From the NCBI RefSeq assembly GCF_000020965.1, contig NC_011297.1, positions 1,832,525-1,896,524 of the forward strand: DNA of 64,000 nucleotides, given 5' to 3'. This document shows positions 1 through 64,000 of this stretch, in pieces. The translations under genes and the position numbers were made by a program. The DNA is from Dictyoglomus thermophilum H-6-12 (GTDB lineage Bacteria > Dictyoglomota > Dictyoglomia > Dictyoglomales > Dictyoglomaceae). The notes under the pieces are model-generated. The model made no database searches. It worked only from the letters and a program-made list of their open reading frames with translations, and had not been told where the DNA came from. How positions within the stretch are numbered: position 1 is the stretch's first letter; the number at the start of each line of letters is the position of its first letter.

Positions 1-397
1 GGGAGATAAAAATAGAGGTTCTCCTTAAACGATTTAAAGAAATTATGGTGGAAGTTATATCCTTTCCAATAAAGTAATCATTTCTCTTTATAACCAGCAC
101 ATAACTTCCTTCAGAAGTCTGGTATATACCTTCCTTTTCTACAAGCCCTAAGTTAAAGGGATCCTGAATTATATTCTCCTTCTCCGAGATATAAAAAGAG
201 GAAATCCTTCCCCCCATCATTCTTCCCATCATAAAGCCCCTTCCTATACCAAGCCCCATAAAGGTCCTATAGAGGTCTTTCTTATTCTCGTCCATTAAAA
301 CATTTTGAGTTTGTACATAAAAAATAAAAGAAAGAATGATTATAAGAAAGAAAAGAATAAAAGCATAAATAAGCGTAATTTTCCATGCAATCTTCAT
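1..397 (-). CDS. Sensor histidine kinase, N-terminal part (cut by window edge)
   Basis: The first 132 codons are visible, starting with ATG at 397, only 3 bases after the stop of the response regulator gene. The protein opens with a membrane segment at about residues 7-27, followed by an extracytoplasmic region. That region contains a Met/Gly/Arg-rich stretch (MGLGIGRGFMMGRMMGGR) before a mixed alpha/beta sensor part. The kinase core lies outside the window, so the call rests on the N-terminal layout and on coupling to an OmpR-type regulator gene. Methionine-rich periplasmic segments can bind soft metals, but here that is only a guess. Confidence 0.75.
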   Translation of the reverse strand, partial: MKIAWKITLIYAFILFFLIIILSFIFYVQTQNVLMDENKKDLYRTFMGLGIGRGFMMGRMMGGRISSFYISEKENIIQDPFNLGLVEKEGIYQTSEGSYVLVIKRNDYFIGKDITSTIISLNRLRRTSIFIS

Positions 398-400
398 ATA

Positions 401-1063
401 TTAATCCTTCCTAAAGGAATAACCTATTCCCCTTATAGTTTTAATATATTTCCCCTTATCCCCCAATTTTTTCCTCAAATAGTTTATATATACCTCTACA
501 AGATTCTCTCTTTCATCATCGTAATCTCCCCATATCGATGACAAAATCTTCTCCTTAGAAAGAACAATATTCTCATTCTTCATGAGAAGATAAAGAAGAG
601 AAAATTCAGTTTTAGATAAATCTACCTCTTTGCCATCCACAATTACCCTATGCTGATCTACATAAAGCTCAATCCCCTCACTGCTTATAACCTCCTCTTT
701 TCTTTCTTTTCTCCTTGCAACAGCCTGGATTCTTGCAAGAAGTTCTTCTATACTAAAAGGTTTAACCACATAATCATCTGCTCCTAAATTAAAAGCCTCC
801 ACCTTATCCTTTACATCTCCTAAGGCAGTAAGCATTATTATTCCAAGGTCAGGATACTTATCCCTTAATCTTTTAGCCACCTCTTTTCCAGAAAGTCCTG
901 GTAGCATAATATCAAGAATAACCACATCAGGCTTAAATTCTTCCGCTTCAATTAGAGCATCATACCCATCCCCCACAACCCTCACCTCATGACCTTCATG
1001 GGTAAGCTCTAACTCCAAAAGATGAGCTATCTTTTTGTCGTCCTCTAACACAAGAATTTTCAT
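401..1063 (-). CDS. OmpR/PhoB-family response regulator
   Basis: 220 residues, normal for the family. The receiver domain (1-120) has the acidic pair D8/D9, phospho-acceptor D51, T79 and K101. A winged-helix DNA-binding domain (about 128-218) ends in the typical RGIGYSF motif. It is expected to be phosphorylated by the kinase encoded 3 bases downstream and to control transcription. It lies 35 bp after the heliorhodopsin gene on the same strand, so the three may be co-transcribed. A TATACT box 5 nt before the ATG, with no Shine-Dalgarno sequence, could also give the regulator its own leaderless transcript. The stimulus is unknown. Confidence 0.95.
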   Translation of the reverse strand: MKILVLEDDKKIAHLLELELTHEGHEVRVVGDGYDALIEAEEFKPDVVILDIMLPGLSGKEVAKRLRDKYPDLGIIMLTALGDVKDKVEAFNLGADDYVVKPFSIEELLARIQAVARRKERKEEVISSEGIELYVDQHRVIVDGKEVDLSKTEFSLLYLLMKNENIVLSKEKILSSIWGDYDDERENLVEVYINYLRKKLGDKGKYIKTIRGIGYSFRKD

Positions 1064-1098
1064 ATTTTAGTATATAACTTTTCTTCTATTCCTTAAAG

Positions 1099-1842
1099 CT
1101 AAACTGGTGCTAAAGTTCCTGCAAAAATCATCCAGGCTAAAGCACTCTTGGAAAATAGGCTCAAAAGTATGTAAACCTTCTCTCCAAAGAGATAATCCTT
1201 CCAAGGGCCAACCTTTTTATGCTGTAAGAAAGCATTAATTGCAAACATATTGAAGAAAATAAAAATTGTAGGAATGATTGCATAAACAAAAGCTGGAGGC
1301 TTGGCCTCTGAAGAACTAAGAGAACCATAAAAGTAAAGAAAAATCACAATCCAAGGAATAATTCCCGCAAAACAGCCATATATAAAAGCAAGCCAATTAG
1401 TTTTTTCAGTATATTGATTATGAATCTCAAACATTATTCCAAAAAGATTCATGGTAGCATTAACTCCAAACATAGCAATTAATGTGCCTATATCCCAAAC
1501 TCCTACCAACATACCTATTAACACTATCATAAGAGAAGAACTTAAAGCATATTCATAGAATCTAATTGGGTTCATTCTCCTTTTCAGAAAGCTGACATAC
1601 TGATTATAACCAACGGTAGAAATATAAAAATGAGCTATGGCAGAAATAAGTAAAAAGAGAGCTACAGCAGGACCAAATCTCAAATTATAGATTAATTGAG
1701 GATTAGGTTCAAGAGAAGAAGTTACCCTATCAAAAGCTAAAAAGTTGGAATAAATGGGATAAGTTTTATCATTGCTCAAAACGATCATCAAAATTCCTTG
1801 CAAAAGGTGAAGAAATCCCATAAAAAGATTAAATCTTCGCAA
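1099..1842 (-). CDS. Heliorhodopsin (retinal-binding seven-helix membrane protein)
   Basis: 247 residues and seven predicted membrane helices. Family signatures are clear: RFNLFMGFLHLLQG in helix A, YEYALSSSLMIVLIGML in helix C, and SKSALAWMIFAGTL in helix G. K232, in an SxxxK context (S228-K232), is the expected retinal Schiff-base lysine. E97 sits where the counterion glutamate is found, and H12 and H71 match the conserved pocket histidines. Heliorhodopsins are light-responsive but generally not pumps. The listed start is a TTG without a good ribosome site, so the exact start is uncertain. No retinal or carotenoid synthesis gene lies in the window. Downstream on the same strand is a two-component system. 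Confidence 0.93.
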   Translation of the reverse strand: MRRFNLFMGFLHLLQGILMIVLSNDKTYPIYSNFLAFDRVTSSLEPNPQLIYNLRFGPAVALFLLISAIAHFYISTVGYNQYVSFLKRRMNPIRFYEYALSSSLMIVLIGMLVGVWDIGTLIAMFGVNATMNLFGIMFEIHNQYTEKTNWLAFIYGCFAGIIPWIVIFLYFYGSLSSSEAKPPAFVYAIIPTIFIFFNMFAINAFLQHKKVGPWKDYLFGEKVYILLSLFSKSALAWMIFAGTLAPV

Positions 1843-1964
1843 AATCTGAAACTTTTTTATCTCTTCTACAAAAATCCCCCTTAAATTATCATTTCAAATT
1901 CTAAAATATTTTCCTTACAATAACAAGTATCTCCATTAACAAATCCAAATCTTAAAAATTCTGA

Positions 1965-1970
1965 TATAAT
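1965..1970 (+). promoter_or_regulatory. -10 box of a probable leaderless promoter
   Basis: A perfect TATAAT ends 7 nt before the ATG of the glycosyltransferase gene, with no Shine-Dalgarno sequence between. Transcription would start at or next to the start codon. No good -35 hexamer is seen at 16-18 bp. Confidence 0.6.
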
Positions 1971-1977
1971 TTACCTC

Positions 1978-2874
1978 ATGGATGTAAGTGTAATTATACC
2001 TACATACAACAGAAGAAAAATCTTAGAAATTACTCTTCCCCCAATACTCAATCAAGACTTTGAGGGAAAGTATGAAGTTATTCTCTCTGACGATGGTTCA
2101 GAAGATGAAACCTCTTCTTATATAGAGGAACTTAAAGAAAAATATACCCAACTAAGATATATAAAAAACAAGGAAAGGAGAGGACCTGCCTATACAAGAA
2201 ATAGAGCCCTTGAAATTGCGCAAGGCAGATTGATAGTTTTTATAGATAGCGACATATATGTAAAAAAAGACTTTTTAAAAAATCATTTTGAAATCCAAAA
2301 AGAGAATAACTTTAATGTACTTGTCCAAGGACCTGTAATCAACACTTATAATCTTGAAAAACCATGGGAAGAAAAATTTAAACTAAGAGACTTCTCCTCG
2401 GCTTATTTTGCTACAGGTAACGCAAGTATTGCGAGAGATATTTTACTGAAAACAGGCTTCTTTGACGAAAACTTCACTTTCTATGGATGGGAAGATTTGG
2501 AACTTGGAATAAGAATTAAAAAATTAAACATTAGAAAAATAAATTCTGAAAAAGTTACTGTATGGCATATACAAACTCCGCCTAAGCTTGAGAATCTCTC
2601 CTACCTTATAAATAAAGAAAAAGAAAGAGCAAGATCTGCCATATATTTTTATCAAAAACATCCCATATTAGAGGTAAAGATGATGATACAACTTGGGAGA
2701 ATATACGAGATAGGAAACTTTATACAAAGGTTTTTCGGATTATTAAATGAAAAAAACATTGAAAAATGGTGGCACTGGGCAGAAAAAAGGGGACACCATA
2801 CTTTATCTCAAATATTTCTCTCGGGAGTACTCAATAAAGTTTATTTAGAAGAGCTTAAAAGAATCTATTTATAA
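1978..2874 (+). CDS. Family 2 glycosyltransferase
   Basis: 298 residues with a GT-A fold. The N-terminal motif VSVIIPTYNRR and DDGS at 38-41 bind the nucleotide-sugar. IDSD (D90/D92) is the metal-binding DxD motif. FYGWEDLELGIR, near residue 180, resembles the C-terminal part of galactosyltransferase-like GT2 enzymes and carries the likely catalytic acidic residues. No membrane segment is present, so it is probably cytoplasmic or peripheral. Donor and acceptor cannot be told. The gene stands alone on the plus strand with a putative leaderless promoter and converges on the GH4 gene across a hairpin. Confidence 0.88.
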   Translation: MDVSVIIPTYNRRKILEITLPPILNQDFEGKYEVILSDDGSEDETSSYIEELKEKYTQLRYIKNKERRGPAYTRNRALEIAQGRLIVFIDSDIYVKKDFLKNHFEIQKENNFNVLVQGPVINTYNLEKPWEEKFKLRDFSSAYFATGNASIARDILLKTGFFDENFTFYGWEDLELGIRIKKLNIRKINSEKVTVWHIQTPPKLENLSYLINKEKERARSAIYFYQKHPILEVKMMIQLGRIYEIGNFIQRFFGLLNEKNIEKWWHWAEKRGHHTLSQIFLSGVLNKVYLEELKRIYL

Positions 2875-2883
2875 ATGACATAA

Positions 2884-2905
2884 GGAGGGGAGAAATCTCC
2901 CCTCC
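2884..2905. terminator. Hairpin between convergent genes
   Basis: GGAGGGGAGA (2884-2893) pairs with TCTCCCCTCC (2896-2905), separated by AA. It sits between the stop codons of the glycosyltransferase (+) and GH4 (-) genes. T-tracts on either side are weak, so it is a probable bidirectional terminator rather than a textbook one. Confidence 0.65.
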
Positions 2906-2910
2906 CTAAT

Positions 2911-4269
2911 TTATTTATAGTGTTTATTCATCTCTTCATTCCAAGGTTGAGAAAGCATAGTTTCTACTAAATTCTTACCCTGTTCAAAGCTCTTTGTTCT
3001 TGGATCGTCCATAACCATAAGCAAGAGACTAATTCTATCCCCTTCTTGAAAAGCTTGTAGTATCCTTTCCATCCTCAACCATCTGGGTATAAGAACATAT
3101 AGCATTAATCTCGATGGTATTTTTTCTATCTTTTCCCTTTCTATTCCATTCTTGTCCACATATACCGGAATTTCCACTATCACATCATCAGGAATTCCCG
3201 GAATTGCACCCTGATTTGGCACATTCAATACAAGTCTTCTCCTATGGTTATTGACTATAGCATCCACAAAAGGAATTATAGACTCCATACTCTCTTCTAC
3301 AGGAAGTTCCTTTACTATGGATACATTAGGATCTCTTGCCAGTCTCTCCATCTGAGCAAGCCTCATTTTTAAACCGTAAAGATACATAGTCCAACCTATT
3401 TCAGAATCAGGACCTCCTGCAGGATACCATTTCTTCTTCTCATTTAAATCGGTATGAAACCACCATGGAGAAACAGCCCTTGGTGTATCTCCTATGGGAA
3501 ATAGTCCATATAACCTATACATTTCCACACTTGCAGGTGAAAGTTGGGTGTATTCCCAAGGAGATATCATATATTCGTAGGAACTCCAAAGTTTTGGCGC
3601 TTCCTCTTCTATCCATTTATCTATCAAGGGATAGGCATTTTCTCCTTTATATTTGAATTTTGTAAGAAAAATAGAATGATTAAATCCTGCTACCTGCTCT
3701 TCTACATCTTTGGGATCAAGTCCAAGTACTCTTATAAGATGGAATAATTCTAAGTATCCATGACAAAAACCTACAACCTTTAGTCCTGTCTCTCTTAAAG
3801 CTAAGTTTGTCCCTTCAAATACTGGATTTGAAACCTGCATATACCAAGCATCAGGCGCAAACTTTTCCACATCCTTTGCAAGCTCTCTTATAAACTTCAA
3901 CTGCTCATAAGCTGCAAATCCACCATAATAATCACTTACCCTATCTCCAAAACCCCTGTAGTATCCAAGACTTTCTGCAATCTCTCTTTCCTTCTCCATG
4001 TTATGATATCCACCAACTTTTACTGTATTAATTACAAAATCTGCTCCATCAATTGCTTTTTTTCTGTCTGTAGTTTTTTCCAGTTTTAAATTTGCTCCAG
4101 TCTCTTTCATATACTTATCTGCGAGAGTATAAACCAAATCTAATCTTTCCTCATTTATATCCATAAATACCACAGTACTTCCAGAGAGATCTTTGTAATA
4201 ATTAAGATCTTGGATAAGCTTCATAGAGAAGGACACGCTACCTGCACCTATAATACTAATCTTAACCAT
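2911..4269 (-). CDS. GH4 family glycosidase, CHG subgroup (alpha-glucuronidase or alpha-galacturonidase-like)
   Basis: 452 residues, full length for GH4. These enzymes use NAD and a divalent metal to cleave glycosides by a redox-elimination route. The Rossmann motif GAGSVSF is at 8-14, SNP at 147-149, C169-H170 are metal ligands and H198 follows in GFNHS. The tetrapeptide CHGY marks the CHG subgroup, in which alpha-glucuronidases and alpha-galacturonidases are known, rather than the CHSV (alpha-glucosidase/galactosidase) or CN.P (phospho-glycosidase) groups. It has no signal peptide, so it acts in the cytosol. It is the last gene of the binding-protein/permease/ATPase operon, suggesting that the importer brings in uronic-acid-containing oligosaccharides. 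Confidence 0.9.
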   Translation of the reverse strand: MVKISIIGAGSVSFSMKLIQDLNYYKDLSGSTVVFMDINEERLDLVYTLADKYMKETGANLKLEKTTDRKKAIDGADFVINTVKVGGYHNMEKEREIAESLGYYRGFGDRVSDYYGGFAAYEQLKFIRELAKDVEKFAPDAWYMQVSNPVFEGTNLALRETGLKVVGFCHGYLELFHLIRVLGLDPKDVEEQVAGFNHSIFLTKFKYKGENAYPLIDKWIEEEAPKLWSSYEYMISPWEYTQLSPASVEMYRLYGLFPIGDTPRAVSPWWFHTDLNEKKKWYPAGGPDSEIGWTMYLYGLKMRLAQMERLARDPNVSIVKELPVEESMESIIPFVDAIVNNHRRRLVLNVPNQGAIPGIPDDVIVEIPVYVDKNGIEREKIEKIPSRLMLYVLIPRWLRMERILQAFQEGDRISLLLMVMDDPRTKSFEQGKNLVETMLSQPWNEEMNKHYK

Positions 4270-4297
4270 AAGCTATTTAACCTCCTTAATCTTAAAG

Positions 4298-5281
4298 TTA
4301 ATTTTTTGCATATTTATGACACATAACCCACCTATCATCGACAAAAACCTTTTTGGGCTCCTCATTGATACATTTACTATCCTTCTCATCACATCTTTCA
4401 GAAAACTTACAACCTAATTTTGTAAACTCTTTCACTTCTTGGGTAGAAAGTTTAATCTCTCCTGTCCAACGCTTGTCAATATCTGCCTCAGGCACAGAAG
4501 CAATAAGAAGCTTAGTATATGGATGAAGAGGATTTAACATAACCTTTTCTACTGGTCCCATTTCTACTATATTTCCTCTGTACATTATGGCAATTCTATC
4601 ACTTATATAATAAGCTGTTGCTAAATCATGGGTTATGTATATAACAGACACACCCATCTTTTCCTTTAAATCTTTAAAAAGGTTTACTATAGACATTCTT
4701 AAAGAAGCATCAACCATAGAGACAGGCTCATCCGCTACTAAAAGAGAGGGAGTGGTTATCAAAGCTCTTGCTATAGAGACTCTTTGAAGTTGTCCACCTG
4801 AAAGCTCATGAGGATATCTTTTCTCTATTTCCCTCAAACTCAACCCTACAACCTCAAGCATTTTATTAACCACTTCTTTGGCCTCACCTTTATTACTTAC
4901 TACCCCAAAATTTACTGCGGTTTCATAAAGGTAAGAATCCACTCTTTTCAAAGGATTAAAAGCCTCAAAAGGGTTTTGAAATATAGGTTGTACTTCCCTC
5001 ATAAAATTTTTTCTATCCTTCTTAGAATTTAGTTTTGCTATATTTACGCCTTTATATAATATCTCTCCTGAGGTCGGTTCAAGAAGGCCAAGGATCATAC
5101 GTGCAAGAGTAGTTTTTCCAGATCCAGTCTCTCCTGCAATGGTAAAGATTTCAGGTTTGTCTTGAGAAATGCTAAAACTTTCTTTATTAACAGCCACCAG
5201 TTTTACTCCTAAAAATCTTCCTCCTATGATAAATACTTTTGTTAAATCCTTAACATGAAGTAGATATTTTTGTTCATTCAT
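4298..5281 (-). CDS. Opp/Dpp-type ABC transporter ATP-binding protein (DppF-like)
   Basis: 327 residues. Walker A is GETGSGKT (50-57), the signature is LSGGQLQR, and Walker B ends LLVADEP. A C-terminal extension has a cysteine cluster (CKF.ERC...C...C), typical of Opp/Dpp ATPases. It forms the nucleotide-binding heterodimer with the product of the gene upstream, with which it overlaps by 4 bases (ATGA). Although the family is named for peptides, the GH4 neighbour and LacI repressor suggest oligosaccharide import, as is known for such systems in Thermotogales. Confidence 0.94.
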   Translation of the reverse strand: MNEQKYLLHVKDLTKVFIIGGRFLGVKLVAVNKESFSISQDKPEIFTIAGETGSGKTTLARMILGLLEPTSGEILYKGVNIAKLNSKKDRKNFMREVQPIFQNPFEAFNPLKRVDSYLYETAVNFGVVSNKGEAKEVVNKMLEVVGLSLREIEKRYPHELSGGQLQRVSIARALITTPSLLVADEPVSMVDASLRMSIVNLFKDLKEKMGVSVIYITHDLATAYYISDRIAIMYRGNIVEMGPVEKVMLNPLHPYTKLLIASVPEADIDKRWTGEIKLSTQEVKEFTKLGCKFSERCDEKDSKCINEEPKKVFVDDRWVMCHKYAKN

Positions 5282-6270
5282 GAAATTTCAGCCTCCTTAC
5301 TATATAAGAAACAAGCCACTTTATGACCACTTCCTACATCTATAAGAGCAGGAACATTCTCTTTACATACTTCCATAGCCATACCGCATCTTGGATGAAA
5401 TCTACAACCTGTTGGAGGATTCAATAAAGAAGGAGGAGCTCCTGGCACACTCTTTTTAAAGGTTTTATCTCCAATTTTAGGAAGAGAATCAATAAGATAT
5501 TTAGTATAAGGATGGAGAGGATTCTTAAAAATATCCTTTGCAGAACCTACCTCTAATATTTTTCCAGCATACATGATGACAATTCGATCCGCAATATTAG
5601 CATGAACTCCCATGTCATGAGTAACTATTATGATGCTATTCTTAAACTCAGACTGAATTCTCTTTAAAAGTTGAATAACTCCTCTTTGAACTACTACATC
5701 AAGGGCTGTAGTAGCCTCATCAGCAATTATAACCTTTGGCTTTAGAAGAGTACTTAAAGCAATAGTAACCCTCTGGCGCATTCCTCCTGAAAGTTGATGA
5801 GGATATGAGGTTAAAACTTCTGAAGGAAGACCTAAAGCCTTTAAGTGCTCCTCAGAAAGCTTTTTTATCTCCTCTTTACCCTCTATCTTAAGATGCACCT
5901 TTAACAAGTCTTCAAAGGTTTTTATAATCTTACGGGTTGGATTAAGCACACTCATTGAGCCTTGAGGTACATAAGAGAAAACTTTCCATCTCAGATTATT
6001 TATTTCCTCTTTTTGAGAGACAATATCTATATCTTTTCCGTCAAATTTATATGTAATTTTTCCACCAAGTATAGTAAGAGGCGGCTTTATGAGACCAATC
6101 ATAGTCTTTAGAAGAGTACTTTTACCACAACCTGACTCTCCAGCGATGCCAAGAATCTCATTTTCCATAACTTCAAGACTCACATTATCTACAGCCCTTA
6201 CTCTTCTTTCCACTCCATAAAGAGAAGTTATATAATAAGCTCTCAAATTTTCTATTTTTAAAATCTCCAT
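5278..6270 (-). CDS. Opp/Dpp-type ABC transporter ATP-binding protein (DppD-like)
   Basis: 330 residues. Walker A is GESGCGKS (44-51), the signature LSGGMRQR, and Walker B ends VIIADEATTALD. The C-terminal region has the CRFHPRC...C...C cluster of the oligopeptide-importer ATPases. Its start codon abuts the stop of the inner-membrane permease gene and its end overlaps the second ATPase gene by 4 bases, so the two ATPases are probably translationally coupled. Confidence 0.94.
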   Translation of the reverse strand: MEILKIENLRAYYITSLYGVERRVRAVDNVSLEVMENEILGIAGESGCGKSTLLKTMIGLIKPPLTILGGKITYKFDGKDIDIVSQKEEINNLRWKVFSYVPQGSMSVLNPTRKIIKTFEDLLKVHLKIEGKEEIKKLSEEHLKALGLPSEVLTSYPHQLSGGMRQRVTIALSTLLKPKVIIADEATTALDVVVQRGVIQLLKRIQSEFKNSIIIVTHDMGVHANIADRIVIMYAGKILEVGSAKDIFKNPLHPYTKYLIDSLPKIGDKTFKKSVPGAPPSLLNPPTGCRFHPRCGMAMEVCKENVPALIDVGSGHKVACFLYSKEAEIS

Positions 6271-7149
6271 TTAAGCCTCCAAGCCTCCTTCTTTCATCCT
6301 CATCCTCTGAAGTCTGGTCCTTGGATCTAAATAATTACTTACACTTACTGAAAGAAGATAGAGGGATATAAAGAGTAAAATGGCTATAAGGACAGGAGTA
6401 AATATCCACCACCATATACCCCTTAAAAGAGCCTGATACTGAAGAGCCCAATATATGGTTGTTCCTATAGTAGAAGTTTCTAAACTAGAAAGTCCATATA
6501 TGGCCAATGTAGTCTCCATTCCTATGGCCCATAGAATTGTATTTATAAAATTAGCCATGACCCATGGAATAACAAAGGGCAAATGTTCTGTAAGTACAAT
6601 CTTTAAAGTATCCATTCCAGAAAAATTAGCAGTATAGGTAAATTCCCTTTCTCTAAGACCTAACACTATAGATCTAACTTGCCTTCCTCCCCAAGGCCAA
6701 GAGAACAAAGATAAAATTATAGCTATCAAAATTATACTTATGTGTTGTTTAATAATAGAAGAAATAAGAATCAATATAGGTAAACTTGGAATCACAATAA
6801 AGCTATCATTAATAGACATCAATATCCTATCTACTCTACCCCCTAAATATCCTGCTATAAGCCCTACTATTGTCCCCACCAAAATAGAGATTATAGCTGT
6901 AAGAGATCCTAAGAAGAGAGAGTTTTTAATAGCATGAGTTAAATTCCAAAATATGTCTTGTCCCATGGAGTTTGTTCCTAATATATATTTAAAAGAAGGA
7001 GGAAGATTTTTAGGAGCTACATTCCAAAGTTTTGGATCATAAGGAGCAAAAAAAGAGAGCAAAGCTAAAAAAACTAATACTACTAAGACTGTGAAACCAA
7101 AAGCAAATTTCTTGTCGCTTTTGTAAAGATCTCTTATAACTAAAAACAT
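6271..7149 (-). CDS. Opp/Dpp-type ABC transporter permease (DppC-like)
   Basis: 292 residues. It has an N-terminal membrane helix (about 17-36), a periplasmic segment with LGTNSMGQDIFWN, then a five-helix permease core. In the usual position of the ATPase-contacting loop is REREFTYTANFSGMDTLKIVLTEHLP, a variant of the EAA motif. It pairs with the DppB-like permease encoded 14 bases upstream. The length and motifs are standard for the family. Confidence 0.92.
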   Translation of the reverse strand: MFLVIRDLYKSDKKFAFGFTVLVVLVFLALLSFFAPYDPKLWNVAPKNLPPSFKYILGTNSMGQDIFWNLTHAIKNSLFLGSLTAIISILVGTIVGLIAGYLGGRVDRILMSINDSFIVIPSLPILILISSIIKQHISIILIAIILSLFSWPWGGRQVRSIVLGLREREFTYTANFSGMDTLKIVLTEHLPFVIPWVMANFINTILWAIGMETTLAIYGLSSLETSTIGTTIYWALQYQALLRGIWWWIFTPVLIAILLFISLYLLSVSVSNYLDPRTRLQRMRMKEGGLEA

Positions 7150-7163
7150 TATCTATTACCTCC

Positions 7164-8174
7164 TCATCTATACCTAACCCGAGGATCAAATAATGGATAT
7201 AATAGATCTATTAATAAAGCTGCCGTTGCAATTCCTACAATAGAGAATACCGCAATTCCCATAATCAAGTTATAATCTCCATTATTTATTGCCATATATA
7301 ACATCTGGCCAAGACCTGGATAGGAAAAAACCGTCTCTGTTATCAAAGAACCACTAAATATACCACCGATCTGAAGGGCAAGATTCGTTATTTGAGGTAA
7401 GAGGGCATTCCTCATTACATACTGAAAAAGTATTTTTCGAGATGGAATCCCCATAACTTGTGCATATACCACATAATCTTCAGAAACAATAGTAGAAGTT
7501 AAAGACCTCATGCTTAAAAACCACCAACCTATCCCTATAAGAATGAGAGAAAGGGCAGGTAAAAAGGCATGTTTAATTACATTTAAAATAAATTCCAAAG
7601 AAAAGGAAGGAGTTAAACCTACGCTATACCCTCCAGTCATGGGAAATAAAGGAATCAGATAAGCAAAAAGGATGAGAAGGACTAAAGCCATAATATAATA
7701 AGGAATTGGATATATGGTCATAGCCAAAAGCCCCAGAATCTTTGCCCAATTTCTATCACTGTAATATCCTGCAAGCCCTCCTAGGATATTTCCTATAATC
7801 CAAGAGAGTAAAGCTACAGTAATTAAAAGGCCTGCTGTCCAAGGCAAAGAATTCATGATAATGGATATGACAGGAGTTGGAAAGATAGAAAGAGAAGGCC
7901 CAAAATCCCCTTTAAGAAGTCTACCCCAAAACTTCAAATACTGCTCTAAGATATTCCCTTTTAACCCGTAAAGCTCCATCATGGTCTCTTTAAGTTTTTC
8001 TATTGCTGAAGGATCAAGATATTGAGCCCCATAAGCAGTCATTCTATTTAATACCGTTACTACAGGATCAAGGGGCGTAAGTCTTGGAACCAAAAATACC
8101 ACTGTAATTCCAATGAAAATAACTACAAAATACTGAATCAATCTAGGTATTATATATCTTTTTAAAAAATTCAT
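7164..8174 (-). CDS. Opp/Dpp-type ABC transporter permease (DppB-like)
   Basis: 336 residues. A first helix (about 14-32) is followed by a large external loop containing LTPLDPV, then about five helices. The EAA-like loop is DYVVYAQVMGIPSRKILFQYVMRNALLP, with the characteristic terminal segment ending LYPLFDPRVRYR. It is the first membrane gene after the binding protein and is separated from it by 75 bp containing a strong hairpin, which may set its expression below that of the binding protein. Confidence 0.92.
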   Translation of the reverse strand: MNFLKRYIIPRLIQYFVVIFIGITVVFLVPRLTPLDPVVTVLNRMTAYGAQYLDPSAIEKLKETMMELYGLKGNILEQYLKFWGRLLKGDFGPSLSIFPTPVISIIMNSLPWTAGLLITVALLSWIIGNILGGLAGYYSDRNWAKILGLLAMTIYPIPYYIMALVLLILFAYLIPLFPMTGGYSVGLTPSFSLEFILNVIKHAFLPALSLILIGIGWWFLSMRSLTSTIVSEDYVVYAQVMGIPSRKILFQYVMRNALLPQITNLALQIGGIFSGSLITETVFSYPGLGQMLYMAINNGDYNLIMGIAVFSIVGIATAALLIDLLYPLFDPRVRYR

Positions 8175-8199
8175 TTAGTACTAATTCCCTCCTTCTTTT

Positions 8200-8234
8200 A
8201 AAAAAGAGGGGGGACATCCCAAAAGATGTCCCCC
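8200..8234 (-). terminator. Intra-operon hairpin with T-tract (attenuating terminator)
   Basis: A perfect 10-bp stem, GGGGGACATC (8209-8218) with GATGTCCCCC (8225-8234), has a 6-nt loop. Read on the minus strand it is followed by TCTTTTTT. It lies between the binding-protein gene and the first permease gene, so it probably acts as a partial terminator or 3' stabiliser and raises the ratio of binding protein to permease. Confidence 0.8.
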
Positions 8235-8249
8235 AAAAAATTTTCCAAA

Positions 8250-10112
8250 TTATCTTCTTCCTGTTGGCTGTATGAATGGTAGGATAAACTTAAACTGACC
8301 CCACCACCAAACTGGTGCCATATAGGAATTATCAGAAGTTGGGAAGTTGGTCCAATAGTAATGATCTTGAGAATTGAATTTAAGGTTAATTATGAATACA
8401 GGAGCAGGCATCTCTTCTACATAAAGCTTCAATATGTCCATAACTATAGCCTTTGCTTTAGGAGATTCAGGTTGCAGATTGACAAGCTGGTCAAGTAGTG
8501 CATCAAGTTTTGGATTCTTCCATCTAATTTGGTTTCCTGCTGTAGCAACCTGTCCTGTAGGCTTTAAGAACCTGGAATGATAGCCTTGTACAAAATTGTA
8601 GAAATCAGTAGCAGGTACTCCCCAGTAAGATCCAACTTCAAAATCACCAAGATTCCACTTATTCCAGAATGGACCAGCTTCTACTGTTTCTACATTCACA
8701 TCTATTCCAAATTTCCTCCATTGATCTGCTACAGCAAAGGCAAGTCTTGTAGCATGAATTTCAAAGTTGGCTGGTGCAGTTATGGTAATCTTCCAAGGTG
8801 TTCCATCAGGTAGATACCATTTACCTCCAACTTTCTTAAATCCATTCTTGGTAAGGAGTTTTTCAGCCTCGTCAGGAGCATATTTCCACCAACCAATTCC
8901 AAATATCTCTCTTGGATTTCCAGAGAAAGTATATCCTCTCTTTTTAGCATACTCTACAATTCTATCGGGAACTGTGGGATCCCATGGCTTAAACCCATCT
9001 TCAAGAGCGAAGTTTTTCAACCAATCTTCCATAGGTAAATAGTATTCTTTCAATAAAGATTCTGTGGCACAAATCCACAATGGATTTACTCTTGCAATAC
9101 CATCAAACCCAGAAGTTACTACATCTACGATATCTATAGCAAGAGTTAGAGCCCACCTTACGTCTTTATTGTTATATGGTGCTTTTTCTAAGTTCATAGC
9201 CATAATTCTTGCTCTAACATCATCCATCCATGCCCATGGAAAATCTTTATACCAAACCCTTGAATAGGGGTTACTCTTCCTCAAAATCTCCCAAGCCTCA
9301 GGAGTTAAATCAAAGATCAAGTCTAATTGATGTTGAGCTTGAGACATTACCTTCTTTTCATCTGGACCATAATAGATGAACAATACATATCTTGGTTTTG
9401 GCATTCCATAAAGTTGACCTACACTTGTTCTCTTCCAATCCGATCTTCTTTCAAATAGCCACCAATAACCCTGGGGATCATATTGTTTTAATACATAGGG
9501 GCCAAGAGAGACTGGAGGATTAAACTCAAACTTCAGTGGATCCTGTACCTTTTCAAATACATGCTTAGGCATAATATAACACGTAGAATAAACAATAGAA
9601 GTAAATAGATAATGAAAAGCAGGAACAGACTCTTTTAACTCAAAAACTACTGTATAGTTGTCCTTCTTATAAACTTTAGAAACATATCTGTTAAAAACAT
9701 CACTATAGGACATACCACGATGCTTCATCAAATATGTCACCGTGAATACTACATCATCAGCGGTAAAGGGTTTTCCATCACTCCAGTATATCCCACTTCT
9801 TAGTTTTACCGTCATCTTTCTAAAGTTATTTTCATAAACTGGTGCAGATAAAGCAAGAGCATTTATTGTCTTACCAGTTTGTGGATCTAAGTACCACAAT
9901 CCATCAAGAAGCATCTGCTGAGTTCCATTACCAACTGAAACCCCAGGTTTCCAAAAATTAAAATCTTTAGGATTTGCAAGTCTTCCATGTAAGGCATCTA
10001 CAATTAGGGTTTCATGTCTTGGTAATTTGGGAAGAACCTGAGAAAATGTTATAGAAGAGCCTAACAAGGAAAGTAAAATAATGAATAACAATAGGATTGA
10101 AAACTTTTTCAC
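8250..10112 (-). CDS. Extracellular solute-binding protein family 5 (Opp/Dpp type)
   Basis: 620 residues. It starts with GTG preceded by GGGGGAGG. A signal peptide covers about residues 1-25 (hydrophobic core then SSITFSQ). The mature protein shows family-5 features: LRSGIYWSDGKPFTADDVVFTV near residue 110, and a two-lobed body rich in Trp and Tyr. Many aromatic residues fit sugar binding. The family covers peptides, nickel and oligosaccharides; the adjacent GH4 and LacI genes favour an oligosaccharide ligand. It is the first gene of the operon, driven by the promoter at 10232-10261. Confidence 0.93.
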   Translation of the reverse strand: MKKFSILLLFIILLSLLGSSITFSQVLPKLPRHETLIVDALHGRLANPKDFNFWKPGVSVGNGTQQMLLDGLWYLDPQTGKTINALALSAPVYENNFRKMTVKLRSGIYWSDGKPFTADDVVFTVTYLMKHRGMSYSDVFNRYVSKVYKKDNYTVVFELKESVPAFHYLFTSIVYSTCYIMPKHVFEKVQDPLKFEFNPPVSLGPYVLKQYDPQGYWWLFERRSDWKRTSVGQLYGMPKPRYVLFIYYGPDEKKVMSQAQHQLDLIFDLTPEAWEILRKSNPYSRVWYKDFPWAWMDDVRARIMAMNLEKAPYNNKDVRWALTLAIDIVDVVTSGFDGIARVNPLWICATESLLKEYYLPMEDWLKNFALEDGFKPWDPTVPDRIVEYAKKRGYTFSGNPREIFGIGWWKYAPDEAEKLLTKNGFKKVGGKWYLPDGTPWKITITAPANFEIHATRLAFAVADQWRKFGIDVNVETVEAGPFWNKWNLGDFEVGSYWGVPATDFYNFVQGYHSRFLKPTGQVATAGNQIRWKNPKLDALLDQLVNLQPESPKAKAIVMDILKLYVEEMPAPVFIINLKFNSQDHYYWTNFPTSDNSYMAPVWWWGQFKFILPFIQPTGRR

Positions 10113-10211
10113 TTTATTCGCCTCCCCCTATAGAAAATTTAAATAAAAGAAAGCCCTAAAGACAACAAAATTAAATAAAATCAAGAACTTCCCTTTTTTC
10201 ACCTCCCCTTG

Positions 10212-10226
10212 TGTAAGCGCTTTACA
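10212..10226. promoter_or_regulatory. LacI-family operator
   Basis: TGTAAGCGCTTTACA is a near-perfect palindrome around GCGC and matches the usual LacI/GalR-family operator with one extra T. It lies directly downstream of the -10 box of the import operon, about where transcription starts, so a bound repressor would block initiation. The LacI gene next door is the obvious candidate regulator. Confidence 0.82.
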
Positions 10227-10231
10227 TGGGA

Positions 10232-11253
<1,022 letters not shown>

Positions 11254-11309
11254 TTACCACCTCTAATTTATTCCTTTTAAAAATATATTTTATCAAACCT
11301 AAAACTTTC

Positions 11310-11323
11310 TGTAAACGTTTTCT
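11310..11323. promoter_or_regulatory. Possible LacI-family operator upstream of the repressor gene
   Basis: TGTAAACGTTTTCT resembles the family consensus TGTAAACGTTTACA with the right arm degraded. It lies 60 bp upstream of the repressor start in the divergent intergenic region, so it could mediate autoregulation or affect the plus-strand gene. Confidence 0.45.
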
Positions 11324-11342
11324 TAAATAAAAAGTGCTCTAT

Positions 11343-11372
11343 TTGACAAAACGCTCCATAGAAATTTAGAAT
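11343..11372 (+). promoter_or_regulatory. Promoter of the LpxB-like/GH106-like pair
   Basis: TTGACA (11343-11348) and TAGAAT (11367-11372) are 18 bp apart, 31 bp before the ATG at 11404. The gene also has an AGAGGA ribosome site. Confidence 0.65.
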
Positions 11373-11403
11373 TTTATAAGATTTTAGCTTAAACAGAGGA
11401 AAA

Positions 11404-12624
11404 ATGAAAAGAATATTGTTCATAAGCAACGGATATGGAGAAGATTATGTAGCAGTCAATATTGCCAAAGAAATTCTAAACATCGATCCCTCAATAAACA
11501 TAGAAGGACTTCCTATAGTTGGAGAGGGCAGGCTATATATAAATAATCACATCCCCATAATAGGCCCTCATAAATCAACCCCATCAGGTGGATTTCTAAG
11601 CAGTATAGAAAGCTTATTCAGGGATATAAAAGAAGGACTATTAAGTCTTCATTACCAACAAATAAAGAGTATGAAGAAATGGGCAAAGAAAGAAGGATTT
11701 ATTATAGCAGTTGGAGATGTGATTCCCTTAGCTTTGGCAGTTTTATCTAAAAAATCCTTCTTTTTTGTAAGCATTCAAAAATCTGTTTATTATGTTCTCA
11801 AGGAAAACTATGAGTATAGAAATATAAATCCACAAGAATTAACAAAAATAGCCCCAAAAGCCTATCTTTTAGAGTATTATCTTATGAAAAATAAGAGACT
11901 TCTAAAGATATTTCCCAGAGATGAATTATCTTATAATATCTTAAGATTGTCTGGAATAAATGCTGAATACTTAGGTAATCCTATGATGGATGGTTTAGAT
12001 CCTACAAACAAATTAGATCTTAGCCCATTTAGAGATTACTTCAAAGTGCTTATTCTTCCAGGATCAAGAACTCCAGAGGCCTATGCCAATTTAAAGATTC
12101 TAACTGAAAGTATTTTATCCCTTATTCATTCTGATATTAAAGAAAACTTTCTATTTCTCATAGCTTTAGCTCCCAACTTAAACCTGCCAAAAGTTAGAAA
12201 AATTCTCGAAGAGAAAAATTTCCTCTACGTAAACTCCAGCGAAGATTATTCAATGTACAGCTATAAAGATCATTATCTTATTCTTACCAATCTATTCAAC
12301 GAATGCCTACATCAAGCCCAAATTGGAATATGTATGGCAGGAACAGCAACAGAGCAGTTTGTAGGTTTAGGAAAGCCTGCAATAGCAATTCCCGGGAAAG
12401 GGCCTCAGTACACAAAAAAGTTTGCTTATGCTCAAAAAAGACTACTCGGTCCTTCTCTTTTTATAGCGGAAAATCCTGAAAACGTTCCTGAGATCTTTAA
12501 AAAAATATACAAAAATGAGAAAATTCTAAAAGAAGTATATGAAAATGGGAGAAAGAGAATGGGGGAAAAGGGTGCCTCCAGAAGAATAGCAGAAAAGATT
12601 TTAAATATTATAAGAGGGGGATAA
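11404..12624 (+). CDS. LpxB-related GT-B protein (lipid-A-disaccharide-synthase-related family)
   Basis: 406 residues. The N-terminus ILFISNGYGEDYVAVNIA and the C-terminal segment MAGTATEQFVGLGKPAIAIPGKGPQ place it in the LpxB-like family found in cyanobacteria and other bacteria (TIGR03492 type, recognised from memory). The fold should be GT-B, with the LPGSRTPEAYANL motif starting the second Rossmann domain. No other lipid A gene is seen here, so lipid A synthesis should not be assumed; a role in making another glycolipid is possible. It is followed after 3 bases by the GH106-like gene and probably shares its promoter. Confidence 0.78.
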   Translation: MKRILFISNGYGEDYVAVNIAKEILNIDPSINIEGLPIVGEGRLYINNHIPIIGPHKSTPSGGFLSSIESLFRDIKEGLLSLHYQQIKSMKKWAKKEGFIIAVGDVIPLALAVLSKKSFFFVSIQKSVYYVLKENYEYRNINPQELTKIAPKAYLLEYYLMKNKRLLKIFPRDELSYNILRLSGINAEYLGNPMMDGLDPTNKLDLSPFRDYFKVLILPGSRTPEAYANLKILTESILSLIHSDIKENFLFLIALAPNLNLPKVRKILEEKNFLYVNSSEDYSMYSYKDHYLILTNLFNECLHQAQIGICMAGTATEQFVGLGKPAIAIPGKGPQYTKKFAYAQKRLLGPSLFIAENPENVPEIFKKIYKNEKILKEVYENGRKRMGEKGASRRIAEKILNIIRGG

Positions 12625-12627
12625 AAA

Positions 12628-15600
12628 ATGGAAGATGTAAAAAGATATTTTAAAAATCCTGGAAAAGAATACCGAGCAATACCCTTCTGGTCTTGGAATG
12701 ATAAATTAATCTCTCAAGACCTCATTGCACAAGCAAAAGAGTTTAAAGAAAAAGGAATTGGCGGATTTTTTATGCATTCACGGGTGGGATTAGAAACAGA
12801 ATATATGGGAGAGGAATGGCTAAAATGCATAGAAGATGTAGTAAAAGCTTCAAAAGAAATAGACATCGATCCTTGGTTATATGATGAAGATAGATGGCCA
12901 TCAGGTTTTGCAGGAGGGAAAGTAGCAGAAAAAGTAGGAGATGAGGGAAGGGCAAAAGTTTTAGCCATGAAGATTCTTAAAGATATCAACGAATTAAAAG
13001 GAGATGAAATAGCAATATACAAAGCTAAAATCATTGGAGAAAGAATATTTTCTTTAGAAAAAATAGAAAATAAAGATATTAACTTATCTCCTGATGAATC
13101 CTTAATTGCTTTATATAGGTTTATTGCTCCTAAAACTGATTGGTACAATGGAGATTCTCCACCTGATAATCTGAATCCAAAAAGTGTAAATGCTTTCATA
13201 AAAACTACCCACGAGGTATATTATGAGAGACTTAAAGATGAGTTTGGAAAGACAATAAAAGGTATATTCACTGACGAACCTAATATCTACCCTTATCTTT
13301 GGGGCGGAGGTTTTGATACTGAATACGTTTTACCTTACACTGATATATTTCCAGAATTTTTTAAAGAAAAACGAGGATATGACTTTTGGGAAATAGCCCC
13401 TTATGTATTTCTCAATGGAGAAAAATCGATAAAAGCAAGGTACGATTTTTGGCGAACAATATCGGAACTTTTTGTAGAAAGTTACACAAAACAAATCTCT
13501 GATTGGTGTAAAGAGCATAATATACTTTTTACAGGGCATTTTTTAGAAGAAAACATATTTCCCCATATTATACTATGCTCAGGATCTATAATGCCCCACT
13601 ATGAATACTTAGATATTCCAGGAATTGATATATTAACTGAGGTAAGATATGAATTTTTAACGGTAAAACAAGCATCAAGCGTAGCAAACCAATTAGGTAA
13701 AGAAAAGGTAATATCAGAGACCTATGGATGTACTGGATGGGAATTTACTTTTGAAGGACAAAAACATGTAGGAGATTGGCAATATGCCCTTGGAGTAAAT
13801 ATAAGATGCCAACATTTATTCTTGTATTCTCTAAGAGGCTGTAGAAAAAGAGACTATCCCCCTTCTTTTAATCACAACCCATCCTGGGAATATCAAAATA
13901 TAGTAGAGGACTATTTTGCAAGACTATCCTATATTCTCACTTTAGGAAATCCCATAAGAGATATCCTTCTTATTCACCCTATCGAAAGTAGTTGGTGTGA
14001 ATTTAACGGAAAAGATAAAAGTATTCCCAAAGAAAGAGGAGAAGAATTTCAAAACATTATCTCTGCCCTTTTAGGAATACACTATGATTTTGATTTAGGA
14101 GACGAGTCCATTATAGAAAAATATGGCAGAGTGGACAAAGAGAAAAAAGAATTTATAGTTGGAAAAGCAAAATACAAAGTAGTAATCTTACCCCAGATGT
14201 TAACTTTAAGGAAATCTACTATTTCCCTTCTCTTAGAATTCTTAGACAATGATGGAAAAGTAATCCTATTAGAACCTCTACCAGAATATATAGAGGGAGA
14301 GGAAAATAAAGATCTTTTGGATAAACTAATAAGTCACCCCAACATCATAATTCTAAAGGGAAGAAAAACTCTTACAGAAAATATCGAAAATATTCTACCA
14401 AGAAGAATTTCCATAAGAGATGTGGTAGGTCAAGAAGTGGAACAATTTTTATACATGGAAAGAATCTTTAACGGTAAAAAAATATTTTTTATCGTAAATA
14501 ATGATAGGGAAAAAGGTTATGATGTAGACATTTACCTCCACGGAGAAGGAAGAATTGAGGAGTGGGATCCTTTTACAGGAGAGATTAGAGATGTATTCTC
14601 AATGTTCACTGAAGGCTATCAACACATAAGAGTAAAATTTGCTCCCGCTGAATCCAAACTTTATGTAATGTACCCGGGAGAAACAATAAGAATAAAAAAG
14701 CCTAAAGAAGTGAAAAAAACCATATATTTGGAACCAACTTTTGAGGTAGAAAGGTTAGATCCAAACATACTTACCCTTGATACCTGCCAATATAAAATAG
14801 GAGGGGAATGGTCAGAAGAAATACCTATATGGATCGCTCAGAGAAGAATAAGAGAGAACTTAGGCATGATAAATATTGACTACAATAATGGGGTCCAGAG
14901 ATGGAAATGGATAAATAATACTCATCCCAATGATAATACAAGGGTAGAGTTAAAACTAAAATTCCAAGTAAAGAAAGTTCCAGATAAAGAGATCTATCTC
15001 TTAACAGAAAATTTCAAAGATATAGAAAAAATCTTTGTGAATGGAGAAGAGATAGAAAAAATAGAAAAGGGATGGTACTTAGATAAGAATTTCAAAAAAA
15101 TACCACTAGAAAATATACAAGAAGGAGAAAACATTATACACATTATTCTTGAATATAAAAATAGCACTGAACTTGAAGACTTTTATCTATTAGGTGATTT
15201 TGCTGTAAGCCTTAAGAGAGAGATATTAGAGGAGAATAAAACTATATCCTTAGGAGATTGGGTACATCAAGGTTATCCTCATTATGCTGGAAGAATGCTT
15301 TATAGGCAAAACCTAAATATAACAAAAAGTGAAAATGATATAGTACTACTTTCTATAGATAATTTTTCAGCCACCTTAATAAAAGCAGTAATAAATGGAA
15401 AAGAATGTGGTTTTATACCTTGGAGATCTCATAAACTGGATATCACTAACTTTATAAATAATGGTGAAAATAAAATAGAATTAATTTTATATGGTAGCCT
15501 AAGAAATATGCTTGGTTCCTTACATCATAGAGCCCAAAAGATATCCTTCGTAAGTGCCCAAGCTTTTAGAGTAGAAGGAGACGATTATACCTCTGATTAT

Positions 15601-15654
15601 GTATTCTATCCCTATGGATTATTCTCTCCAGTAAAATTGGAGGTGATATCTTAA
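12628..15654 (+). CDS. GH106-like glycoside hydrolase (alpha-L-rhamnosidase-like)
   Basis: 1008 residues. The N-terminus (PFWSWNDKL, GGFFMHSRVGLETEYMGEEW, LYDEDRWPSGFAGG) is characteristic of GH106 alpha-L-rhamnosidases and their relatives. A catalytic TIM-barrel region is followed from about residue 700 by beta-sandwich domains of the sugar-binding type. It has no signal peptide, so the substrate would be imported oligosaccharide. Rhamnose occurs in rhamnogalacturonan pectin, consistent with the uronate genes elsewhere in the window, but other GH106-like specificities are possible. Its end overlaps the convergent gene by 4 bases. Confidence 0.78.
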   Translation: MEDVKRYFKNPGKEYRAIPFWSWNDKLISQDLIAQAKEFKEKGIGGFFMHSRVGLETEYMGEEWLKCIEDVVKASKEIDIDPWLYDEDRWPSGFAGGKVAEKVGDEGRAKVLAMKILKDINELKGDEIAIYKAKIIGERIFSLEKIENKDINLSPDESLIALYRFIAPKTDWYNGDSPPDNLNPKSVNAFIKTTHEVYYERLKDEFGKTIKGIFTDEPNIYPYLWGGGFDTEYVLPYTDIFPEFFKEKRGYDFWEIAPYVFLNGEKSIKARYDFWRTISELFVESYTKQISDWCKEHNILFTGHFLEENIFPHIILCSGSIMPHYEYLDIPGIDILTEVRYEFLTVKQASSVANQLGKEKVISETYGCTGWEFTFEGQKHVGDWQYALGVNIRCQHLFLYSLRGCRKRDYPPSFNHNPSWEYQNIVEDYFARLSYILTLGNPIRDILLIHPIESSWCEFNGKDKSIPKERGEEFQNIISALLGIHYDFDLGDESIIEKYGRVDKEKKEFIVGKAKYKVVILPQMLTLRKSTISLLLEFLDNDGKVILLEPLPEYIEGEENKDLLDKLISHPNIIILKGRKTLTENIENILPRRISIRDVVGQEVEQFLYMERIFNGKKIFFIVNNDREKGYDVDIYLHGEGRIEEWDPFTGEIRDVFSMFTEGYQHIRVKFAPAESKLYVMYPGETIRIKKPKEVKKTIYLEPTFEVERLDPNILTLDTCQYKIGGEWSEEIPIWIAQRRIRENLGMINIDYNNGVQRWKWINNTHPNDNTRVELKLKFQVKKVPDKEIYLLTENFKDIEKIFVNGEEIEKIEKGWYLDKNFKKIPLENIQEGENIIHIILEYKNSTELEDFYLLGDFAVSLKREILEENKTISLGDWVHQGYPHYAGRMLYRQNLNITKSENDIVLLSIDNFSATLIKAVINGKECGFIPWRSHKLDITNFINNGENKIELILYGSLRNMLGSLHHRAQKISFVSAQAFRVEGDDYTSDYVFYPYGLFSPVKLEVIS

Positions 15655-16400
15655 AACTCCTTTCTCTCATCCCAACTTTTATAATAGCCACAAAGCCAAT
15701 TAAGGGTCAAATATCTCTCTATGATTATATTGGATATATATACGTAATCCTCTCCTTCTAGAAGAGAAAATGGTTTACCCTTAACAGAAAAATCATTTTC
15801 TAAAATCTCTTTTATTGCTCCTAAATCAAGAGCCTTTTTAGCTAAAATTTTTATGGCTTCCTCATAAGACTTCCCATCTTCCAGCTTATAATTCTCCTTC
15901 ATCATTCTCCCCAATTTCCATCTAAAATACCAAAGTTCTGCAATCTCCCTCTCCCTCATAAGTTCTTTATAATTTCTTAGTTTTGCCATTTTTTCAAATT
16001 CCTTTATGCTTTTTAAAACTGGAATTAAACCTATAACATCAACCAATTTAAATCCTTCTTCATAAGGAGGAAGCTTATCAATAAAAGAAAGAGCCCATAG
16101 AAGTATTCCTAAATCCTCCAAATAACTTAATGAAAGAAAAACTTCTATTTCTTCCCATTTACCAAGTTCTTTTCCAAAAAGTAATTTTTCTCTTTCACTT
16201 AAGATACTCTTAATTCCTTCATCTTCAATCCACTCATTAACCTCATCAAAAAAGTTTTTTTCAATTTTTAAAATCTCTTCATCTTTTGAAGAAGAATAAA
16301 TAGCCTCTGCTTGTGCTCTTAGAAAAAGCACAGCTATAGAAATAGCTCTATTCAATACTGTTTTTTCGTCGGGCGGATTTAATAGAATGTCTTCTTCCAT
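15651..16400 (-). CDS. DUF4272-like protein of unknown function
   Basis: 249 residues, mostly helical and acidic, with no membrane segment or signal. The layout (N-terminal VLNRAISIAVLFLRAQAEA, central LGILLWALSFIDKLPPYEEG, then ELWYFRWKLGRM) resembles the DUF4272 family, for which no function is established. It follows a 35-residue membrane protein gene by 8 bp on the same strand, which may be co-transcribed. It converges on the GH106-like gene with a 4-base overlap and no visible terminator. Confidence 0.6.
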   Translation of the reverse strand: MEEDILLNPPDEKTVLNRAISIAVLFLRAQAEAIYSSSKDEEILKIEKNFFDEVNEWIEDEGIKSILSEREKLLFGKELGKWEEIEVFLSLSYLEDLGILLWALSFIDKLPPYEEGFKLVDVIGLIPVLKSIKEFEKMAKLRNYKELMREREIAELWYFRWKLGRMMKENYKLEDGKSYEEAIKILAKKALDLGAIKEILENDFSVKGKPFSLLEGEDYVYISNIIIERYLTLNWLCGYYKSWDERKEF

Positions 16401-16408
16401 TTATATAC

Positions 16409-16516
16409 CTAATAACGATAATTTATAAAGAAAATTAACGCATACAAAAACAACCCAAAACTCATAAAAAGACTCAAAATTCCAAGTACTTCCACAATTT
16501 TATCTATTCTCTTCAT
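16409..16516 (-). CDS. Small single-pass membrane protein, 35 residues
   Basis: The reading frame runs from ATG at 16516 to TAG. It is preceded by an AAAGGAG ribosome site at 9-nt spacing. The product starts MKRIDKIVEVLGILSLFMS and has one hydrophobic helix (about 10-31) ending in NYRY, with a positively charged N-terminus. It lies 8 bp upstream of the DUF4272-like gene on the same strand. I do not recognise it. The ribosome site, charge pattern and helix argue for a real gene. Confidence 0.55.
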   Translation of the reverse strand: MKRIDKIVEVLGILSLFMSFGLFLYALIFFINYRY

Positions 16517-16600
16517 ATTTTCATACTCCTTTAAGAATTTGTTAAAGTATATTATAATATTCTTTGTATAAAATTAAAAGGGAGGAAGGCTTTTTCATTA

Positions 16601-17710
16601 ATGACTAATATACTAGAGCTTCCTAAGAGAATAATATATGGTAGGGGGAGTATATCACACATAGGAAGTGAACTAAAAAAAATTGGAAATAAATTTTTAT
16701 TCCTCACTGGTGAGTCATCCCTCAAAAGAAGTGGACATTTAGACAAAATCATGGATGAGATTAAAAAGAATGACCTTGATGTGATAGTAATAACTGGCAT
16801 ACCCTCCGAACCAAATTTAGATGTAGTTTTTCAAATCTGTAATAGAATAACAGGTAATAATTTTGATGGAATTGTGGGAATCGGGGGAGGAAGTGTAATG
16901 GATATGGCAAAGATCATTGCCTTTCGAATAAAGACTAAGTTAAGTCCAGTTGATGCAAGGGGGAAAGAAGTAGAAGACGCCCTTCCCATAATTGCCATAC
17001 CCACCACTGCAGGTACCGGAAGTGAAGCTACAAGATTCGCAGTAATAACTGATGAAAGTACAAAGGATAAATTCATAATTATGGGAAAGGCCTTGATACC
17101 AACTTTAACCATTATTGACCCAGAGTTAACCTTTACCATGTCTCCTCTTGTAGCAGCCTCAACAGGAATAGATGCTTTTTCTCATGCCATAGAATCATAT
17201 TTATCCCGAAATTCTACACCTATGATAGAGTGCTTCTCTAAATCTGCCATAATAGACATATATAACTTTTTACCAGAAGCAGTATTAAAGCAGTCAGAAA
17301 GTGCTAAAGAAAAGATGGCTTATGCAGCTTTTTGGGCTGGTGTAGCTATAAACAATACCAAAACCACCTTAGTTCATGCTATGTCCAGACCCTTAGGAGG
17401 GATTTATAAGATTCCCCATGGAATAGCAAACGGAATTTTACTTCCAGCCTATCTAAGGTTTAATGCTCCCTTTATTTCGGATGAAAAATATAAATTCTTA
17501 AAAACTTTCTTTGAAGGAGATCCTGCAGAAAAAGTAGAAGAACTGATAAAAAAATTAAATCTTCCAACTAAAATATCTCAAGTAGTTAGAGAAGAATTAG
17601 ACGTCGATCTCTTAGTAAAGAGGACTATGGAAGCCAAATTTAATGTGGAAAATAACATAAGACCAGTGAAAGAAGAAGATATATATAATTTATTTTATGA
17701 AGTGATGTAG
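16601..17710 (+). CDS. Iron-containing alcohol dehydrogenase
   Basis: 369 residues. The NAD(P)-binding motif GIGGGSVMDMAK is near residue 95 and TTAGTGSEATRF near 137. The metal site is formed by the Asp/His of GIDAFSHAIES, the His of LVHAMSRPLGG and the His of PHGIANG. It belongs to the Fe-ADH (type III) family, which reduces aldehydes or oxidises alcohols in fermentation; the exact substrate is open. GGGAGG lies 15 nt upstream of the ATG. It is the first gene of a compact plus-strand trio with the fusion protein (3-bp gap) and hpt. Confidence 0.92.
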   Translation: MTNILELPKRIIYGRGSISHIGSELKKIGNKFLFLTGESSLKRSGHLDKIMDEIKKNDLDVIVITGIPSEPNLDVVFQICNRITGNNFDGIVGIGGGSVMDMAKIIAFRIKTKLSPVDARGKEVEDALPIIAIPTTAGTGSEATRFAVITDESTKDKFIIMGKALIPTLTIIDPELTFTMSPLVAASTGIDAFSHAIESYLSRNSTPMIECFSKSAIIDIYNFLPEAVLKQSESAKEKMAYAAFWAGVAINNTKTTLVHAMSRPLGGIYKIPHGIANGILLPAYLRFNAPFISDEKYKFLKTFFEGDPAEKVEELIKKLNLPTKISQVVREELDVDLLVKRTMEAKFNVENNIRPVKEEDIYNLFYEVM

Positions 17711-17713
17711 AAG

Positions 17714-18646
17714 ATGAATAAAATAAAACTTGTCACTGTATCGAGAGATTTTGGCACCGATGCTGATGAAATTGTAGAAAGAGTTGCTAAAAAAGTAAAT
17801 GGAGAAATCATTAATAAACAAAAGATTTTAAATCACCTTAAAGAAAAAAACATAAATGTAGAAGAATTAATAAAAAAAGAAAAAGAGTTAATATTTCAGA
17901 GAAAAGACAAGGAATTTATAGAAAATTATAAAGAGTATATAAAAAAAGGAATAACAGAAATAATTAAAGAAAAAGATTCAATCTTATTTTTATTGGGAAG
18001 AGGAGGACAATTTCTATTTAAAGATGAGGATTATGCTTTTCATTTAAACATCTTTGCACCTTTAGAATTTAGAATAAAATATTTAGCTCAGAAATATCTT
18101 CTCCCTGAAGAGAAAGCCTTTGAGATAATAAAAGAGAAAGACTTTGAAAGAGAAATCTTTTATAATGTAATATTTGGTAATAACTGGAAAAATCCCTATT
18201 TATACAATTTAGCCATCGATCGTTCAGCTTTTACTCCTCCCGAAATAGAAGACATGATTTTAAGAATCGTTGAGAAAAAAGAAATTCCTAAAATCTTACT
18301 TGAACAAATTCCACTTCCTACAAAACCTAATTTTGCCAACAAAAGTGAGGAAGAATTTGCAAAAATATTATCTTTTTATCAAATAAAATGGGAATACGAG
18401 CCAAGGACCTTCCCTTTAGAATGGGACAGTGAAGGGAATATCATTGAGTCTTTTACTCCGGACTTTTATCTTCCAGATTTTGATCTCTACATTGAGTTAA
18501 CACTCCAAAAACCAAGGGTTATGAGTGAAAAACTAAAAAAAATTAAGAAATTAAAAGAATTATATCCTAATGTTAAAATAAAGCTATTCTATGGAAAAGA
18601 ATACGAAAAACTCCTTGCCAAGTTTGGAATAAAAGAAATAAGATAA
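17714..18646 (+). CDS. Fusion of cytidylate-kinase-like domain and a PD-(D/E)XK-like nuclease domain
   Basis: 310 residues. The N-terminal part (1 to about 205) begins LVTVSRDFGTDADEI and contains FLLGRGGQFLF, resembling the cytidylate kinase-like family (ISREYGSGG type). Its P-loop is degenerate, without GKS/T. The C-terminal part (about 215-310) has KWEYEPRTFPL, FTPDFYLPDFDLYIELT and VKIKLFYG. That is the layout of small restriction-like nuclease domains, except that the usual ExK is ELT, so activity is uncertain. It sits between Fe-ADH and hpt genes with 3-4 bp gaps. The function is unknown; nucleotide or nucleic acid metabolism is an inference. Confidence 0.6.
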   Translation: MNKIKLVTVSRDFGTDADEIVERVAKKVNGEIINKQKILNHLKEKNINVEELIKKEKELIFQRKDKEFIENYKEYIKKGITEIIKEKDSILFLLGRGGQFLFKDEDYAFHLNIFAPLEFRIKYLAQKYLLPEEKAFEIIKEKDFEREIFYNVIFGNNWKNPYLYNLAIDRSAFTPPEIEDMILRIVEKKEIPKILLEQIPLPTKPNFANKSEEEFAKILSFYQIKWEYEPRTFPLEWDSEGNIIESFTPDFYLPDFDLYIELTLQKPRVMSEKLKKIKKLKELYPNVKIKLFYGKEYEKLLAKFGIKEIR

Positions 18647-18650
18647 AAGC

Positions 18651-19175
18651 ATGGAAAAAATCGGCAAAATTTTATTTACAAAAGAAGAAATAGAAAAAAG
18701 AATAAAGGAATTAGGAGAAGAGATAAGCAAAGATTATAAGGATAAAGACTTAGTTCTCGCCTGTATTCTTAAAGGAGCTGTATACTTTGCAGTAGACCTT
18801 ACAAGAAACTTAAGTATACCTTTTGTTTTAGACTTCATATCCATTCTAAGCTATGGATCTTCTAGAGAAAGTCAAGGTATTGTGAGGATAATAAAAGATC
18901 TTGATGTAAACATATACAAAAAAGATCTCTTAATAATAGAGGACATTGTAGATACAGGCTTAACCCTTTCCTATCTAATTAGAAATCTTCAAGCTAAGAA
19001 TCCTTCATCCATAAAAGTCTGTACATTACTTGACTGTCCCGGAAGAAGAATAATCGATATAACGGTAGATTACAAAGGTTTTGAAATACCAAACTATTAC
19101 GTTATAGGATATGGGCTTGATTATAAAGAAAAATATAGAAATCTACCTTACATTGCAGTGCTTGAAGAATTTTAA
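18651..19175 (+). CDS. hpt: Hypoxanthine phosphoribosyltransferase
   Basis: 174 residues, normal length. It carries the PRPP-binding motif LLIIEDIVDTGLTLS (near 93-107), the ILKGAVYFAVDL segment and YVIGYGLDYKEKYRNLPYIAVL at the C-terminus, all diagnostic of hypoxanthine/guanine phosphoribosyltransferases. It salvages hypoxanthine or guanine to the nucleotide using PRPP in the cytosol. The start lacks a strong Shine-Dalgarno sequence and lies 4 bp after the previous stop, suggesting translational coupling. It overlaps the convergent padR-like gene by 4 bases. Confidence 0.95.
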   Translation: MEKIGKILFTKEEIEKRIKELGEEISKDYKDKDLVLACILKGAVYFAVDLTRNLSIPFVLDFISILSYGSSRESQGIVRIIKDLDVNIYKKDLLIIEDIVDTGLTLSYLIRNLQAKNPSSIKVCTLLDCPGRRIIDITVDYKGFEIPNYYVIGYGLDYKEKYRNLPYIAVLEEF

Positions 19176-19546
19176 AATCTCTTCGAAGTTAACTCAAGAA
19201 ACTTATTAATATAATCTTGCATCTCCTCAACATGCTTTATAATATCCTCTCTTAACTTCTCTCCCTCTGAAGTAAGTCTATATATTTTCTTAGCAGGACC
19301 TGTACCCTCTACGTCCCATCTTCCAATTATAATTCCCTCTTCCTCAAGATCCTTTAAAATTCTATACCCTCTCCCCATACCACCTATGCCTGGAGAGAGA
19401 AGATTAGGAAAGAGTTCGCTTAAAGAGGAAATAAGCTCATAACCATGAAGCTCTCTCTCTGAGAGAGAGACAACTATCCAGGCTCTTAACCAAAAAGTAG
19501 GCGAAAGTCCTGTAACCCTTGTCCTACATTTTCTTGTTGACTTCAT
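19172..19546 (-). CDS. PadR-family transcriptional regulator
   Basis: 124 residues. The winged-helix motif is typical of PadR: LHGYELISSL, then GRGYRILKDLEEEGIIIGRWDVEGTGPAKKIYRLTSEGE, with a C-terminal dimerisation helix (about 90-120). Upstream is an unusual N-terminal segment, CRTRVTGLSPTFWLRAWIVVSL. The ATG follows AGGAGGGAG. No target is obvious: the neighbour upstream is the terminator of the GH31 operon and the neighbour downstream is convergent hpt. PadR regulators usually respond to small aromatic or toxic compounds. Confidence 0.9.
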   Translation of the reverse strand: MKSTRKCRTRVTGLSPTFWLRAWIVVSLSERELHGYELISSLSELFPNLLSPGIGGMGRGYRILKDLEEEGIIIGRWDVEGTGPAKKIYRLTSEGEKLREDIIKHVEEMQDYINKFLELTSKRF

Positions 19547-19661
19547 TTTTACTCCCTCCTATATTCTAAATTCATATATATAACCTTTTTATTTATTTGT
19601 CAAGAGAGGGAAATAACAACAGAAGCAGAAAAAAGTTAAAAGAGGGAATACTATTACTTAA

Positions 19662-19699
19662 AAATAGGGAGAAGGCTTATAAATACCCTCTCCCTATTT
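19662..19699 (-). terminator. Rho-independent terminator of the GH31 operon
   Basis: AAATAGGGAGA (19662-19672) pairs with TCTCCCTATTT (19689-19699), an 11-bp perfect stem. On the minus strand it is extended by a T-run. It lies 14 bp after the GH31 stop codon. Confidence 0.85.
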
Positions 19700-19712
19700 A
19701 AGACTATTATTT

Positions 19713-22043
19713 TTATAAGTCTAATTTTATATAATCTTTATCTTCTAAAAGAAATTCTTTTCCAAGATACTTTACCTTAAACATTTTTCTATCCGATTTA
19801 TATCCCTTATAAAGATACTTTATTTCCAATTTTCCATCATTTACTTCAATTTTTATTAGGTTATATTCTCCATTCTCGTAACTCCATGATATACCATCAT
19901 CTTCGTAATACATAAATTCACCCTTTCCAGGATAAACAAGAAGTTCTAAAATCTCTTGTTTCTTTTCTCCCACAAAAGATTGGACCTCCCAAAGAGGAAT
20001 TATACTTCCCTCTCTAATAAATAATGGTATCCTACCAAGAGGAGCCTTCACTGAAATATAATTAGGCCCTTCATACTTTTCATTTCCCCAAAAGTCATAC
20101 CATATACCTGGAGGCAAATAGACCAATCTTGCCCTCACTCCTTCTCGATAAATAGGAGCAACAAGCATAAAAGGTCCCAACATAAATTCATCATAATTAT
20201 AGATGGACTCTCTATCATTAGGGAATTCGAGAACTAAAGGCCTTATAAGAGGTATACCTTTCTCTTTTGCCTCCCAAAACAAAGAGTAAAAATATGGAAT
20301 AAGTTTGTATCTTAACTTAATATAATTCCTTGCTATGTCCTCTACCTCCTTTGAAAATGCCCACGGTTCTTGTGGTCTTGTATTTAACTCTGAATGATTC
20401 CTAAAAAAGGGATAGAAAATACCAAGCTCAATCCATCTTACAAAAAGTTCTGGAGAACAATTAAGACCAAATCCTCCTACATCTGCACCAATAAAGGGAA
20501 CTCCTGATATTCCAAGATTCTGAAGCATAGGAATACTTACATAGAGATGCTCCCACCAACTCTTATTGTCCCCTGTCCATACTGCTGAATATTTCTGTAC
20601 TCCTGAAAAACCTGCTCTCGTAATTATCAATGGTCTTATATTAGGATTTTCCCTTCTCCACCCCTCATAGCTTGCCTTTGCCATCAAAAGTCCATAAACA
20701 TTATGAATTTCATCATGGGTAAACTCTCCTCTTTCCCCATGCAATACATCCTTAGGAAAAGTCTTCTCATAAAATACTTCATCGGTATGATCAGAGAAGA
20801 TTCCCCAAAAAGTACTATGCCTTTCCCAAGATTTTGAAAAATTATCCACAGGATGAGGAAAAGACGAAGGCTCATTCATATCATTCCATATACCAGAAAC
20901 CCCTGCGTCAATCAACTTTTTTTGTTTCTCTCCCCACCACTCTCTAACTCTCCCCTTTGCAAAATCAGGAAAAACGCATTCTCCAGGCCAGACATATCCT
21001 GTATAAATTTCGCCTGTAGACCTTCTACAGAAGCATTCCTTTTCGATTCCCTCCCTATAAACCTCATAATTAATATCCTTCTTAACTCCTGGATCCACTA
21101 TTGGTACTACTTTAAATCCCATTTTGTTAAGATCTTTTATCATTTCTTTTATATTAGGAAACTTTTCCTCATCAAAAGTAAAAACCCTAAACCCATCCAT
21201 ATAATCAATATCTAAGTAAAGAACATCGCAAGGAATATCTTTTTCTCTAAATTTTCTCGCAATATCCATGAGCATTTCTTTATTCCTATATCCCCATTTT
21301 GACTGCTGATATCCGAGAGCAAAGAGGGGAGGCATATAATATCTACCAATAAGAAAGGTATAATTTTCAATTACCTCCTTAGGGGTTGGGCCATAGATAA
21401 AATAGTAATCAAGTTCTCCATTATCAGCATAAAAACAGTAATACTCAGAACTTTCTTCTCCTAAGTCAAAATATGTCCTAAAGGTATTATCAAAAAAGAT
21501 TCCATAAGAAAATTCACTATTCCAAGCGAGGAGAAAAGGATGAGACTGATAAAGGGGATCTGTATTAGGATAATGATGAGGATCATCAGTATTCCAATTC
21601 ACATATTTTTTCCCTTTTTTATTAAGTCCTCCCATCTTCTCTCCAAGGCCTAAAAAAGCCTCTTCTTTATGAAAACTCTTTAAGGAGAATACTTTATTTT
21701 TATATTTTGCGTATCCATAATTCTGATAATCGGAATGAATAAGTTTTTCTTTCTCATAAATCTTTATATTAGGAAAATTCTTATTTATAACTACTTTAAG
21801 AATTCCTGTATACAATATTATATCCTCTTCGTTCTCTTCTACTACGAAGTCTATCTTAGATATTTCTCTTTCTATGGCAAAAGAATAATTGTGTCTCCAT
21901 TCTTTATTTTTAGAAAAGTGAAATCTTATCACCTTCTCATTAATGACCTCTATTTTTAAATCTTCCTCACCTCTTAATAATAAACTTTCTCCTTTTTTCT
22001 CCCATGAATTTATCTTTGACCATGGCTTTAATTTCTCTATCAT
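19713..22043 (-). CDS. GH31 family alpha-glycosidase (alpha-glucosidase-like)
   Basis: 776 residues without a signal peptide. It has the N-terminal beta-sandwich and (beta/alpha)8 barrel of GH31. The nucleophile motif is GIWNDMNEPSSF (near residue 390-400) and the acid/base Asp is in WTGDNKSWWEHL. The WNDMNEP form is typical of alpha-glucosidases rather than alpha-xylosidases (KxDFGE). It would act in the cytosol on imported alpha-linked oligosaccharides. It is the last gene of the sugar ABC operon, 28 bp after the beta-helix glycosidase gene, and is followed by a strong terminator. Confidence 0.92.
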   Translation of the reverse strand: MIEKLKPWSKINSWEKKGESLLLRGEEDLKIEVINEKVIRFHFSKNKEWRHNYSFAIEREISKIDFVVEENEEDIILYTGILKVVINKNFPNIKIYEKEKLIHSDYQNYGYAKYKNKVFSLKSFHKEEAFLGLGEKMGGLNKKGKKYVNWNTDDPHHYPNTDPLYQSHPFLLAWNSEFSYGIFFDNTFRTYFDLGEESSEYYCFYADNGELDYYFIYGPTPKEVIENYTFLIGRYYMPPLFALGYQQSKWGYRNKEMLMDIARKFREKDIPCDVLYLDIDYMDGFRVFTFDEEKFPNIKEMIKDLNKMGFKVVPIVDPGVKKDINYEVYREGIEKECFCRRSTGEIYTGYVWPGECVFPDFAKGRVREWWGEKQKKLIDAGVSGIWNDMNEPSSFPHPVDNFSKSWERHSTFWGIFSDHTDEVFYEKTFPKDVLHGERGEFTHDEIHNVYGLLMAKASYEGWRRENPNIRPLIITRAGFSGVQKYSAVWTGDNKSWWEHLYVSIPMLQNLGISGVPFIGADVGGFGLNCSPELFVRWIELGIFYPFFRNHSELNTRPQEPWAFSKEVEDIARNYIKLRYKLIPYFYSLFWEAKEKGIPLIRPLVLEFPNDRESIYNYDEFMLGPFMLVAPIYREGVRARLVYLPPGIWYDFWGNEKYEGPNYISVKAPLGRIPLFIREGSIIPLWEVQSFVGEKKQEILELLVYPGKGEFMYYEDDGISWSYENGEYNLIKIEVNDGKLEIKYLYKGYKSDRKMFKVKYLGKEFLLEDKDYIKLDL

Positions 22044-22071
22044 ATAACCTTACTACTCCCTTCTTAATTTT

Positions 22072-24129
22072 TTATTCCTTTACTTCGTCAGAATAGATCT
22101 CTAATTCGCCAATTTGTCCTCCTGTAGCCCCCGTATTTGCATAGAAAATAATTTGGACAAATCTTACCTCTGTAGGCTCTTTTAACTTAATATCCACAAT
22201 ATTACTTGTGAAGGGGTCAAAGATGTAATCTGCTTTGGGAACAAGAGTAAAATATTCATTACCATCTAAACTATACTTAATTTCAAAAGTTTGTATCCTC
22301 TTACTCCATATTCTATCAGGATTTAAAGCAATCCTTATAGTATGTATCTTATATACTTTTTCAAGATCAACGGTGACTATATTAGGATAAGAATTCGCCT
22401 TTCCTTCCCAATAACTCTTAATCTTTCCATCATTAGCATATCTTTCTCTATAAACATCTTGAAATCCATTAGCAGTAATAGGCTTCTTAAGAGCTACGTT
22501 CACTCCTGAGGGTTTTTCAGGAACTATAGGCTGGAAATTCTTGAAACTTTCAGGAACTTGAGACTCTGTTTGCTCTGGGGTTTTGACAAGCCTAACATAC
22601 TCAGGCTTAATATTAGAAAGAGATTTCAGTATATTAGGATCATATTTTCTAACTGAAGTTTGTATTTCTCCAGTAAAACTTATATTAATATTTTTGACAA
22701 AAGGATTTATCTTAAACCTTCCTTCTTCAAGAGACTTAATTTTCTTGCCCAAAATCTCCAAGTTTTTAATTGATACATTCTCCACAGTATGCTTTTCATC
22801 ATAACCAATAATCCTTGAGGGAGGAAAATTTCCTCTAAGTACTCTAACGTTCTCTACACTTACATTTCTTATATTTCCTCTTTCCTTTGTAGAAGACCAT
22901 TGACTAGCAAGTACTGCAAAATCAATCAATTGATTATTTTCTCCTGCATCTCCTTGTCCCATAAGAGCATTTTCCACCACTATGTTTTCATAATATATGT
23001 TTTTCACAAGAGCATCATCACTATTATGAATACTTATTACAGGTTTATGGAAATTATATAAAACTGTAATATTTCTAAAGCTAATATCAGAGATTACAGC
23101 ATTTTCCTTCTGTCCTTTATTAGTCTCATAACCTATCTCCATAGATTGTGCAAGATCAGTCCATATCTGTATATTATTGAAGTTTATAAATTTCGAATCT
23201 CCAGAGTAATTTTTAACCACAAGACTATCATCCCAACTTCTTACAAAAGAATCAGAAACATTAATATTCCTTGAAGACTGAATAGTTACACCATCACCAT
23301 TTTGTCTTGCAGTAATTATCTTTACATTCTTAACTACTGTATTTTCACATTCAAATAAGTTTAATGCCCAGGCATTTGGATTAGTGATTATAACTCCCTC
23401 TATAGTAATTCCCTTACTATTCCTCAGGTTGATAGGAACTCTTGCTATCTCTCCAGGAGTGAGCCAATTTTTCCATATACTCCCATCAATAATTCCTCTT
23501 CCCCTTATAGTTACGTTATTTAAAAATATTCCATGAACTGAGGTGTGAAGTACTGCTCCTCCAGAGATATAAAGAGTCTGTCCACTTTGTAAAGGAATAT
23601 CCTCTATGGTCCATTCTCCAGGCCCTATATAAATAACATTCGGATCATTTTTATCAGGAACATCTTTTTCAAGAGGATTTACAAATATATGGAGAGCCCT
23701 ATCGGGAGAGTCGTTGAATATTACGGTGTAAAATCCAGGCTCTTCAATATAAAAAGTTATATTTTTTCCACTTATTATAGGTTTAATACTATACGAAGAG
23801 GGCAAAACATTACAACTCTTTACGTCTTTTGTTGTAGATATCTCAATTTTTAACTTTCCTCCTTCATAATCAAAGTAACACATAGGAGTCGAAGAAAGCT
23901 TTATTTCTTCATTTCCAAGCCATCTTCTATTGGGATTTACAGGAATATCATATACAAAAACTTCATGTCCCCCCACTTTAACTCTTATATCACTTGCAGG
24001 CTTCATAGTCTTAGGTGCCTCATAGATCACAAGTTTTGGCTCTGTTAAATTTTGAGCAAAATTTACCTCCAAGATTAAATTTAGAAGTAAGAACAGCACT
24101 ATAAAAGAGAAAAATTTAAAAGATTTCAT
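22072..24129 (-). CDS. Secreted beta-helix glycosidase (GH28/GH49-like) with C-terminal F5/8-type C domain
   Basis: 685 residues from the ATG at 24129, which has AGGAGG 8 nt upstream; the longer GTG start falls inside that ribosome site. A signal peptide covers about 1-26. A right-handed parallel beta-helix (about 140-470) carries NGDGV and SWDDSLVVK, the Asp motifs of clan GH-N, followed by SMEIGYETN in place of the GHG of polygalacturonases. The C-terminal 145 residues (NVALKKPITANGFQDVYRER) form a discoidin/CBM32-like domain. The substrate may be pectic (GH28-like) or an alpha-glucan (GH49-like); the GH31 neighbour slightly favours the latter. Confidence 0.75.
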   Translation of the reverse strand: MKSFKFFSFIVLFLLLNLILEVNFAQNLTEPKLVIYEAPKTMKPASDIRVKVGGHEVFVYDIPVNPNRRWLGNEEIKLSSTPMCYFDYEGGKLKIEISTTKDVKSCNVLPSSYSIKPIISGKNITFYIEEPGFYTVIFNDSPDRALHIFVNPLEKDVPDKNDPNVIYIGPGEWTIEDIPLQSGQTLYISGGAVLHTSVHGIFLNNVTIRGRGIIDGSIWKNWLTPGEIARVPINLRNSKGITIEGVIITNPNAWALNLFECENTVVKNVKIITARQNGDGVTIQSSRNINVSDSFVRSWDDSLVVKNYSGDSKFINFNNIQIWTDLAQSMEIGYETNKGQKENAVISDISFRNITVLYNFHKPVISIHNSDDALVKNIYYENIVVENALMGQGDAGENNQLIDFAVLASQWSSTKERGNIRNVSVENVRVLRGNFPPSRIIGYDEKHTVENVSIKNLEILGKKIKSLEEGRFKINPFVKNINISFTGEIQTSVRKYDPNILKSLSNIKPEYVRLVKTPEQTESQVPESFKNFQPIVPEKPSGVNVALKKPITANGFQDVYRERYANDGKIKSYWEGKANSYPNIVTVDLEKVYKIHTIRIALNPDRIWSKRIQTFEIKYSLDGNEYFTLVPKADYIFDPFTSNIVDIKLKEPTEVRFVQIIFYANTGATGGQIGELEIYSDEVKE

Positions 24130-24147
24130 AAAAAGCACCTCCTAAAC

Positions 24148-25038
24148 TTATCCTTTTATTCCTCCTCGAGTCATTCCCTCCATCATATATCTCTGGAAAA
24201 AGGCAAAAAGCAATATGGGAGGAATTATCGAAAAAGTAACAGCTCTTATAATATCCACATCGGTAGCAACACTAGTCCTAAATTGAAACAACCTTACCAT
24301 CACCGTCTCTTTTCCTGTATTGTTAAGGAGCAGGTATGGCAATAGAAAATCTGACCAAGCACTATTTATAGTAAATATGGTGATCACCGTATTTATTGGA
24401 TAACTCAAGGGAAAAACAACTTTAAAAAATATAGACCATTCTCCTCCTCCATCTATTCTTGCAGCCTCTATAATGGATTGAGGGATAGAGTCAAAAAAGT
24501 TCTTATAAAGTATCACAAAAAAAGCATTAGCTCCAGCTGAAAGCCACAAAGGTATAAAACTTCCCTGTAATCCCAATCTCACTATGTTTATAAAAAGAGG
24601 GACAATACTCGTTGTGGTAGGAATCATTAGGCTCCATAATAAAAGATAATAGATAAGTTTGTACCCCTTAGGTTTTATCTTAGAAAGAGCATAGCCTAGT
24701 AGTCCATTACCAACAACAGCAAAAACTATACTTCCAATCACTACTATGAAGGAATTAAGATAAAATTTGCTGAAATTTAGGAGTTTCCAAGTCTCAATAA
24801 ATTTATTTATATCATAAGATTTAGGAAGAATTCTTGGCTCATTAACAAACTCTCTTAAATCTTTAAAGCCTGAAAGTATAGTCCATATGATAGGAAATAC
24901 AGCTACAAATACCACAATAAAACCCACTAAATATATCAAAAGATATAAAAACTTTACAGAATTTCTCCTAAAATCATAAGTTCTCAATAAACCATAATCT
25001 TTTTTTAAAGAAAACAACCTATTCATCTTAACCCCCAT
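24148..25038 (-). CDS. Sugar ABC transporter permease (MalG/UgpE-like)
   Basis: 296 residues and six membrane helices. The EAA loop, SIIEAARIDGGGEWSIFFKVVFPLSYP, is canonical for carbohydrate-uptake type 1 permeases. It forms the channel with the permease encoded 3 bp upstream. Two ATG starts are possible (25038 or 25026); the second has GGGGG at better spacing. No ATPase gene is present in this operon, so a shared MsmK/MalK-type ATPase encoded elsewhere is expected. Confidence 0.93.
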   Translation of the reverse strand: MGVKMNRLFSLKKDYGLLRTYDFRRNSVKFLYLLIYLVGFIVVFVAVFPIIWTILSGFKDLREFVNEPRILPKSYDINKFIETWKLLNFSKFYLNSFIVVIGSIVFAVVGNGLLGYALSKIKPKGYKLIYYLLLWSLMIPTTTSIVPLFINIVRLGLQGSFIPLWLSAGANAFFVILYKNFFDSIPQSIIEAARIDGGGEWSIFFKVVFPLSYPINTVITIFTINSAWSDFLLPYLLLNNTGKETVMVRLFQFRTSVATDVDIIRAVTFSIIPPILLFAFFQRYMMEGMTRGGIKG

Positions 25039-25041
25039 AAA

Positions 25042-25914
25042 CTATTCTTCATTTACCTTAACTAGTCTGTTATACACTGTAGTCAAAAGAAGAAGAATCA
25101 AAGCAATAATTACAGAGATAGATGCAGCTTTAGGATAATCAAATTTTTCAAAAGCATATTTATATACAAGAAGCATCAATGTAGTTGATGCGTTATTAGG
25201 TCCACCATTAGTAAGGACTAATGGCTCATAAAGTACCTGAAATACAAAAATTATTTGTAGAATTAGAAGAGTCCTTGCTAAATTGTATATTTGAGGAAGA
25301 GTGATATACTTTAATCTTGCCCATATACCTGCACCATCTATAGTAGCAGCCTCATAAAGCTCTGGATCTATTCCTTGCAATCTTGCCAAATATATAAGAG
25401 TAGTTGCTCCCGCTGAACGCCAGGTCATAAAAAGTACTATAAGAGGAATAACTAAATGAGATTTTGTAAGCCATGCTTGGGGAGGAAAACCTAATTTTCC
25501 AAGAAGTATATTCAGAAGCCCTGTCTTACCTGCCCTATATATGTATAGCCACATTATTGCTACTGCAAGACCAGGAATTACGTTGGGTAAGTATACGGAT
25601 ACTCTAAAAAATCCTTTAAAATGAATAATTTCATTAATAATAATGGCAAGGATTATAGGTACTAAAAAACCTATAACTAAGGACCAAAAGGTATATAAAA
25701 AAGTATTAAAGAAAGCAGCCTTAAAATCTGGATGTTGAACAACTTCTATATAATTTTGAAAACCTACAAACCTCTCTAATCTGATACCCTTTGCCGAATA
25801 AAAGGACATCACCACGCTCGCCAAAAGAGGCTCCCACAGAAAAAAGACAAAAAGAATAATAGAAGGGGCCATTATTATCCATCCAGCTATATCCTTTTTA
25901 TGTCTTTTAAACAT
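25042..25914 (-). CDS. Sugar ABC transporter permease (MalF/UgpA-like)
   Basis: 290 residues, six helices starting with GWIIMAPSIILFVFFLWEP. The EAA loop is PELYEAATIDGAGIWARLKYITLPQI. It pairs with the MalG-like protein of the next gene. A strong stem-loop separates it from the upstream binding-protein gene, probably lowering permease expression relative to the binding protein. Confidence 0.93.
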   Translation of the reverse strand: MFKRHKKDIAGWIIMAPSIILFVFFLWEPLLASVVMSFYSAKGIRLERFVGFQNYIEVVQHPDFKAAFFNTFLYTFWSLVIGFLVPIILAIIINEIIHFKGFFRVSVYLPNVIPGLAVAIMWLYIYRAGKTGLLNILLGKLGFPPQAWLTKSHLVIPLIVLFMTWRSAGATTLIYLARLQGIDPELYEAATIDGAGIWARLKYITLPQIYNLARTLLILQIIFVFQVLYEPLVLTNGGPNNASTTLMLLVYKYAFEKFDYPKAASISVIIALILLLLTTVYNRLVKVNEE

Positions 25915-25934
25915 CTTACCTTCCTCCTAAAGAA

Positions 25935-25963
25935 TATGGGGAGCACAAAAAGTGCTCCCCATA
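25935..25963 (-). repeat. Intercistronic stem-loop after the binding-protein gene
   Basis: TATGGGGAGCAC (25935-25946) pairs perfectly with GTGCTCCCCATA (25952-25963), a 12-bp stem with an AAAAA loop (TTTTT on the transcript). There is no run of T after it on the minus strand, so it looks more like a 3'-end stabiliser or partial attenuator than a full terminator. Confidence 0.75.
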
Positions 25964-25965
25964 CT

Positions 25966-27345
25966 TTACTTTTTCTTATTTACATACATGTCTAGCATCT
26001 TTTGTAGATTGCTATTTGCAACATCAAGAAGTTTCTTCACATCAGCGTTTTTATCAGTTACCACAGCCTGTAATACTTTCGTTAACTCAGCATACATATC
26101 CTGGGTTAAATAGGGTTCTTCAGGACGTAAGACATTAGGCTTTTTTATCCAGTTATAGTAATCATTATAAAGTCTCATGTCTACATTCCTATATTGCTTT
26201 GTTATCTCTTCCTGAGCCTTAAGCCAATCCTTTGCAATCCAGGCCGGAAAAGAAGGAATTACAGGTACTCCATTTTTTACTCTATTTTCTGCATCTGCCT
26301 TCATTCCTGCCAGAGATTCAGGAGTCACTACAGGAGCCTTCCCCATAATTTCAAGGAAGTTTAGAGCAGCCATAATCTCATCAGAGGTTGCTTTAGCGCT
26401 GAACATATAAGGAGTACCACCCATGAGAGAATACTGATGCCCTTTAGGGCCAGCTGGAACAGGGACAATAGCAAGTTTATCAAGAGGCATTCCATAGACT
26501 TGAGTAGGCTGGTTTACAGCATCCTGAGCTCCAAGATACATTGCAGCTCTTCCAGTTGCTATAGCCTCGAAACCAGATCCCCAGTCTTCACTAGTGGGAT
26601 CATCGGTTAAGACATTATATTTCCATTTCAAATCCTTAACAAAATTCATTGCTGCAACAACCTCAGGAGAATTTAAATTTGCATACCATTTTCCATCTTT
26701 TTGTATCTCAAGCTTAGCTCCAAAATTCCATGCTATTTGTGTAAAATGCCATCCCCCTGCATTATCTTTTGCAAGAAGACAAAAACCTGCACTACCAGTT
26801 TTATCCTTTATAATTTTTGCAAATTTAGCCAATTCATCCCATGTCTTTGGATATTTAGGAGTACCATCAGGATTCATTAAACCAGCCTTTTCAAAAAGTT
26901 CAAGATTTAGATACATACCGAGGGCATAGGCATCCCTTGGAACACCATAGATCCTATTATTTTTAGAAAGTATTTGTTTTACTGATGGGTTCATTAAACT
27001 ATCCCATCCCTTTTTCTTTAGCTCATTGGTTATATCCTTGACAAAACCACCTGCAATAAGCTTTTGAGGTTCTGTAAACCATGTCTCAAAAATAGTTGGT
27101 AGATTACCAGATTCAGCAAGAGGTACAAAAGTATCAGGAGAATACTTGTATGTAGCTGGAACAACTTGCACATTAGGATATTTCTTTTCAAACTCTTTTT
27201 TCCATTTTTCAAACATCTCAATGTCACTTTTCAATGTGGGCTCAGGCCACATTCCAAGCTTCAGTACTATCTTTTTTTGAGCAAAAATTTCCGATCCGTT
27301 AAATATCAAAAGCAAAAGTAAGAAAAATATAAGAAACTTCTTCAT
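25966..27345 (-). CDS. Sugar ABC transporter substrate-binding protein (family 1)
   Basis: 459 residues with a signal peptide (about 1-22, ending SEIFAQ). The body has the family-1 layout: LKLGMWPEPTLKSDIEMFEKWKKEFEKKYP near the N-terminus, PKTWDELAKFAK in the middle, and a glycine-rich ATGRAAMYLGAQDA hinge strand. No lipobox cysteine is seen, so anchoring is unclear. It delivers a sugar to the two permeases downstream. GGAGG precedes the ATG. Confidence 0.93.
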   Translation of the reverse strand: MKKFLIFFLLLLLIFNGSEIFAQKKIVLKLGMWPEPTLKSDIEMFEKWKKEFEKKYPNVQVVPATYKYSPDTFVPLAESGNLPTIFETWFTEPQKLIAGGFVKDITNELKKKGWDSLMNPSVKQILSKNNRIYGVPRDAYALGMYLNLELFEKAGLMNPDGTPKYPKTWDELAKFAKIIKDKTGSAGFCLLAKDNAGGWHFTQIAWNFGAKLEIQKDGKWYANLNSPEVVAAMNFVKDLKWKYNVLTDDPTSEDWGSGFEAIATGRAAMYLGAQDAVNQPTQVYGMPLDKLAIVPVPAGPKGHQYSLMGGTPYMFSAKATSDEIMAALNFLEIMGKAPVVTPESLAGMKADAENRVKNGVPVIPSFPAWIAKDWLKAQEEITKQYRNVDMRLYNDYYNWIKKPNVLRPEEPYLTQDMYAELTKVLQAVVTDKNADVKKLLDVANSNLQKMLDMYVNKKK

Positions 27346-27374
27346 AACTTTTGCCTCCTTAAACTCCCTTTAAC

Positions 27375-27890
27375 CTATTTAACATATTTCTCAGGATTAT
27401 TAGTTAATATCATACTTTTAACATATATCTTAGCCTTCACAGCTCCTGCTTTATTAAAAGCAAGATCAGGTTCTGCTTTAGTACCATCTCCCCAATTTTT
27501 TAAACCATGAGCAAATAAATCAATCACATAGGTCTTAAATTCGGTAGATAGAGTTATTCCCCAATCAGTAAAAGTCTTTTTTAAATTTCCAAGAGTCATA
27601 ACTATATTTTGTGCATCTTTTGGATCATCAGCTTTAATAGTAATTACCACGTACCTATAGTCCTCTGCTTCCATAAAATCATCTTTAAAATTTAAGGTCA
27701 TCCAAGCATTTTCGATACTTGAATCAAAAACCAATAGTCCCTTTTCTAATTTATAAGCTGGACCATATGGTCCCCAATAACCTTCCCCATTCTGTTCCTC
27801 AAATTTCGTTGCCACAATAAAATCGTCATCTGCAAAAACAAAAGTAAAAAGTAAAAGCATAATTAAAATACCTAAAATATACCTTTTCAT
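27375..27890 (-). CDS. Small secreted protein of unknown function in the sugar operon
   Basis: 171 residues with a signal peptide (1 to about 20, ending FVFAD). The mature part looks all-beta: IVATKFEEQNGEGYWGPYGPAY, then KGLLVFDSSIENAWMTLNF and YRYVVITIKA. The pattern recalls jelly-roll carbohydrate-binding domains, but I recognise no specific family. It is the first gene of the six-gene operon, 29 bp before the binding-protein gene, so an accessory glycan-binding role outside the membrane is a reasonable inference, not more. Confidence 0.6.
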   Translation of the reverse strand: MKRYILGILIMLLLFTFVFADDDFIVATKFEEQNGEGYWGPYGPAYKLEKGLLVFDSSIENAWMTLNFKDDFMEAEDYRYVVITIKADDPKDAQNIVMTLGNLKKTFTDWGITLSTEFKTYVIDLFAHGLKNWGDGTKAEPDLAFNKAGAVKAKIYVKSMILTNNPEKYVK

Positions 27891-27950
27891 TTTAAATACC
27901 TCCCTACTTAAATTAAATTTGGAAAATTAAAAACAAGTTTTTATTATATT

Positions 27951-27968
27951 AAGTTGAACGTTAAACTT
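27951..27968. promoter_or_regulatory. LacI-type operator O1 upstream of the sugar operon
   Basis: The form AAGTT-N-AACGTT-N-AACTT is palindromic at every position except the N pair. It is 61 bp upstream of the operon start and downstream of the presumed promoter, as expected for a repressor site. Confidence 0.7.
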
Positions 27969-28020
27969 TAAACTACTATCTAATAACCCCCTTTCTCCTT
28001 CTTTATAGGTAAAGATCTTT

Positions 28021-28048
28021 TACTTTAACGTTAAACTTGATTAAGTTT
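28021..28048. promoter_or_regulatory. LacI-type operator O2 plus overlapping inverted repeat
   Basis: The same AACGTT-N-AACTT half as at 27951-27968 is present at 28027-28038, with a left arm that differs at two positions. It overlaps a second inverted repeat AAACTT-GATT-AAGTTT (28033-28048). The two AACGTT centres are 70 bp apart. A TATAAA on the minus strand (28002-28007) lies between the two operators and may be the -10 box; its -35 is poor. Confidence 0.55.
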
Positions 28049-28145
28049 AAAATTAATTTAAAGAAAACTTCAATCACTTTTATAAGGATAAAAAACAAAC
28101 TTTTGCAACTTATATTATACTTTTCTCCTATTTTTAAAATTTTTC

Positions 28146-29180
28146 TCAATTTTTAGCAAAATATCTCACACTTTCTCTCTCGACAATTCTAACTGGCAAT
28201 ATCACTGTTCTTTCTTTAATAGGCTTTCCTTCAAGATAATCCACAAGCATTTTAGCAGCGATTATTCCCTTCTTCTCAACATCTTGATGGATAGTCGTAA
28301 GTCTTGGCGAAGTTATGAGACTTATGTCAAGATCATCAAATCCCACAATTGATACCTCGTCAGGAATTTTTACCCCCATCTCAATCAGTCCACTCATAAT
28401 CCCCGCAGCCATAATATCTGCAGTGACAAATATGGCAGTAAAGTCTTTTCTTTCACTCAACTTTCTTCCCAACTCTATACATTCTTCTACCCTTGTCCCA
28501 TGTTCATAAACGTTCTCTTTTTTAAAGGGAATACCAAATTCCTCTAAAGCCTTTTTATACCCCTTCAATCTTTCTTCCAAAACTCCCTTAGGCTTAATCT
28601 TAGGAGATACAAATAAAATTTCCCTGTGTCCTTTTTCTATCAAATATTTTGTAGCCAAATAACCCCCTTTAAAATCTTCAAGGCCAACTTTTAAGAACTT
28701 GTCACCATCCACATAACTATCTATAAGTACTACGGGAATTTCCGTTTTTAAAAGTGTCTCATAAAATTCATCCTCAAAAATACCTGTAACTATTACTCCA
28801 TCAAGATTCCAATTTTTCAAAAGAGCAATTAATTCCTCTTTATTGTTTACTGTACGCAACATAATAAAATATCCCCTACTACTTAATTCCTTCTCAACTC
28901 CTCCTAAGAAAACTGTATGAAATGGATCTTGTATAAAACTCCCCCTTGCAGTAGGTATTAAACAATTTATGACCCCTACTATTTTCGAATTTCTTTTAAC
29001 TAAAGATCGTGCAAGCATATTAGGCACATAACCTTTTTCTTCTATTATTTTTTCAATCTTCCTTACTGTTTCAGCAGAAACATGCTCATATTTTTTGTGT
29101 ATGACATTAGAAACTGTAGTAGGACTTACTCCAGCTTCTTTTGCAATGTCTTTTATAGTAATCAAATTCTTTTTTTTCAT
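28146..29180 (-). CDS. LacI/GalR-family transcriptional repressor
   Basis: 344 residues from the ATG at 29180; the longer GTG start lies inside the AAGGGTG ribosome site. The helix-turn-helix ITIKDIAKEAGVSPTTVSNVIHK is near residues 6-28. The ligand domain ends with VSIVGFDDLDISLITSPRLTTIHQ, typical of the family. It is transcribed towards the sugar operon, with two operator-like palindromes in the 255-bp gap between, so it is the likely local repressor. The sugar effector is unknown. Confidence 0.93.
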   Translation of the reverse strand: MKKKNLITIKDIAKEAGVSPTTVSNVIHKKYEHVSAETVRKIEKIIEEKGYVPNMLARSLVKRNSKIVGVINCLIPTARGSFIQDPFHTVFLGGVEKELSSRGYFIMLRTVNNKEELIALLKNWNLDGVIVTGIFEDEFYETLLKTEIPVVLIDSYVDGDKFLKVGLEDFKGGYLATKYLIEKGHREILFVSPKIKPKGVLEERLKGYKKALEEFGIPFKKENVYEHGTRVEECIELGRKLSERKDFTAIFVTADIMAAGIMSGLIEMGVKIPDEVSIVGFDDLDISLITSPRLTTIHQDVEKKGIIAAKMLVDYLEGKPIKERTVILPVRIVERESVRYFAKN

Positions 29181-29386
29181 ACTCTTCACCCTTTTTGCAT
29201 TTTAAAAAATATTATACAAGAAAATACAACTCGTTATCGCTCATAGAATATAAAAATACTCTTTTAGGAAAGCGGTAATAAACAGCCATCTTTCAAATTT
29301 AATTTTTCCTTTATAATATTGTGATAAAATTTCAAAAATAAGACATAAAATAAAGTTATAAAACACTTTTAAAGGGAGGAAAAAAG

Positions 29387-30727
29387 ATGATAAACAGTTT
29401 TCCAAAGACAAAAGAAGAGGTTTTAAAGTATGTTAAAGAGAATAATGTCTACTTCATAGAAATTTGGTTCACAGACATCTTAGGGTACCTAAAAAGTTTT
29501 ACTATAACTGCCCATGAGTTAGAAAAGGCCTTCGAAGAAGGATTGGGTTTTGATGGCTCTTCTGTTAGAGGATTCACAAGAATAGAAGAAAGTGATATGA
29601 TTGCTTTTCCTGAACCAGAAACCTTTACCATCCTTCCTTGGAGACCTAAAGACAAAAAAGTGGCAAGAATGTTTGCAACAATCTTAGAACCAAACGGAAA
29701 ACCCTTTGAAGGAGATCCCAGAAATGTCCTAAGAAGAATGCTTGCAAAAGCAAAAGAATTAGGCTTTACTTATTATGTAGGACCTGAATTAGAATACTTC
29801 TATCTCAAAGCTCCAAGCTCTAACCCTGAAGTTTTAGATTGGGGAGGATATTTTGACTTAATACCCAGAGATGAAGCTATTGATTTAAGACATCAAACAG
29901 TATCAATATTGGAAGAAATGGGTATTGAGGTAGAACTTACTCATCATGAAGTGGCTCCATCTCAGCATGAGATAGATTTTCGATATGCAGAAGCTTTAAC
30001 TATGGCAGATATTGTAATGACAGCAAGATTGGCTGTAAAAGAAGTAGCATATCTTAATGGAGTTTATGCCACTTTTATGCCTAAACCCCTCTTTGGCCAA
30101 AATGGATCTGGAATGCATGTTCATATGAGTTTATTCAAAAATGGCAAAAATGCCTTCTTTGATCCTAACGATAAATATCATCTTTCTGATACTGCAAAAC
30201 ACTTTATCGCAGGTCTTTTAAAACATGCAAAAGAGATAACCCTTATTACTAACCAATGGGTAAATTCTTACAAGAGATTAGTACCTGGATATGAGGCTCC
30301 TGTTTATATATCTTGGGCTATGAGAAATAGATCTGACCTTATAAGAGTTCCTATGTATAAGCCTGGAAAGGAAGAAGCAACAAGAATTGAGTACAGGGCT
30401 CCTGATCCTGCTTGTAATCCATATTTAGCTTTTGCTGTAATACTTGCTGCAGGTCTCGAAGGAATAGAAAAGAAATATCCTCTTCCTGAGCCTATAGAAG
30501 AAAATGTTTATCATATGACCGAAGAAGAAAGAAGAAAAAGAGGAATAGAAAGCCTTCCTGGAAGCTTAATTGAGGCCATAGAAATAACAGAAAAAAGTGA
30601 ATTAGTAAGAAAAGCATTAGGAGATCATGTTTTCACAAACTTTATAGAGAACAAAAAGATAGAATGGGACAATTATAGAAAACAAGTTACTACCTATGAA
30701 TTAGAAACCTATTTACCTGTACTATAA
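29387..30727 (+). CDS. glnA: Glutamine synthetase, type I (alpha subgroup-like)
   Basis: 446 residues. Ammonia assimilation: glutamate + NH3 + ATP to glutamine. Visible signatures are the beta-grasp DGSSVRGF region, the metal-binding YYVGPELEYF motif, the ATP-site segment FMPKPLFGQNGSGMHVHMSL and NRSDLIRVP near the glutamate site. The C-terminal part has ENVYHMTEEERRKRGIESLPGSL without the 25-residue insertion or adenylylation-tyrosine context of GSI-beta, so it is probably not controlled by adenylylation. GGGAGG precedes the ATG. It is monocistronic, with a terminator directly after. Confidence 0.97.
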   Translation: MINSFPKTKEEVLKYVKENNVYFIEIWFTDILGYLKSFTITAHELEKAFEEGLGFDGSSVRGFTRIEESDMIAFPEPETFTILPWRPKDKKVARMFATILEPNGKPFEGDPRNVLRRMLAKAKELGFTYYVGPELEYFYLKAPSSNPEVLDWGGYFDLIPRDEAIDLRHQTVSILEEMGIEVELTHHEVAPSQHEIDFRYAEALTMADIVMTARLAVKEVAYLNGVYATFMPKPLFGQNGSGMHVHMSLFKNGKNAFFDPNDKYHLSDTAKHFIAGLLKHAKEITLITNQWVNSYKRLVPGYEAPVYISWAMRNRSDLIRVPMYKPGKEEATRIEYRAPDPACNPYLAFAVILAAGLEGIEKKYPLPEPIEENVYHMTEEERRKRGIESLPGSLIEAIEITEKSELVRKALGDHVFTNFIENKKIEWDNYRKQVTTYELETYLPVL

Positions 30728-30759
30728 AAAAGAGGGGGACATTGCGTCTCCCTCTTTTT
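30726..30759 (+). terminator. Rho-independent terminator after glnA
   Basis: AGAGGGGGAC (30731-30740) pairs with GTCTCCCTCT (30746-30755) with one G-T wobble and a 5-nt loop, followed by TTTT. Confidence 0.88.
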
Positions 30760-30818
30760 CATTTCCAAAGAACTATAATATAATCATCCGTAGCGGTTTT
30801 TAAAAATAGGAGGTAAAT

Positions 30819-32057
30819 ATGTTTCTTTGGATTTTTTTAATATTTATAATAGGAAAAGAAATCGTTCATGCTTATCTTAGCTGGAGGAACCTAAAGTATG
30901 CCACATCTCATAAAGAAATCCCTGACATACTTAAGGATATAATAACGGAGGAAAATTTCAAAAAAGCTAAAAGCTATCTAAAGGATAATACCATATTTGG
31001 TTTTATCAGTCAGGCCTTTGATTTAGTAATTACTTTAGTCTTCTTATTTTTCCTTTATCCCTATATTGAGAATTTTGTATCTTCTATTACATCTTCTTTT
31101 GTTCTTCAAGGACTTCTATTCTTTGCAATTTCTGGACTTATAAACTTAATCTTATCCCTACCCTTTCAAATCTACGATACTTTTGTTATAGAACAGAAAT
31201 ATGGATTTAATACAATGACTGTAAAAACCTTTATCTTGGATATCATAAAGTCTATTATAATATCGGTAATCTTAGGTACCCCAATTCTCTCGCTCTTGCT
31301 TTACATAATAAAAGTAGATCCAAATTTCTGGTGGAAGTTTGCTCTTGTGGTAATTTTCTTCGAGGTTTTCATGATTTACATATATCCAGTACTCATAGCC
31401 CCTCTTTTCAATAAGTTTATTCCTTTAGAAGAGGGAGAACTGAAAAATAAAATAATGGAAATTGCAGATAAAAATGGATTTAAAATAAGTAATGTATTTA
31501 TCATGGATGCTTCTCGAAGGACAAAAAAACAAAACGCTTACCTTACTGGTCTTGGAAAAACAAGAAGAGTAGTACTATATGACACTATACTCTCCTATCC
31601 CCAAGAAGAAATACTTGCCATATTTGCCCATGAATTAGGACATCATAAGAAGGGACATATCACCAAATCATCAATTCTATCAATAGTCTTTTATGTTCTA
31701 TATATATACTTAACCTTTTTAGTATATAAAAAAGCTCCTTTTACTCAATATTTCGGAATTAAAAAAGAATTTACCATACTTCTATATTCTTTCATGTTCA
31801 TTTCTTCTCTATTCTATTTCATAACTCCATTAGTGAATGCCATATCCAGAAGATTTGAATATGAAGCAGACAAATTCTCTGCCGAAATTCTTAACACTCC
31901 TTATCCCCTAATCAACGCTCTTAAGAGATTAATAAAAGAAAATCTATCCAACATTTATCCTGATCCCTTATTCCGCACATGGTATTATTCCCATCCAGCT
32001 CCTGTAGAAAGAATATACAGTCTACTAACTTTAGATAAGGAGGCAAAAAGCAAATGA
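30819..32057 (+). CDS. M48 family (Ste24/CAAX-type) membrane metalloprotease
   Basis: 412 residues with several membrane helices. The zinc site HELGHHKKGH is near residue 270 and the third ligand Glu lies in FEYEADKFSAE near 345. The N-terminal region (ISGLINLILSLPFQIYDTFVIEQKYGFNTMT) is typical of the Ste24-like clan with an N-terminal membrane chamber. In bacteria such enzymes are thought to take part in membrane protein quality control. AGGAGG precedes the ATG. It overlaps nadE by 4 bases. Confidence 0.93.
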   Translation: MFLWIFLIFIIGKEIVHAYLSWRNLKYATSHKEIPDILKDIITEENFKKAKSYLKDNTIFGFISQAFDLVITLVFLFFLYPYIENFVSSITSSFVLQGLLFFAISGLINLILSLPFQIYDTFVIEQKYGFNTMTVKTFILDIIKSIIISVILGTPILSLLLYIIKVDPNFWWKFALVVIFFEVFMIYIYPVLIAPLFNKFIPLEEGELKNKIMEIADKNGFKISNVFIMDASRRTKKQNAYLTGLGKTRRVVLYDTILSYPQEEILAIFAHELGHHKKGHITKSSILSIVFYVLYIYLTFLVYKKAPFTQYFGIKKEFTILLYSFMFISSLFYFITPLVNAISRRFEYEADKFSAEILNTPYPLINALKRLIKENLSNIYPDPLFRTWYYSHPAPVERIYSLLTLDKEAKSK

Positions 32058-33637
32058 AAATCACTTTAGCTCAAATAAATCCCACTATTGGAGATATAGA
32101 AGGAAATTTAATAAAGATAAAAAATGCCATATTAAAAGCTATTTCCGATAAAAGTGACGTGATTATCTTTCCAGAGCTTTCCTTGTTGGGATATCCCCCT
32201 TTTGATCTCTTAAAGAATAGAATTATTAGAGATAAATTAGAAAGAGCACTTCAAAAAATCTTAGAAGAAAAATTCTCCATAAATATTCTTTTAGGAGCTC
32301 CCTATTTTGAAAATAATAAAACCTATGACAGTGTATATTGGATAAAGGAAAATAAAGTAATAAAAAGAATTGATAAATTCTATTTCTCAAATGATCCGTT
32401 AGGTCAGAATGATTATTTCTCCAAGGATGCAAAGCCGGAATATATAGAAATAAATGATAAAAAGATCGCAATATTAATAAGTGATGATACTCTCTTTTCC
32501 TATGATTTCTCAGGGTTTAATGATTACCTTAAAAACTCTAATTTAATTCTTATAGTATCCTCCTCTTTTTACTACTTTGGAAAAAGGAAAGAAAAAATTG
32601 AAAAAATATCTAATTTTGCAAAGAACTTAGGTAAAAAAGTTATTTATATTAACCAGGTAGGAGGAAATGGAGAGTTAGTTTTTGAAGGAGGAAGTCTTGT
32701 GATTTCTGAAGAAGGAACTGTAATTTTTGAAGGAGAAATCTTCAACGAAGACATTAAAACAATAGACCTTGAAAGTCTTTTCCCAATACTCCACAAAAAT
32801 GAAGACCTTTCCTTTCTATATAACAGCCTTGTCATGGGGTTAAGAGATTTTATAAAAAAATCTGGCTTTAGAAAAGCTGTAATAGGGCTTTCTGGGGGCA
32901 TAGATTCTGCTCTTGTAGCTTGTATAGCCACAGAAGCCTTAGGAAAAGACAATGTTCTTGGTGTAAGTCTTCCCTCTATTTACACCTCTAAAGAAAGCAT
33001 AGAGGATGCCAAAATACTCTCTCAAAACTTAGGTATCGAATTTAGAATAATTCCTATAAGTGAGATTTTTTACTCCTATCTAAAAGAATTAAATCCGTCA
33101 GAAAAACCTGTAATGGATGTTGCCGAAGAAAATCTACAATCAAGAATAAGAGGTAATGTTTTAATGTTTATATCTAACAGGGAAGGATACCTCCTCCTTG
33201 CTACAGGAAATAGATCGGAAGCGCTCACAGGCTATTGTACTTTATATGGAGATACTGCAGGAGCCATAGAAGTTATTGGAGATATATATAAAACCACTGT
33301 GTATGAACTTGCAAATTATATAAACAAAGAAAAAGAAATTATACCTCAAAACATAATTACCAAGGCTCCTTCTGCAGAATTAAGACCAGGACAAAAAGAT
33401 GAAGATTCTCTTCCCCCTTATTCTGTTCTTGATCCTATACTAAAGGCTTACGTAGATGAAAACAAACCTATGGAAGAAATTCTCCAAATGGGATATAAAG
33501 AAGAGCTTGTGAAAACTGTAATTGAAAAAGTAGAAAAGAGCGAATATAAAAGGAAACAAATCCCTCCTGTTTTAAGAGTAAGGTCTAAAAATCCACTTAG
33601 AGAAAGATTTTTCCCATTAGTTTATAAAATCATATGA
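32054..33637 (+). CDS. nadE: NAD synthetase with degenerate glutaminase domain
   Basis: 527 residues: an N-terminal nitrilase-like domain (1 to about 245) and a C-terminal synthetase domain (about 260-527) with the PP-loop GLSGGIDSAL and TGNRSEALTGYCTLYGD. It converts deamido-NAD to NAD. In the glutaminase half, Glu41 (FPELS) and Lys108 are kept, but the expected nucleophile Cys of the ICED motif is Ser143 (LISDD, codon AGT at 32480-32482). Ammonia release from glutamine is therefore probably lost and the enzyme likely uses free ammonia. Its start overlaps the protease stop (ATGA). Confidence 0.93.
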   Translation: MKITLAQINPTIGDIEGNLIKIKNAILKAISDKSDVIIFPELSLLGYPPFDLLKNRIIRDKLERALQKILEEKFSINILLGAPYFENNKTYDSVYWIKENKVIKRIDKFYFSNDPLGQNDYFSKDAKPEYIEINDKKIAILISDDTLFSYDFSGFNDYLKNSNLILIVSSSFYYFGKRKEKIEKISNFAKNLGKKVIYINQVGGNGELVFEGGSLVISEEGTVIFEGEIFNEDIKTIDLESLFPILHKNEDLSFLYNSLVMGLRDFIKKSGFRKAVIGLSGGIDSALVACIATEALGKDNVLGVSLPSIYTSKESIEDAKILSQNLGIEFRIIPISEIFYSYLKELNPSEKPVMDVAEENLQSRIRGNVLMFISNREGYLLLATGNRSEALTGYCTLYGDTAGAIEVIGDIYKTTVYELANYINKEKEIIPQNIITKAPSAELRPGQKDEDSLPPYSVLDPILKAYVDENKPMEEILQMGYKEELVKTVIEKVEKSEYKRKQIPPVLRVRSKNPLRERFFPLVYKII

Positions 33638-33680
33638 TATAATTCTTTAGATAAGTTTCAATAATAGGAGGTGTAACTTA

Positions 33681-35603
33681 ATGAGAAGAAATCGTTTTAC
33701 AGCCGAACAAGTAGATGAAAAGGATATAGAATACCTAAAAGCTCTTGCTCACAAATGCAGAGGCGATATTCTAAAGATGACAACTCTTGCTGGTTCAGGA
33801 CATCCTGGTGGCTCCATGTCATCCATAGAAATGTACTTAACCCTGTACTATTTTGCCAATGTTGACCCCAAAGATCCTAAAAATCCTGATAGGGATAGAA
33901 TCATTATCAGTCATGGACATACCTCTCCAGGCGTATATTCTGCCTTAGGAAATTTAGGATTTTTTAATATCGACGAAGCTATAGCCTACTTCAGACTCGC
34001 AGGAAGTATATTTGAAGGACACGTAGAAAGATACGTTCCTGGAGTTGAATGGAGTACTGGAAATTTAGGCCAAGGACTTTCTGCAGGATGTGGAATGGCT
34101 ATTTCTGCAAAACTTCTTAAAAAAGATTTCCACGTCTTTGTAGTTATGGGAGATGGAGAACAGCAAAAAGGCCAAATCTCCGAAGCCCGAAGATTTGCTA
34201 AAAAATATAACCTATCTAATTTGACTGTACTCATAGACTATAACAAATTACAACTCTCAGGGCCTCTTTCTGAAATAATGCCTCAGAATATTAAAGAAAA
34301 TTATCTTGCCGATGGATGGGAAGTAATAGAAGTAGATGGACACGATTTCAAAGCTCTTTACAAAGCCATAAGAGAAGCAATCTATGATAACAAGCCTACA
34401 GCTATTCTTGCCCACACCATTATGGGTAAGGGCGTATCATTTATGGAAAACAAATTCGAGTTTCATGGAAGAGCATTAAAGCCTGACGAATACAAAAAAG
34501 CCTTAGAAGAATTAGGGATTGAAGATGATCTTGAAAAATACAAAAAAATGAGAGAGGAATTTAAACCTTCTGGAAAACATATAATAGAGCCTTATACCAT
34601 AAACATAAATATAGGTACTCCCTTTACTTATGAAAAAGACGCAAAGATAGATAATAGAGGTGCTTTTGGGAAAGCCCTTGCAGATCTTGGAAAACTAAAT
34701 GTAGGAAAGGAAGGAACAACACCTATAGCAGTGGTAGATTGCGATCTAATGGAATCAGTAAGAACTCATGAGTTTGGTAAAATAGCTCCTGAGAATTTCT
34801 TTGAGGTAGGTATACAGGAACATAATGCAGCAACTCTTGCAGGAGCATTATCCTCTCAAGGAGTAATTACATTTTTCGCAGATTTTGGCGTTTTTGGCGT
34901 TGATGAAACCTACAATCAGCATAGACTAAACGATATTAACTTTACAAATTTAAAAGTTATTGTCACTCACTGCGGACTTGATGTAGGTGAAGATGGAAAA
35001 ACTCATCAATGTATTGACTACATCGGAGCTTTTAGAAATCTCTTTGGTTTTAAGATTATTGTACCTGCAGATGGAAACCAAACTGATAGAGTAATAAGAT
35101 ATGTAGCAAAAGAATTTGGAAACTTCTTAGTCGCAATGGGAAGGTCTGTAACCCCAATTATTACCGATGAAAATGGCAATCCACTTTTTGGTGGTAATTA
35201 TGAGTTTATATATGGAAAGATGGACAAAGTAAGGGACGGAGATAAAGCTGCAATTATAGCTTGTGGTCCCATGGTAGCAAAGGCAGTACAAGTTTGGGAA
35301 AAATTAAAAGAAAAGGGTATAAAAATTAAAGTTTTTAACTTTACATCTCCTAAAGAAATTGACTGGAACGCTTTATCTGAGGCTGCTAAAACAGGTTTTG
35401 TATTAACATACGAAGATCATAATGTATATACAGGAATAGGCAGTATAATAGCAGAAGCCCTTCTTGAAGGAGGATATAAAGTTAAGTTTAAGAAATTAGG
35501 AGTAAAAGAATACGGACTTTCTGGAAAACCTGATGCTCTTTACAAATTCCAGGGCTTAGATGTAGATTCAGTGGTAGATTTAATAATCAAAGAACTTGAG
35601 TAG
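33681..35603 (+). CDS. tkt: Transketolase
   Basis: 640 residues, single-chain form. The thiamine-diphosphate motif is VVMGDGEQQKGQISEARRFAKKYNLSN (a GDG...N variant near residue 155). The pyrimidine domain has EVGIQEHNAATLAGALSSQG and HCGLDVGEDGKTHQ. It is a pentose phosphate enzyme moving two-carbon units and fits downstream of the Gnd encoded at 51.3 kb. A TATAAT at 33638-33643 directly after nadE suggests its own promoter, and AGGAGG precedes the ATG. Confidence 0.96.
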   Translation: MRRNRFTAEQVDEKDIEYLKALAHKCRGDILKMTTLAGSGHPGGSMSSIEMYLTLYYFANVDPKDPKNPDRDRIIISHGHTSPGVYSALGNLGFFNIDEAIAYFRLAGSIFEGHVERYVPGVEWSTGNLGQGLSAGCGMAISAKLLKKDFHVFVVMGDGEQQKGQISEARRFAKKYNLSNLTVLIDYNKLQLSGPLSEIMPQNIKENYLADGWEVIEVDGHDFKALYKAIREAIYDNKPTAILAHTIMGKGVSFMENKFEFHGRALKPDEYKKALEELGIEDDLEKYKKMREEFKPSGKHIIEPYTININIGTPFTYEKDAKIDNRGAFGKALADLGKLNVGKEGTTPIAVVDCDLMESVRTHEFGKIAPENFFEVGIQEHNAATLAGALSSQGVITFFADFGVFGVDETYNQHRLNDINFTNLKVIVTHCGLDVGEDGKTHQCIDYIGAFRNLFGFKIIVPADGNQTDRVIRYVAKEFGNFLVAMGRSVTPIITDENGNPLFGGNYEFIYGKMDKVRDGDKAAIIACGPMVAKAVQVWEKLKEKGIKIKVFNFTSPKEIDWNALSEAAKTGFVLTYEDHNVYTGIGSIIAEALLEGGYKVKFKKLGVKEYGLSGKPDALYKFQGLDVDSVVDLIIKELE

Positions 35604-35619
35604 TAATAAATTAAAAATT

Positions 35620-35647
35620 AAAGGGGAGGAAATTTATCCTCCCCTTT
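35620..35647. terminator. Bidirectional terminator between tkt and the CE15-like gene
   Basis: AAAGGGGAGGA (35620-35630) pairs with TCCTCCCCTTT (35637-35647). T-rich sequence follows on the plus strand. The minus-strand stop codon (35634) lies in the loop, so one hairpin serves both convergent genes. Confidence 0.85.
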
Positions 35648-36677
35648 TTGTCTTATTAAAAATGAACTCACAAAAATCTATTAAATTATCAATATCTTCA
35701 CGACAAATAGTATGTCCTCCTTCTCTATAGGCAAATCTAATCCTTTCAGCATACCCCCAAAATTCATAAACTTTTTTAGCTTCTAAGAAAGCACGCCAGG
35801 TTCCCTCGGGATCTGTCCATAGATCAGCATACCCTCCAGTGATAATTAAACCTCTCGGAGCACAGAGAGCTAATAATAGATGTTGATCAAAAGGTAATCT
35901 GTTCACATCATCAAACTCCCTAAAAATATCATTAAACCAATGAGCCTCTGAAGGACTCTGTAAGTTTGAAAATGGTTCAGAAGAAGGAGAAGCATATCTA
36001 AAAAGCGCAGTACCTCCTGCCCCTGAAGCATGAGGATTCACAATAAGAAACCTCTCGTCAAAAGCACCTGCTAAAATAGCAGCTTTACCAAAACGAGAAA
36101 AACCCGTAATAACTGACTTATAAGGATCTATTTTAGAAAAAGCCCCTTTACAGATTATATCCATAACCTTAGAAGCACCCCAACCCCATGCCATAAGTAC
36201 TCCAGCACTCTTTCTTACATCCTTTGAGTAAGGATAGATCTCATAAAAAGCTCCTTGATGGGTAAAGTCATCCTTTGCTACTTGATAAGGATCAAAAATT
36301 ACTACAGAATAACCCTTAGATGTAATATAAGGAATATGTTCTCCAATAAAACCAATAACTACAATAACAGGATATGGAGGATTAAAATTTTTCTCTTCAG
36401 GAAGGCTAAATCTTGCATTAAAAGTTGTTTCTCTATTTCCCTTTCTTATCCTAATACTTACTGTGTTTTCGTTAACTTTATAATCTACTTCTTCCTCAGA
36501 AGTATCAGGATAATAACCATACATATAAAATTGGTAGAGTTCTTTGATTTCTTGTCTTCTTCTATCCCAATCCTCCAAGTTCTCCCCTCTACTGCCATCA
36601 AAAAAAGTAAAGGGGTCAGGAAGATCATATAATAAGGGTAAATCCTTAGGTTTAGGGTATCTCTCAGATCTTTGCAT
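35634..36677 (-). CDS. CE15-like esterase (glucuronoyl esterase family alpha/beta hydrolase)
   Basis: 347 residues from the ATG at 36677. The nucleophile motif is VITGFSRFGKAA, matching the GxSRxGK of CE15 glucuronoyl esterases, and the catalytic His is in REGGHTIC near the C-terminus. CE15 enzymes split the ester between lignin alcohols and glucuronic acid of xylan. No signal peptide is seen, unlike the secreted members, so this one would act on small imported esters. Acetyl-xylan-esterase-like activity is an alternative. It lies 15-16 bp after an unknown gene on the same strand. Confidence 0.75.
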   Translation of the reverse strand: MQRSERYPKPKDLPLLYDLPDPFTFFDGSRGENLEDWDRRRQEIKELYQFYMYGYYPDTSEEEVDYKVNENTVSIRIRKGNRETTFNARFSLPEEKNFNPPYPVIVVIGFIGEHIPYITSKGYSVVIFDPYQVAKDDFTHQGAFYEIYPYSKDVRKSAGVLMAWGWGASKVMDIICKGAFSKIDPYKSVITGFSRFGKAAILAGAFDERFLIVNPHASGAGGTALFRYASPSSEPFSNLQSPSEAHWFNDIFREFDDVNRLPFDQHLLLALCAPRGLIITGGYADLWTDPEGTWRAFLEAKKVYEFWGYAERIRFAYREGGHTICREDIDNLIDFCEFIFNKTKRGG

Positions 36678-36692
36678 CAACTCAGAAGATTA

Positions 36693-37619
36693 TTAATCTC
36701 TTCTAAATATATTTTCCTCTGTAGGAGGCCAAAGGACATTCTCTTCCTGCATGAGATTAAAGGCATAAAGTTCCACATTTTCTGCCACAATTTCTTCTCT
36801 CTCTCGTATAGCCCTAAGTAGTCTTGCATAGAGTCTTTCTATTTCTTTAGCTAAAAAGTAAAGCTCTTCATTAGATTCAATTTTACAACTCCAAGTTTTC
36901 TTATCAAACTTTATATTTACAGGCCCCTGATAACTTTCTAAAGGAAGTAACATAAGTTCCGTAGTATTTTGTCCCCATTTCTCCACTAAAGTTCTCGCAA
37001 TAGCAGAAAGAAGTTTTTCAGAAAATTCTATAATCTTCCTCCTAGCTTCCTTCTCCCAAAGTTCAAGATAATCTTTAACTTCTATGGTATCAAGAGCATA
37101 CACACTAATGAAACCATAAGGGGGAAGCACAACAGGGGGAGGATTGGTAGGTTTACCCTTTTTAAAAATCCAGAATTTAACATCCTCAGCACTTCTATAT
37201 AAAACAACCCCACTAAATTCTCTATTTTGAAGGGCAGTGAAAAATTTTGTTGGTATAATAGTATTAGCATCTAAGTCTACATAAAGGGGAGTTCCTACAT
37301 AAATAGCTGAGAGTACAAGAATAAGTACCACATCTGTGGGATAATAAGTAATCTTTCCATACCCTTGCTGAATCTGTCTCATTATAAAATCAACGGCTTC
37401 AATCCCTTCTAAAACTTTTTCATTTTCAACTTTAGCAAAGAAGGCCTTCCCCTCAAAAACAAAAATCGCTCCACGTACTTTCTCAGAATTATATATAATG
37501 ACACCTGTAGCCTTTTCAGCCCTCAACTTTTTTATAAACCTTTCTGCATTAAGTAAGGCAGCAGGGAGATTTTCAAATTCAGGTTTTACTCTTTCCAAAA
37601 GATACATAAATTCTTTCAT
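36693..37619 (-). CDS. Protein of unknown function with two tandem DUF4388-like modules
   Basis: 308 residues from the ATG at 37619 (GGGGGAG 6 nt upstream). Two similar segments are visible: ATGVIIYNSEKVRGAIFVFEGKAFFA (near 42-67) and FSGVVLYRSAEDVKFWIFKKGKPTN (near 135-160). They share the hydrophobic-GV..-x-.-W/I-F..GK pattern of DUF4388-type modules. The C-terminal half is helical. No catalytic motif or membrane segment is seen. The gene at 45014-46027 has a similar plan. Such modules occur in bacterial signalling or gliding-related proteins, but function here is unknown. Confidence 0.5.
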   Translation of the reverse strand: MKEFMYLLERVKPEFENLPAALLNAERFIKKLRAEKATGVIIYNSEKVRGAIFVFEGKAFFAKVENEKVLEGIEAVDFIMRQIQQGYGKITYYPTDVVLILVLSAIYVGTPLYVDLDANTIIPTKFFTALQNREFSGVVLYRSAEDVKFWIFKKGKPTNPPPVVLPPYGFISVYALDTIEVKDYLELWEKEARRKIIEFSEKLLSAIARTLVEKWGQNTTELMLLPLESYQGPVNIKFDKKTWSCKIESNEELYFLAKEIERLYARLLRAIREREEIVAENVELYAFNLMQEENVLWPPTEENIFRRD

Positions 37620-37719
37620 AAACTTCTCCCCCATAATAAAAAATTCCCTGTTAAAAGTTTAACATAAAATAAGTTAAAATAAAAGATATTACAAACAAAA
37701 AATATGGAGGTAATAAAGA

Positions 37720-38529
37720 ATGCTGATAGACTATCACATGCATTTAGAAAGAGGACCATTTGAGGAAAATTGGTGGCTTAAATTTTATGAGAAAGGAAAA
37801 GAGAGAAATATTAAAGAATTAGGGATTTCAGAACATGGACATCGCTTCAAAGAATTTAGACCTATTTATAACCATCTTCCCATAACAGAGCCATGGTGTG
37901 ATAGTACCCTCTCTGAGTATAAAGAATTTACTATGTTTTTGAAAAAGAAATATGGCATAAAGATTGGTGTTGAAATGGATTATTTTCCTGAAAAGGAAAA
38001 AGAAATCAAAGAACTTTTACAAGAATACAACTTTTTTGATTATGTTTTAGGGTCGGTACACTTTATAGACCACGGATTTGGTTTTGACATAGATCCCAAT
38101 GATCCTCGTTGGACCGAAAGAGATATTGAAGAGATCTTTGAAGATTATTTTGATAAGCTAGAAAAACTAATAAAAAGTAATTTATTTGATGTGGTTGCAC
38201 ATCTTGATGTGGTGAAACTTTGGGGTGGAAGAAAACCTAAAAATTTAATTAGTCTATATGAAAAAACAGCTAAAATGATTGCCAATCACGATATATCTGT
38301 AGAATTAAATACTGCTGGTTGGAGAAAACCTGTAAATGAAATCTATCCTTCACCTGAATTCCTTAAATTATTAGTTCATTACAACATTCCATTAACTTTT
38401 GGAGCCGATGCCCATACACCTGAAGATGTAGGAAGAGATATCGAAAAAGCATATAAATTAGCAAAAGATTTAGGATTTAAAAGATTATCAATCTTCAATA
38501 AAAGAGATAGAATTATTGTAGATCTTTAA
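37720..38529 (+). CDS. PHP-family phosphatase (histidinol-phosphatase-like)
   Basis: 269 residues. PHP-domain metal ligands are seen in order: DYHMHLERG (residues 4-12), SEHGHR near 48, GVEMDYFP near 88, LGSVHFIDHGF near 112, VVAHLDVVKLWG near 150, and GADAHTP near 230. The layout matches HisJ/HisK-type histidinol phosphatases (histidine synthesis, next to last step). No other his gene is nearby, so another sugar or polyol phosphate could be the substrate. GGAGGT precedes the ATG. Confidence 0.82.
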   Translation: MLIDYHMHLERGPFEENWWLKFYEKGKERNIKELGISEHGHRFKEFRPIYNHLPITEPWCDSTLSEYKEFTMFLKKKYGIKIGVEMDYFPEKEKEIKELLQEYNFFDYVLGSVHFIDHGFGFDIDPNDPRWTERDIEEIFEDYFDKLEKLIKSNLFDVVAHLDVVKLWGGRKPKNLISLYEKTAKMIANHDISVELNTAGWRKPVNEIYPSPEFLKLLVHYNIPLTFGADAHTPEDVGRDIEKAYKLAKDLGFKRLSIFNKRDRIIVDL

Positions 38530-38546
38530 AGAAGGGAGTGAGAATT

Positions 38547-39980
38547 TTGTTAGAAATTGGTAGAGAGATCTTAAGTTATGCCTCAAGATTTGGTGGGGAT
38601 TATGTAGATGTAAGAATTGTAAGAAGAAAACAAGAAGAAATAGAGGTTAAAAACGGAGTTTTAGAAAATGCAAGCAAAAACGAAACTTATGGTTTCGGGA
38701 TAAGAGTACTTTATAAAGGAGCCTGGGGCTTTGCATCTTCTTTTGATCTATCAAACTATAAAAAAACCGTCGAAAAAGCTTTCCAAATAGCAAAAGCAAG
38801 TGCCTCAGTGAATAAAAAAAAGGTAGTTTTAGCTCCAGCAGAAGTTTACAAAACCAAATGGGAAAGTTATTACAAAATTGATCCATTCTCTGTTCCTTTT
38901 GAAAAAAAATTAGACCTTCTTTTTACTGCCGATAGAATAATGAGAGAGGTAAAAGGAATAAGCCTTACTGAAGCATATTTGTCTTTCTTTAAAGAAGATA
39001 AAGTATTTCTAAGTAGTGAGGGATCTGAAATTGAACAAAGTATTCTTGAAAGTGGGGGCGGTATAACAGCATATGCTATAGAAGGAGGAGACATTCAGAG
39101 AAGATCATATCCAAATTCTTTTGGAGGAGACTTTAGAAAAGGTGGATGGGAATTTATTGAGGAGTTAGATCTCATGGGAAATGCAGAAAGAATAGCTAAA
39201 GAAGCAGTTGCCCTTCTCTCAGCAGATCCACTACCTGAAATGGTAACCACTCTTATCCTCGATGGAACCCAACTAGCATTGCAAGTTCATGAGTCTTGTG
39301 GACATCCAACAGAGCTTGATAGAGTTCTAGGAATGGAGGCAAGTTTTGCAGGAACAAGCTTTTTGACTTTAGACAAAAGAAATAACTTTCAATACGGCTC
39401 AGAAATAGTTAATATTGTTGCTGACGCTACTCATCCCTATGGTCTTGGAAGCTTTGGATTTGATGACGAAGGAGTACCCGCCCAGAGAAGTTATTTAGTA
39501 AAGAATGGACTCTTTGTCGGATATTTAACTTCTAGGGAAACTGCCGTTATTTTTGGTGAAAAATCCAATGGTACTATGAGGGCAGACGGTTGGAACCGTA
39601 TTCCTATTATAAGAATGACCAATATAAACCTTCTTCCTGGAGAAATGCCTTTTGAAGATCTTATTGCCTCAACCGATGAAGGGGTATATATGGCTGTCAA
39701 TAAAAATTGGTCTATTGATGATAAAAGGTTAAACTTTCATTTTGGCTGTGAAATCGCTTATGAAATAAAAAATGGAAAACTTGGAAAAATTTACAAAAAC
39801 CCATATTACACAGGAATAACCTACGAATTTTGGAGAAGCTGTGATGCTATAGCTGATGAAAAATCATGGAGAGTATGGGGAGTACCTAATTGTGGTAAGG
39901 GAGAGCCAATACAAATTGCAAGAGTGGGTCATGGGGTTTCACCTGCAAGATTTAGAAAAGTAAAGGTAGGTGGTAAATAA
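38547..39980 (+). CDS. tldD: TldD-type metalloprotease subunit
   Basis: About 477 residues. The zinc-binding HESCGH (HExxxH) near residue 250 and the C-terminal Cys in GVPNCGKG are the TldD hallmarks. TldD and TldE form a heterodimeric protease that degrades unfolded peptides and matures some modified peptides. A GTG at 38538 overlaps the GGGAG ribosome site; TTG at 38547 has better spacing and is chosen here. It is translationally coupled to tldE through TAATG. Confidence 0.93.
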   Translation: MLEIGREILSYASRFGGDYVDVRIVRRKQEEIEVKNGVLENASKNETYGFGIRVLYKGAWGFASSFDLSNYKKTVEKAFQIAKASASVNKKKVVLAPAEVYKTKWESYYKIDPFSVPFEKKLDLLFTADRIMREVKGISLTEAYLSFFKEDKVFLSSEGSEIEQSILESGGGITAYAIEGGDIQRRSYPNSFGGDFRKGGWEFIEELDLMGNAERIAKEAVALLSADPLPEMVTTLILDGTQLALQVHESCGHPTELDRVLGMEASFAGTSFLTLDKRNNFQYGSEIVNIVADATHPYGLGSFGFDDEGVPAQRSYLVKNGLFVGYLTSRETAVIFGEKSNGTMRADGWNRIPIIRMTNINLLPGEMPFEDLIASTDEGVYMAVNKNWSIDDKRLNFHFGCEIAYEIKNGKLGKIYKNPYYTGITYEFWRSCDAIADEKSWRVWGVPNCGKGEPIQIARVGHGVSPARFRKVKVGGK

Positions 39981-41299
39981 TGTGGGGAGAAGATAAGATT
40001 TTAAGCCTATTAAAAGATATTATCAACAAAATACCTTTTGAGAGAAAGGAAGTAAGCTTATCTATAAATAGTCAAGAGCTAACAAGATTTGCCAACAACA
40101 CTATTCACCAAAATGTGGCCGAAGAAAATTTATCTCTGACTATGAGGGTAGGTGAAGGAAAAAGAAAAATAATAGTAAATACAAGCGACATTGATAAGGA
40201 AAAAATAGATAAATTAATTCAAGACTTATATGACCTTTTGAAGGCTCAACCTGAAACTGAAGAACTATATTTACCCGAGTCAGAACCTATCCCTGAATAT
40301 GAAAAAAATCTTATAGCACCCTCTCCTGAATTGAGAGCAGATCTTGTAAAAAACTTTATAGAGAAGGCAGAAAAACATAATTTAGATGCTTTCGGAGCCC
40401 TATCAGAAAACACCACAGAATTTGGGATTATAAATTCAAATGGAGTAGAGGCTTATGCCACCTATTCTTATGCCCATGGAAAGGTTATGTACATGGGAGA
40501 AGGATCAGGATATCAAGAAGAATTAGGGAAAAACTTAGTTAGCATAAACTTTGAAAAACTCTCTGAAAGAGCATTACAAAAATGTATAGATAGTAGAAAT
40601 CCAGAAGAGATTGATCCTGGAATTTATACAGTAATTCTTGAACCCCTCGCTGTAGGAGAACTTTTTGAAATGCTTTCTTACTTTGGCTTTTCTGCAAAAG
40701 CTGTTCAAGAAAAAAGATCTTTCTTGAACCTTTATATGGGACAAAAAATCTTCAAAGAATTTATCAATGTCTTTGATGATGGATTAAACCCTGAAGGAAT
40801 TGTAATTCCTATAGACTTTGAGGGAGTACCTAAAAAGAGAGTAGACCTAATAAAGAACGGGGTTCCTATAGGACCAGTATATGATACTGCAACAGCAGCA
40901 AAGGAAGGCAAAAAATCTACTGGACATGCTCTTCCTCCGCCATCCTGGGGGCCTGCTCCCTTAAATCTTTTCTTTACTCCTGGAGAAAAAACTTTGGAGG
41001 AAATAATAAGTGAAACCGAAAAAGGAATATTAGTGACAAGATTCCATTATGTAAATGCCTTTCTCGATCCTGTAAAAGTACTCGCCACAGGAATGACACG
41101 AGATGGAACCTTCTTAATAGAAAACGGAAAAATCAAAAAACCTTTAAAAAATTTAAGATTCACTCAAAGTTTTGTGGAAGCTTTAGCAAATGTGGTAGAT
41201 ATATCCAACGAGGCAATTTTAGTTCCCAGTATGGGTTTTTCAAAAGTACCAGCAATCAAAGTAGAAAATTTCAATTTCACAGGAAAAACTGAATTTTAA
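39980..41299 (+). CDS. tldE: TldE/PmbA-type protease subunit
   Basis: 439 residues. It has the PmbA/TldE layout: N-terminal alpha/beta domain, then a beta-rich C-terminal domain with KSTGHALPPPSWGPAPLNLFFTPG, but no HExxxH, as expected for the non-catalytic partner. The start overlaps the tldD stop by one base. No modified-peptide precursor gene was found nearby, so a general peptide-degrading role is more likely than dedicated peptide maturation. Confidence 0.93.
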   Translation: MWGEDKILSLLKDIINKIPFERKEVSLSINSQELTRFANNTIHQNVAEENLSLTMRVGEGKRKIIVNTSDIDKEKIDKLIQDLYDLLKAQPETEELYLPESEPIPEYEKNLIAPSPELRADLVKNFIEKAEKHNLDAFGALSENTTEFGIINSNGVEAYATYSYAHGKVMYMGEGSGYQEELGKNLVSINFEKLSERALQKCIDSRNPEEIDPGIYTVILEPLAVGELFEMLSYFGFSAKAVQEKRSFLNLYMGQKIFKEFINVFDDGLNPEGIVIPIDFEGVPKKRVDLIKNGVPIGPVYDTATAAKEGKKSTGHALPPPSWGPAPLNLFFTPGEKTLEEIISETEKGILVTRFHYVNAFLDPVKVLATGMTRDGTFLIENGKIKKPLKNLRFTQSFVEALANVVDISNEAILVPSMGFSKVPAIKVENFNFTGKTEF

Positions 41300-41302
41300 A
41301 AA

Positions 41303-41329
41303 AAGAAGGCGGGATAAACCCGCCTTCTT
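41303..41329. terminator. Bidirectional terminator between tldE and hsp20
   Basis: AAGAAGGCGGG (41303-41313) pairs perfectly with CCCGCCTTCTT (41319-41329), loop ATAAA. A-rich on the left and T-rich on the right, it can serve both convergent genes. Confidence 0.9.
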
Positions 41330-41331
41330 CT

Positions 41332-41784
41332 TTACTTCTCTTCCTTAATCTTTATCTTAATACCCTCAAGTTTTTCAGGTTTTGCCTTTGGTAATGTTAA
41401 GGTCAATACTCCGTTCTTATAAACAGCTTCGCTCTTGTCAGGTACTATGGGCTTTGGTAGATCTATTCTTCTATAGATCCTACCTAATCTTCTTTCCTTT
41501 CTATAGAAGTTCTCTTTCTTTACCTCTTCTTCCTCCTTAGTTTCTCCCTGAATTATTACACTATCTTCTGTTACACTGATATCTACATCTTCAGGCTTGA
41601 AGCCTGGAAGTTCAACTTTTAATACGATATTTTCATCAGTTTCATACATGTCTATGGCAGGAGCATAAGCTCCTCTTCTTTCCTCAACAGCTGTAGTTTC
41701 ACCAAAGAAATCTGCGAATAATCTATCCATTTCTCTTTGTAAGTGTCTTATTTCCTCAAAAGGATCCCAATATCTTCTTAACAT
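41332..41784 (-). CDS. Small heat-shock protein Hsp20
   Basis: 150 residues. The alpha-crystallin domain (about 42-138) runs from YAPAIDMYETDENIVLKVELPG to YKNGVLTLTLPK. The N-terminus WDPFEEIRHLQREMDRLF and the C-terminal I-K-I tail motif allow oligomer assembly. It is an ATP-independent holdase expected in a thermophile. A strong promoter lies upstream at 41835-41862, with no CIRCE element. AAGGGGAGGTGAG precedes the ATG. Confidence 0.96.
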   Translation of the reverse strand: MLRRYWDPFEEIRHLQREMDRLFADFFGETTAVEERRGAYAPAIDMYETDENIVLKVELPGFKPEDVDISVTEDSVIIQGETKEEEEVKKENFYRKERRLGRIYRRIDLPKPIVPDKSEAVYKNGVLTLTLPKAKPEKLEGIKIKIKEEK

Positions 41785-41834
41785 AGTCTCACCTCCCCTT
41801 TGAGATTTCAGATATATTAACTTTGTCTATATAT

Positions 41835-41862
41835 ATTATATATCCCTATATAACTATGTCAA
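41835..41862 (-). promoter_or_regulatory. Promoter of hsp20
   Basis: On the minus strand: TTGACA (41857-41862), 16-bp spacer, TATAAT (41835-41840), about 50 bp before the start codon. This looks like a vegetative promoter. Confidence 0.78.
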
Positions 41863-41908
41863 GTCAAAAAACCAAAAATACCCTAAAATAATTAAGTAAA
41901 AATCTTGT

Positions 41909-43267
41909 TTAAGAATCTTTATATATCTTCTTTATTGCCTCCTGAGCAGCCATTACCACATGATAAACGGTAGGAGCGCATGTTAAATATGGATGAGTTG
42001 CCATTTGAAGAGTTTCAAGCTCCGATGCGGTTATCCTTTGCTGTATAGCTAAACCGATGAGATTAATGAGTTCTGCAAAAGACATTCCTCCTGCGATTTG
42101 TCCTCCAAGTAAAACTCCAGAATGTTTTGAAAAAATAAGTTTTACTTTTGTTTTGTTTACCCCTGGAAGGGTACCTGGATGCTTATCAATACCTTCAGCA
42201 ATTCCTGTCACTACCTCAAATCCTTCTCTCATAGCACTGTTTTCGGTAAGACCTGCAGAGGCAAGTACAAGACCATCCACATAAGTAGAATAAACTGCAA
42301 TAGTGCCTTTGTTCTCTCTTATTAATTTTATTTTATACAAATTAGCTCCCGCTATTCTTGCCTCAGCAGTAGCCGTTGAGGCAAGCATCACAGCAGTATT
42401 TCTTCTAGTATAAAAGTCCCTCTTTAAAGCACAATCTCCCACAGCAAAAATATCAGGATCAGAAGTCCTCATGTACTCATCAACCCATATAGCCCCAGTG
42501 TTTATAACCTCAAGTCCTGCTGTCTTTGCTAATTCAGAATTTGGCCTTGCTCCTATCCCCAAAAGTACCACATCCACATCTATCTCTCTTCCATCCTCAA
42601 GTCTTACTTTTCTAACCTTTTCATCTCCTATAAACTCAACTACTTTAGCATTAGTAAGGACATTAACTCCTTTCGATTTAAGTTTCTCCTCTACAAGTAT
42701 GGAAAATTCCTCATCAAAAGACTGAGCAAGAAGATGAGGAAGCATCTCCACGAGATATACATTAATCCCTTGCAATTTTGAGACCTCATCTGCTATCTCT
42801 ACCCCTATAAATCCTCCCCCAAGAATTAATACATTTTTAGACTTTCTTATCTCTTCGACTACCTCTTTGAGATAATCCAAATTCTTATAAATAGGGAATA
42901 TATTTTTCTTTTCTATGCCTGGAATCTTAGGTATTATAGGAAGAGAACCTGTTGCAAGCACTAATTTCTCATAATAATACTTATCTCCTCCCTTGGTTTC
43001 CACATACTTCTCTTTTCTATTTATATTTACTGCCTCATCTACTAATACCTCTATTCCTGCATTTTCAAGCCCAGCATATCCCATTTTATTGTCTTCGGGC
43101 TTTTGGAGACTATAAAACATATAAGGAATACCACATGGAACCACACTATTTTGAACATTTCTCATAACAGTAATTTTTTTATCAGGATAATATTTTTTAG
43201 CAGTTGAGGCACAAACAATTCCTGCAGGACCTCCTCCTATTATAAGCACATCAGTTCTTTTATCCAT
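41909..43267 (-). CDS. FAD-dependent CoA-disulfide reductase/NADH oxidase-like enzyme
   Basis: 452 residues. The FAD-binding motif is IIGGGPAGIVCASTA (about 8-22). A single active-site Cys lies in VVPCGIPYMFYSL near residue 45, the hallmark of the CoADR/Nox/Npx group rather than glutathione reductase. The NAD-binding motif is VLILGGGFIGVEIADEV, and FAVGDCA is the second FAD motif. Roles known in the group are CoA-disulfide or polysulfide reduction and oxygen or peroxide removal; in an anaerobe a redox-defence or sulfur role is likely. A TATAAT (43308-43313, minus) and AGGAGG precede the ATG. Confidence 0.9.
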   Translation of the reverse strand: MDKRTDVLIIGGGPAGIVCASTAKKYYPDKKITVMRNVQNSVVPCGIPYMFYSLQKPEDNKMGYAGLENAGIEVLVDEAVNINRKEKYVETKGGDKYYYEKLVLATGSLPIIPKIPGIEKKNIFPIYKNLDYLKEVVEEIRKSKNVLILGGGFIGVEIADEVSKLQGINVYLVEMLPHLLAQSFDEEFSILVEEKLKSKGVNVLTNAKVVEFIGDEKVRKVRLEDGREIDVDVVLLGIGARPNSELAKTAGLEVINTGAIWVDEYMRTSDPDIFAVGDCALKRDFYTRRNTAVMLASTATAEARIAGANLYKIKLIRENKGTIAVYSTYVDGLVLASAGLTENSAMREGFEVVTGIAEGIDKHPGTLPGVNKTKVKLIFSKHSGVLLGGQIAGGMSFAELINLIGLAIQQRITASELETLQMATHPYLTCAPTVYHVVMAAQEAIKKIYKDS

Positions 43268-43756
43268 AATCCTACCTCCTTTTATTAGGTATTTTCTTAG
43301 CTCAAATATTATACCATCTATTTACACAAATTTAATATTTAATTTAATATCAAACATTATGATGGGATAAAAATAAAGTGAATTTTAGTAAACTCATTAC
43401 TATACTATATAAATCTCGCAATAATTGGAAGCTATAATTCAATAATTGATTATCTTTTAATGGCGTTTAAATGACCAATATAAAAAGGCCTTTGATAGGA
43501 ACATCATAGGTATAACTCTTAAGAAATAAAAATAAATCCTTTGTAAAAAGAATTGTATTGTTAGAAAAGACCTCCATATAATATAAAGAGTAAGCATAAA
43601 ACCTTTGATAAGTATGGAAAATTTTCCATAAAAGGTCTAAATCTTCAATAAGGTGAGCTAATTCTTTAACTTCATAGGTAACTATCTCCCTACCTATACG
43701 ATTAAAATTAATTTTTTATCTCATACCATAAGCAATCTTATGGTATAATTTCATCT
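43268..43756. other. Long non-coding stretch with decayed sequence
   Basis: 489 bp without an intact gene. The left part holds the upstream region of the flavoprotein gene. The middle holds an open frame without a start (see 43467-43700). The right end holds a TATAAT promoter box at 43744-43749. No RNA gene or riboswitch structure was recognised. Confidence 0.6.
43467..43700 (-). pseudogene. Possible gene remnant (78 open codons, no start)
   Basis: On the minus strand a frame is open from a stop near 43714 to TAA at 43467-43469, but it has no ATG, GTG or TTG at its beginning and no ribosome site. The sequence (EIVTYEVKELAHLIEDLDL, then YSLYYMEVFSNN) has natural codon use for this genome. It may be the tail of a deleted gene. 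I cannot name a family, and chance openness in AT-rich DNA is not excluded. Confidence 0.3.
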
Positions 43757-44242
43757 ATGATTAAACTGTATTCAAGACCTTTTATTTTAATAGTCTCATT
43801 AATTCTACTCATAGCTATTTCAATTAAAATACATTATGAATTTAGTTTTGAAAAGGTTGAAAACTGGAATTATAAACAGCTTCAAAAGATAAATCCCAAA
43901 GTAAACTCTTTTACTTCCATAGTATTCGGAGATAATAAAAACTCAACAAAAGTCTTTAACAAACTAATTAAACAGGGTTAATAATGAAGAGTTATGGATG
44001 GAAGATCCCTATATTATGAGATGTTTTGGCCTTTTTATTACTCCTTTCATGTTCCACTCTCTTCACCTACCCCAGCAGGAGGAGCAGGAGCAGAACTTAT
44101 TGGGGTAGATCCTCAACATGATTTTTATCACTATATAAAAGTCAATGTAACTCCAACTAATGTAGACTACGAGTTAGTTAAATTAAGTACACCCAGAAAT
44201 GGCTTAAATGGAACTTTAAAAAATGACCAACTTTGGTGTTAA
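43757..44242 (+). pseudogene. Metallophosphoesterase pseudogene with internal deletion
   Basis: The first part (43757-43981, 74 residues) has a membrane anchor (about 8-24) and FTSIVFGDNKNSTKVFNKL, the first metal-ligand motif of calcineurin-like phosphoesterases. It ends in tandem stops (TAA TAA TGA). The same frame resumes at 43994 with TPAGGAGAELIGVDPQHDFYHYIKVNV, a typical C-terminal part of such enzymes. The middle, with the GD, GNH and GHxH motifs, is missing. Omitting one G near 43975 would extend the first part as KQVNNEEL, so both a frameshift and a deletion occurred. A TATAAT box 7 nt before the ATG is intact. Confidence 0.7.
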
Positions 44243-45004
44243 TCAAACTGTATGCATTTCCCCCTCCTTAACCACAGCATAAGCAATAACTAAGTAAGCC
44301 CCTAGGTATATAATTCTGTCAATGTTGAAAACATTATACTCTCCTAAGACAAAATAAAATATTAGGCTAGATAAAGAAAGTAGAGATATGCCTAATGTTA
44401 ATAGATAGTAATTTCTTGCAATCTCTCCTCCCCAAAAATGGGTGGTAATTGTAAGAAATAGAATCATAAATAAAACAAGTAAAATATAATTTTCTATGAG
44501 ATAAATTATATTTGTAACCTTATCCCACACTGAGTAAGCACGATTTAATATTACAGGAAGAAAACCCACCTGTAGTATAAGCAAGAAAAGTAAAAGAGAA
44601 TTAATTACCAATAAGAAATTTTCATTAAAAGTTAATCTTAATCTTAAAGAATTTCCAATAAAAACTATAAACATCAATAATCCTACAATATTAAAAATGA
44701 AGGAGAAAATCTTGAAAATCTCAGAAATATTTTCTTCCCTTAAGAAACTCAAAAAATCCCCCAATAAATATGAGGCTAAACCTGCTACAATAAACAACCA
44801 TCCCAACCAAAATCTTTGACTTCTGTCCATCTTTAACAAATAAACCAACGCAAAGAGTAGGCCAATTATTTCTGCTAAAAGATAGACAAACTGGTAGACT
44901 GAATTATGTATATAAACGTTAAACAAAGGAAGAAAAGAGAGTAAAATTACCAAAAAAAGGCTAATAAAAAACACAATCTCTACAGCTCTAAGTCTATTCT
45001 CCAT
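44243..45004 (-). CDS. Multi-pass membrane protein of unknown function
   Basis: 253 residues with about seven hydrophobic helices and short loops. The first helix begins at about residue 8, and charged segments DRSQRF and REENISE lie between helices. No motif was recognised. The plan recalls seven-helix sensor domains but lacks any fused output domain. It follows the DUF4388-like gene by 9 bp, so the two probably work together. Its stop codon directly abuts the end of the phosphoesterase pseudogene. Confidence 0.55.
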   Translation of the reverse strand: MENRLRAVEIVFFISLFLVILLSFLPLFNVYIHNSVYQFVYLLAEIIGLLFALVYLLKMDRSQRFWLGWLFIVAGLASYLLGDFLSFLREENISEIFKIFSFIFNIVGLLMFIVFIGNSLRLRLTFNENFLLVINSLLLFLLILQVGFLPVILNRAYSVWDKVTNIIYLIENYILLVLFMILFLTITTHFWGGEIARNYYLLTLGISLLSLSSLIFYFVLGEYNVFNIDRIIYLGAYLVIAYAVVKEGEMHTV

Positions 45005-45013
45005 GACTCCCCC

Positions 45014-46027
45014 CTAAGAAATAATATTCTCTGGGCTCAAATAGGAAAAAAGAGTTGAAAGTTCAGGATGATCTTTTATTTTCTCATAGTAATTTTTATA
45101 AACCTCCGTATATCTTTCTGTAAGAAGTTTCTTCCCCCAAAATCTAACCAGTTCTTTATTTAGTTCTTTTATAAAATTAGCAAAAAGATTTACAGCCTCA
45201 TACCAACTGTTTATAACATTTTGCTTTATCATAAACTGATCTTCTGCAAGAATAATAGAATCTCTCATTAAGCCATTTTGATTTAAGAAAACTTTTTCCA
45301 AAATCTTCTTCACCTTATCAGGATAAATTCCTGTACTTATATAACCTGTTACTAATTGATTCAAAAAATCTATAAGAGTTTCTATCAAGAAATCTATATT
45401 CTTCTCTATTTCTCCAAATTTTAAAGAGGGAAATTTAAACCCCTCAAATTCTTTTATGGACATATTATAAAAATAGAGATAACCAAGCTTAGAATTTAAA
45501 TTTTGAATAAGTCCAATCTTTTCCTGATCTTCCACAAACTCCCCATCTCTCTCATTATAATACCCTAAATATTTACCATCATAAAAAAGAAAATGAAAAT
45601 TATTTGCTTCCAAGATTAAGTTAAGATGAGAGACATTTGATTTTTCCAGACATTTATCAATAATACCCGTAGGATCAAAAATCTTAAGCTCGCCATTTAG
45701 AATCGGATTAGAAAATAACTTTAATAGAATGTTTTTAATAATTTCTTCTTCAAGATTGTACAAAGAAATAAAAGAGACCCTCATCATAGCATCAGTAATA
45801 AAGGAATCAATAGCTTCCTCATCCTGAAGAAGAAGTTCACCATCTTTATAGGTAAAAGCCTTCCTCGGTTCTCCCTCAGTAATTAATATTTGAGTTTTAA
45901 TATCTGAGACCTTACCCTCTAATACTCCACTAAATTTTTCCATTCTTATCCAAGCCACAAGCTCTTTGAGATTAATAAGTCCTGAAGGAGTATCCTCATA
46001 GATTGGCTTTCCTTTTGGGAATTTCAT
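45014..46027 (-). CDS. Protein of unknown function with DUF4388-like modules
   Basis: 337 residues, soluble. The N-terminal module LKELVAWIRMEKFSGVLEGK, then TQILITEGEPRKAFTYKDGEL, has the DUF4388-type pattern. A second, weaker copy is near SNVSHLNLILEANNFHFLFYDGKYLGYY. The C-terminal half is helical. It resembles the product of 36693-37619 in plan and size and lies directly upstream of a membrane protein gene. A signalling role is possible; nothing catalytic is seen. Confidence 0.5.
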   Translation of the reverse strand: MKFPKGKPIYEDTPSGLINLKELVAWIRMEKFSGVLEGKVSDIKTQILITEGEPRKAFTYKDGELLLQDEEAIDSFITDAMMRVSFISLYNLEEEIIKNILLKLFSNPILNGELKIFDPTGIIDKCLEKSNVSHLNLILEANNFHFLFYDGKYLGYYNERDGEFVEDQEKIGLIQNLNSKLGYLYFYNMSIKEFEGFKFPSLKFGEIEKNIDFLIETLIDFLNQLVTGYISTGIYPDKVKKILEKVFLNQNGLMRDSIILAEDQFMIKQNVINSWYEAVNLFANFIKELNKELVRFWGKKLLTERYTEVYKNYYEKIKDHPELSTLFSYLSPENIIS

Positions 46028-46189
46028 CCTTCTTCTTTATCCCCCTTTTAATTTTATGTTTACCGTATAATAATATTGTCTTTAATATCATTTTAACATT
46101 TAACAATCATTTTAACCATAATATTTTATTCAATAAATTTCTTTTACATCATTTCGCCTTTACCTGAATTTATTGCTATAATAACTCCT

Positions 46190-46720
46190 ATGAATTTGTG
46201 GGAATTATTTTTTGTGTTCCTAAAAATCGGATGGCTTACCCTCGGAGGGGGCTATGTAATGGTCCCCCTATTCTTGGAAGAGATCGTAAAGAAAAAAGGC
46301 TGGATGGATGAAGAGACCTTTTTACAAACCCTAACCCTTGCCCAGTTATTTCCAGGACCTATCGCCTTTAATCTTGCCGTTGCAGTAGGATATAAATTGA
46401 AAAGAATAAAAGGAGCCATTATCTCTGGAATTGCTGTGGTTCTTCCCTCTTTCATATCAATTCTTGTAATTGCTATATTCTTCTTAAACTTTGAGAAATC
46501 AAAAATAGTACAAGGACTTTTCTATGGCATAAGACCTGCCATTGCTTCAGCCATGGTAATTGCAGTATTAGAACTTATTAAAAAAAGAAAGTGGAGCAAA
46601 TTAAATATAATTTCTTTTTTGTTTATGTCAGTACTGCTAATATTCTTTAAGGTTAATCCTATTTATTTAATTCTCATCTCCTTAGGAGTAGTGATTTTAT
46701 GGGTATATATGAAGCATTAA
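46190..46720 (+). CDS. ChrA-family transporter, first half-size subunit
   Basis: 176 residues. The N-terminal motif FLKIGWLTLGGGYVMVPLFLEEIVKKKGW and TLAQLFPGPIAFNLAVAVGYK are the chromate-transporter (CHR) signatures. It is a short-chain type with one CHR domain, encoded as a pair with the next gene. Family members export chromate or related oxyanions; the physiological substrate in an anaerobe is unclear. A TATAAT box ends 7 nt before the ATG and no ribosome site is seen, suggesting a leaderless mRNA. Confidence 0.88.
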   Translation: MNLWELFFVFLKIGWLTLGGGYVMVPLFLEEIVKKKGWMDEETFLQTLTLAQLFPGPIAFNLAVAVGYKLKRIKGAIISGIAVVLPSFISILVIAIFFLNFEKSKIVQGLFYGIRPAIASAMVIAVLELIKKRKWSKLNIISFLFMSVLLIFFKVNPIYLILISLGVVILWVYMKH

Positions 46721-47229
46721 TAAAAGTATTTTTCAAAATAGGACTTTTTGGGTTTGGCGGTGGATATGCTATTATCGCTCTCATAAGATACTTAGTCGTA
46801 TTAGAAGAGAAATGGCTTAATGATCTTGAATTTATCGATGTTGTTGCCATATCTCAAGTGACTCCAGGACCTATAGCAATTAACGCGGCAACCTTTATAG
46901 GTTATAAGATGGGAGGAATTTTAGGAAGTTTACTTGCAACCTTAAGCTCTGTCCTTGCTCCTTTTATATTAGTGCTTTTTGCTTCCTATTTTGTTCACAA
47001 AATAAATCAAGAAAAAGTTAAAACATACTTAACTTTGCTTTCTCCTCTTACATTCTCTCTCATTGTTGCTGGAACATATAGTATTTTAAAAAGTTCTGTT
47101 TTAGACTTTTGGGGAACTGTTATTTTTATCCTATCCTTCATTTTAGGCTATAAATACAAATGGAGTCTCACAAAAACCTTATTATTTACAGGCCTCTTAG
47201 GAGAGATCATTTACTTTTTAGTCAAATAG
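46699..47229 (+). CDS. ChrA-family transporter, second half-size subunit
   Basis: 176 residues. The CHR motif is FFKIGLFGFGGGYAIIALIRY..VLEEKWL, with ISQVTPGPIAINAATFIGYK. It overlaps the first subunit gene by 22 bases in another frame, so translation is coupled. The two halves presumably form one antiparallel transporter, equivalent to the fused long-chain ChrA. Confidence 0.88.
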   Translation: MGIYEALIKVFFKIGLFGFGGGYAIIALIRYLVVLEEKWLNDLEFIDVVAISQVTPGPIAINAATFIGYKMGGILGSLLATLSSVLAPFILVLFASYFVHKINQEKVKTYLTLLSPLTFSLIVAGTYSILKSSVLDFWGTVIFILSFILGYKYKWSLTKTLLFTGLLGEIIYFLVK

Positions 47230-47319
47230 AATTATTGCGTAGTATGTAAAAATATGCTAAAATTTCACTATAGATAGGCTTAATTTTTATTAAGCATGAA
47301 AAATTGGAGGTTAAAGAAT

Positions 47320-48777
47320 ATGCTAAACTTATTAGAAGAATTGTTAAAACCTTTTTCAATCTTTGTTTACCCTCAATCTTTAAGAAAAATCAATGAGGAG
47401 TTATATATTTTTGTGGCCAAAATAAATAATACAAAAAATATAGGAATAATTAAGCAAAATCAATCTATTTACTTTTCAAATCCTTATTTTTCTGAGGACA
47501 AAAAAATAGAAAAAACAGGGTTCTCTGTAAACATTTATCCTTTAAATTTTGAAAATTATCAAAAATTAAAAGAGATAATACCTATAAATCCAAAAACATG
47601 TAATAAAAAGATCTCCTTTGGAACAGGAGATAGATTAGGACTTGTAACCTCCGCTCAACTCTCTGTTCTTAAAGATTACAATCTTTTCCCGATACTTGCC
47701 CAACAGTCCCCAAGAGAACTCATAAAAACCAAGAGAGATTTTAAAGATGTACTACTCAAAAGTGTCATAGGAGTATTAGAGATAGGTTACACAGACAGCT
47801 ATGGAGCAGATGCAGATCATATAAAGGACGAAAAATATCTTATGGAAGCTATAGACGCAGGGTATACTATGTACACCCTTGATATAAGTGATTTTATTGA
47901 AAGAATTGAAAACCTTACTTCAAAAGAGATAAGAGAAAAATACGAAAAAATTTCTTCTTTTTCCAAAAAAATTATTGAAAAGTATGCAGGCAAAAAAATC
48001 AAAATCTCTAATGAAGAGTATTTCGAACTATCCTATGATGAACTCTGCAAATCTGCTATTGTTTACGAAAAAGCCCTATCTTTTGTAGAGATGGTATATG
48101 AAATCCTAAGAAGTAAACTTCTTGAATTTGATATAGAAGTATCAATTGACGAAGGAGAAAGAGATACTACCCCTGAAGATCACTTCTTTGTTGTCCAATT
48201 TTTACATGAAAAAGGAATTGATTTCAAGAGTTTAGCTCCCAAATTCCCAGGCGAATTTCAAAAAGGGATAGATTATATAGGAGATATTAAAAAGTTTGAA
48301 AATGAGCTAAAAAAACAATATGCCTTAACCAAGGCTCTAGAAGGATACCGACTGAGCCTCCATTCAGGTAGCGATAAATTTAGTATTTATAAAAGCTTCT
48401 ACAAAATAACAGAGGGAAATTTCCATATAAAGACATCAGGCACTAGTTGGCTTGAAGCTGTTAAAACAATAGCAAGATATTCTCCTGATTTATTCCTTGA
48501 GTTATACCATATTGCTCTTGAAAATTTAGAAGAAAGTAAAAAAGCGTATAAAGTAAGCATAACTAAAGAGGAGTTTCCAAAAGAAATTAAAGAAGACTAT
48601 ATAGAATTTCTTAAAAAACCTAATGTAAGACAGTTATTCCATATCTCTTATGGAGTTCTCCTTGATGAAAAAAGAGAAGAAATATATGAGATATTGAACA
48701 AAAACGAGAAAGAACATTATCAGTATGTATCAGAAAATATTAGAAAACATCTAAAGAATTTATTTGAGGAGGAGTAA
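47320..48777 (+). CDS. uxaE: Tagaturonate epimerase (UxaE family)
   Basis: 485 residues from the ATG at 47320, which has TTGGAGGTT 8 nt upstream; an ATG at 47296 lies before that site. It resembles the UxaE family known from Thermotoga maritima, which interconverts D-tagaturonate and D-fructuronate in galacturonate breakdown. Segments recognised include SFGTGDRLGLVTSAQL, YTDSYGADADHIKDE, DEGERDTTPEDHFF and LHSGSDKFSIY, with His/Asp residues for metal binding. It is the first gene of a five-gene uronate/gluconate operon. Confidence 0.86.
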   Translation: MLNLLEELLKPFSIFVYPQSLRKINEELYIFVAKINNTKNIGIIKQNQSIYFSNPYFSEDKKIEKTGFSVNIYPLNFENYQKLKEIIPINPKTCNKKISFGTGDRLGLVTSAQLSVLKDYNLFPILAQQSPRELIKTKRDFKDVLLKSVIGVLEIGYTDSYGADADHIKDEKYLMEAIDAGYTMYTLDISDFIERIENLTSKEIREKYEKISSFSKKIIEKYAGKKIKISNEEYFELSYDELCKSAIVYEKALSFVEMVYEILRSKLLEFDIEVSIDEGERDTTPEDHFFVVQFLHEKGIDFKSLAPKFPGEFQKGIDYIGDIKKFENELKKQYALTKALEGYRLSLHSGSDKFSIYKSFYKITEGNFHIKTSGTSWLEAVKTIARYSPDLFLELYHIALENLEESKKAYKVSITKEEFPKEIKEDYIEFLKKPNVRQLFHISYGVLLDEKREEIYEILNKNEKEHYQYVSENIRKHLKNLFEEE

Positions 48778-48779
48778 TC

Positions 48780-49790
48780 ATGTACCGTATTGCCATTGTA
48801 AACTCTAGCAGTTTTGGGAAATATTTTCCTGAACATATAGAGAGACTTAAGAAGATTGGAGATGTAGAAAGATTTACTCTCCCAGGAGATCTTCATGGGA
48901 AAGAATTAGCAGAGAAGCTAATGGGATTTAATATTATTGTTGCCAGTGTTACCCCATTTTATGATAAAGAATTTTTTGAATATAAGGATGAAACCTTATT
49001 AATTACAAGACATGGAATTGGATACAACAATATTGATATCAAATCTGCAACAGAAAAGGGAACCATTGTAACAAAGGTTCCTGGAATAGTAGAAAGAGAA
49101 GCAGTAGCAGAAACTGCTGTAGCTCTGCTTATGACGGTAATTAGAAAAATAAGAGAAGCTTCTTTGACAGCAAGAGAAGGAAAGTGGGAAGAAAGAGCTA
49201 AATTTATAGGATGGGAAGTAAAAGACAAAATAGTTGGAATAATAGGATACGGAAATATTGGAAGCAGAGTCGGAGAGATATTAAAAAATGGATTCAATGC
49301 AAAAATAATAGCCTACGATCCTAATATACCTCCCGAAGTACTTAAAGAGAAGGGAGTAGAACCAGTATCTCTTGAAGAACTCATTAGAAACTCAGACATT
49401 ATTTCTCTTAATGCTTCTTTAAATGAAAAGAGCAGACATATGATCTCTGATAAAGAATTTTCCATGATGAAGGATAATGTAATTATTATAAATACAGCAA
49501 GAGGAGAGCTAATGGATGAAGAGGCTCTGATAAGAGCTATAAAATCAGGCAAGGTTGCAGGAGTAGGCCTAGATGTTATGAAAGATGAACCACCTGATCC
49601 CCAAAACCCTCTCCTTCATATGGAAAATGTAGTAGTTACTCCACATATTGCAGCCTATACCTATGAATGCCTGAAGGGAATGGGCGACAAAGTAGTAGCT
49701 GATGTGGAAAGAGTAGTAAACCAAGAAATACCTGAGGAAATAATAAATAAAGAAGTATTGGAGAGATTACCATGGATAAAGAAAAGTTAG
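48780..49790 (+). CDS. D-2-hydroxyacid dehydrogenase family protein
   Basis: 336 residues. The NAD-binding motif is GIIGYGNIGSRVGEIL (near 150). The catalytic Arg is in NTARGELMDEEAL, the acidic residue in DVMKDEPPDP, and the His in TPHIAAYT. It belongs to the PGDH/glyoxylate-reductase-like group. Its place between uxaE and a sugar kinase gene suggests reduction of a 2-keto sugar acid or oxidation of a sugar acid; the exact substrate is not clear. It follows uxaE by 2 bp and overlaps the kinase gene by 19 bases. Confidence 0.88.
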   Translation: MYRIAIVNSSSFGKYFPEHIERLKKIGDVERFTLPGDLHGKELAEKLMGFNIIVASVTPFYDKEFFEYKDETLLITRHGIGYNNIDIKSATEKGTIVTKVPGIVEREAVAETAVALLMTVIRKIREASLTAREGKWEERAKFIGWEVKDKIVGIIGYGNIGSRVGEILKNGFNAKIIAYDPNIPPEVLKEKGVEPVSLEELIRNSDIISLNASLNEKSRHMISDKEFSMMKDNVIIINTARGELMDEEALIRAIKSGKVAGVGLDVMKDEPPDPQNPLLHMENVVVTPHIAAYTYECLKGMGDKVVADVERVVNQEIPEEIINKEVLERLPWIKKS

Positions 49791-51262
49791 TCTTAGCCGT
49801 TGATCTTGGAACAACTAACATAAAAACTGGATTAATCAATAGAGAAGGCAAGATAATATCTCTTGTCCAAAAAGAATTACCTCTCGAAAAAGACAGTACA
49901 GGAAAAGCAGAACATGATCCTGAGAAAATATTTAATATTTTCGTAGAAAGCATTAGAGAGACCACAAGAGGTTATGAGGATAAAGTTGGCATTTTAATAA
50001 CCTCCTCCTATATGTTTGGACTATTACCTTTGGACAAAAATATGAAGCCTCTCACAGGAATCATAACCCTCCTTGATACACGCACAAAAGAGATATTTGA
50101 AGACCTTCTAAAAGAAGCAGATTTTCAAGAAATTTACAAGAGAACAGGATGTCCTCCCTTACTTTATTACCCCTTTGTAAGAATATATTGGTTAAAGAAA
50201 AAACACAGAGAGATTTTTGATTTGGCTAAATTTTATCTTGGCTCTAAATCTTTCCTAATATATAAGCTAATTGGAGAGCCTTATACTGAGCCGAGCATTG
50301 ATTCCTCAACCCAACTTTTAAATATCCATACCTTAAATTGGGATCCTTACATACTTGATTTTCTTGGAATCACATACGAAAATCTTCCAAAGGTTGTTTC
50401 TGCAGATAAAATTCTTGGGACATTACCCAAAAGTACTCTTGATCTCTTAGGATTAAAGGGAGAAGTACTTCTTGCGGTAGGACTTTACGATGGTGGAGCA
50501 GTAGGTACTGGAATTGGAGCTTTAGGAGGAGATGGAATAGGAATAATTAATATAGGAACTACTGCTATGTTTAGAGTACCCCATCCAAAAGCAGTATTTG
50601 ATGATCCTAAAAAAATGCGAATTCAAGTACCTTATTTCTTTGATAGTAAATGGTTCCCAGGTGGTGGAATAAATAACGCTGGAATAATACTAAAATGGTA
50701 TAGAGATAATTTATTTAATTTGAATTATGAAGAACAAAGTAAAATAGCAAAAGATATAGAAACAGATAATCTATTCTTCTTACCCTATCTCACAGGGGAG
50801 AGAAATCCAGAAATAGGAAGTATTGCTTCTGGAGTTTTATTTGGATTGAGACCACATCACACCAAGGCCCACATAATAAGGGCAGGAATGGAAGGAGTTT
50901 CATATATCATAAGAATGCTTTATGAAACTTTAAGAGAGTTAGGAATAGAAGTAAAGGAAGTAAGATCAGGAGGAGGAGGAACAAAATCTGATACTTGGAT
51001 GCAGATTCTTTCAGATATATTAGGAGTAGAGGTTGCAGTAACAAGGGTAGAAGAAACTGCCCTTCTTGGTTCTGCAATTCTCGGCTTTACTCTATTAGGA
51101 GAATTCTCCTCCTATAAAGAAGCTACAGAAAAACTTGTAAAGATTGAAAAAGTCTACATACCTAATAAAGAAAAAGCAGATTATTATAATAAAAAATTTG
51201 AATTTTTTACCTACCTAACTCATAATTTAAAAGAAGCTTTTTCTATACACAGTCAATTATAA
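49772..51262 (+). CDS. FGGY-family carbohydrate kinase (probable gluconate kinase)
   Basis: 496 residues. The N-terminal phosphate-binding motif is AVDLGTTNIKTGLIN and the second ATP-site motif INIGTTAMF; the FGGY C-terminal signature region has VRSGGGGTKSDTWMQILSDILG. The following gene encodes 6-phosphogluconate dehydrogenase, so gluconate is the most likely substrate. Xylulose or another sugar cannot be excluded by sequence alone. It overlaps the upstream dehydrogenase gene. Confidence 0.87.
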   Translation: MDKEKLVLAVDLGTTNIKTGLINREGKIISLVQKELPLEKDSTGKAEHDPEKIFNIFVESIRETTRGYEDKVGILITSSYMFGLLPLDKNMKPLTGIITLLDTRTKEIFEDLLKEADFQEIYKRTGCPPLLYYPFVRIYWLKKKHREIFDLAKFYLGSKSFLIYKLIGEPYTEPSIDSSTQLLNIHTLNWDPYILDFLGITYENLPKVVSADKILGTLPKSTLDLLGLKGEVLLAVGLYDGGAVGTGIGALGGDGIGIINIGTTAMFRVPHPKAVFDDPKKMRIQVPYFFDSKWFPGGGINNAGIILKWYRDNLFNLNYEEQSKIAKDIETDNLFFLPYLTGERNPEIGSIASGVLFGLRPHHTKAHIIRAGMEGVSYIIRMLYETLRELGIEVKEVRSGGGGTKSDTWMQILSDILGVEVAVTRVEETALLGSAILGFTLLGEFSSYKEATEKLVKIEKVYIPNKEKADYYNKKFEFFTYLTHNLKEAFSIHSQL

Positions 51263-51278
51263 AAGGGAGGTTAAAACT

Positions 51279-52691
51279 ATGAAAAATTATGTAGGTTTAA
51301 TAGGATTGGCTGTTATGGGTCAAAACCTAGCATTAAACATAGCAAGGAAAGGATATTCTATTTCAGTTTATAATAGAACTCCAGACAGGACTAAAGAGTT
51401 TGTAGAAAAAAGAGTAAAAGAAGAAAAGATCTATCCCTATTATGACTTAAAATCCTTTGTGGAAAGCCTTGAAAAGCCAAGAAAAATAATTCTAATGGTG
51501 AAAGCAGGGCAACCTGTAGACGATATGATCAACGAACTACTCCCTTATTTAGAACCTGGTGATTTGATCATTGACGGCGGCAATTCTTACTTCAAAGATA
51601 CTTCCCGAAGAATTAGAGAACTAAAAGAAAAAGAAATACTTTACTTAGGAATGGGAGTTTCTGGTGGAGAATACGGCGCCCTACATGGGCCTTCTCTTAT
51701 GCCCGGAGGAACAAAGGAAGCTTATAAACTTGTGGAAGAAATGCTTCTTAAAATTGCTGCAAAAACTGAGGATGGTCCCTGCTGTACTTATGTAGGAGAT
51801 GATTCTGCAGGCCATTTTGTAAAAATGGTCCATAACGGTATTGAATATGCCATAATGCAACTCATCGCAGAAGTCTATGATGTGATGAGAAAAGTATTAA
51901 ATATGACTTCGGAGGAAATTGGTGATGTATTCCAAACCTGGAATAACGGAGAACTAAATTCCTTTCTTATGGAAATATCTTATAAAATAATGAGGAGAAA
52001 AGATGAGGAAACAGGAAAACCTCTTGTAGAAGTTATATTGGATAAAGCAGAACAGAAAGGAACAGGTAAATGGACTTCTCAAACAGCCCTTGATCTTGGT
52101 ATTCCAACCCCAACTTTAAACATGGCCGTAGAAGCAAGAATAATATCTCATTTTAAAGACTTAAGAGTAAACTTATCAAAAACACTGCCAGTGCCTAAAG
52201 AAAACTTATCTTTAAATAGAGAAGAGCTAATAAGAGACCTTGAAAAAGCTCTACTCTTTGGAGTATTTATATCCTTCTCTCAGGGACTCTGGCTAATAGA
52301 TGAGGCCTCAAAAACCTTCAATTACAACATAGATCTATCAGAAGTACTGAGGATTTGGAAGGGTGGATGCATTATAAGAGCCAAGCTTCTGAACTTCTTA
52401 AGGGAAATCATAAAAGAGAATCCTCAAAATGCAAATCTTCTTGCTTCGGAAAAGGCAGTAAATTTCTTAAAGGATAAAATAGAATCCGCAAAGAGAATCT
52501 CAAACCTTGGAAAACTAACAGGAATTCCTCTTCTCTGCTTAAACTCTGCTCTTGACTACTATTTTGCCCTTGCTACAGAGAATCTTCCTGCAAATTTAAT
52601 CCAAGCTCAAAGAGATTTCTTTGGAGCCCACACTTATGAAAGGATAGATAAAGAGGGAATCTTCCATACCGAATGGGAAAAACTCGAATAG
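51279..52691 (+). CDS. gnd: 6-phosphogluconate dehydrogenase
   Basis: 470 residues, normal length. The NADP-binding motif GLAVMGQNLALNIA is at about 9-22, GMGVSGGEYGALHGPSLMPGG near 128 and the catalytic Lys in GHFVKMVHNGIEYA near 185. The C-terminal LIQAQRDFFGAHTYER is typical. It oxidatively decarboxylates 6-phosphogluconate to ribulose 5-phosphate, feeding transketolase. Placed after the FGGY kinase gene, it points to gluconate use through the pentose phosphate route. GGGAGG precedes the ATG. Confidence 0.96.
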   Translation: MKNYVGLIGLAVMGQNLALNIARKGYSISVYNRTPDRTKEFVEKRVKEEKIYPYYDLKSFVESLEKPRKIILMVKAGQPVDDMINELLPYLEPGDLIIDGGNSYFKDTSRRIRELKEKEILYLGMGVSGGEYGALHGPSLMPGGTKEAYKLVEEMLLKIAAKTEDGPCCTYVGDDSAGHFVKMVHNGIEYAIMQLIAEVYDVMRKVLNMTSEEIGDVFQTWNNGELNSFLMEISYKIMRRKDEETGKPLVEVILDKAEQKGTGKWTSQTALDLGIPTPTLNMAVEARIISHFKDLRVNLSKTLPVPKENLSLNREELIRDLEKALLFGVFISFSQGLWLIDEASKTFNYNIDLSEVLRIWKGGCIIRAKLLNFLREIIKENPQNANLLASEKAVNFLKDKIESAKRISNLGKLTGIPLLCLNSALDYYFALATENLPANLIQAQRDFFGAHTYERIDKEGIFHTEWEKLE

Positions 52692-52703
52692 GAGGTGAAA
52701 ATA

Positions 52704-53534
52704 ATGAGCTACGTTGAAGAACTTTTTTCCGTAAAAGATAAGGTGGCCTTCTTTACTGGTGGAGGCGGGATCTTAGCTTCTGCCATCTCTGAAGGTTTAG
52801 GAAAAGCAGGAGCAAAAATAGTCCTAACCGATATAAATGAGAAAGCTTTAATGACTCAAGTCGAAAAGTTAAAAAGTATGGGAATTACTGCTGAAGGTTT
52901 TGTGATGAATGCATTGGAAAAGGAAAATGTGAAAGAAGTTGCAGAAAAAGTTAAAAACATGTTTGGAAAAATCGACATTCTTCTTAATGCTGCAGGAGGA
53001 AATATCCCCGAAGCAGTTACTTCTGATAAAGTAACTTTCTGGGATCTTCCTATAGAATCCATCCAAAAAGTAGTAAATATAAATCTTTTTGCTGGTGCTA
53101 TCATTCCAAGCCAAATAATTGGTAAGATGATGGTAGAAAACCCAGAAGGAGGAGTAATTATAAATTTTGCTTCTATGTCTTCTTTTAGGCCTCTGACAAG
53201 GGTAGTAGGATACTCTGCAGCAAAGGCTGCAGTGGCTAATTTCACTCAATGGCTTGCAGTATATGTAGCAAAAGAATTCTCACCCAAAGTAAGAGTTAAT
53301 GCTATCGCTCCCGGATTTCTTATCACCAATCAGAATAGATACCTCCTTCTAAATGAAGATGGAACTCTTACTCCCCGAGGTAAAGCAGTAATTGAACATA
53401 CCCCAATGGGAAGATTTGGAGAACCAGAGGAACTTATAGGAACTATAATTTGGCTTGCCTCCCCTGCTAGTTCTTTTGTCACAGGAGCAGTTATACCTAT
53501 TGACGGTGGTTTTAATGCCTTCTCAGGAGTATAA
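52704..53534 (+). CDS. Short-chain dehydrogenase/reductase, probable D-mannonate oxidoreductase (fructuronate reductase)
   Basis: 276 residues from the ATG at 52704; the GTG at 52695 lies within the GGAGGTG ribosome site. The cofactor motif is TGGGGILASAISEGLG, NAAGG follows near residue 90, the catalytic Ser is in NFASMSS and the YxxxK is YSAAKAA. SDR-type fructuronate reductases/gluconate 5-dehydrogenases are known beside uxaE in Thermotoga. It would convert fructuronate to mannonate or interconvert 5-ketogluconate and gluconate. It is the last gene of the operon, before a hairpin. Confidence 0.85.
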   Translation: MSYVEELFSVKDKVAFFTGGGGILASAISEGLGKAGAKIVLTDINEKALMTQVEKLKSMGITAEGFVMNALEKENVKEVAEKVKNMFGKIDILLNAAGGNIPEAVTSDKVTFWDLPIESIQKVVNINLFAGAIIPSQIIGKMMVENPEGGVIINFASMSSFRPLTRVVGYSAAKAAVANFTQWLAVYVAKEFSPKVRVNAIAPGFLITNQNRYLLLNEDGTLTPRGKAVIEHTPMGRFGEPEELIGTIIWLASPASSFVTGAVIPIDGGFNAFSGV

Positions 53535-53535
53535 T

Positions 53536-53561
53536 TAAGAGGGGCAATGAAGCCCCTCTTA
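53536..53561. terminator. Hairpin between convergent genes
   Basis: TAAGAGGGGC (53536-53545) pairs perfectly with GCCCCTCTTA (53552-53561), loop AATGAA. It follows the SDR gene and overlaps the last codon of the minus-strand PHP gene. T-tracts are poor, so termination may be moderate. Confidence 0.7.
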
Positions 53562-55001
53562 TATTAAATATATAGGATTAGTAAAAGCTATTAGCTTTTT
53601 CCCTTCCCAAAATTCCAAATAAATATAGCCAGGATCTTTAACCTTTAAATGGAAAGCTCCTTTCTTAGTATTAGGTATTTTTATATATTCATCTCCGTTA
53701 TATATAATTCTAAGCTCACTTTCTCTTCCACAAGCATATTTGAGTATTAGGTCTTCATCAAAATTTACACTATCTCCTATGGAATAATCATTTATATAAA
53801 ACTCTATCTCTGGGCCCGAAGTAACATAAGCTCTACCCTCTTTAATAGCTTTTAAAATACTCTCCTCACTCAAATCCTCTACATACAAATAATTCACAGG
53901 TACATCTTCTTTTATATCCTCTATCTTATGCATATCCGAACTTCCAAGAGCAGTCACCCTAAATCCGTTTTTCAAAATCTCTCTCCATCTCTTTATTGAC
54001 TCTGTAATTTCAAATCTTCTCCTCTCAAAGGATCCTGTCCATATCTCTATAGCATCTACAAAATTATAGTCAAGATAAATCTCACATCTACATCCCGGAC
54101 ACACAGGAGCTGACATAGTATAAGGGTGAGCAACACAAAAAATTCCACCTTGAGATCTTACCATCTCACTCAATCTTCTTATACCTAAACTGGGATTTAC
54201 TAAATCCCAGGAAATATATTCCTTAAGACCTAAACCCAAAAAATGTCCCCAAAAAGTAGTAAATTCAATACCTCCATAAATAGGATAAAACTCCCACTCA
54301 ATAGTATGAAAACCTGATATTTTATTGTGATCAGTAAGAAATATAAAATCAAGGCCTCTTTTTATACTAAATTTTATAAGTTCTTCTATAGATAACTCTC
54401 CATCACTATGATAGGAATGAAGATGAATATCACCTTTCACCCATCCACTTTTATCATAAGGCTCCCTTATCACAGGAGTATACGGAAGTATAACATCTTT
54501 AACCTTTGTTATTTCCTCTCTATTAAGATACACTACTATATTTAGAACACACTTTTTTAGAATCTGCTTTATCTCAAGTATTAATTGCCAAATTCCAGGC
54601 TTTATCTCTCCTGAGACACACCCAAGAGTACTCTCATAAGTCCCAATTTTTATTGGAATTCCTTTAGTAAATCTCTGATCTCCTGTACCTCTAAAATCTC
54701 CATCAGCATCTATAACTCTTAAATTAACTATATTTCTTAATGGAGAAAATTCTCTTATTATCTTATCCAATATCTCAGCAGATATTTGTTTTATGTCTAA
54801 AGGTTCAAAACCCTGTGATATATAATTTTTAATAGCCTCTCTTATCAATTTCTTAGATTCTTCATGAGATAAAAATTCAGGGTCAAGGTTAGCTTTGATA
54901 ACTATCTCCTTAATACCTTCAGGAACCTCTAACTCTAAAGGAATAAGCTTTTTAGAGTCTTCAGGATATAACTCTATGTTGTAATGAAACTCCCTGCTCA
55001 T
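53559..55001 (-). CDS. PHP-domain metallohydrolase (CehA/McbA-like)
   Basis: 480 residues from the ATG at 55001 (GGGAG 7-8 nt upstream; a GTG at 55007 is too close). An N-terminal part of about 185 residues of unknown fold precedes the PHP domain: GDIHLHSYHSDGELSIEEL, FIFLTDHNKISG, GGIEFTTFWGH, CVAHPYTMSAP and GSSDMHKIED. A beta-rich C-terminal domain of about 80 residues follows. The substrate is unknown; PHP enzymes cleave phosphoesters or act as trinuclear-metal hydrolases. It is divergent from the GPH transporter gene across 82 bp. Confidence 0.8.
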   Translation of the reverse strand: MSREFHYNIELYPEDSKKLIPLELEVPEGIKEIVIKANLDPEFLSHEESKKLIREAIKNYISQGFEPLDIKQISAEILDKIIREFSPLRNIVNLRVIDADGDFRGTGDQRFTKGIPIKIGTYESTLGCVSGEIKPGIWQLILEIKQILKKCVLNIVVYLNREEITKVKDVILPYTPVIREPYDKSGWVKGDIHLHSYHSDGELSIEELIKFSIKRGLDFIFLTDHNKISGFHTIEWEFYPIYGGIEFTTFWGHFLGLGLKEYISWDLVNPSLGIRRLSEMVRSQGGIFCVAHPYTMSAPVCPGCRCEIYLDYNFVDAIEIWTGSFERRRFEITESIKRWREILKNGFRVTALGSSDMHKIEDIKEDVPVNYLYVEDLSEESILKAIKEGRAYVTSGPEIEFYINDYSIGDSVNFDEDLILKYACGRESELRIIYNGDEYIKIPNTKKGAFHLKVKDPGYIYLEFWEGKKLIAFTNPIYLI

Positions 55002-55083
55002 ACCCACTCTCCCTTAATGAGTGTATTATACCTTAACTTATATTTATGTTAAAATATATTTCTAAAGAGATGGGGAGGTGTAA

Positions 55084-56334
55084 ATGATTAATAATTTTAA
55101 ATTTTTAAAAATTGTCCTATTAGGTTTTGGATTTTTATCTATTTCTCTTCTCTGGTCTCTTTATAACACCGATATTCCTGTAATACTCCAAAAAAGCTAT
55201 AAAATATCAAGTTTTGCTGTAGGATGGATAATGAATTTAGATAATATCCTTGCCTTATTTCTCATACCCCTAATTGGAGCTCTATCTGATCGTACTTGGA
55301 CAAAGTTAGGAAAAAGAATGCCATATATCATAACCTCTCTTCCTTTAGGGGCTATCTTCTTCTCTTTCATCCCTTGGATTCCCGCTCTCTTTGGAATAAA
55401 TACTTCCTCTTTAATTCTTCTTATCCTTGTTATTCTTCTGATGAACATCTTCCAAGCCATAGGAAGAGGGCCTGTGATATCTCTTATGCCTGATCTTGTT
55501 CCTCCTGAAAATAGATCTCCGGCCAATGGCATCATAAATTTCATGGGAGGACTTGGTTCTCTTATAGCATACTTTATAGTAGGAAAAATCTCTGCTGTTA
55601 ATAGAACTTTAGGATTTAGCATTGCAGGTCTAATTCAGATAGTCTCTGTATGGATAATATTCTTAGCAATAAATGAATCAAAAGACTCCCTAGTAATGAC
55701 AAAAGTAGAAAGAGAAAACAACGAATTCTCTTTTAAAAAACTTATTAATCTCAAAGATAAAAACTTAATATTTCTACTTCTTGCCATATTCTTTTGGTTT
55801 ATAGGGTTTAATGCCGTAGAGACTTTCTATTCCGTATATATGGCCTTAGAAAAAGGCTTAGATCCTACCTTAGGAGAAAGCATAGCAAAAAGTAATCTTG
55901 GAATACTTGCTCTAACCTTTATGATATTCTCGATTCCTTCAGGACTAATTGCAAAAAAGATAGGAAGAAAAAACACCATAATAATAGGACTGTTAGGAAT
56001 GATTTTTATATTTATTGGTCTTATCTCCTTTCAAAATCTTTCTATTATAAGAATCTTTTTTATGTTAGGTGGACTATTTTGGGCTTTGATCAATATTAAT
56101 TCTCTACCTATGGTACTTGATCTTGGAGACCTTAAAAGCCAAGGTACATATACAGGTTTTTATTACTTTTCTTCTCAATTTGCAAGCATTGTAGCACCTC
56201 CCTTTGCTGGTTTTCTTGCAGATTTACTAAAAACTCGCTTTGTAATATTCCCATTAGGAGGTATATTTTTTACTCTCTCATTATTAATGATGCTTCAAAT
56301 TAAAATGAAAGAGCCTAAAGAAAAGGAGAATTAA
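55084..56334 (+). CDS. MFS sugar transporter (GPH/SUT-like)
   Basis: 416 residues and about twelve membrane helices. FLIPLIGALSDRTWTKLGKRMPYI in the loop between helices 2 and 3 is typical of the glycoside-pentoside-hexuronide and SLC45-like groups. It is probably a cation-coupled importer of a sugar or glycoside. It is followed after 3 bp by a GDPD gene, so a glycerophospho-sugar is a possible but unproven substrate. GGGAGGTG precedes the ATG. Confidence 0.86.
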   Translation: MINNFKFLKIVLLGFGFLSISLLWSLYNTDIPVILQKSYKISSFAVGWIMNLDNILALFLIPLIGALSDRTWTKLGKRMPYIITSLPLGAIFFSFIPWIPALFGINTSSLILLILVILLMNIFQAIGRGPVISLMPDLVPPENRSPANGIINFMGGLGSLIAYFIVGKISAVNRTLGFSIAGLIQIVSVWIIFLAINESKDSLVMTKVERENNEFSFKKLINLKDKNLIFLLLAIFFWFIGFNAVETFYSVYMALEKGLDPTLGESIAKSNLGILALTFMIFSIPSGLIAKKIGRKNTIIIGLLGMIFIFIGLISFQNLSIIRIFFMLGGLFWALININSLPMVLDLGDLKSQGTYTGFYYFSSQFASIVAPPFAGFLADLLKTRFVIFPLGGIFFTLSLLMMLQIKMKEPKEKEN

Positions 56335-56337
56335 ATA

Positions 56338-57306
56338 ATGCTCATTCTTGGACATAGAGGTTGTGCCTATTTTCCAGAAAATACTCTAAAAAGTTTCATG
56401 GAAGCCCTCAAATCTGCTGATGGGATTGAACTTGATGTGCAAAAAACAAAGGATGGAGTTTTAGTAGTATCCCATGATGAGAATCTATTAAGACTCACTG
56501 GTATTGATAAAGACATAAGAAAATCAAATTTTGACGAGATAAAAGATATAAAAATACAGGGAGAAAAAATTGCTACCTTAGAGGAAGTTCTTGAGATAAT
56601 AGAAAGTACTGGAAAATTTTTAGATATAGAAGTAAAAAACCCTGAGGATTTTAAAGATGTACATCAAGTATTAAAAAGATTTAAATTAAAGGAGTATATT
56701 ATTTCCTCCTTTTGGCATGAGAACCTCTATCAACTAAAAAAGGAAAATCCACATATAAAAATTGCCTTTCTTTATGTACATCAACCTACAAAATCTGAAC
56801 TTGAAAGCTATTTAAAGAAATCCGATTTTCTAAAACCAAATTTCCTTTATATCAATGAAATATACGAAGAATATTATCAGCGCCTCATAGCATGGACAGT
56901 AAATGACGTTGAAAAGGCAAGATTCTTTAAAAATAAAGGAATATTTGCTTTAATCTCAGATTTTCCCGACAAAATCCTTGAAGGATTAAAGGAGGAGAAA
57001 AGTATGTTCTTTTCAAACCCCTATTTATCTTACTTTATTCAGATGATAGATAGAAACTCTATAAAAAGAGATGAAAAAACCTTCTCATTTGAAGCTATAA
57101 ACTATGTTATGCCCCTCCACATTGAGGAGATAAATATCGAAGGAGGAAAAATTGAAACAAATAAGAACATACCCTTTTTATGGAATCAAGGAGAAAGGAT
57201 TAGATTTACAATAACCATAGAAGATGATCCTAAGATAAAGATAAGAGTAAGAGAAATCGGAGAAGTCTCCTTTTCCTTGAAAGATATTCAAAAAGCTCTT
57301 GTATAA
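56338..57306 (+). CDS. Glycerophosphodiester phosphodiesterase with extra C-terminal domain
   Basis: 322 residues. The GDPD barrel (1 to about 220) starts LGHRGCAYFPENTLKSF; the catalytic His pair is HRG...SHD (H6 and H43 region) and metal ligands are in GIELDVQ. It hydrolyses glycerophosphodiesters to glycerol 3-phosphate. A C-terminal extension of about 95 residues (from near MFFSNPYLSYF), predicted beta-rich, matches no family I recognise. It is expected to be cytosolic. Co-transcription with the transporter gene upstream is likely (3-bp gap, AAAGGAG site). Confidence 0.87.
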   Translation: MLILGHRGCAYFPENTLKSFMEALKSADGIELDVQKTKDGVLVVSHDENLLRLTGIDKDIRKSNFDEIKDIKIQGEKIATLEEVLEIIESTGKFLDIEVKNPEDFKDVHQVLKRFKLKEYIISSFWHENLYQLKKENPHIKIAFLYVHQPTKSELESYLKKSDFLKPNFLYINEIYEEYYQRLIAWTVNDVEKARFFKNKGIFALISDFPDKILEGLKEEKSMFFSNPYLSYFIQMIDRNSIKRDEKTFSFEAINYVMPLHIEEINIEGGKIETNKNIPFLWNQGERIRFTITIEDDPKIKIRVREIGEVSFSLKDIQKALV

Positions 57307-57309
57307 TAA

Positions 57310-57945
57310 CTACTTTTCAACTTTACCCTTTAGGAGAAACCAAATATAAAGATCAACTTCTCCTGGGGTTTTTTCAAGAAGAGAAGAAAGCTCTACAAAT
57401 TTTTCTTCTATTTCCTCATATTTTCTCTGGGTCCAACCTTTAGGCATCTCCTTTATAATTCCCTCGTTAAAAAGAAATCGCAATATATGTTTATCAAGGA
57501 TAGCCAAATCTAATTTTCCTGTATTTCTTAGAAAATGACTTGCTTCCTTCCAGCCTATTCCCTTTGCTTCTCCTACTAATATCTTCCTTGCTTCTCTACT
57601 CGGCTTTTCCCATATACTTCTTAATCTACCAATAAGCCTTCTATTTTCTACAATAAATCTTGCCCTGCTAATAGGATATCGATGCCCTACCTCCTTTAAT
57701 TTTTCCAATAATTCCTCAAAAGACAGCTTTGCAAAATTTGCCTTTCCTATAGATTCCTGAGCCTTTATACCCCTCTCAGCAGACCAATTAGCAGTAAGAA
57801 CACAAAAGGAAAGCTCTGAAAAAAGATCTAATTCATCACCATATTTACCCAAAGCTTCAAATTCCCTTATTCTCCTCTCCACAAGAGGATAAGCAATCTC
57901 TTCTATACTCTTTATTTTTTCAAAGGCAGATCTATACTTGTACAT
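57310..57945 (-). CDS. 8-oxoguanine DNA glycosylase/AP lyase, Ogg2 type
   Basis: 211 residues. The helix-hairpin-helix GPD motif AKGIGWKEASHFLRNTG contains the catalytic Lys, and LAILDKHILRFL supplies the Asp. The small all-helical Ogg2 form is found in thermophilic bacteria and archaea (Thermotoga, Methanocaldococcus). It removes 8-oxoguanine and nicks the abasic site. It overlaps sfsA by 14 bases, so it is translated in an operon with it. It converges on the GDPD gene with a 3-bp gap. Confidence 0.9.
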   Translation of the reverse strand: MYKYRSAFEKIKSIEEIAYPLVERRIREFEALGKYGDELDLFSELSFCVLTANWSAERGIKAQESIGKANFAKLSFEELLEKLKEVGHRYPISRARFIVENRRLIGRLRSIWEKPSREARKILVGEAKGIGWKEASHFLRNTGKLDLAILDKHILRFLFNEGIIKEMPKGWTQRKYEEIEEKFVELSSLLEKTPGEVDLYIWFLLKGKVEK

Positions 57946-58588
57946 CTATGAACTCTTTGAAATTTATACCAGAGTGAGTTACATAACAGGTAAAGGCCCA
58001 AAATATCCCACCGCTTCTCTTAAAAATCTGTGTAGCTCGATAGAATCTTTCATCTAAATCCCTATGGGGCTTAACTATCTTAGCATCCTCTCTCTGAACA
58101 ACAAATACCACCCATTTTTCAAAAAGCCAATCTTTCATAAACTCTAAATGCTCCGAGCCTCTTATTGTAGGTGCATCTGGAAACATCCCTACTCCCTTTT
58201 CTACAAGGGTAACGGATTTTACCTCCACAAGAATTTTATTGTTTATTAAAAAATCATATCTCTTACCATGGTAATTAAATTCTCTCCTAAATTCCTTTAT
58301 TTTTACAGGAAAACGAAAAAGATTTTCTTCAAAAATCTTATTAGCAAGACTAGCATTTAAAGAGACCAATACTCCATTTTGAACGCCTAATATTGCCTCA
58401 TAAAAGGTTTTTCTTTTCTCATTTTCCCTTTTCCTTATATACACTGTGGCAGAAGGATATATTATACCCTGAAGCCTTCCTGGATTAGGTAAATAAGTTA
58501 ATATCTCCTCTCCTTTAAAACTTACGTATAACCTAAATCTTTTTTCCCTTTTTATAACTTCAGCTTTCTCTAATCCTTCAAAATTCAT
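57932..58588 (-). CDS. sfsA: SfsA family protein
   Basis: 218 residues. Family motifs are clear: YLPNPGRLQGI near the N-terminus, YDFLINNKILVEVKSVTLVEKGVGMFPDAPTIRG and the C-terminal GGIFWAFTCYVT. The VEVK segment is a PD-(D/E)XK-type active site, and SfsA-like proteins have been described as nucleases, although the Escherichia coli name refers to sugar fermentation. TATAAT ends 8 nt before the ATG with no ribosome site, so the mRNA is probably leaderless. Confidence 0.93.
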   Translation of the reverse strand: MNFEGLEKAEVIKREKRFRLYVSFKGEEILTYLPNPGRLQGIIYPSATVYIRKRENEKRKTFYEAILGVQNGVLVSLNASLANKIFEENLFRFPVKIKEFRREFNYHGKRYDFLINNKILVEVKSVTLVEKGVGMFPDAPTIRGSEHLEFMKDWLFEKWVVFVVQREDAKIVKPHRDLDERFYRATQIFKRSGGIFWAFTCYVTHSGINFKEFIDVQV

Positions 58589-58596
58589 ATCAAGAA

Positions 58597-58602
58597 ATTA
58601 TA
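58597..58602 (-). promoter_or_regulatory. -10 box of a probable leaderless promoter for sfsA
   Basis: A TATAAT (minus strand) lies 8 nt before the sfsA ATG and between it and the pstS terminator. There is no Shine-Dalgarno sequence in the gap. Confidence 0.6.
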
Positions 58603-58610
58603 CCAAAAAT

Positions 58611-58637
58611 AAAAAGGGGAGGAATATATCCTCCCCT
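58611..58637 (-). terminator. Rho-independent terminator after pstS
   Basis: AGGGGAGGA (58615-58623) pairs with TCCTCCCCT (58629-58637), loop ATATA. On the minus strand it is followed by TTTTATTTTT. It separates pstS from sfsA. Confidence 0.88.
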
Positions 58638-58666
58638 AAAGTTCAGGGCTTACAGGAAGCCTTAAT

Positions 58667-59695
58667 TTACTTTAAAAGATCTACTACTTTCTTTCCTTGA
58701 TAGGTTATCAGATCTAATTTCTTTAAGGCCAATTTTTTCACATTATCAGGGAGAGGTACATAAAGAAGCTCCTCAGCATATTTATCTCCTTTTTCATAGG
58801 CCCATCTTATGAATTTTACAATTGCCTTTGCCTTTTCGAGATCCTGATATTCTCTCTTAAGAAGCAAGAAAGTGTATCCTGCTATGGGATAACTATTTTT
58901 TCCTGGCGCATCTACTATATAGACTGCAAAATCCTCAGGCAGTTTAAAGAAAGATGCTGCATACTTTACAGTATCTATCGAAGGTTCTACAAAGCTCCCA
59001 TACTTATTCTTTATTTGAGCATAACTTAACTTATTTTGAACTGCATAGGCAAACTCTACATAACCAATAGCGCCAATAGTATTCTTAACTATTCCAGCTA
59101 CTCCTTCATTTCCTTTTCCTCCGATACCTACAGGCCAATTCACAGATGTGCCAGCTCCCACCTTTTCCTTCCATTCAGAGCTTACTGCAGACAAAAAATT
59201 TGTAAAAATAGCAGTAGTACCACTACCATCAGACCTTCTTGCCACCACAATAGGAATGCTAGGAAGATTAATATCTTTATTTAATGCCTTTATTTTAGGA
59301 TCATCCCATTTTTTAATCTTTCCAAGATATATATCTGCAATAACCTCCCTCGACAATTTCAATCCCTTCTCTACGTTAGGAAGATTGTATACAATAGCAA
59401 CACTTCCTGCCACAGTAGGAATCATAATAAGCTTTGACTCTTCTTGTTCTTTTCCAGGAAGAGGAGCATCAGTAGCCCCAAAATCTACAGTACCTGCTTT
59501 TGCCTGTTGAATACCAGCACCACTACCTACCGATTGATAATTTATCTTTATCCCTGTCTCTCTCTCAAACTCGTAAAACCATCTTGAATATAGAGGATAA
59601 GGAAAAGTAGCACCAGCACCATTGATGATTACTTGTTGTCCTAAGGATACAGAGGAAAGAAGAAGAATCATAAGCAATAGAATCCATTTTCTCAT
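58667..59695 (-). CDS. pstS: Phosphate ABC transporter substrate-binding protein
   Basis: 342 residues from the ATG at 59695; the longer GTG start is inside the GTGGGAGGTG ribosome site. A signal peptide covers about 1-19 (ending SVSLGQ). The mature protein has INGAGATFPYPLYSRWF, QSVGSGAGIQQ, VDFGATDAPL and ARRSDGSGTTAIF, all phosphate-binding motifs of PstS. The Pst permease and ATPase genes are not adjacent, so they must be elsewhere. A terminator follows at once, making this a single-gene unit. An inverted repeat ATTTAATT-TTC-AATTAAAT (59753-59771) upstream may be regulatory. Confidence 0.94.
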   Translation of the reverse strand: MRKWILLLMILLLSSVSLGQQVIINGAGATFPYPLYSRWFYEFERETGIKINYQSVGSGAGIQQAKAGTVDFGATDAPLPGKEQEESKLIMIPTVAGSVAIVYNLPNVEKGLKLSREVIADIYLGKIKKWDDPKIKALNKDINLPSIPIVVARRSDGSGTTAIFTNFLSAVSSEWKEKVGAGTSVNWPVGIGGKGNEGVAGIVKNTIGAIGYVEFAYAVQNKLSYAQIKNKYGSFVEPSIDTVKYAASFFKLPEDFAVYIVDAPGKNSYPIAGYTFLLLKREYQDLEKAKAIVKFIRWAYEKGDKYAEELLYVPLPDNVKKLALKKLDLITYQGKKVVDLLK

Positions 59696-59797
59696 TTTTT
59701 CACCTCCCACTTGTTTTTCATTCTAAATCATAGACCATTAAATTTAAAGGGTATTTAATTTTCAATTAAATCTTTATATAAATAGGTTAAGAGTAAA

Positions 59798-60517
59798 TTA
59801 AAATCCTTCTTTTATTTTAAGCAAAAGATATTCTATTCTTTTAGAAATTTCAATATTTAATTCCTTCCAAGGAATAAGATTACTTTCATTTATCTCAAAT
59901 CTTTTATTAAAAGAAAAAGAAGGCCAAAAAGCAAACTTTTTTAAATAATTTTTTACCAAAATTTTATCCTCTTCTTTTAAAGACTTTTCAAATTCCTTTC
60001 GCAGAACCCCACCTCTTCCTGCTAAAAATCTACAGGGGATTATAGTCATTAGATAGGTAACTAAATTACTATTAAAGCAATCCTTCACTGAGGAAAAGGC
60101 ATGTTTTCCAGGTTGAGCATAGGCTACAGGATGAGAATCAATCAATTGAAATTCTTTAAAAACTAAATATCTTCCATGCCAACTACCTTCAAACTTAATT
60201 ACTTTATTATCCTTTACATATACCCATAAATGCTCTAAGTCATACATATGCTCAATATCAAAATCCCAAAATATGGCATACTCTATGCATATCTCATCTT
60301 TTCCTAAAGAGATCATTCTTTTAAAGGAATAACTTCTTGCGTCCTTCCCAAAAACAGTATAACCAACTTTATAAGGCAAAAAAGGCTCCCTATCATCTAA
60401 AAAAAGTAAGGGTGAGTATTTAAGGGCTAATTCTTTTTCATCCATAGATCCAGGAGTCATATTTCCGAGAAAAAGAATGAAAACCAGTAAAATATTAAGA
60501 AAGTTTATGTACTTCAT
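59798..60517 (-). CDS. Exported protein of unknown function (Vps62-like layout)
   Basis: 239 residues with an N-terminal signal or anchor (about 5-20). The body has LALKYSPLLFLDDREPFLPYKVGYTVF, IEYAIFWDFDIEHMYDLEHLWVYV, KFEGSWHGRYL and HPVAYAQPGKHAF. That pattern recalls Vps62-related proteins (a W/HGG-like strand followed by HPV.Y...G.HA). I am not sure of the link. Conserved His, Asp and Glu residues could form a metal site. It overlaps the end of the frameshifted MFS gene by 23 bases. Confidence 0.5.
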   Translation of the reverse strand: MKYINFLNILLVFILFLGNMTPGSMDEKELALKYSPLLFLDDREPFLPYKVGYTVFGKDARSYSFKRMISLGKDEICIEYAIFWDFDIEHMYDLEHLWVYVKDNKVIKFEGSWHGRYLVFKEFQLIDSHPVAYAQPGKHAFSSVKDCFNSNLVTYLMTIIPCRFLAGRGGVLRKEFEKSLKEEDKILVKNYLKKFAFWPSFSFNKRFEINESNLIPWKELNIEISKRIEYLLLKIKEGF

Positions 60518-61834
60518 GCCTTTTTATGGACAGAAAAACACCTAAAATACACAAAATCCCATATGTTAACATAAGAATCCTATAAGAGTTCATAAAAGAA
60601 CTCTCCAATGAAAAAACTATTCCAATCATAACCATGCTCAAACTCTGTCCCATAATTCTCATAGTGGCAAGAAAAGAAGAAGCAAAACCATAATATCTTT
60701 TATCTATAGAGCTCATAATTATATTAGTATTAGGAGCAGAAAATAAAGCAAAACCAAATCCTAAAAATATCCCATATAGAGGTATCAAAAAAATAGAACT
60801 TTCAGTATCAATTCTAGAAAGGAGGAAAAGAGAAGAGGAAATAATAAACATTCCTATGGAGGCCAAAATCTCTGGCCTTCTTCTATCAGAAAGTCTTCCA
60901 GCCCAAGCCGAAAAGAAAGCTTGGGTTAAAGGCTGAAAAACAAGAAATAGTCCTGCATCCCTGGGAGAAACTCCTTTTATATTTTGGAGATAAAGACTTA
61001 AAAGAAAAGAAACCCCAAAAGTAGAAGCATAATTTATAAGAGCAGTAGCATTAGCAAAGGTAAAAGTTTTATTATTCATAAGTAAGTTCATATCAAGGAT
61101 TGGATTACTAACTCTTCTTTCGACAAAATAAAACCCTAAAAGAGTCACAAGCCCAATTCCTACACTAACTATTCCCGTAAACTTTAAGATCTGAGAGGTT
61201 CCGAAGAGGATAAGAAAGACAAAAAGAGAAAAAAGAAATCCTCCTAATAAATCTAATTTCTCCTCATTTCTAACCTCATCTAATCTATAAGATATTCCTA
61301 AAATAATACTTAAAAAACTTAATATAAAAGTAAATATAAAAATACCCTTCCAACCCACATATTGAGTTAAAACCCCACCCAACACAGGTCCAAAGGAAAG
61401 GCCAAAATAAACCGATGTGGTGTAGATTCCAAGAATATATCCTCTTTTCTCAGAATAAAGAGAGGTTAATATGGCAGACGAAGTGGCAAATATTACAGAA
61501 CTCCCTATACCCTGAATAATTCTCGAGAAAAGTAAAAGTAAATAGTTCCTAGAGAAAATAGAAAAAAAACTCCAACAGCAAAAACTGATATTCCTAAATA
61601 GTATAGTTTACTTCTGCCTTTTATATCAGCAAGTTTTCCAAAAAACAAAAGAAAAGTCGCAGAAGAAAGTTGGAAAGAAGTATTCAACCAAGTAAGAGCC
61701 ACATTATCCAATTTGAATTCTTTACCTATTATAGGTATAGCTATATTAATTGCAGAGCCTAAAAAGCTCGCTAAAAAAGAAGCTATGAGAAGAGAAAATA
61801 CAATCCCTCTTTTATCCTTTAAATTCTCATTCAT
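60495..61834 (-). pseudogene. MFS multidrug-exporter-like gene with a frameshift at a homopolymer
   Basis: The N-terminal part (ATG at 61834: MNENLKDKRG, then helices with LTWLNTSFQLSSATFLLFFGKLADIKGR) is DHA2/EmrB-like. Its frame ends at a stop near 61505. The C-terminal part (to 60495) continues in another frame with IIQGIGSSVIFATSSA and GPVLGGVLTQYVGWKGIF. Adding one base to the eight-A run at 61562-61569 joins both into one protein of about 445 residues with no other defect. So this is either a recent indel, phase variation, transcriptional slippage or a sequencing error. The TATAAT of the divergent gene lies close by. Confidence 0.8.
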
Positions 61835-61846
61835 GATTTTATATGA

Positions 61847-61852
61847 TATAAT
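61847..61852 (+). promoter_or_regulatory. -10 box of the ferritin-like gene
   Basis: TATAAT 32 bp before the ATG, followed by a GGGGAGGT ribosome site, in the short divergent region shared with the MFS gene. Confidence 0.6.
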
Positions 61853-61884
61853 AAAAACCAAACTTTTCAAGGGGAGGTAAAAAA

Positions 61885-62184
61885 ATGCCTGAATTTGGTA
61901 CTCCTTATTCTACCTTAGGAATAGGAAGAAAAATTAACAAAGAAGAATTAATAAGAGCTATAAGATTTTTTGTAGCTGCGGAATACGAGGCTATACAGCT
62001 ATATGAGGAAATTGCTGAAGCAACCGATGATCCTCTTGCTAAAAAAGTACTTTATGATATTGCCAACGAAGAAAAAGTACACGCAGGAGAATTCTTAAAA
62101 TTGCTAAAAGAACTTGATAAGGAAGAGGAAAATTTCTATAAAAAAGGAGAGGAAGAAGTAGAAGAGATGAAAAAAGAACTTTAA
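61885..62184 (+). CDS. Ferritin-like diiron protein of the encapsulated-ferritin (EncFtn)/rubrerythrin type
   Basis: 99 residues, two helices. Ligand residues are E33, E63 and H66 (AAEYEA and NEEKVHAGEF), with Y40. Their spacing matches EncFtn (E32, Y39, E62, H65 in the Rhodospirillum protein, from memory). Such half-size ferritins form ring-like decamers that oxidise iron at a subunit interface. No encapsulin gene is in the window and the C-terminus (EVEEMKKEL) has no evident cargo peptide. An alternative name is rubrerythrin-like protein. GGGGAGGT precedes the ATG. Confidence 0.8.
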   Translation: MPEFGTPYSTLGIGRKINKEELIRAIRFFVAAEYEAIQLYEEIAEATDDPLAKKVLYDIANEEKVHAGEFLKLLKELDKEEENFYKKGEEEVEEMKKEL

Positions 62185-62188
62185 AAAA

Positions 62189-62204
62189 TGTTTCACGTGA
62201 AACA
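62189..62204. promoter_or_regulatory. parS centromere site
   Basis: TGTTTCACGTGAAACA is a perfect 16-bp palindrome, identical to the classical ParB/Spo0J binding site. It lies 15 bp before the parA start codon and next to its own binding-protein operon, where it can seed chromosome partition complexes and perhaps repress the operon. Confidence 0.93.
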
Positions 62205-62219
62205 CTATAAAGGAGAACT

Positions 62220-63014
62220 ATGGGGAAAGTAATAAGTATAGCCAATCAAAAAGGTGGCGTAGGAAAAACTACCACAGCAATAAATTTAGGATACTCCTTG
62301 GCAGAAAGGGGAATAAGAGTACTTTTAGTAGATGCTGATCCGCAAGGAAACACTACAAGTGGTATCTCAAATCTTAAAAACCAAAAACCCAATCTCTATT
62401 CAGCCCTTATTGAAGAAGTTCCTGTAGAGAATGTAATTTACTCGCTAAGAGACGGGAAAAACCCAATAAGAGAAAATTTATTCATAATTCCCTCCAATAT
62501 TGATCTTGCTGGAGCAGAAGTAGAATTAGTATCCATGCTTTTCAGAGAATTAAAACTTAAAGAAGTTTTGGATAAAATCAAAGATAATTTTGACATAATT
62601 CTCATTGATTCTCCCCCCTCCTTAGGTCTTTTAACGGTCAATTCTTTAGTTGCCTCTAACTATGTTCTTATTCCTTTACAATGCGAATACTATGCCTTAG
62701 AGGGAATAAGCCAACTATTAAAAACTATAAACCTAATAAAGAAGAATCTAAATCAGGATTTAGAAATTCTCGGAGTACTCCTTACTATGTATAGCCGTAC
62801 TACTCTTGCCCAGCAAGTTATAGAAGAGGCTCAAAAGTACTTTAAAGACAAAGTTTTTAAAACTATTATTCCTAGGAACGTAAGATTAAGTGAAGCCCCA
62901 AGTTATTCTCAATCTATCTTTGAATATGCCCCAGATTCTTCAGGAGCAGAAGCTTACAGAGAACTTACAAAAGAGGTGATAGAACGTGTCTTTGAAGAAA
63001 AAGGGGTTAGGTAG
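62220..63014 (+). CDS. parA: Chromosome partitioning ATPase ParA/Soj
   Basis: 264 residues. The deviant Walker A motif is NQKGGVGKTTTAINLG (9-24), Walker A' LVDADPQGN (near 40), and Walker B IILIDSPPSLG (near 122). It binds DNA non-specifically in the ATP form and, with ParB-parS, moves replication origins apart. AAGGAG precedes the ATG. It overlaps parB by 29 bases in another frame. Confidence 0.96.
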   Translation: MGKVISIANQKGGVGKTTTAINLGYSLAERGIRVLLVDADPQGNTTSGISNLKNQKPNLYSALIEEVPVENVIYSLRDGKNPIRENLFIIPSNIDLAGAEVELVSMLFRELKLKEVLDKIKDNFDIILIDSPPSLGLLTVNSLVASNYVLIPLQCEYYALEGISQLLKTINLIKKNLNQDLEILGVLLTMYSRTTLAQQVIEEAQKYFKDKVFKTIIPRNVRLSEAPSYSQSIFEYAPDSSGAEAYRELTKEVIERVFEEKGVR

Positions 63015-63804
63015 AGGACTTGAAGCCTTAATAGGAGAAGAGGAAAATCTTATAGAAAAAATACCTATAGAAAAAATAGTCCCCAACCCACAACAACCAA
63101 GAGAAACTCTGAATCCAGAAACTTTACAAGAATTAGTAGAATCAATAAAACAATTAGGCTTACTACAACCTATATTGGTAAGACCTAAAGGCGATTATTA
63201 TGAAATAATAGCTGGAGAAAGAAGATATCATGCTGCTAAAACCGCAGGTCTAAAAGAGATCCCGGTAATTGTCAAGGACATTGATGACCAATCAGCATGG
63301 GATATTGCCCTCACTGAGAATCTACAAAGAGAAGACCTAAACCCAATTGAAAAAGCAAAGGCATTTCAGTACTATATAGAGACCTTCAAAGTAACTCAAG
63401 AAGAACTTGCCCAAAGACTTTCTATAAGTAGATCTGAAATTTCAAACTTTTTAAGACTTCTTCAACTTCCTCCTGAAATACAAGAAGAAGTAAGAAGAGG
63501 CAATCTAACTTATGGACATGCAAGAACACTCCTTAGTGTAGAAGATCCTTATATACAAAAACTTTTAGCCCAAAAGATAATAAAGGAAAAACTATCGGTA
63601 AGAGAGACAGAAGAACTTGTTAAAAGAAGAAAAATTAAAGATGAGATAGACATTCCGGAGATAAGATCTCTTGAAGAAAAAATGGAAAAATATTTAGGAA
63701 CTAAAGTAAAAATCCAACCTAAAAGTCCTACTAAAGGAAGAATAACTATAGAATATAAAAGTTTAGAACAATTAGAAGATATTATCAAAAAGTTCTTAGA
63801 TTAA
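62986..63804 (+). CDS. parB: Chromosome partitioning protein ParB/Spo0J
   Basis: 272 residues, GTG start with GAGGTG 7 nt upstream. The N-terminal KKKGLGRGLEALIG contacts ParA. The CTP-binding domain has NPQQPRETLNPETLQELVESI and AGERRYHAAK, followed by TENLQREDLNPIEKA. A helix-turn-helix (EELAQRLSISRSEISNFLRLL, about 140-160) reads parS, and a C-terminal domain dimerises. The perfect parS site is 0.8 kb upstream. Confidence 0.96.
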   Translation: MSLKKKGLGRGLEALIGEEENLIEKIPIEKIVPNPQQPRETLNPETLQELVESIKQLGLLQPILVRPKGDYYEIIAGERRYHAAKTAGLKEIPVIVKDIDDQSAWDIALTENLQREDLNPIEKAKAFQYYIETFKVTQEELAQRLSISRSEISNFLRLLQLPPEIQEEVRRGNLTYGHARTLLSVEDPYIQKLLAQKIIKEKLSVRETEELVKRRKIKDEIDIPEIRSLEEKMEKYLGTKVKIQPKSPTKGRITIEYKSLEQLEDIIKKFLD

Positions 63805-63815
63805 GGGACACAAAG

Positions 63816-64000
63816 ATGAAAGAAATAAATGGAAAATTGATTGAGGTATTGATTCTTGACACATTAAAAGAGATGGTTATTGTATTAGACAAAGAGATGA
63901 ATATTGTCTATGCAAATAAATCAGCTCAATCTTCATTAGATTTAGATTTGGCAGATATAATAGGCAAAAAATGTTATAGACTTTGGCACTTGAGAGATAC
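63816..64000 (+). CDS. PAS-domain protein, N-terminal part (cut by window edge)
   Basis: 61 codons are visible from ATG 63816, 11 bp after parB. The sequence MVIVLDKEMNIVYANKSAQ followed by DIIGKKCYRLWH is a typical start of a PAS domain. Output domains (histidine kinase, sigma-54 activator or GGDEF) lie beyond the window. Confidence 0.75.
   Translation, partial: MKEINGKLIEVLILDTLKEMVIVLDKEMNIVYANKSAQSSLDLDLADIIGKKCYRLWHLRD

Follow-up and report, generated by a model that had tools for sequence, protein, structure and literature searches.

Heliorhodopsins (HeRs) bind retinal, pass through a long photocycle and do not pump. Their function has largely been inferred from gene neighbourhoods, and a locus of the anaerobic thermophile Dictyoglomus thermophilum H-6-12 raises the question of how far such inference can be trusted. 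At one end of the 64,000-nucleotide stretch of the genome analysed here (hereafter the window) an HeR gene stands in a row with a response regulator and a sensor kinase. Is this a light-signalling operon, as an earlier note on this DNA had proposed, or an accidental neighbourhood? We suggest the second. The row looks tight, and once relatives are compared it appears as an insertion beside an older system, so that the locus shows how inference from neighbourhoods can mislead.

The HeR gene (1099-1842, minus strand) is a 247-codon ORF starting with TTG, and its product is certainly a genuine heliorhodopsin. It matches Pfam PF18761 with E 4e-98 and 328 bits (cut-off 26.7), exceeds the NCBIfam equivalog NF038020 with 356 bits (cut-off 100) and finds the solved structure of TaHeR (6is6) by phmmer with E 6e-77. 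The retinal lysine K232 in the SxxxK motif of helix 7, S228, the counterion E97 in helix 3 and the conserved histidine pair H12/H71 are invariant in an alignment of 37 HeRs. The full signature ascribed to this protein earlier (K232 in SxxxK, E97, H12 and H71) is borne out by this invariance. The AlphaFold model (pLDDT 90.5) has seven helices in the HeR fold with the beta hairpin in the A-B loop, and superposes on TaHeR with TM of 0.91-0.93. The inverted topology, with the N-terminus inside, is assumed from homology.

Next in the row are an OmpR-type response regulator of 220 residues with Response_reg and Trans_reg_C domains (401-1063, minus strand) and a kinase with HisKA and HATPase_c domains (minus strand), the first 132 of whose 411 residues lie at 1-397 and the remainder beyond the window at L004:5162-5999. 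A receiver and winged-helix regulator and a HisKA/HATPase kinase in one operon make this an OmpR-type two-component system. The gaps are 35 bp between HeR and regulator (1064-1098) and 3 bp between regulator and kinase (398-400); these distances, the coordinates and the same-strand order, all given in the earlier note, agree with the ORF positions. The genome, a single contig of 1,959,987 bp, has only three HisKA kinases, one of them directly after HeR, which makes the placement unusual.

Beyond the window the same strand continues with a lipoprotein-like gene, lnt, two LptC/LptA-like genes and an LptF/LptG permease (L004:880-5165); the first Lpt-like gene has no Pfam match and is named from its position in the row. 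The sister genome G001 (1,855,560 bp) keeps an identical row from regulator to permease, and so does G004, with one extra gene between the kinase and the lipoprotein gene. Other genes follow the kinase in G005, and the contigs of G002 and G003 stop in or just past it. In the best assemblies the two-component system is therefore part of an envelope gene row, which is context, not proof, for its regulatory target.

The envelope genes touch on a separate matter. HeR genes are also found in metagenome-assembled contigs labelled Trueperaceae, Spirochaetota, Bipolaricaulota and Thermotogales (L071, L073, L074, L078-L081, L089, L091, L093, L106, L107), labels that hinge on binning. These groups are usually regarded as diderm. 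The presence of lnt and Lpt-type genes in an HeR-bearing genome, downstream of HeR itself, bears on the view, put forward in the literature, that only monoderms have HeRs; the paper making this claim counted five diderm markers for a Dictyoglomota isolate.

The history of the site can be read from the relatives. On the other side of HeR lies a divergent family 2 glycosyltransferase gene (1978-2874, plus strand), which in relatives of the same genus marks where the insertion site ends on the left. Three of these, G001, G002 and G003, have the glycosyltransferase/regulator/kinase block without HeR, the gap between glycosyltransferase and regulator being about 40 bp in G001 and G002 and about 370 bp in G003. 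Both junctions in D. thermophilum, on the glycosyltransferase side and on the regulator side, resemble these uninterrupted sites, with a segment of about 0.88 kb between them (1075-1953; borders set by eye from the junction alignments) that carries HeR and is absent from the three relatives. No HeR remnant was found at E <= 1 in the HeR-less Dictyoglomota, the 370-bp gap of G003 included. Orthologs of the kinase are present in five of six relatives (84% in G001, 74% in G003, 72% in G005, 64% in G002 and 53% in G004), never with HeR adjoining; G006 has no close ortholog. Judged from these alignments, an insertion in the D. thermophilum lineage is the simplest history of the site; a history in which the other species cleanly lost HeR would be less simple.

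Is the linkage found elsewhere? Our comparison set comprised 80 HeR loci from bacterial and archaeal genomes (L033-L112), and the neighbour survey covered flanks of up to 6 kb on each side of HeRs close to that of the window. A same-strand two-component gene adjoins HeR in none of the 75 related loci with a recognisable HeR ORF, and a regulator- or kinase-similar gene occurs anywhere in the flanks in four of them, as counted with phmmer queries that may miss distant regulator types. Among 140 HeR-adjacent genes there is one two-component gene, on the opposite strand. Scanned with Pfam, 62 close neighbours on the HeR strand show neither Response_reg nor HisKA among their 25 commonest domains, in agreement with the HeR operon classes of PMC11109279, which include no two-component genes. 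The recurrent neighbours are DegV (six, confirmed in L084), MerR with B12-binding domains (four) and DUF2177 (three), besides alpha/beta hydrolases and one phytoene synthase (L060). By their domain make-up the MerR and B12-binding neighbours are CarH-like light-sensing regulators; they are known as an overall count, which could not be assigned to individual loci. The gene order in relatives speaks against the HeR-two-component operon proposed earlier, because five relatives keep the kinase without HeR beside it and same-strand adjacency is found in 0/75 loci. The arrangement resembles a local insertion more than a conserved light-signalling operon.

The HeR gene itself points to an outside source. 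In the tree the window HeR forms a clade with HeRs of a Caldisericum MAG and a Coprothermobacteraceae MAG (support 100/100), placed among Chloroflexota. Hosts of this clade belong to different phyla, so horizontal acquisition of HeR is likely on phylogenetic grounds, and we infer its direction. No HeR was found in phage records. Plasmids do carry such genes: a 180-kb cold-seep Chloroflexota plasmid (CP069395.1, L113) has an HeR 71% identical to that of the window, and on a 10.5-kb Lactococcus petauri plasmid of the MOBP type (L114) HeR has an IS6 transposase and a recombinase as neighbours. A small mobilizable plasmid such as the latter is a route for HeR transfer.

Among the seven Dictyoglomota genomes the only other HeR is that of G005. 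It is the closest copy to the window HeR (94% identity over 158 shared residues), and its neighbours on a contig of 7.8 kb are genes that by sequence, not by a domain scan, read as LacI- and MurQ-like; the kinase ortholog of this genome is on contig 6. The copy is broken, with about 90 nt missing, a frameshift and an in-frame stop, for which a contig edge or an assembly error may be responsible.

The start of the window HeR is altered as well. HeRs of near relatives have about nine extra N-terminal residues and an ATG start behind a Shine-Dalgarno motif; in the window HeR both these residues and the ATG are missing. The relatives' ATG falls nine codons upstream of the window TTG, where the sequence reads GTA (1867-1869, minus strand), with a Shine-Dalgarno-like AAGGGGG (1876-1882, minus strand) still present 6 nt upstream of it. 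The 247-residue TTG start is thus a fallback: the coordinates of the ORF given earlier are right, and the one correction is that this TTG stands in for the ATG of the relatives. The TTG has no upstream Shine-Dalgarno motif; by a crude count the same is true of the first start codon in 19 of 53 large window ORFs. Selection on HeR across the clade is strongly purifying (pN 0.07 and pS 0.83 against the Caldisericum copy), and the tree shows no rate acceleration for the window HeR. Since purifying selection is strong, the gene is no old relic, and any decay would be recent.

Could HeR and the two-component genes share a transcript? They are adjacent and co-directional and no terminator-like stem was found in the HeR-regulator gap, so a shared transcript is possible. 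The regulator may nevertheless have its own promoter. A -10-like box, TATACT (1069-1074, minus strand), lies a few bases ahead of the regulator ATG in each of the five genomes whose upstream region can be aligned, in the same place in G001, G002, G003 and G005 as here, which suggests a nearly leaderless promoter. Within the window its context is not unusual, and the support comes from the comparison across genomes. A scan for sigma-70 promoters gave 7 matches against 7.4 in shuffled sequences, no excess; hence promoter calls depend on genome comparison.

A light-dependent function would also require retinal. The genome, searched as the earlier note had proposed for retinal and carotenoid synthesis genes, has neither phytoene/squalene synthase (SQS_PSY) nor an RPE65-type cleavage enzyme, while the controls gave matches; the control of the BCD search gave none, and absence of BCD is not counted. 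HeR would need outside retinal or an unfamiliar route. The idea of a light- or retinal-linked signal output is thus upheld as regards real, adjacent and co-directional genes, and fails as regards gene order, which is not conserved. The genome also has a DNA photolyase. One photolyase gene (L123:5587-6888) is situated between two copies of a glycosyltransferase and PlsY-like gene pair, an arrangement that suggests a duplication around it.

We consider it probable, as the best explanation, that HeR was inserted beside an older, independent two-component system. Four things are shown directly: the family to which the protein belongs, the site empty of HeR in relatives, the lack of conserved linkage and the phylogeny. 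A Chloroflexota-related HeR would have been acquired horizontally and inserted, in one Dictyoglomus lineage, into the short gap between the divergent glycosyltransferase and the two-component genes. The latter would work through the kinase's own sensor domain and probably from their own promoter, without need of HeR; we infer this lack of functional coupling, as we do the promoter and any activity of HeR. If translated and given outside retinal, HeR would most likely be, as other HeRs are, a light-switched membrane protein contacting some other protein, which need not be the adjacent kinase, and transcription may run on from HeR into the regulator as a by-product. Against the insertion stand the small chance, 0.1-0.3% by an after-the-fact estimate, of landing upstream of one of only three HisKA kinases, the missing terminator, the purifying selection on HeR and the enrichment of two-component domains near HeRs reported by Bulzu et al. 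The missing terminator, the 35-bp and 3-bp spacing on one strand, of which the 35-bp gap suits read-through, the scarcity of HisKA kinases (the strongest point) and the published enrichment (PMC8612252) are also what speaks for recruitment of HeR as a light input, co-transcribed with regulator and kinase and modulating the kinase in the membrane so that the envelope genes come under light control. We give this little probability. The arrangement exists in one genome only, with adjacency in 0/75 related loci; the sensor loop of the kinase is as well conserved as its core in HeR-less relatives (86% between D. thermophilum and G001); the regulator has its own -10-like box and the HeR start codon is degraded. 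The kinase model (pLDDT 58) is too poor for a structure search. Comparative data do not support a light-linked HeR operon, and a combined history, in which an HeR acquired by a single insertion now light-gates the older envelope-linked system, has in our view a slim chance. If true, it would be a recent and testable capture of a signalling pathway by a rhodopsin, in a cultured thermophile carrying Lpt-type outer-membrane export genes.

That HeR is instead recently decaying, with its start codon lost, little or no translation and no function, we hold to be unlikely, even with GTA in place of the ancestral ATG, a TTG lacking an upstream Shine-Dalgarno motif, a sister-genus copy in G005 that is already a pseudogene by deletion and frameshift, and no carotenoid backbone enzyme for retinal. 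The 247 codons are intact, all key residues are kept and the tree shows no acceleration; non-Shine-Dalgarno starts are found in other window ORFs, and rhodopsins can function in organisms without known retinal genes, according to PMC7734400. Very improbable, finally, is service to another protein such as DNA photolyase, as shown for the Trichococcus HeR (PMC9769723). Photolyase is patchy in Dictyoglomota: it is present in both HeR-bearing genomes and absent from G001, G003 and G004. This co-occurrence was striking at first and is broken by wider sampling, as G006 has photolyase without HeR and a Coprothermobacteraceae genome has HeR without photolyase; the match in G002 is sub-threshold in an incomplete genome, and in D. 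thermophilum the two genes are far apart.

D. thermophilum and apparently D. turgidum, both with complete genomes, offer a pair with and without HeR in which an effect of HeR on the neighbouring regulon could be sought. How does the locus compare with known systems? Proximity of HeR and kinase in Dictyoglomota is already published: Bulzu et al. 2021 (PMC8612252), who describe one HeR-bearing Dictyoglomota isolate, report that two-component domains are significantly enriched within 10 kb of HeRs generally, and name Dictyoglomota among the phyla with HisKA genes near HeR. The window shares this HisKA gene near HeR. It differs in that the genes are immediate same-strand neighbours, in a 35-bp gap that exceeds the paper's operon rule of <10 bp, and in an association that is not conserved in relatives. 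With OmpR-PhoB-type systems the window pair shares Response_reg and Trans_reg_C, HisKA and HATPase_c; it stays under every NCBIfam equivalog cut-off among the matches listed, and the kinase differs by a conserved sensor loop of its own, about 95 residues long. The full-length HeRs of Caldisericum exile ZAV-07 (L033, 87% identical) and Coprothermobacteraceae Ch108 (L034, 85%) are flanked by an alpha/beta hydrolase and an M20-type-peptidase-like gene, with no two-component genes in the stretch examined. TaHeR (6is6) and 48C12 (6su3), 53% and 45% identical to the window HeR over the aligned stretches, have in common with it the fold of the PF18761 family, K232 in SxxxK, E97, H12, H71 and the hairpin of the A-B loop.

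Follow-up and report, generated by a model that had tools for sequence, protein, structure and literature searches.

Dictyoglomus thermophilum carries a fused NAD synthetase (NadE) in which the glutaminase half has lost its catalytic cysteine. Judged from sequence comparison, and with a probability that we put at about 0.8, this protein is an ammonia-using NAD synthetase with a retained pseudo-glutaminase domain, duplicated from a glutamine-dependent fused NadE within the Dictyoglomus family. The gene lies in a 64,000-nucleotide stretch of the genome, referred to here as the window, and its features are collected in Table 1. Because fused NadEs have been described as accepting free ammonia as well (PMC6946656; PMC3376133), just one activity would have to be lost along this path.

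Table 1. Features in and around the Cys-less nadE gene, in window coordinates.
Feature	Position	Strand	Basis or remark
Cys-less nadE paralogue, fused nitrilase-type glutaminase and NAD synthetase, 527 aa	32054..33637	+	PF00795, PF02540, NF010588
Putative pseudo-glutaminase (nitrilase) domain, about residues 1-241	32054..32776	+	PF00795; conserved positions; dN/dS
NAD synthetase (PP-loop) domain, residues 256-502, intact	32819..33559	+	PF02540; 46/51 conserved positions
SGGIDS motif of the PP-loop	32891-32908	+	intact in Cys-less NadE
Glu41 codon (triad acid/base Glu), kept	32174..32176	+	sequence and alignment
Lys108 codon (triad Lys), kept	32375..32377	+	sequence and alignment
Eroded LPNYxVFDE/YRE loop, residues 111-120, reads FSN-DPLGQN	32384..32413	+	alignment; PMC6946656
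Ser143 codon AGT, position of catalytic Cys	32480..32482	+	sequence and alignment
Leu147 codon CTC, position of the glutamine-tunnel gate Trp	32492..32494	+	alignment
Arg387 codon AGA in TGNRSE, synthetase domain	33212..33214	+	alignment
M48-type peptidase gene, stop overlaps nadE start	30819..32057	+	name M48 read from sequence
Glutamine synthetase gene	29387..30727	+	98.4% protein identity to the copy beside canonical nadE

Profile searches place PF00795 on residues 2-238 (54 bits) and PF02540 on residues 256-502 (266 bits), while the full-length model NF010588 is matched at 551 bits with a cut-off of 479. The enzyme has the type F architecture of an N-terminal nitrilase domain followed by an NAD synthase domain, unlike type N, from which the nitrilase domain is absent, and it retains the conserved SGGxDS site and synthetase positions. 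For the interdomain elements of type F enzymes, the alpha18 helix and the extended C-terminal loop (PMC3376133), the alignment reaches almost to the end of the fused profile (positions 5-540 of 546), and residues 496-527 are modelled too poorly to be read. That model, built from a two-row alignment, is poor overall (mean pLDDT 64, pTM 0.46); the folds it resembles most are those of fused NadEs, but overall TM-scores of about 0.4 make it uninformative for the active site. An Rfam search of window positions 28000-36000 returned no match and thus no upstream RNA element, and promoter and terminator scans found sites no more numerous than in shuffles.

The glutaminase site was compared with that of 141 fused NadEs from outside the family, drawn from the matches listed after the weakest had been left out. 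Glutamine-dependent NadE is recognized by a Cys-Glu-Lys triad, of which the window copy keeps Glu41 and Lys108 and replaces the Cys with Ser143 (...AILISDDTLF...); this is what the original prediction had read from the letters, and both the open reading frame and the alignment confirm it. In the outside enzymes the corresponding columns hold Cys in 131 of 138 readable proteins, Glu in 135 of 135 and Lys in 137 of 137. The triad is not the only part affected. In fused NadEs, a YRE loop with a second Glu, together with a Trp after the CED motif, is reported to steady the catalytic Lys and the loop, and the same elements form a constriction of the ammonia tunnel and gate the glutamine tunnel (PMC6946656). 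In the window copy, Pro113, Val117, Phe118 and the second Glu (Glu120, canonical numbering) have all been replaced or deleted, and at the second Glu and the gate aromatic residue (Trp149 in the canonical copy, Trp179 in human NadE) stand Gln and Leu. The second Glu is present in 130 of 130, and the gate Trp in 131 of 131, readable Cys-bearing enzymes.

The domain had further been predicted to be otherwise full length, which holds for its length and does not hold for its integrity. If a conserved position is taken as one kept in at least 95% of the 131 Cys-bearing fused NadEs, the window copy keeps 18 of 34 comparable positions of this kind in the nitrilase domain, whereas its synthetase domain retains 46 of 51. 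The three Cys-less copies of the genus agree closely (18, 20 and 18 nitrilase positions, and 46/51 synthetase positions in each), and canonical copies of the family keep 34-35 of 35 and 51 of 51, respectively. The Cys-less nadE frames are open in D. thermophilum, G001 and G002, and dN/dS is well below 1 in both domains. Since dN/dS of the nitrilase domain stays at a canonical-like level (0.10-0.17 for Cys-less and 0.12-0.18 for canonical pairs, rough values, since in most pairs dS approaches or exceeds saturation), the apparently dead domain is being retained for some purpose; the pair of D. thermophilum and G001 gives a similarly rough value of about 0.13 for the pseudo-glutaminase domain. 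A non-catalytic reason for retention, as originally suggested, is in keeping with open frames and purifying selection in three species. Such selection is evidence of use, not of which use. The nitrilase domain also lags behind the synthetase domain in identity by 14.9, 21.6 and 24.6 points among the Cys-less pairs, compared with at most 9.8 points in 18 Cys-bearing pairs of 75-92% synthetase identity, although lags of up to 23 points are also seen in more distant Cys-bearing pairs.

A second full-length NadE is encoded elsewhere in the D. thermophilum genome (C1:188942-190564, on the single contig of 1,959,987 bases). It is 50% identical to the Cys-less copy, has the ICEDIW and LPNYDVFDE motifs intact, and lies in a compact nitrogen cluster whose genes, named from their open reading frames, are a split glutamate synthase, nadE, glnA, PII and amtB (L072:3795-13910, equal to genome positions C1:183794-193909). 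Because this canonical paralogue is present, the cell should still manage glutamine-fed NAD synthesis, and in D. thermophilum the Cys-less copy could be dispensable, or even inactive as a synthetase. The prediction that glutamine cannot be used and that free ammonia is required is thus likely to hold for this copy, from which the glutamine-site residues have gone, and does not extend to the cell as a whole. Its suggestion of an adaptation to a hot, ammonia-containing habitat finds no support, as the canonical NadEs of the sister genus (G004-G006) and the genome's own paralogue keep the Cys.

In a tree of the synthetase domain, the Cys-less enzymes of the genus form a clade (100/100) with a long stem; it falls inside the family's canonical enzymes, a placement that depends on weak nodes. 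In two sister-genus genomes (G005 and G006) the peptidase gene found before the Cys-less copy lies directly upstream of canonical nadE, which makes it probable that the Cys-less copy occupies the ancestral position. D. thermophilum has two glutamine synthetase genes, one near each nadE paralogue (the second at L072:10647-11987), and the other six family genomes have one each. An Amt transporter is matched in just two of the seven family genomes. A plasmid search gave no match at 60% identity or above.

Both kinds of NadE coexist in D. thermophilum, G002 and G003, while the sister-genus genomes have one fused NadE each, with Cys. Orthologues of the Cys-less enzyme carry Gly at the Ser143 site in G001 (GGT) and G002 (GGA), and the orthologue in G003 is cut off before the site. 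The serine is thus not fixed among related NadEs, two congeners having Gly instead. A sequencing error, to be suspected if all relatives had Cys, is rejected on the same codons: among the relatives it is the paralogues, and not the orthologues, that have Cys. The canonical NadE of G003 (L075, contig C104) groups with the sister genus (97/93) and not with its own, which may reflect either transfer or a contaminant in a fragmented assembly. G003, G005 and G006 also encode a NadE-like protein of about 300 aa that has a single domain and an internal insert (loci L077 and L078 around 6771-7577; G005 C46:8585-9397), and in G004 it is apparently split into two short frames; no match to it was found in D. 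thermophilum, G001 or G002.

The most informative relative is G001, the complete genome of a congener (contig of 1,855,560 bases) which we take to be D. turgidum. Here tblastn finds canonical nadE only as broken pieces between a lacI-type gene and glnA, matching canonical residues 1-15, 26-47, 158-215, 302-379 and 393-410 and interrupted by many stops. The PII gene has decayed too, and the remnants of both genes lie directly upstream of glnA, at L071:7440-8218 (C1:171439-172217). A PF02540 search of this genome returned the Gly-bearing NadE and, beyond it, weak matches that look like PP-loop proteins of other kinds. All seven family genomes contain NadA, and in G001 nadB lies beside nadA; entry into NAD synthesis through NAPRT or NAMPT was rejected, as no member of these families is matched in any of the seven. 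D. turgidum has been described as appearing to derive NAD from aspartate (PMC5167688). A search of G001 for the nitrilase family yielded the remnant fragment, the Gly-bearing NadE and one other gene read as Lnt, and hence no substitute nitrilase-type glutaminase, an unrelated glutaminase partner lying outside the scope of such a search. It is likely from these gene contents that the pseudo-glutaminase NadE carries all NAD synthesis in G001. Because the canonical copy is a remnant there, dependence on ammonia may extend to the whole cell, and since no Amt transporter is matched in this genome, nothing else in it points to a need for external ammonium.

Cysteine loss is not peculiar to this genus, and its recurrence is of greater interest than the change at Ser143 by itself. 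Among the matches listed, 7 of the 138 readable enzymes outside the family are Cys-less (Gly in five, Ser in two); one further Gly enzyme, L237, comes from the order of G040, and L238, a congener of the Ser pair, has Cys. The Pro of the YRE loop is absent from all 11 Cys-less enzymes, with a gap in the three window-genus rows, and present in all 136 readable Cys-bearing ones. The gate Trp is found in none of the 11 (one cell being a gap) and in 137/137 with Cys. In a set of ten Cys-less rows, the positions lost in every row are Pro113, Val117, Cys145 and Trp149 (canonical numbering). When Pro and Trp were tested against Cys loss in independent pairs, all four agreed (p 0.125), a number of pairs that cannot reach 0.05. 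Parsimony requires six changes on one tree and five on a tree with two more rows, at least four losses fall on well-supported branches, and an AU test rejects a single Cys-less clade (p 0.001). As reconstructed from these sequences, Cys loss in fused NadE is a matter of four to six independent events. In six of the seven other Cys-less genomes, NAD_synthase is matched (E<=1e-8) by the Cys-less enzyme alone; in G258 this enzyme is accompanied by a canonical partner.

Several other readings of the window enzyme were weighed. That Ser143 serves as an alternative nucleophile, leaving the domain a (slow) glutaminase, is chemically possible with Glu41 and Lys108 retained; however, its orthologues have Gly, which is incapable of a nucleophilic role, and the second Glu, gate Trp and YRE-loop Pro have gone as well. 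We consider this reading extremely unlikely, and reject Ser143 as nucleophile on the Gly of the orthologues. Scarcely credible is a pseudogene or relaxed duplicate heading for loss: the nitrilase domain does change faster, following a long stem branch, yet open frames and dN/dS well below 1 among the orthologues, on which this candidate was rejected, are joined by the 46 synthetase positions retained and by the fact that in G001 decay struck the canonical copy instead. A change of synthetase substrate, and not of nitrogen source alone, has a slim chance. The NMN synthetase of Francisella is an example of an enzyme that uses NaMN instead of NaAD, and five conserved synthetase positions are altered in each of the three Cys-less copies of the window genus. 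One of these is the Lys of TGNKSE, kept in 136 of 137 Cys-bearing enzymes and replaced by Arg in 7 of 11 Cys-less ones, including some of other lineages; the replacement tracks Cys loss in just one or two of four independent pairs. Most conserved synthetase positions remain, however, and in G001 no further NAD synthetase was found that could finish the pathway.

Somewhat better placed, though still unlikely, is a regulatory or structural role beside the canonical enzyme, either in mixed oligomers or with ammonia received across subunits from its glutaminase. Three genomes of the genus hold both kinds of NadE, and inter-subunit ammonia tunnels are known from M. tuberculosis NadE (PMC6946656). 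Against it, the canonical copy is merely a remnant in G001, and with no second NAD_synthase found in six of the seven other Cys-less genomes the form can stand alone there. A further idea goes beyond the loss of glutaminase activity. Several bacterial lineages might convergently have remodelled the NadE glutaminase half as an ammonium port, in which loss of Cys, Pro and Trp opens the glutamine tunnel, the Glu-Lys pair binds ammonium and takes a proton, and NH3 passes down the channel. It fits the data and is weakly supported by them, and we regard it as doubtful, if worth keeping in mind. Glu41 and Lys109 (canonical numbering) both belong to the 11 positions, out of 35, that all ten Cys-less enzymes retain, and since simple arithmetic gives a chance of about 9% that both would be among those kept, their retention is a weak sign of a possible new role.

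We therefore return to the ammonia-using enzyme with a pseudo-glutaminase as the preferred reading. A glutamine-dependent fused NadE would have been duplicated within the Dictyoglomus family; one copy has lost its nucleophilic Cys, its gate Trp and most of its YRE loop, and would have lost glutamine hydrolysis as well. This copy is predicted to amidate nicotinate adenine dinucleotide with free ammonia, which would enter from solution, perhaps via the old glutamine tunnel. The nitrilase domain may be kept to help the synthetase fold or oligomerize, for allosteric control, or as a seal on the ammonia channel. In D. thermophilum, labour could be divided between the paralogues according to ammonia-rich and ammonia-poor conditions, and in G001 the Cys-less enzyme is apparently the sole NAD synthetase.

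Annotation and published NadE typing read glutamine use from the presence of a fused nitrilase domain, which should be false for the Cys-less set, several members of which are apparently the only NAD synthetases of their genomes. Titles and abstract openings in the open-access literature, as distinct from subscription papers, report no naturally Cys-less fused NadEs, and no paper on NAD synthetase in Dictyoglomus was found there; the main text of a survey of about 940 genomes (PMC3376133) does not contain 'cysteine', 'inactive' or 'Dictyoglom'. The joint loss of Cys, Pro113, Val117 and Trp149 provides a signature by which such enzymes can be found in any genome, and close Cys-bearing and Cys-less pairs are available within one genus and within single genomes. 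They amount to natural experiments on why a glutaminase domain outlives its chemistry, something that mutation can hardly address, and they also bear on whether ammonia can travel the same channel.

Among known systems, the window enzyme shares its two-domain layout with type F NadE (NF010588/PRK13981; M. tuberculosis, A. baumannii), with identities of about 50% to the family's canonical copies and of 36-42% to most full-length enzymes from outside it, and has a largely intact synthetase site. It differs in having neither the catalytic Cys nor the second Glu, gate Trp and YRE-loop Pro; according to the survey, every type F enzyme that has been characterized uses glutamine, and the interdomain elements are taken there as the mark of that use (PMC3376133). 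Type N NadE (E. coli, H. pylori, archaea) resembles it in synthetase fold and in predicted nitrogen donor, whereas the window enzyme retains an entire nitrilase domain under selection and descends from fused NadEs, the tree grouping it with those of its own family. The closest working analogue, by comparison of the two systems, is carbamoyl-phosphate synthetase I (CPS I) of animals, which is described as having Ser for the catalytic Cys, using ammonia and retaining a glutaminase-like domain (PMC4655335), while a fish CPS III is reported to have converged on ammonia use through changed glutamine-binding residues (PMC7657897). The likeness lies in the retained domain, the Ser for Cys and the further changes at the glutamine site (PMC4655335, PMC7657897), and ammonia, the sole nitrogen donor of CPS I, is the predicted donor here. 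The glutaminase folds are unrelated (Cys-His-Glu as against the nitrilase Cys-Glu-Lys), the synthetases are different, and in NadE the Cys was lost several times independently in bacteria. If the ammonium port were real, bacteria would have taken, by convergence, a step comparable to that from a glutamine- to an ammonia-type carbamoyl-phosphate synthetase.
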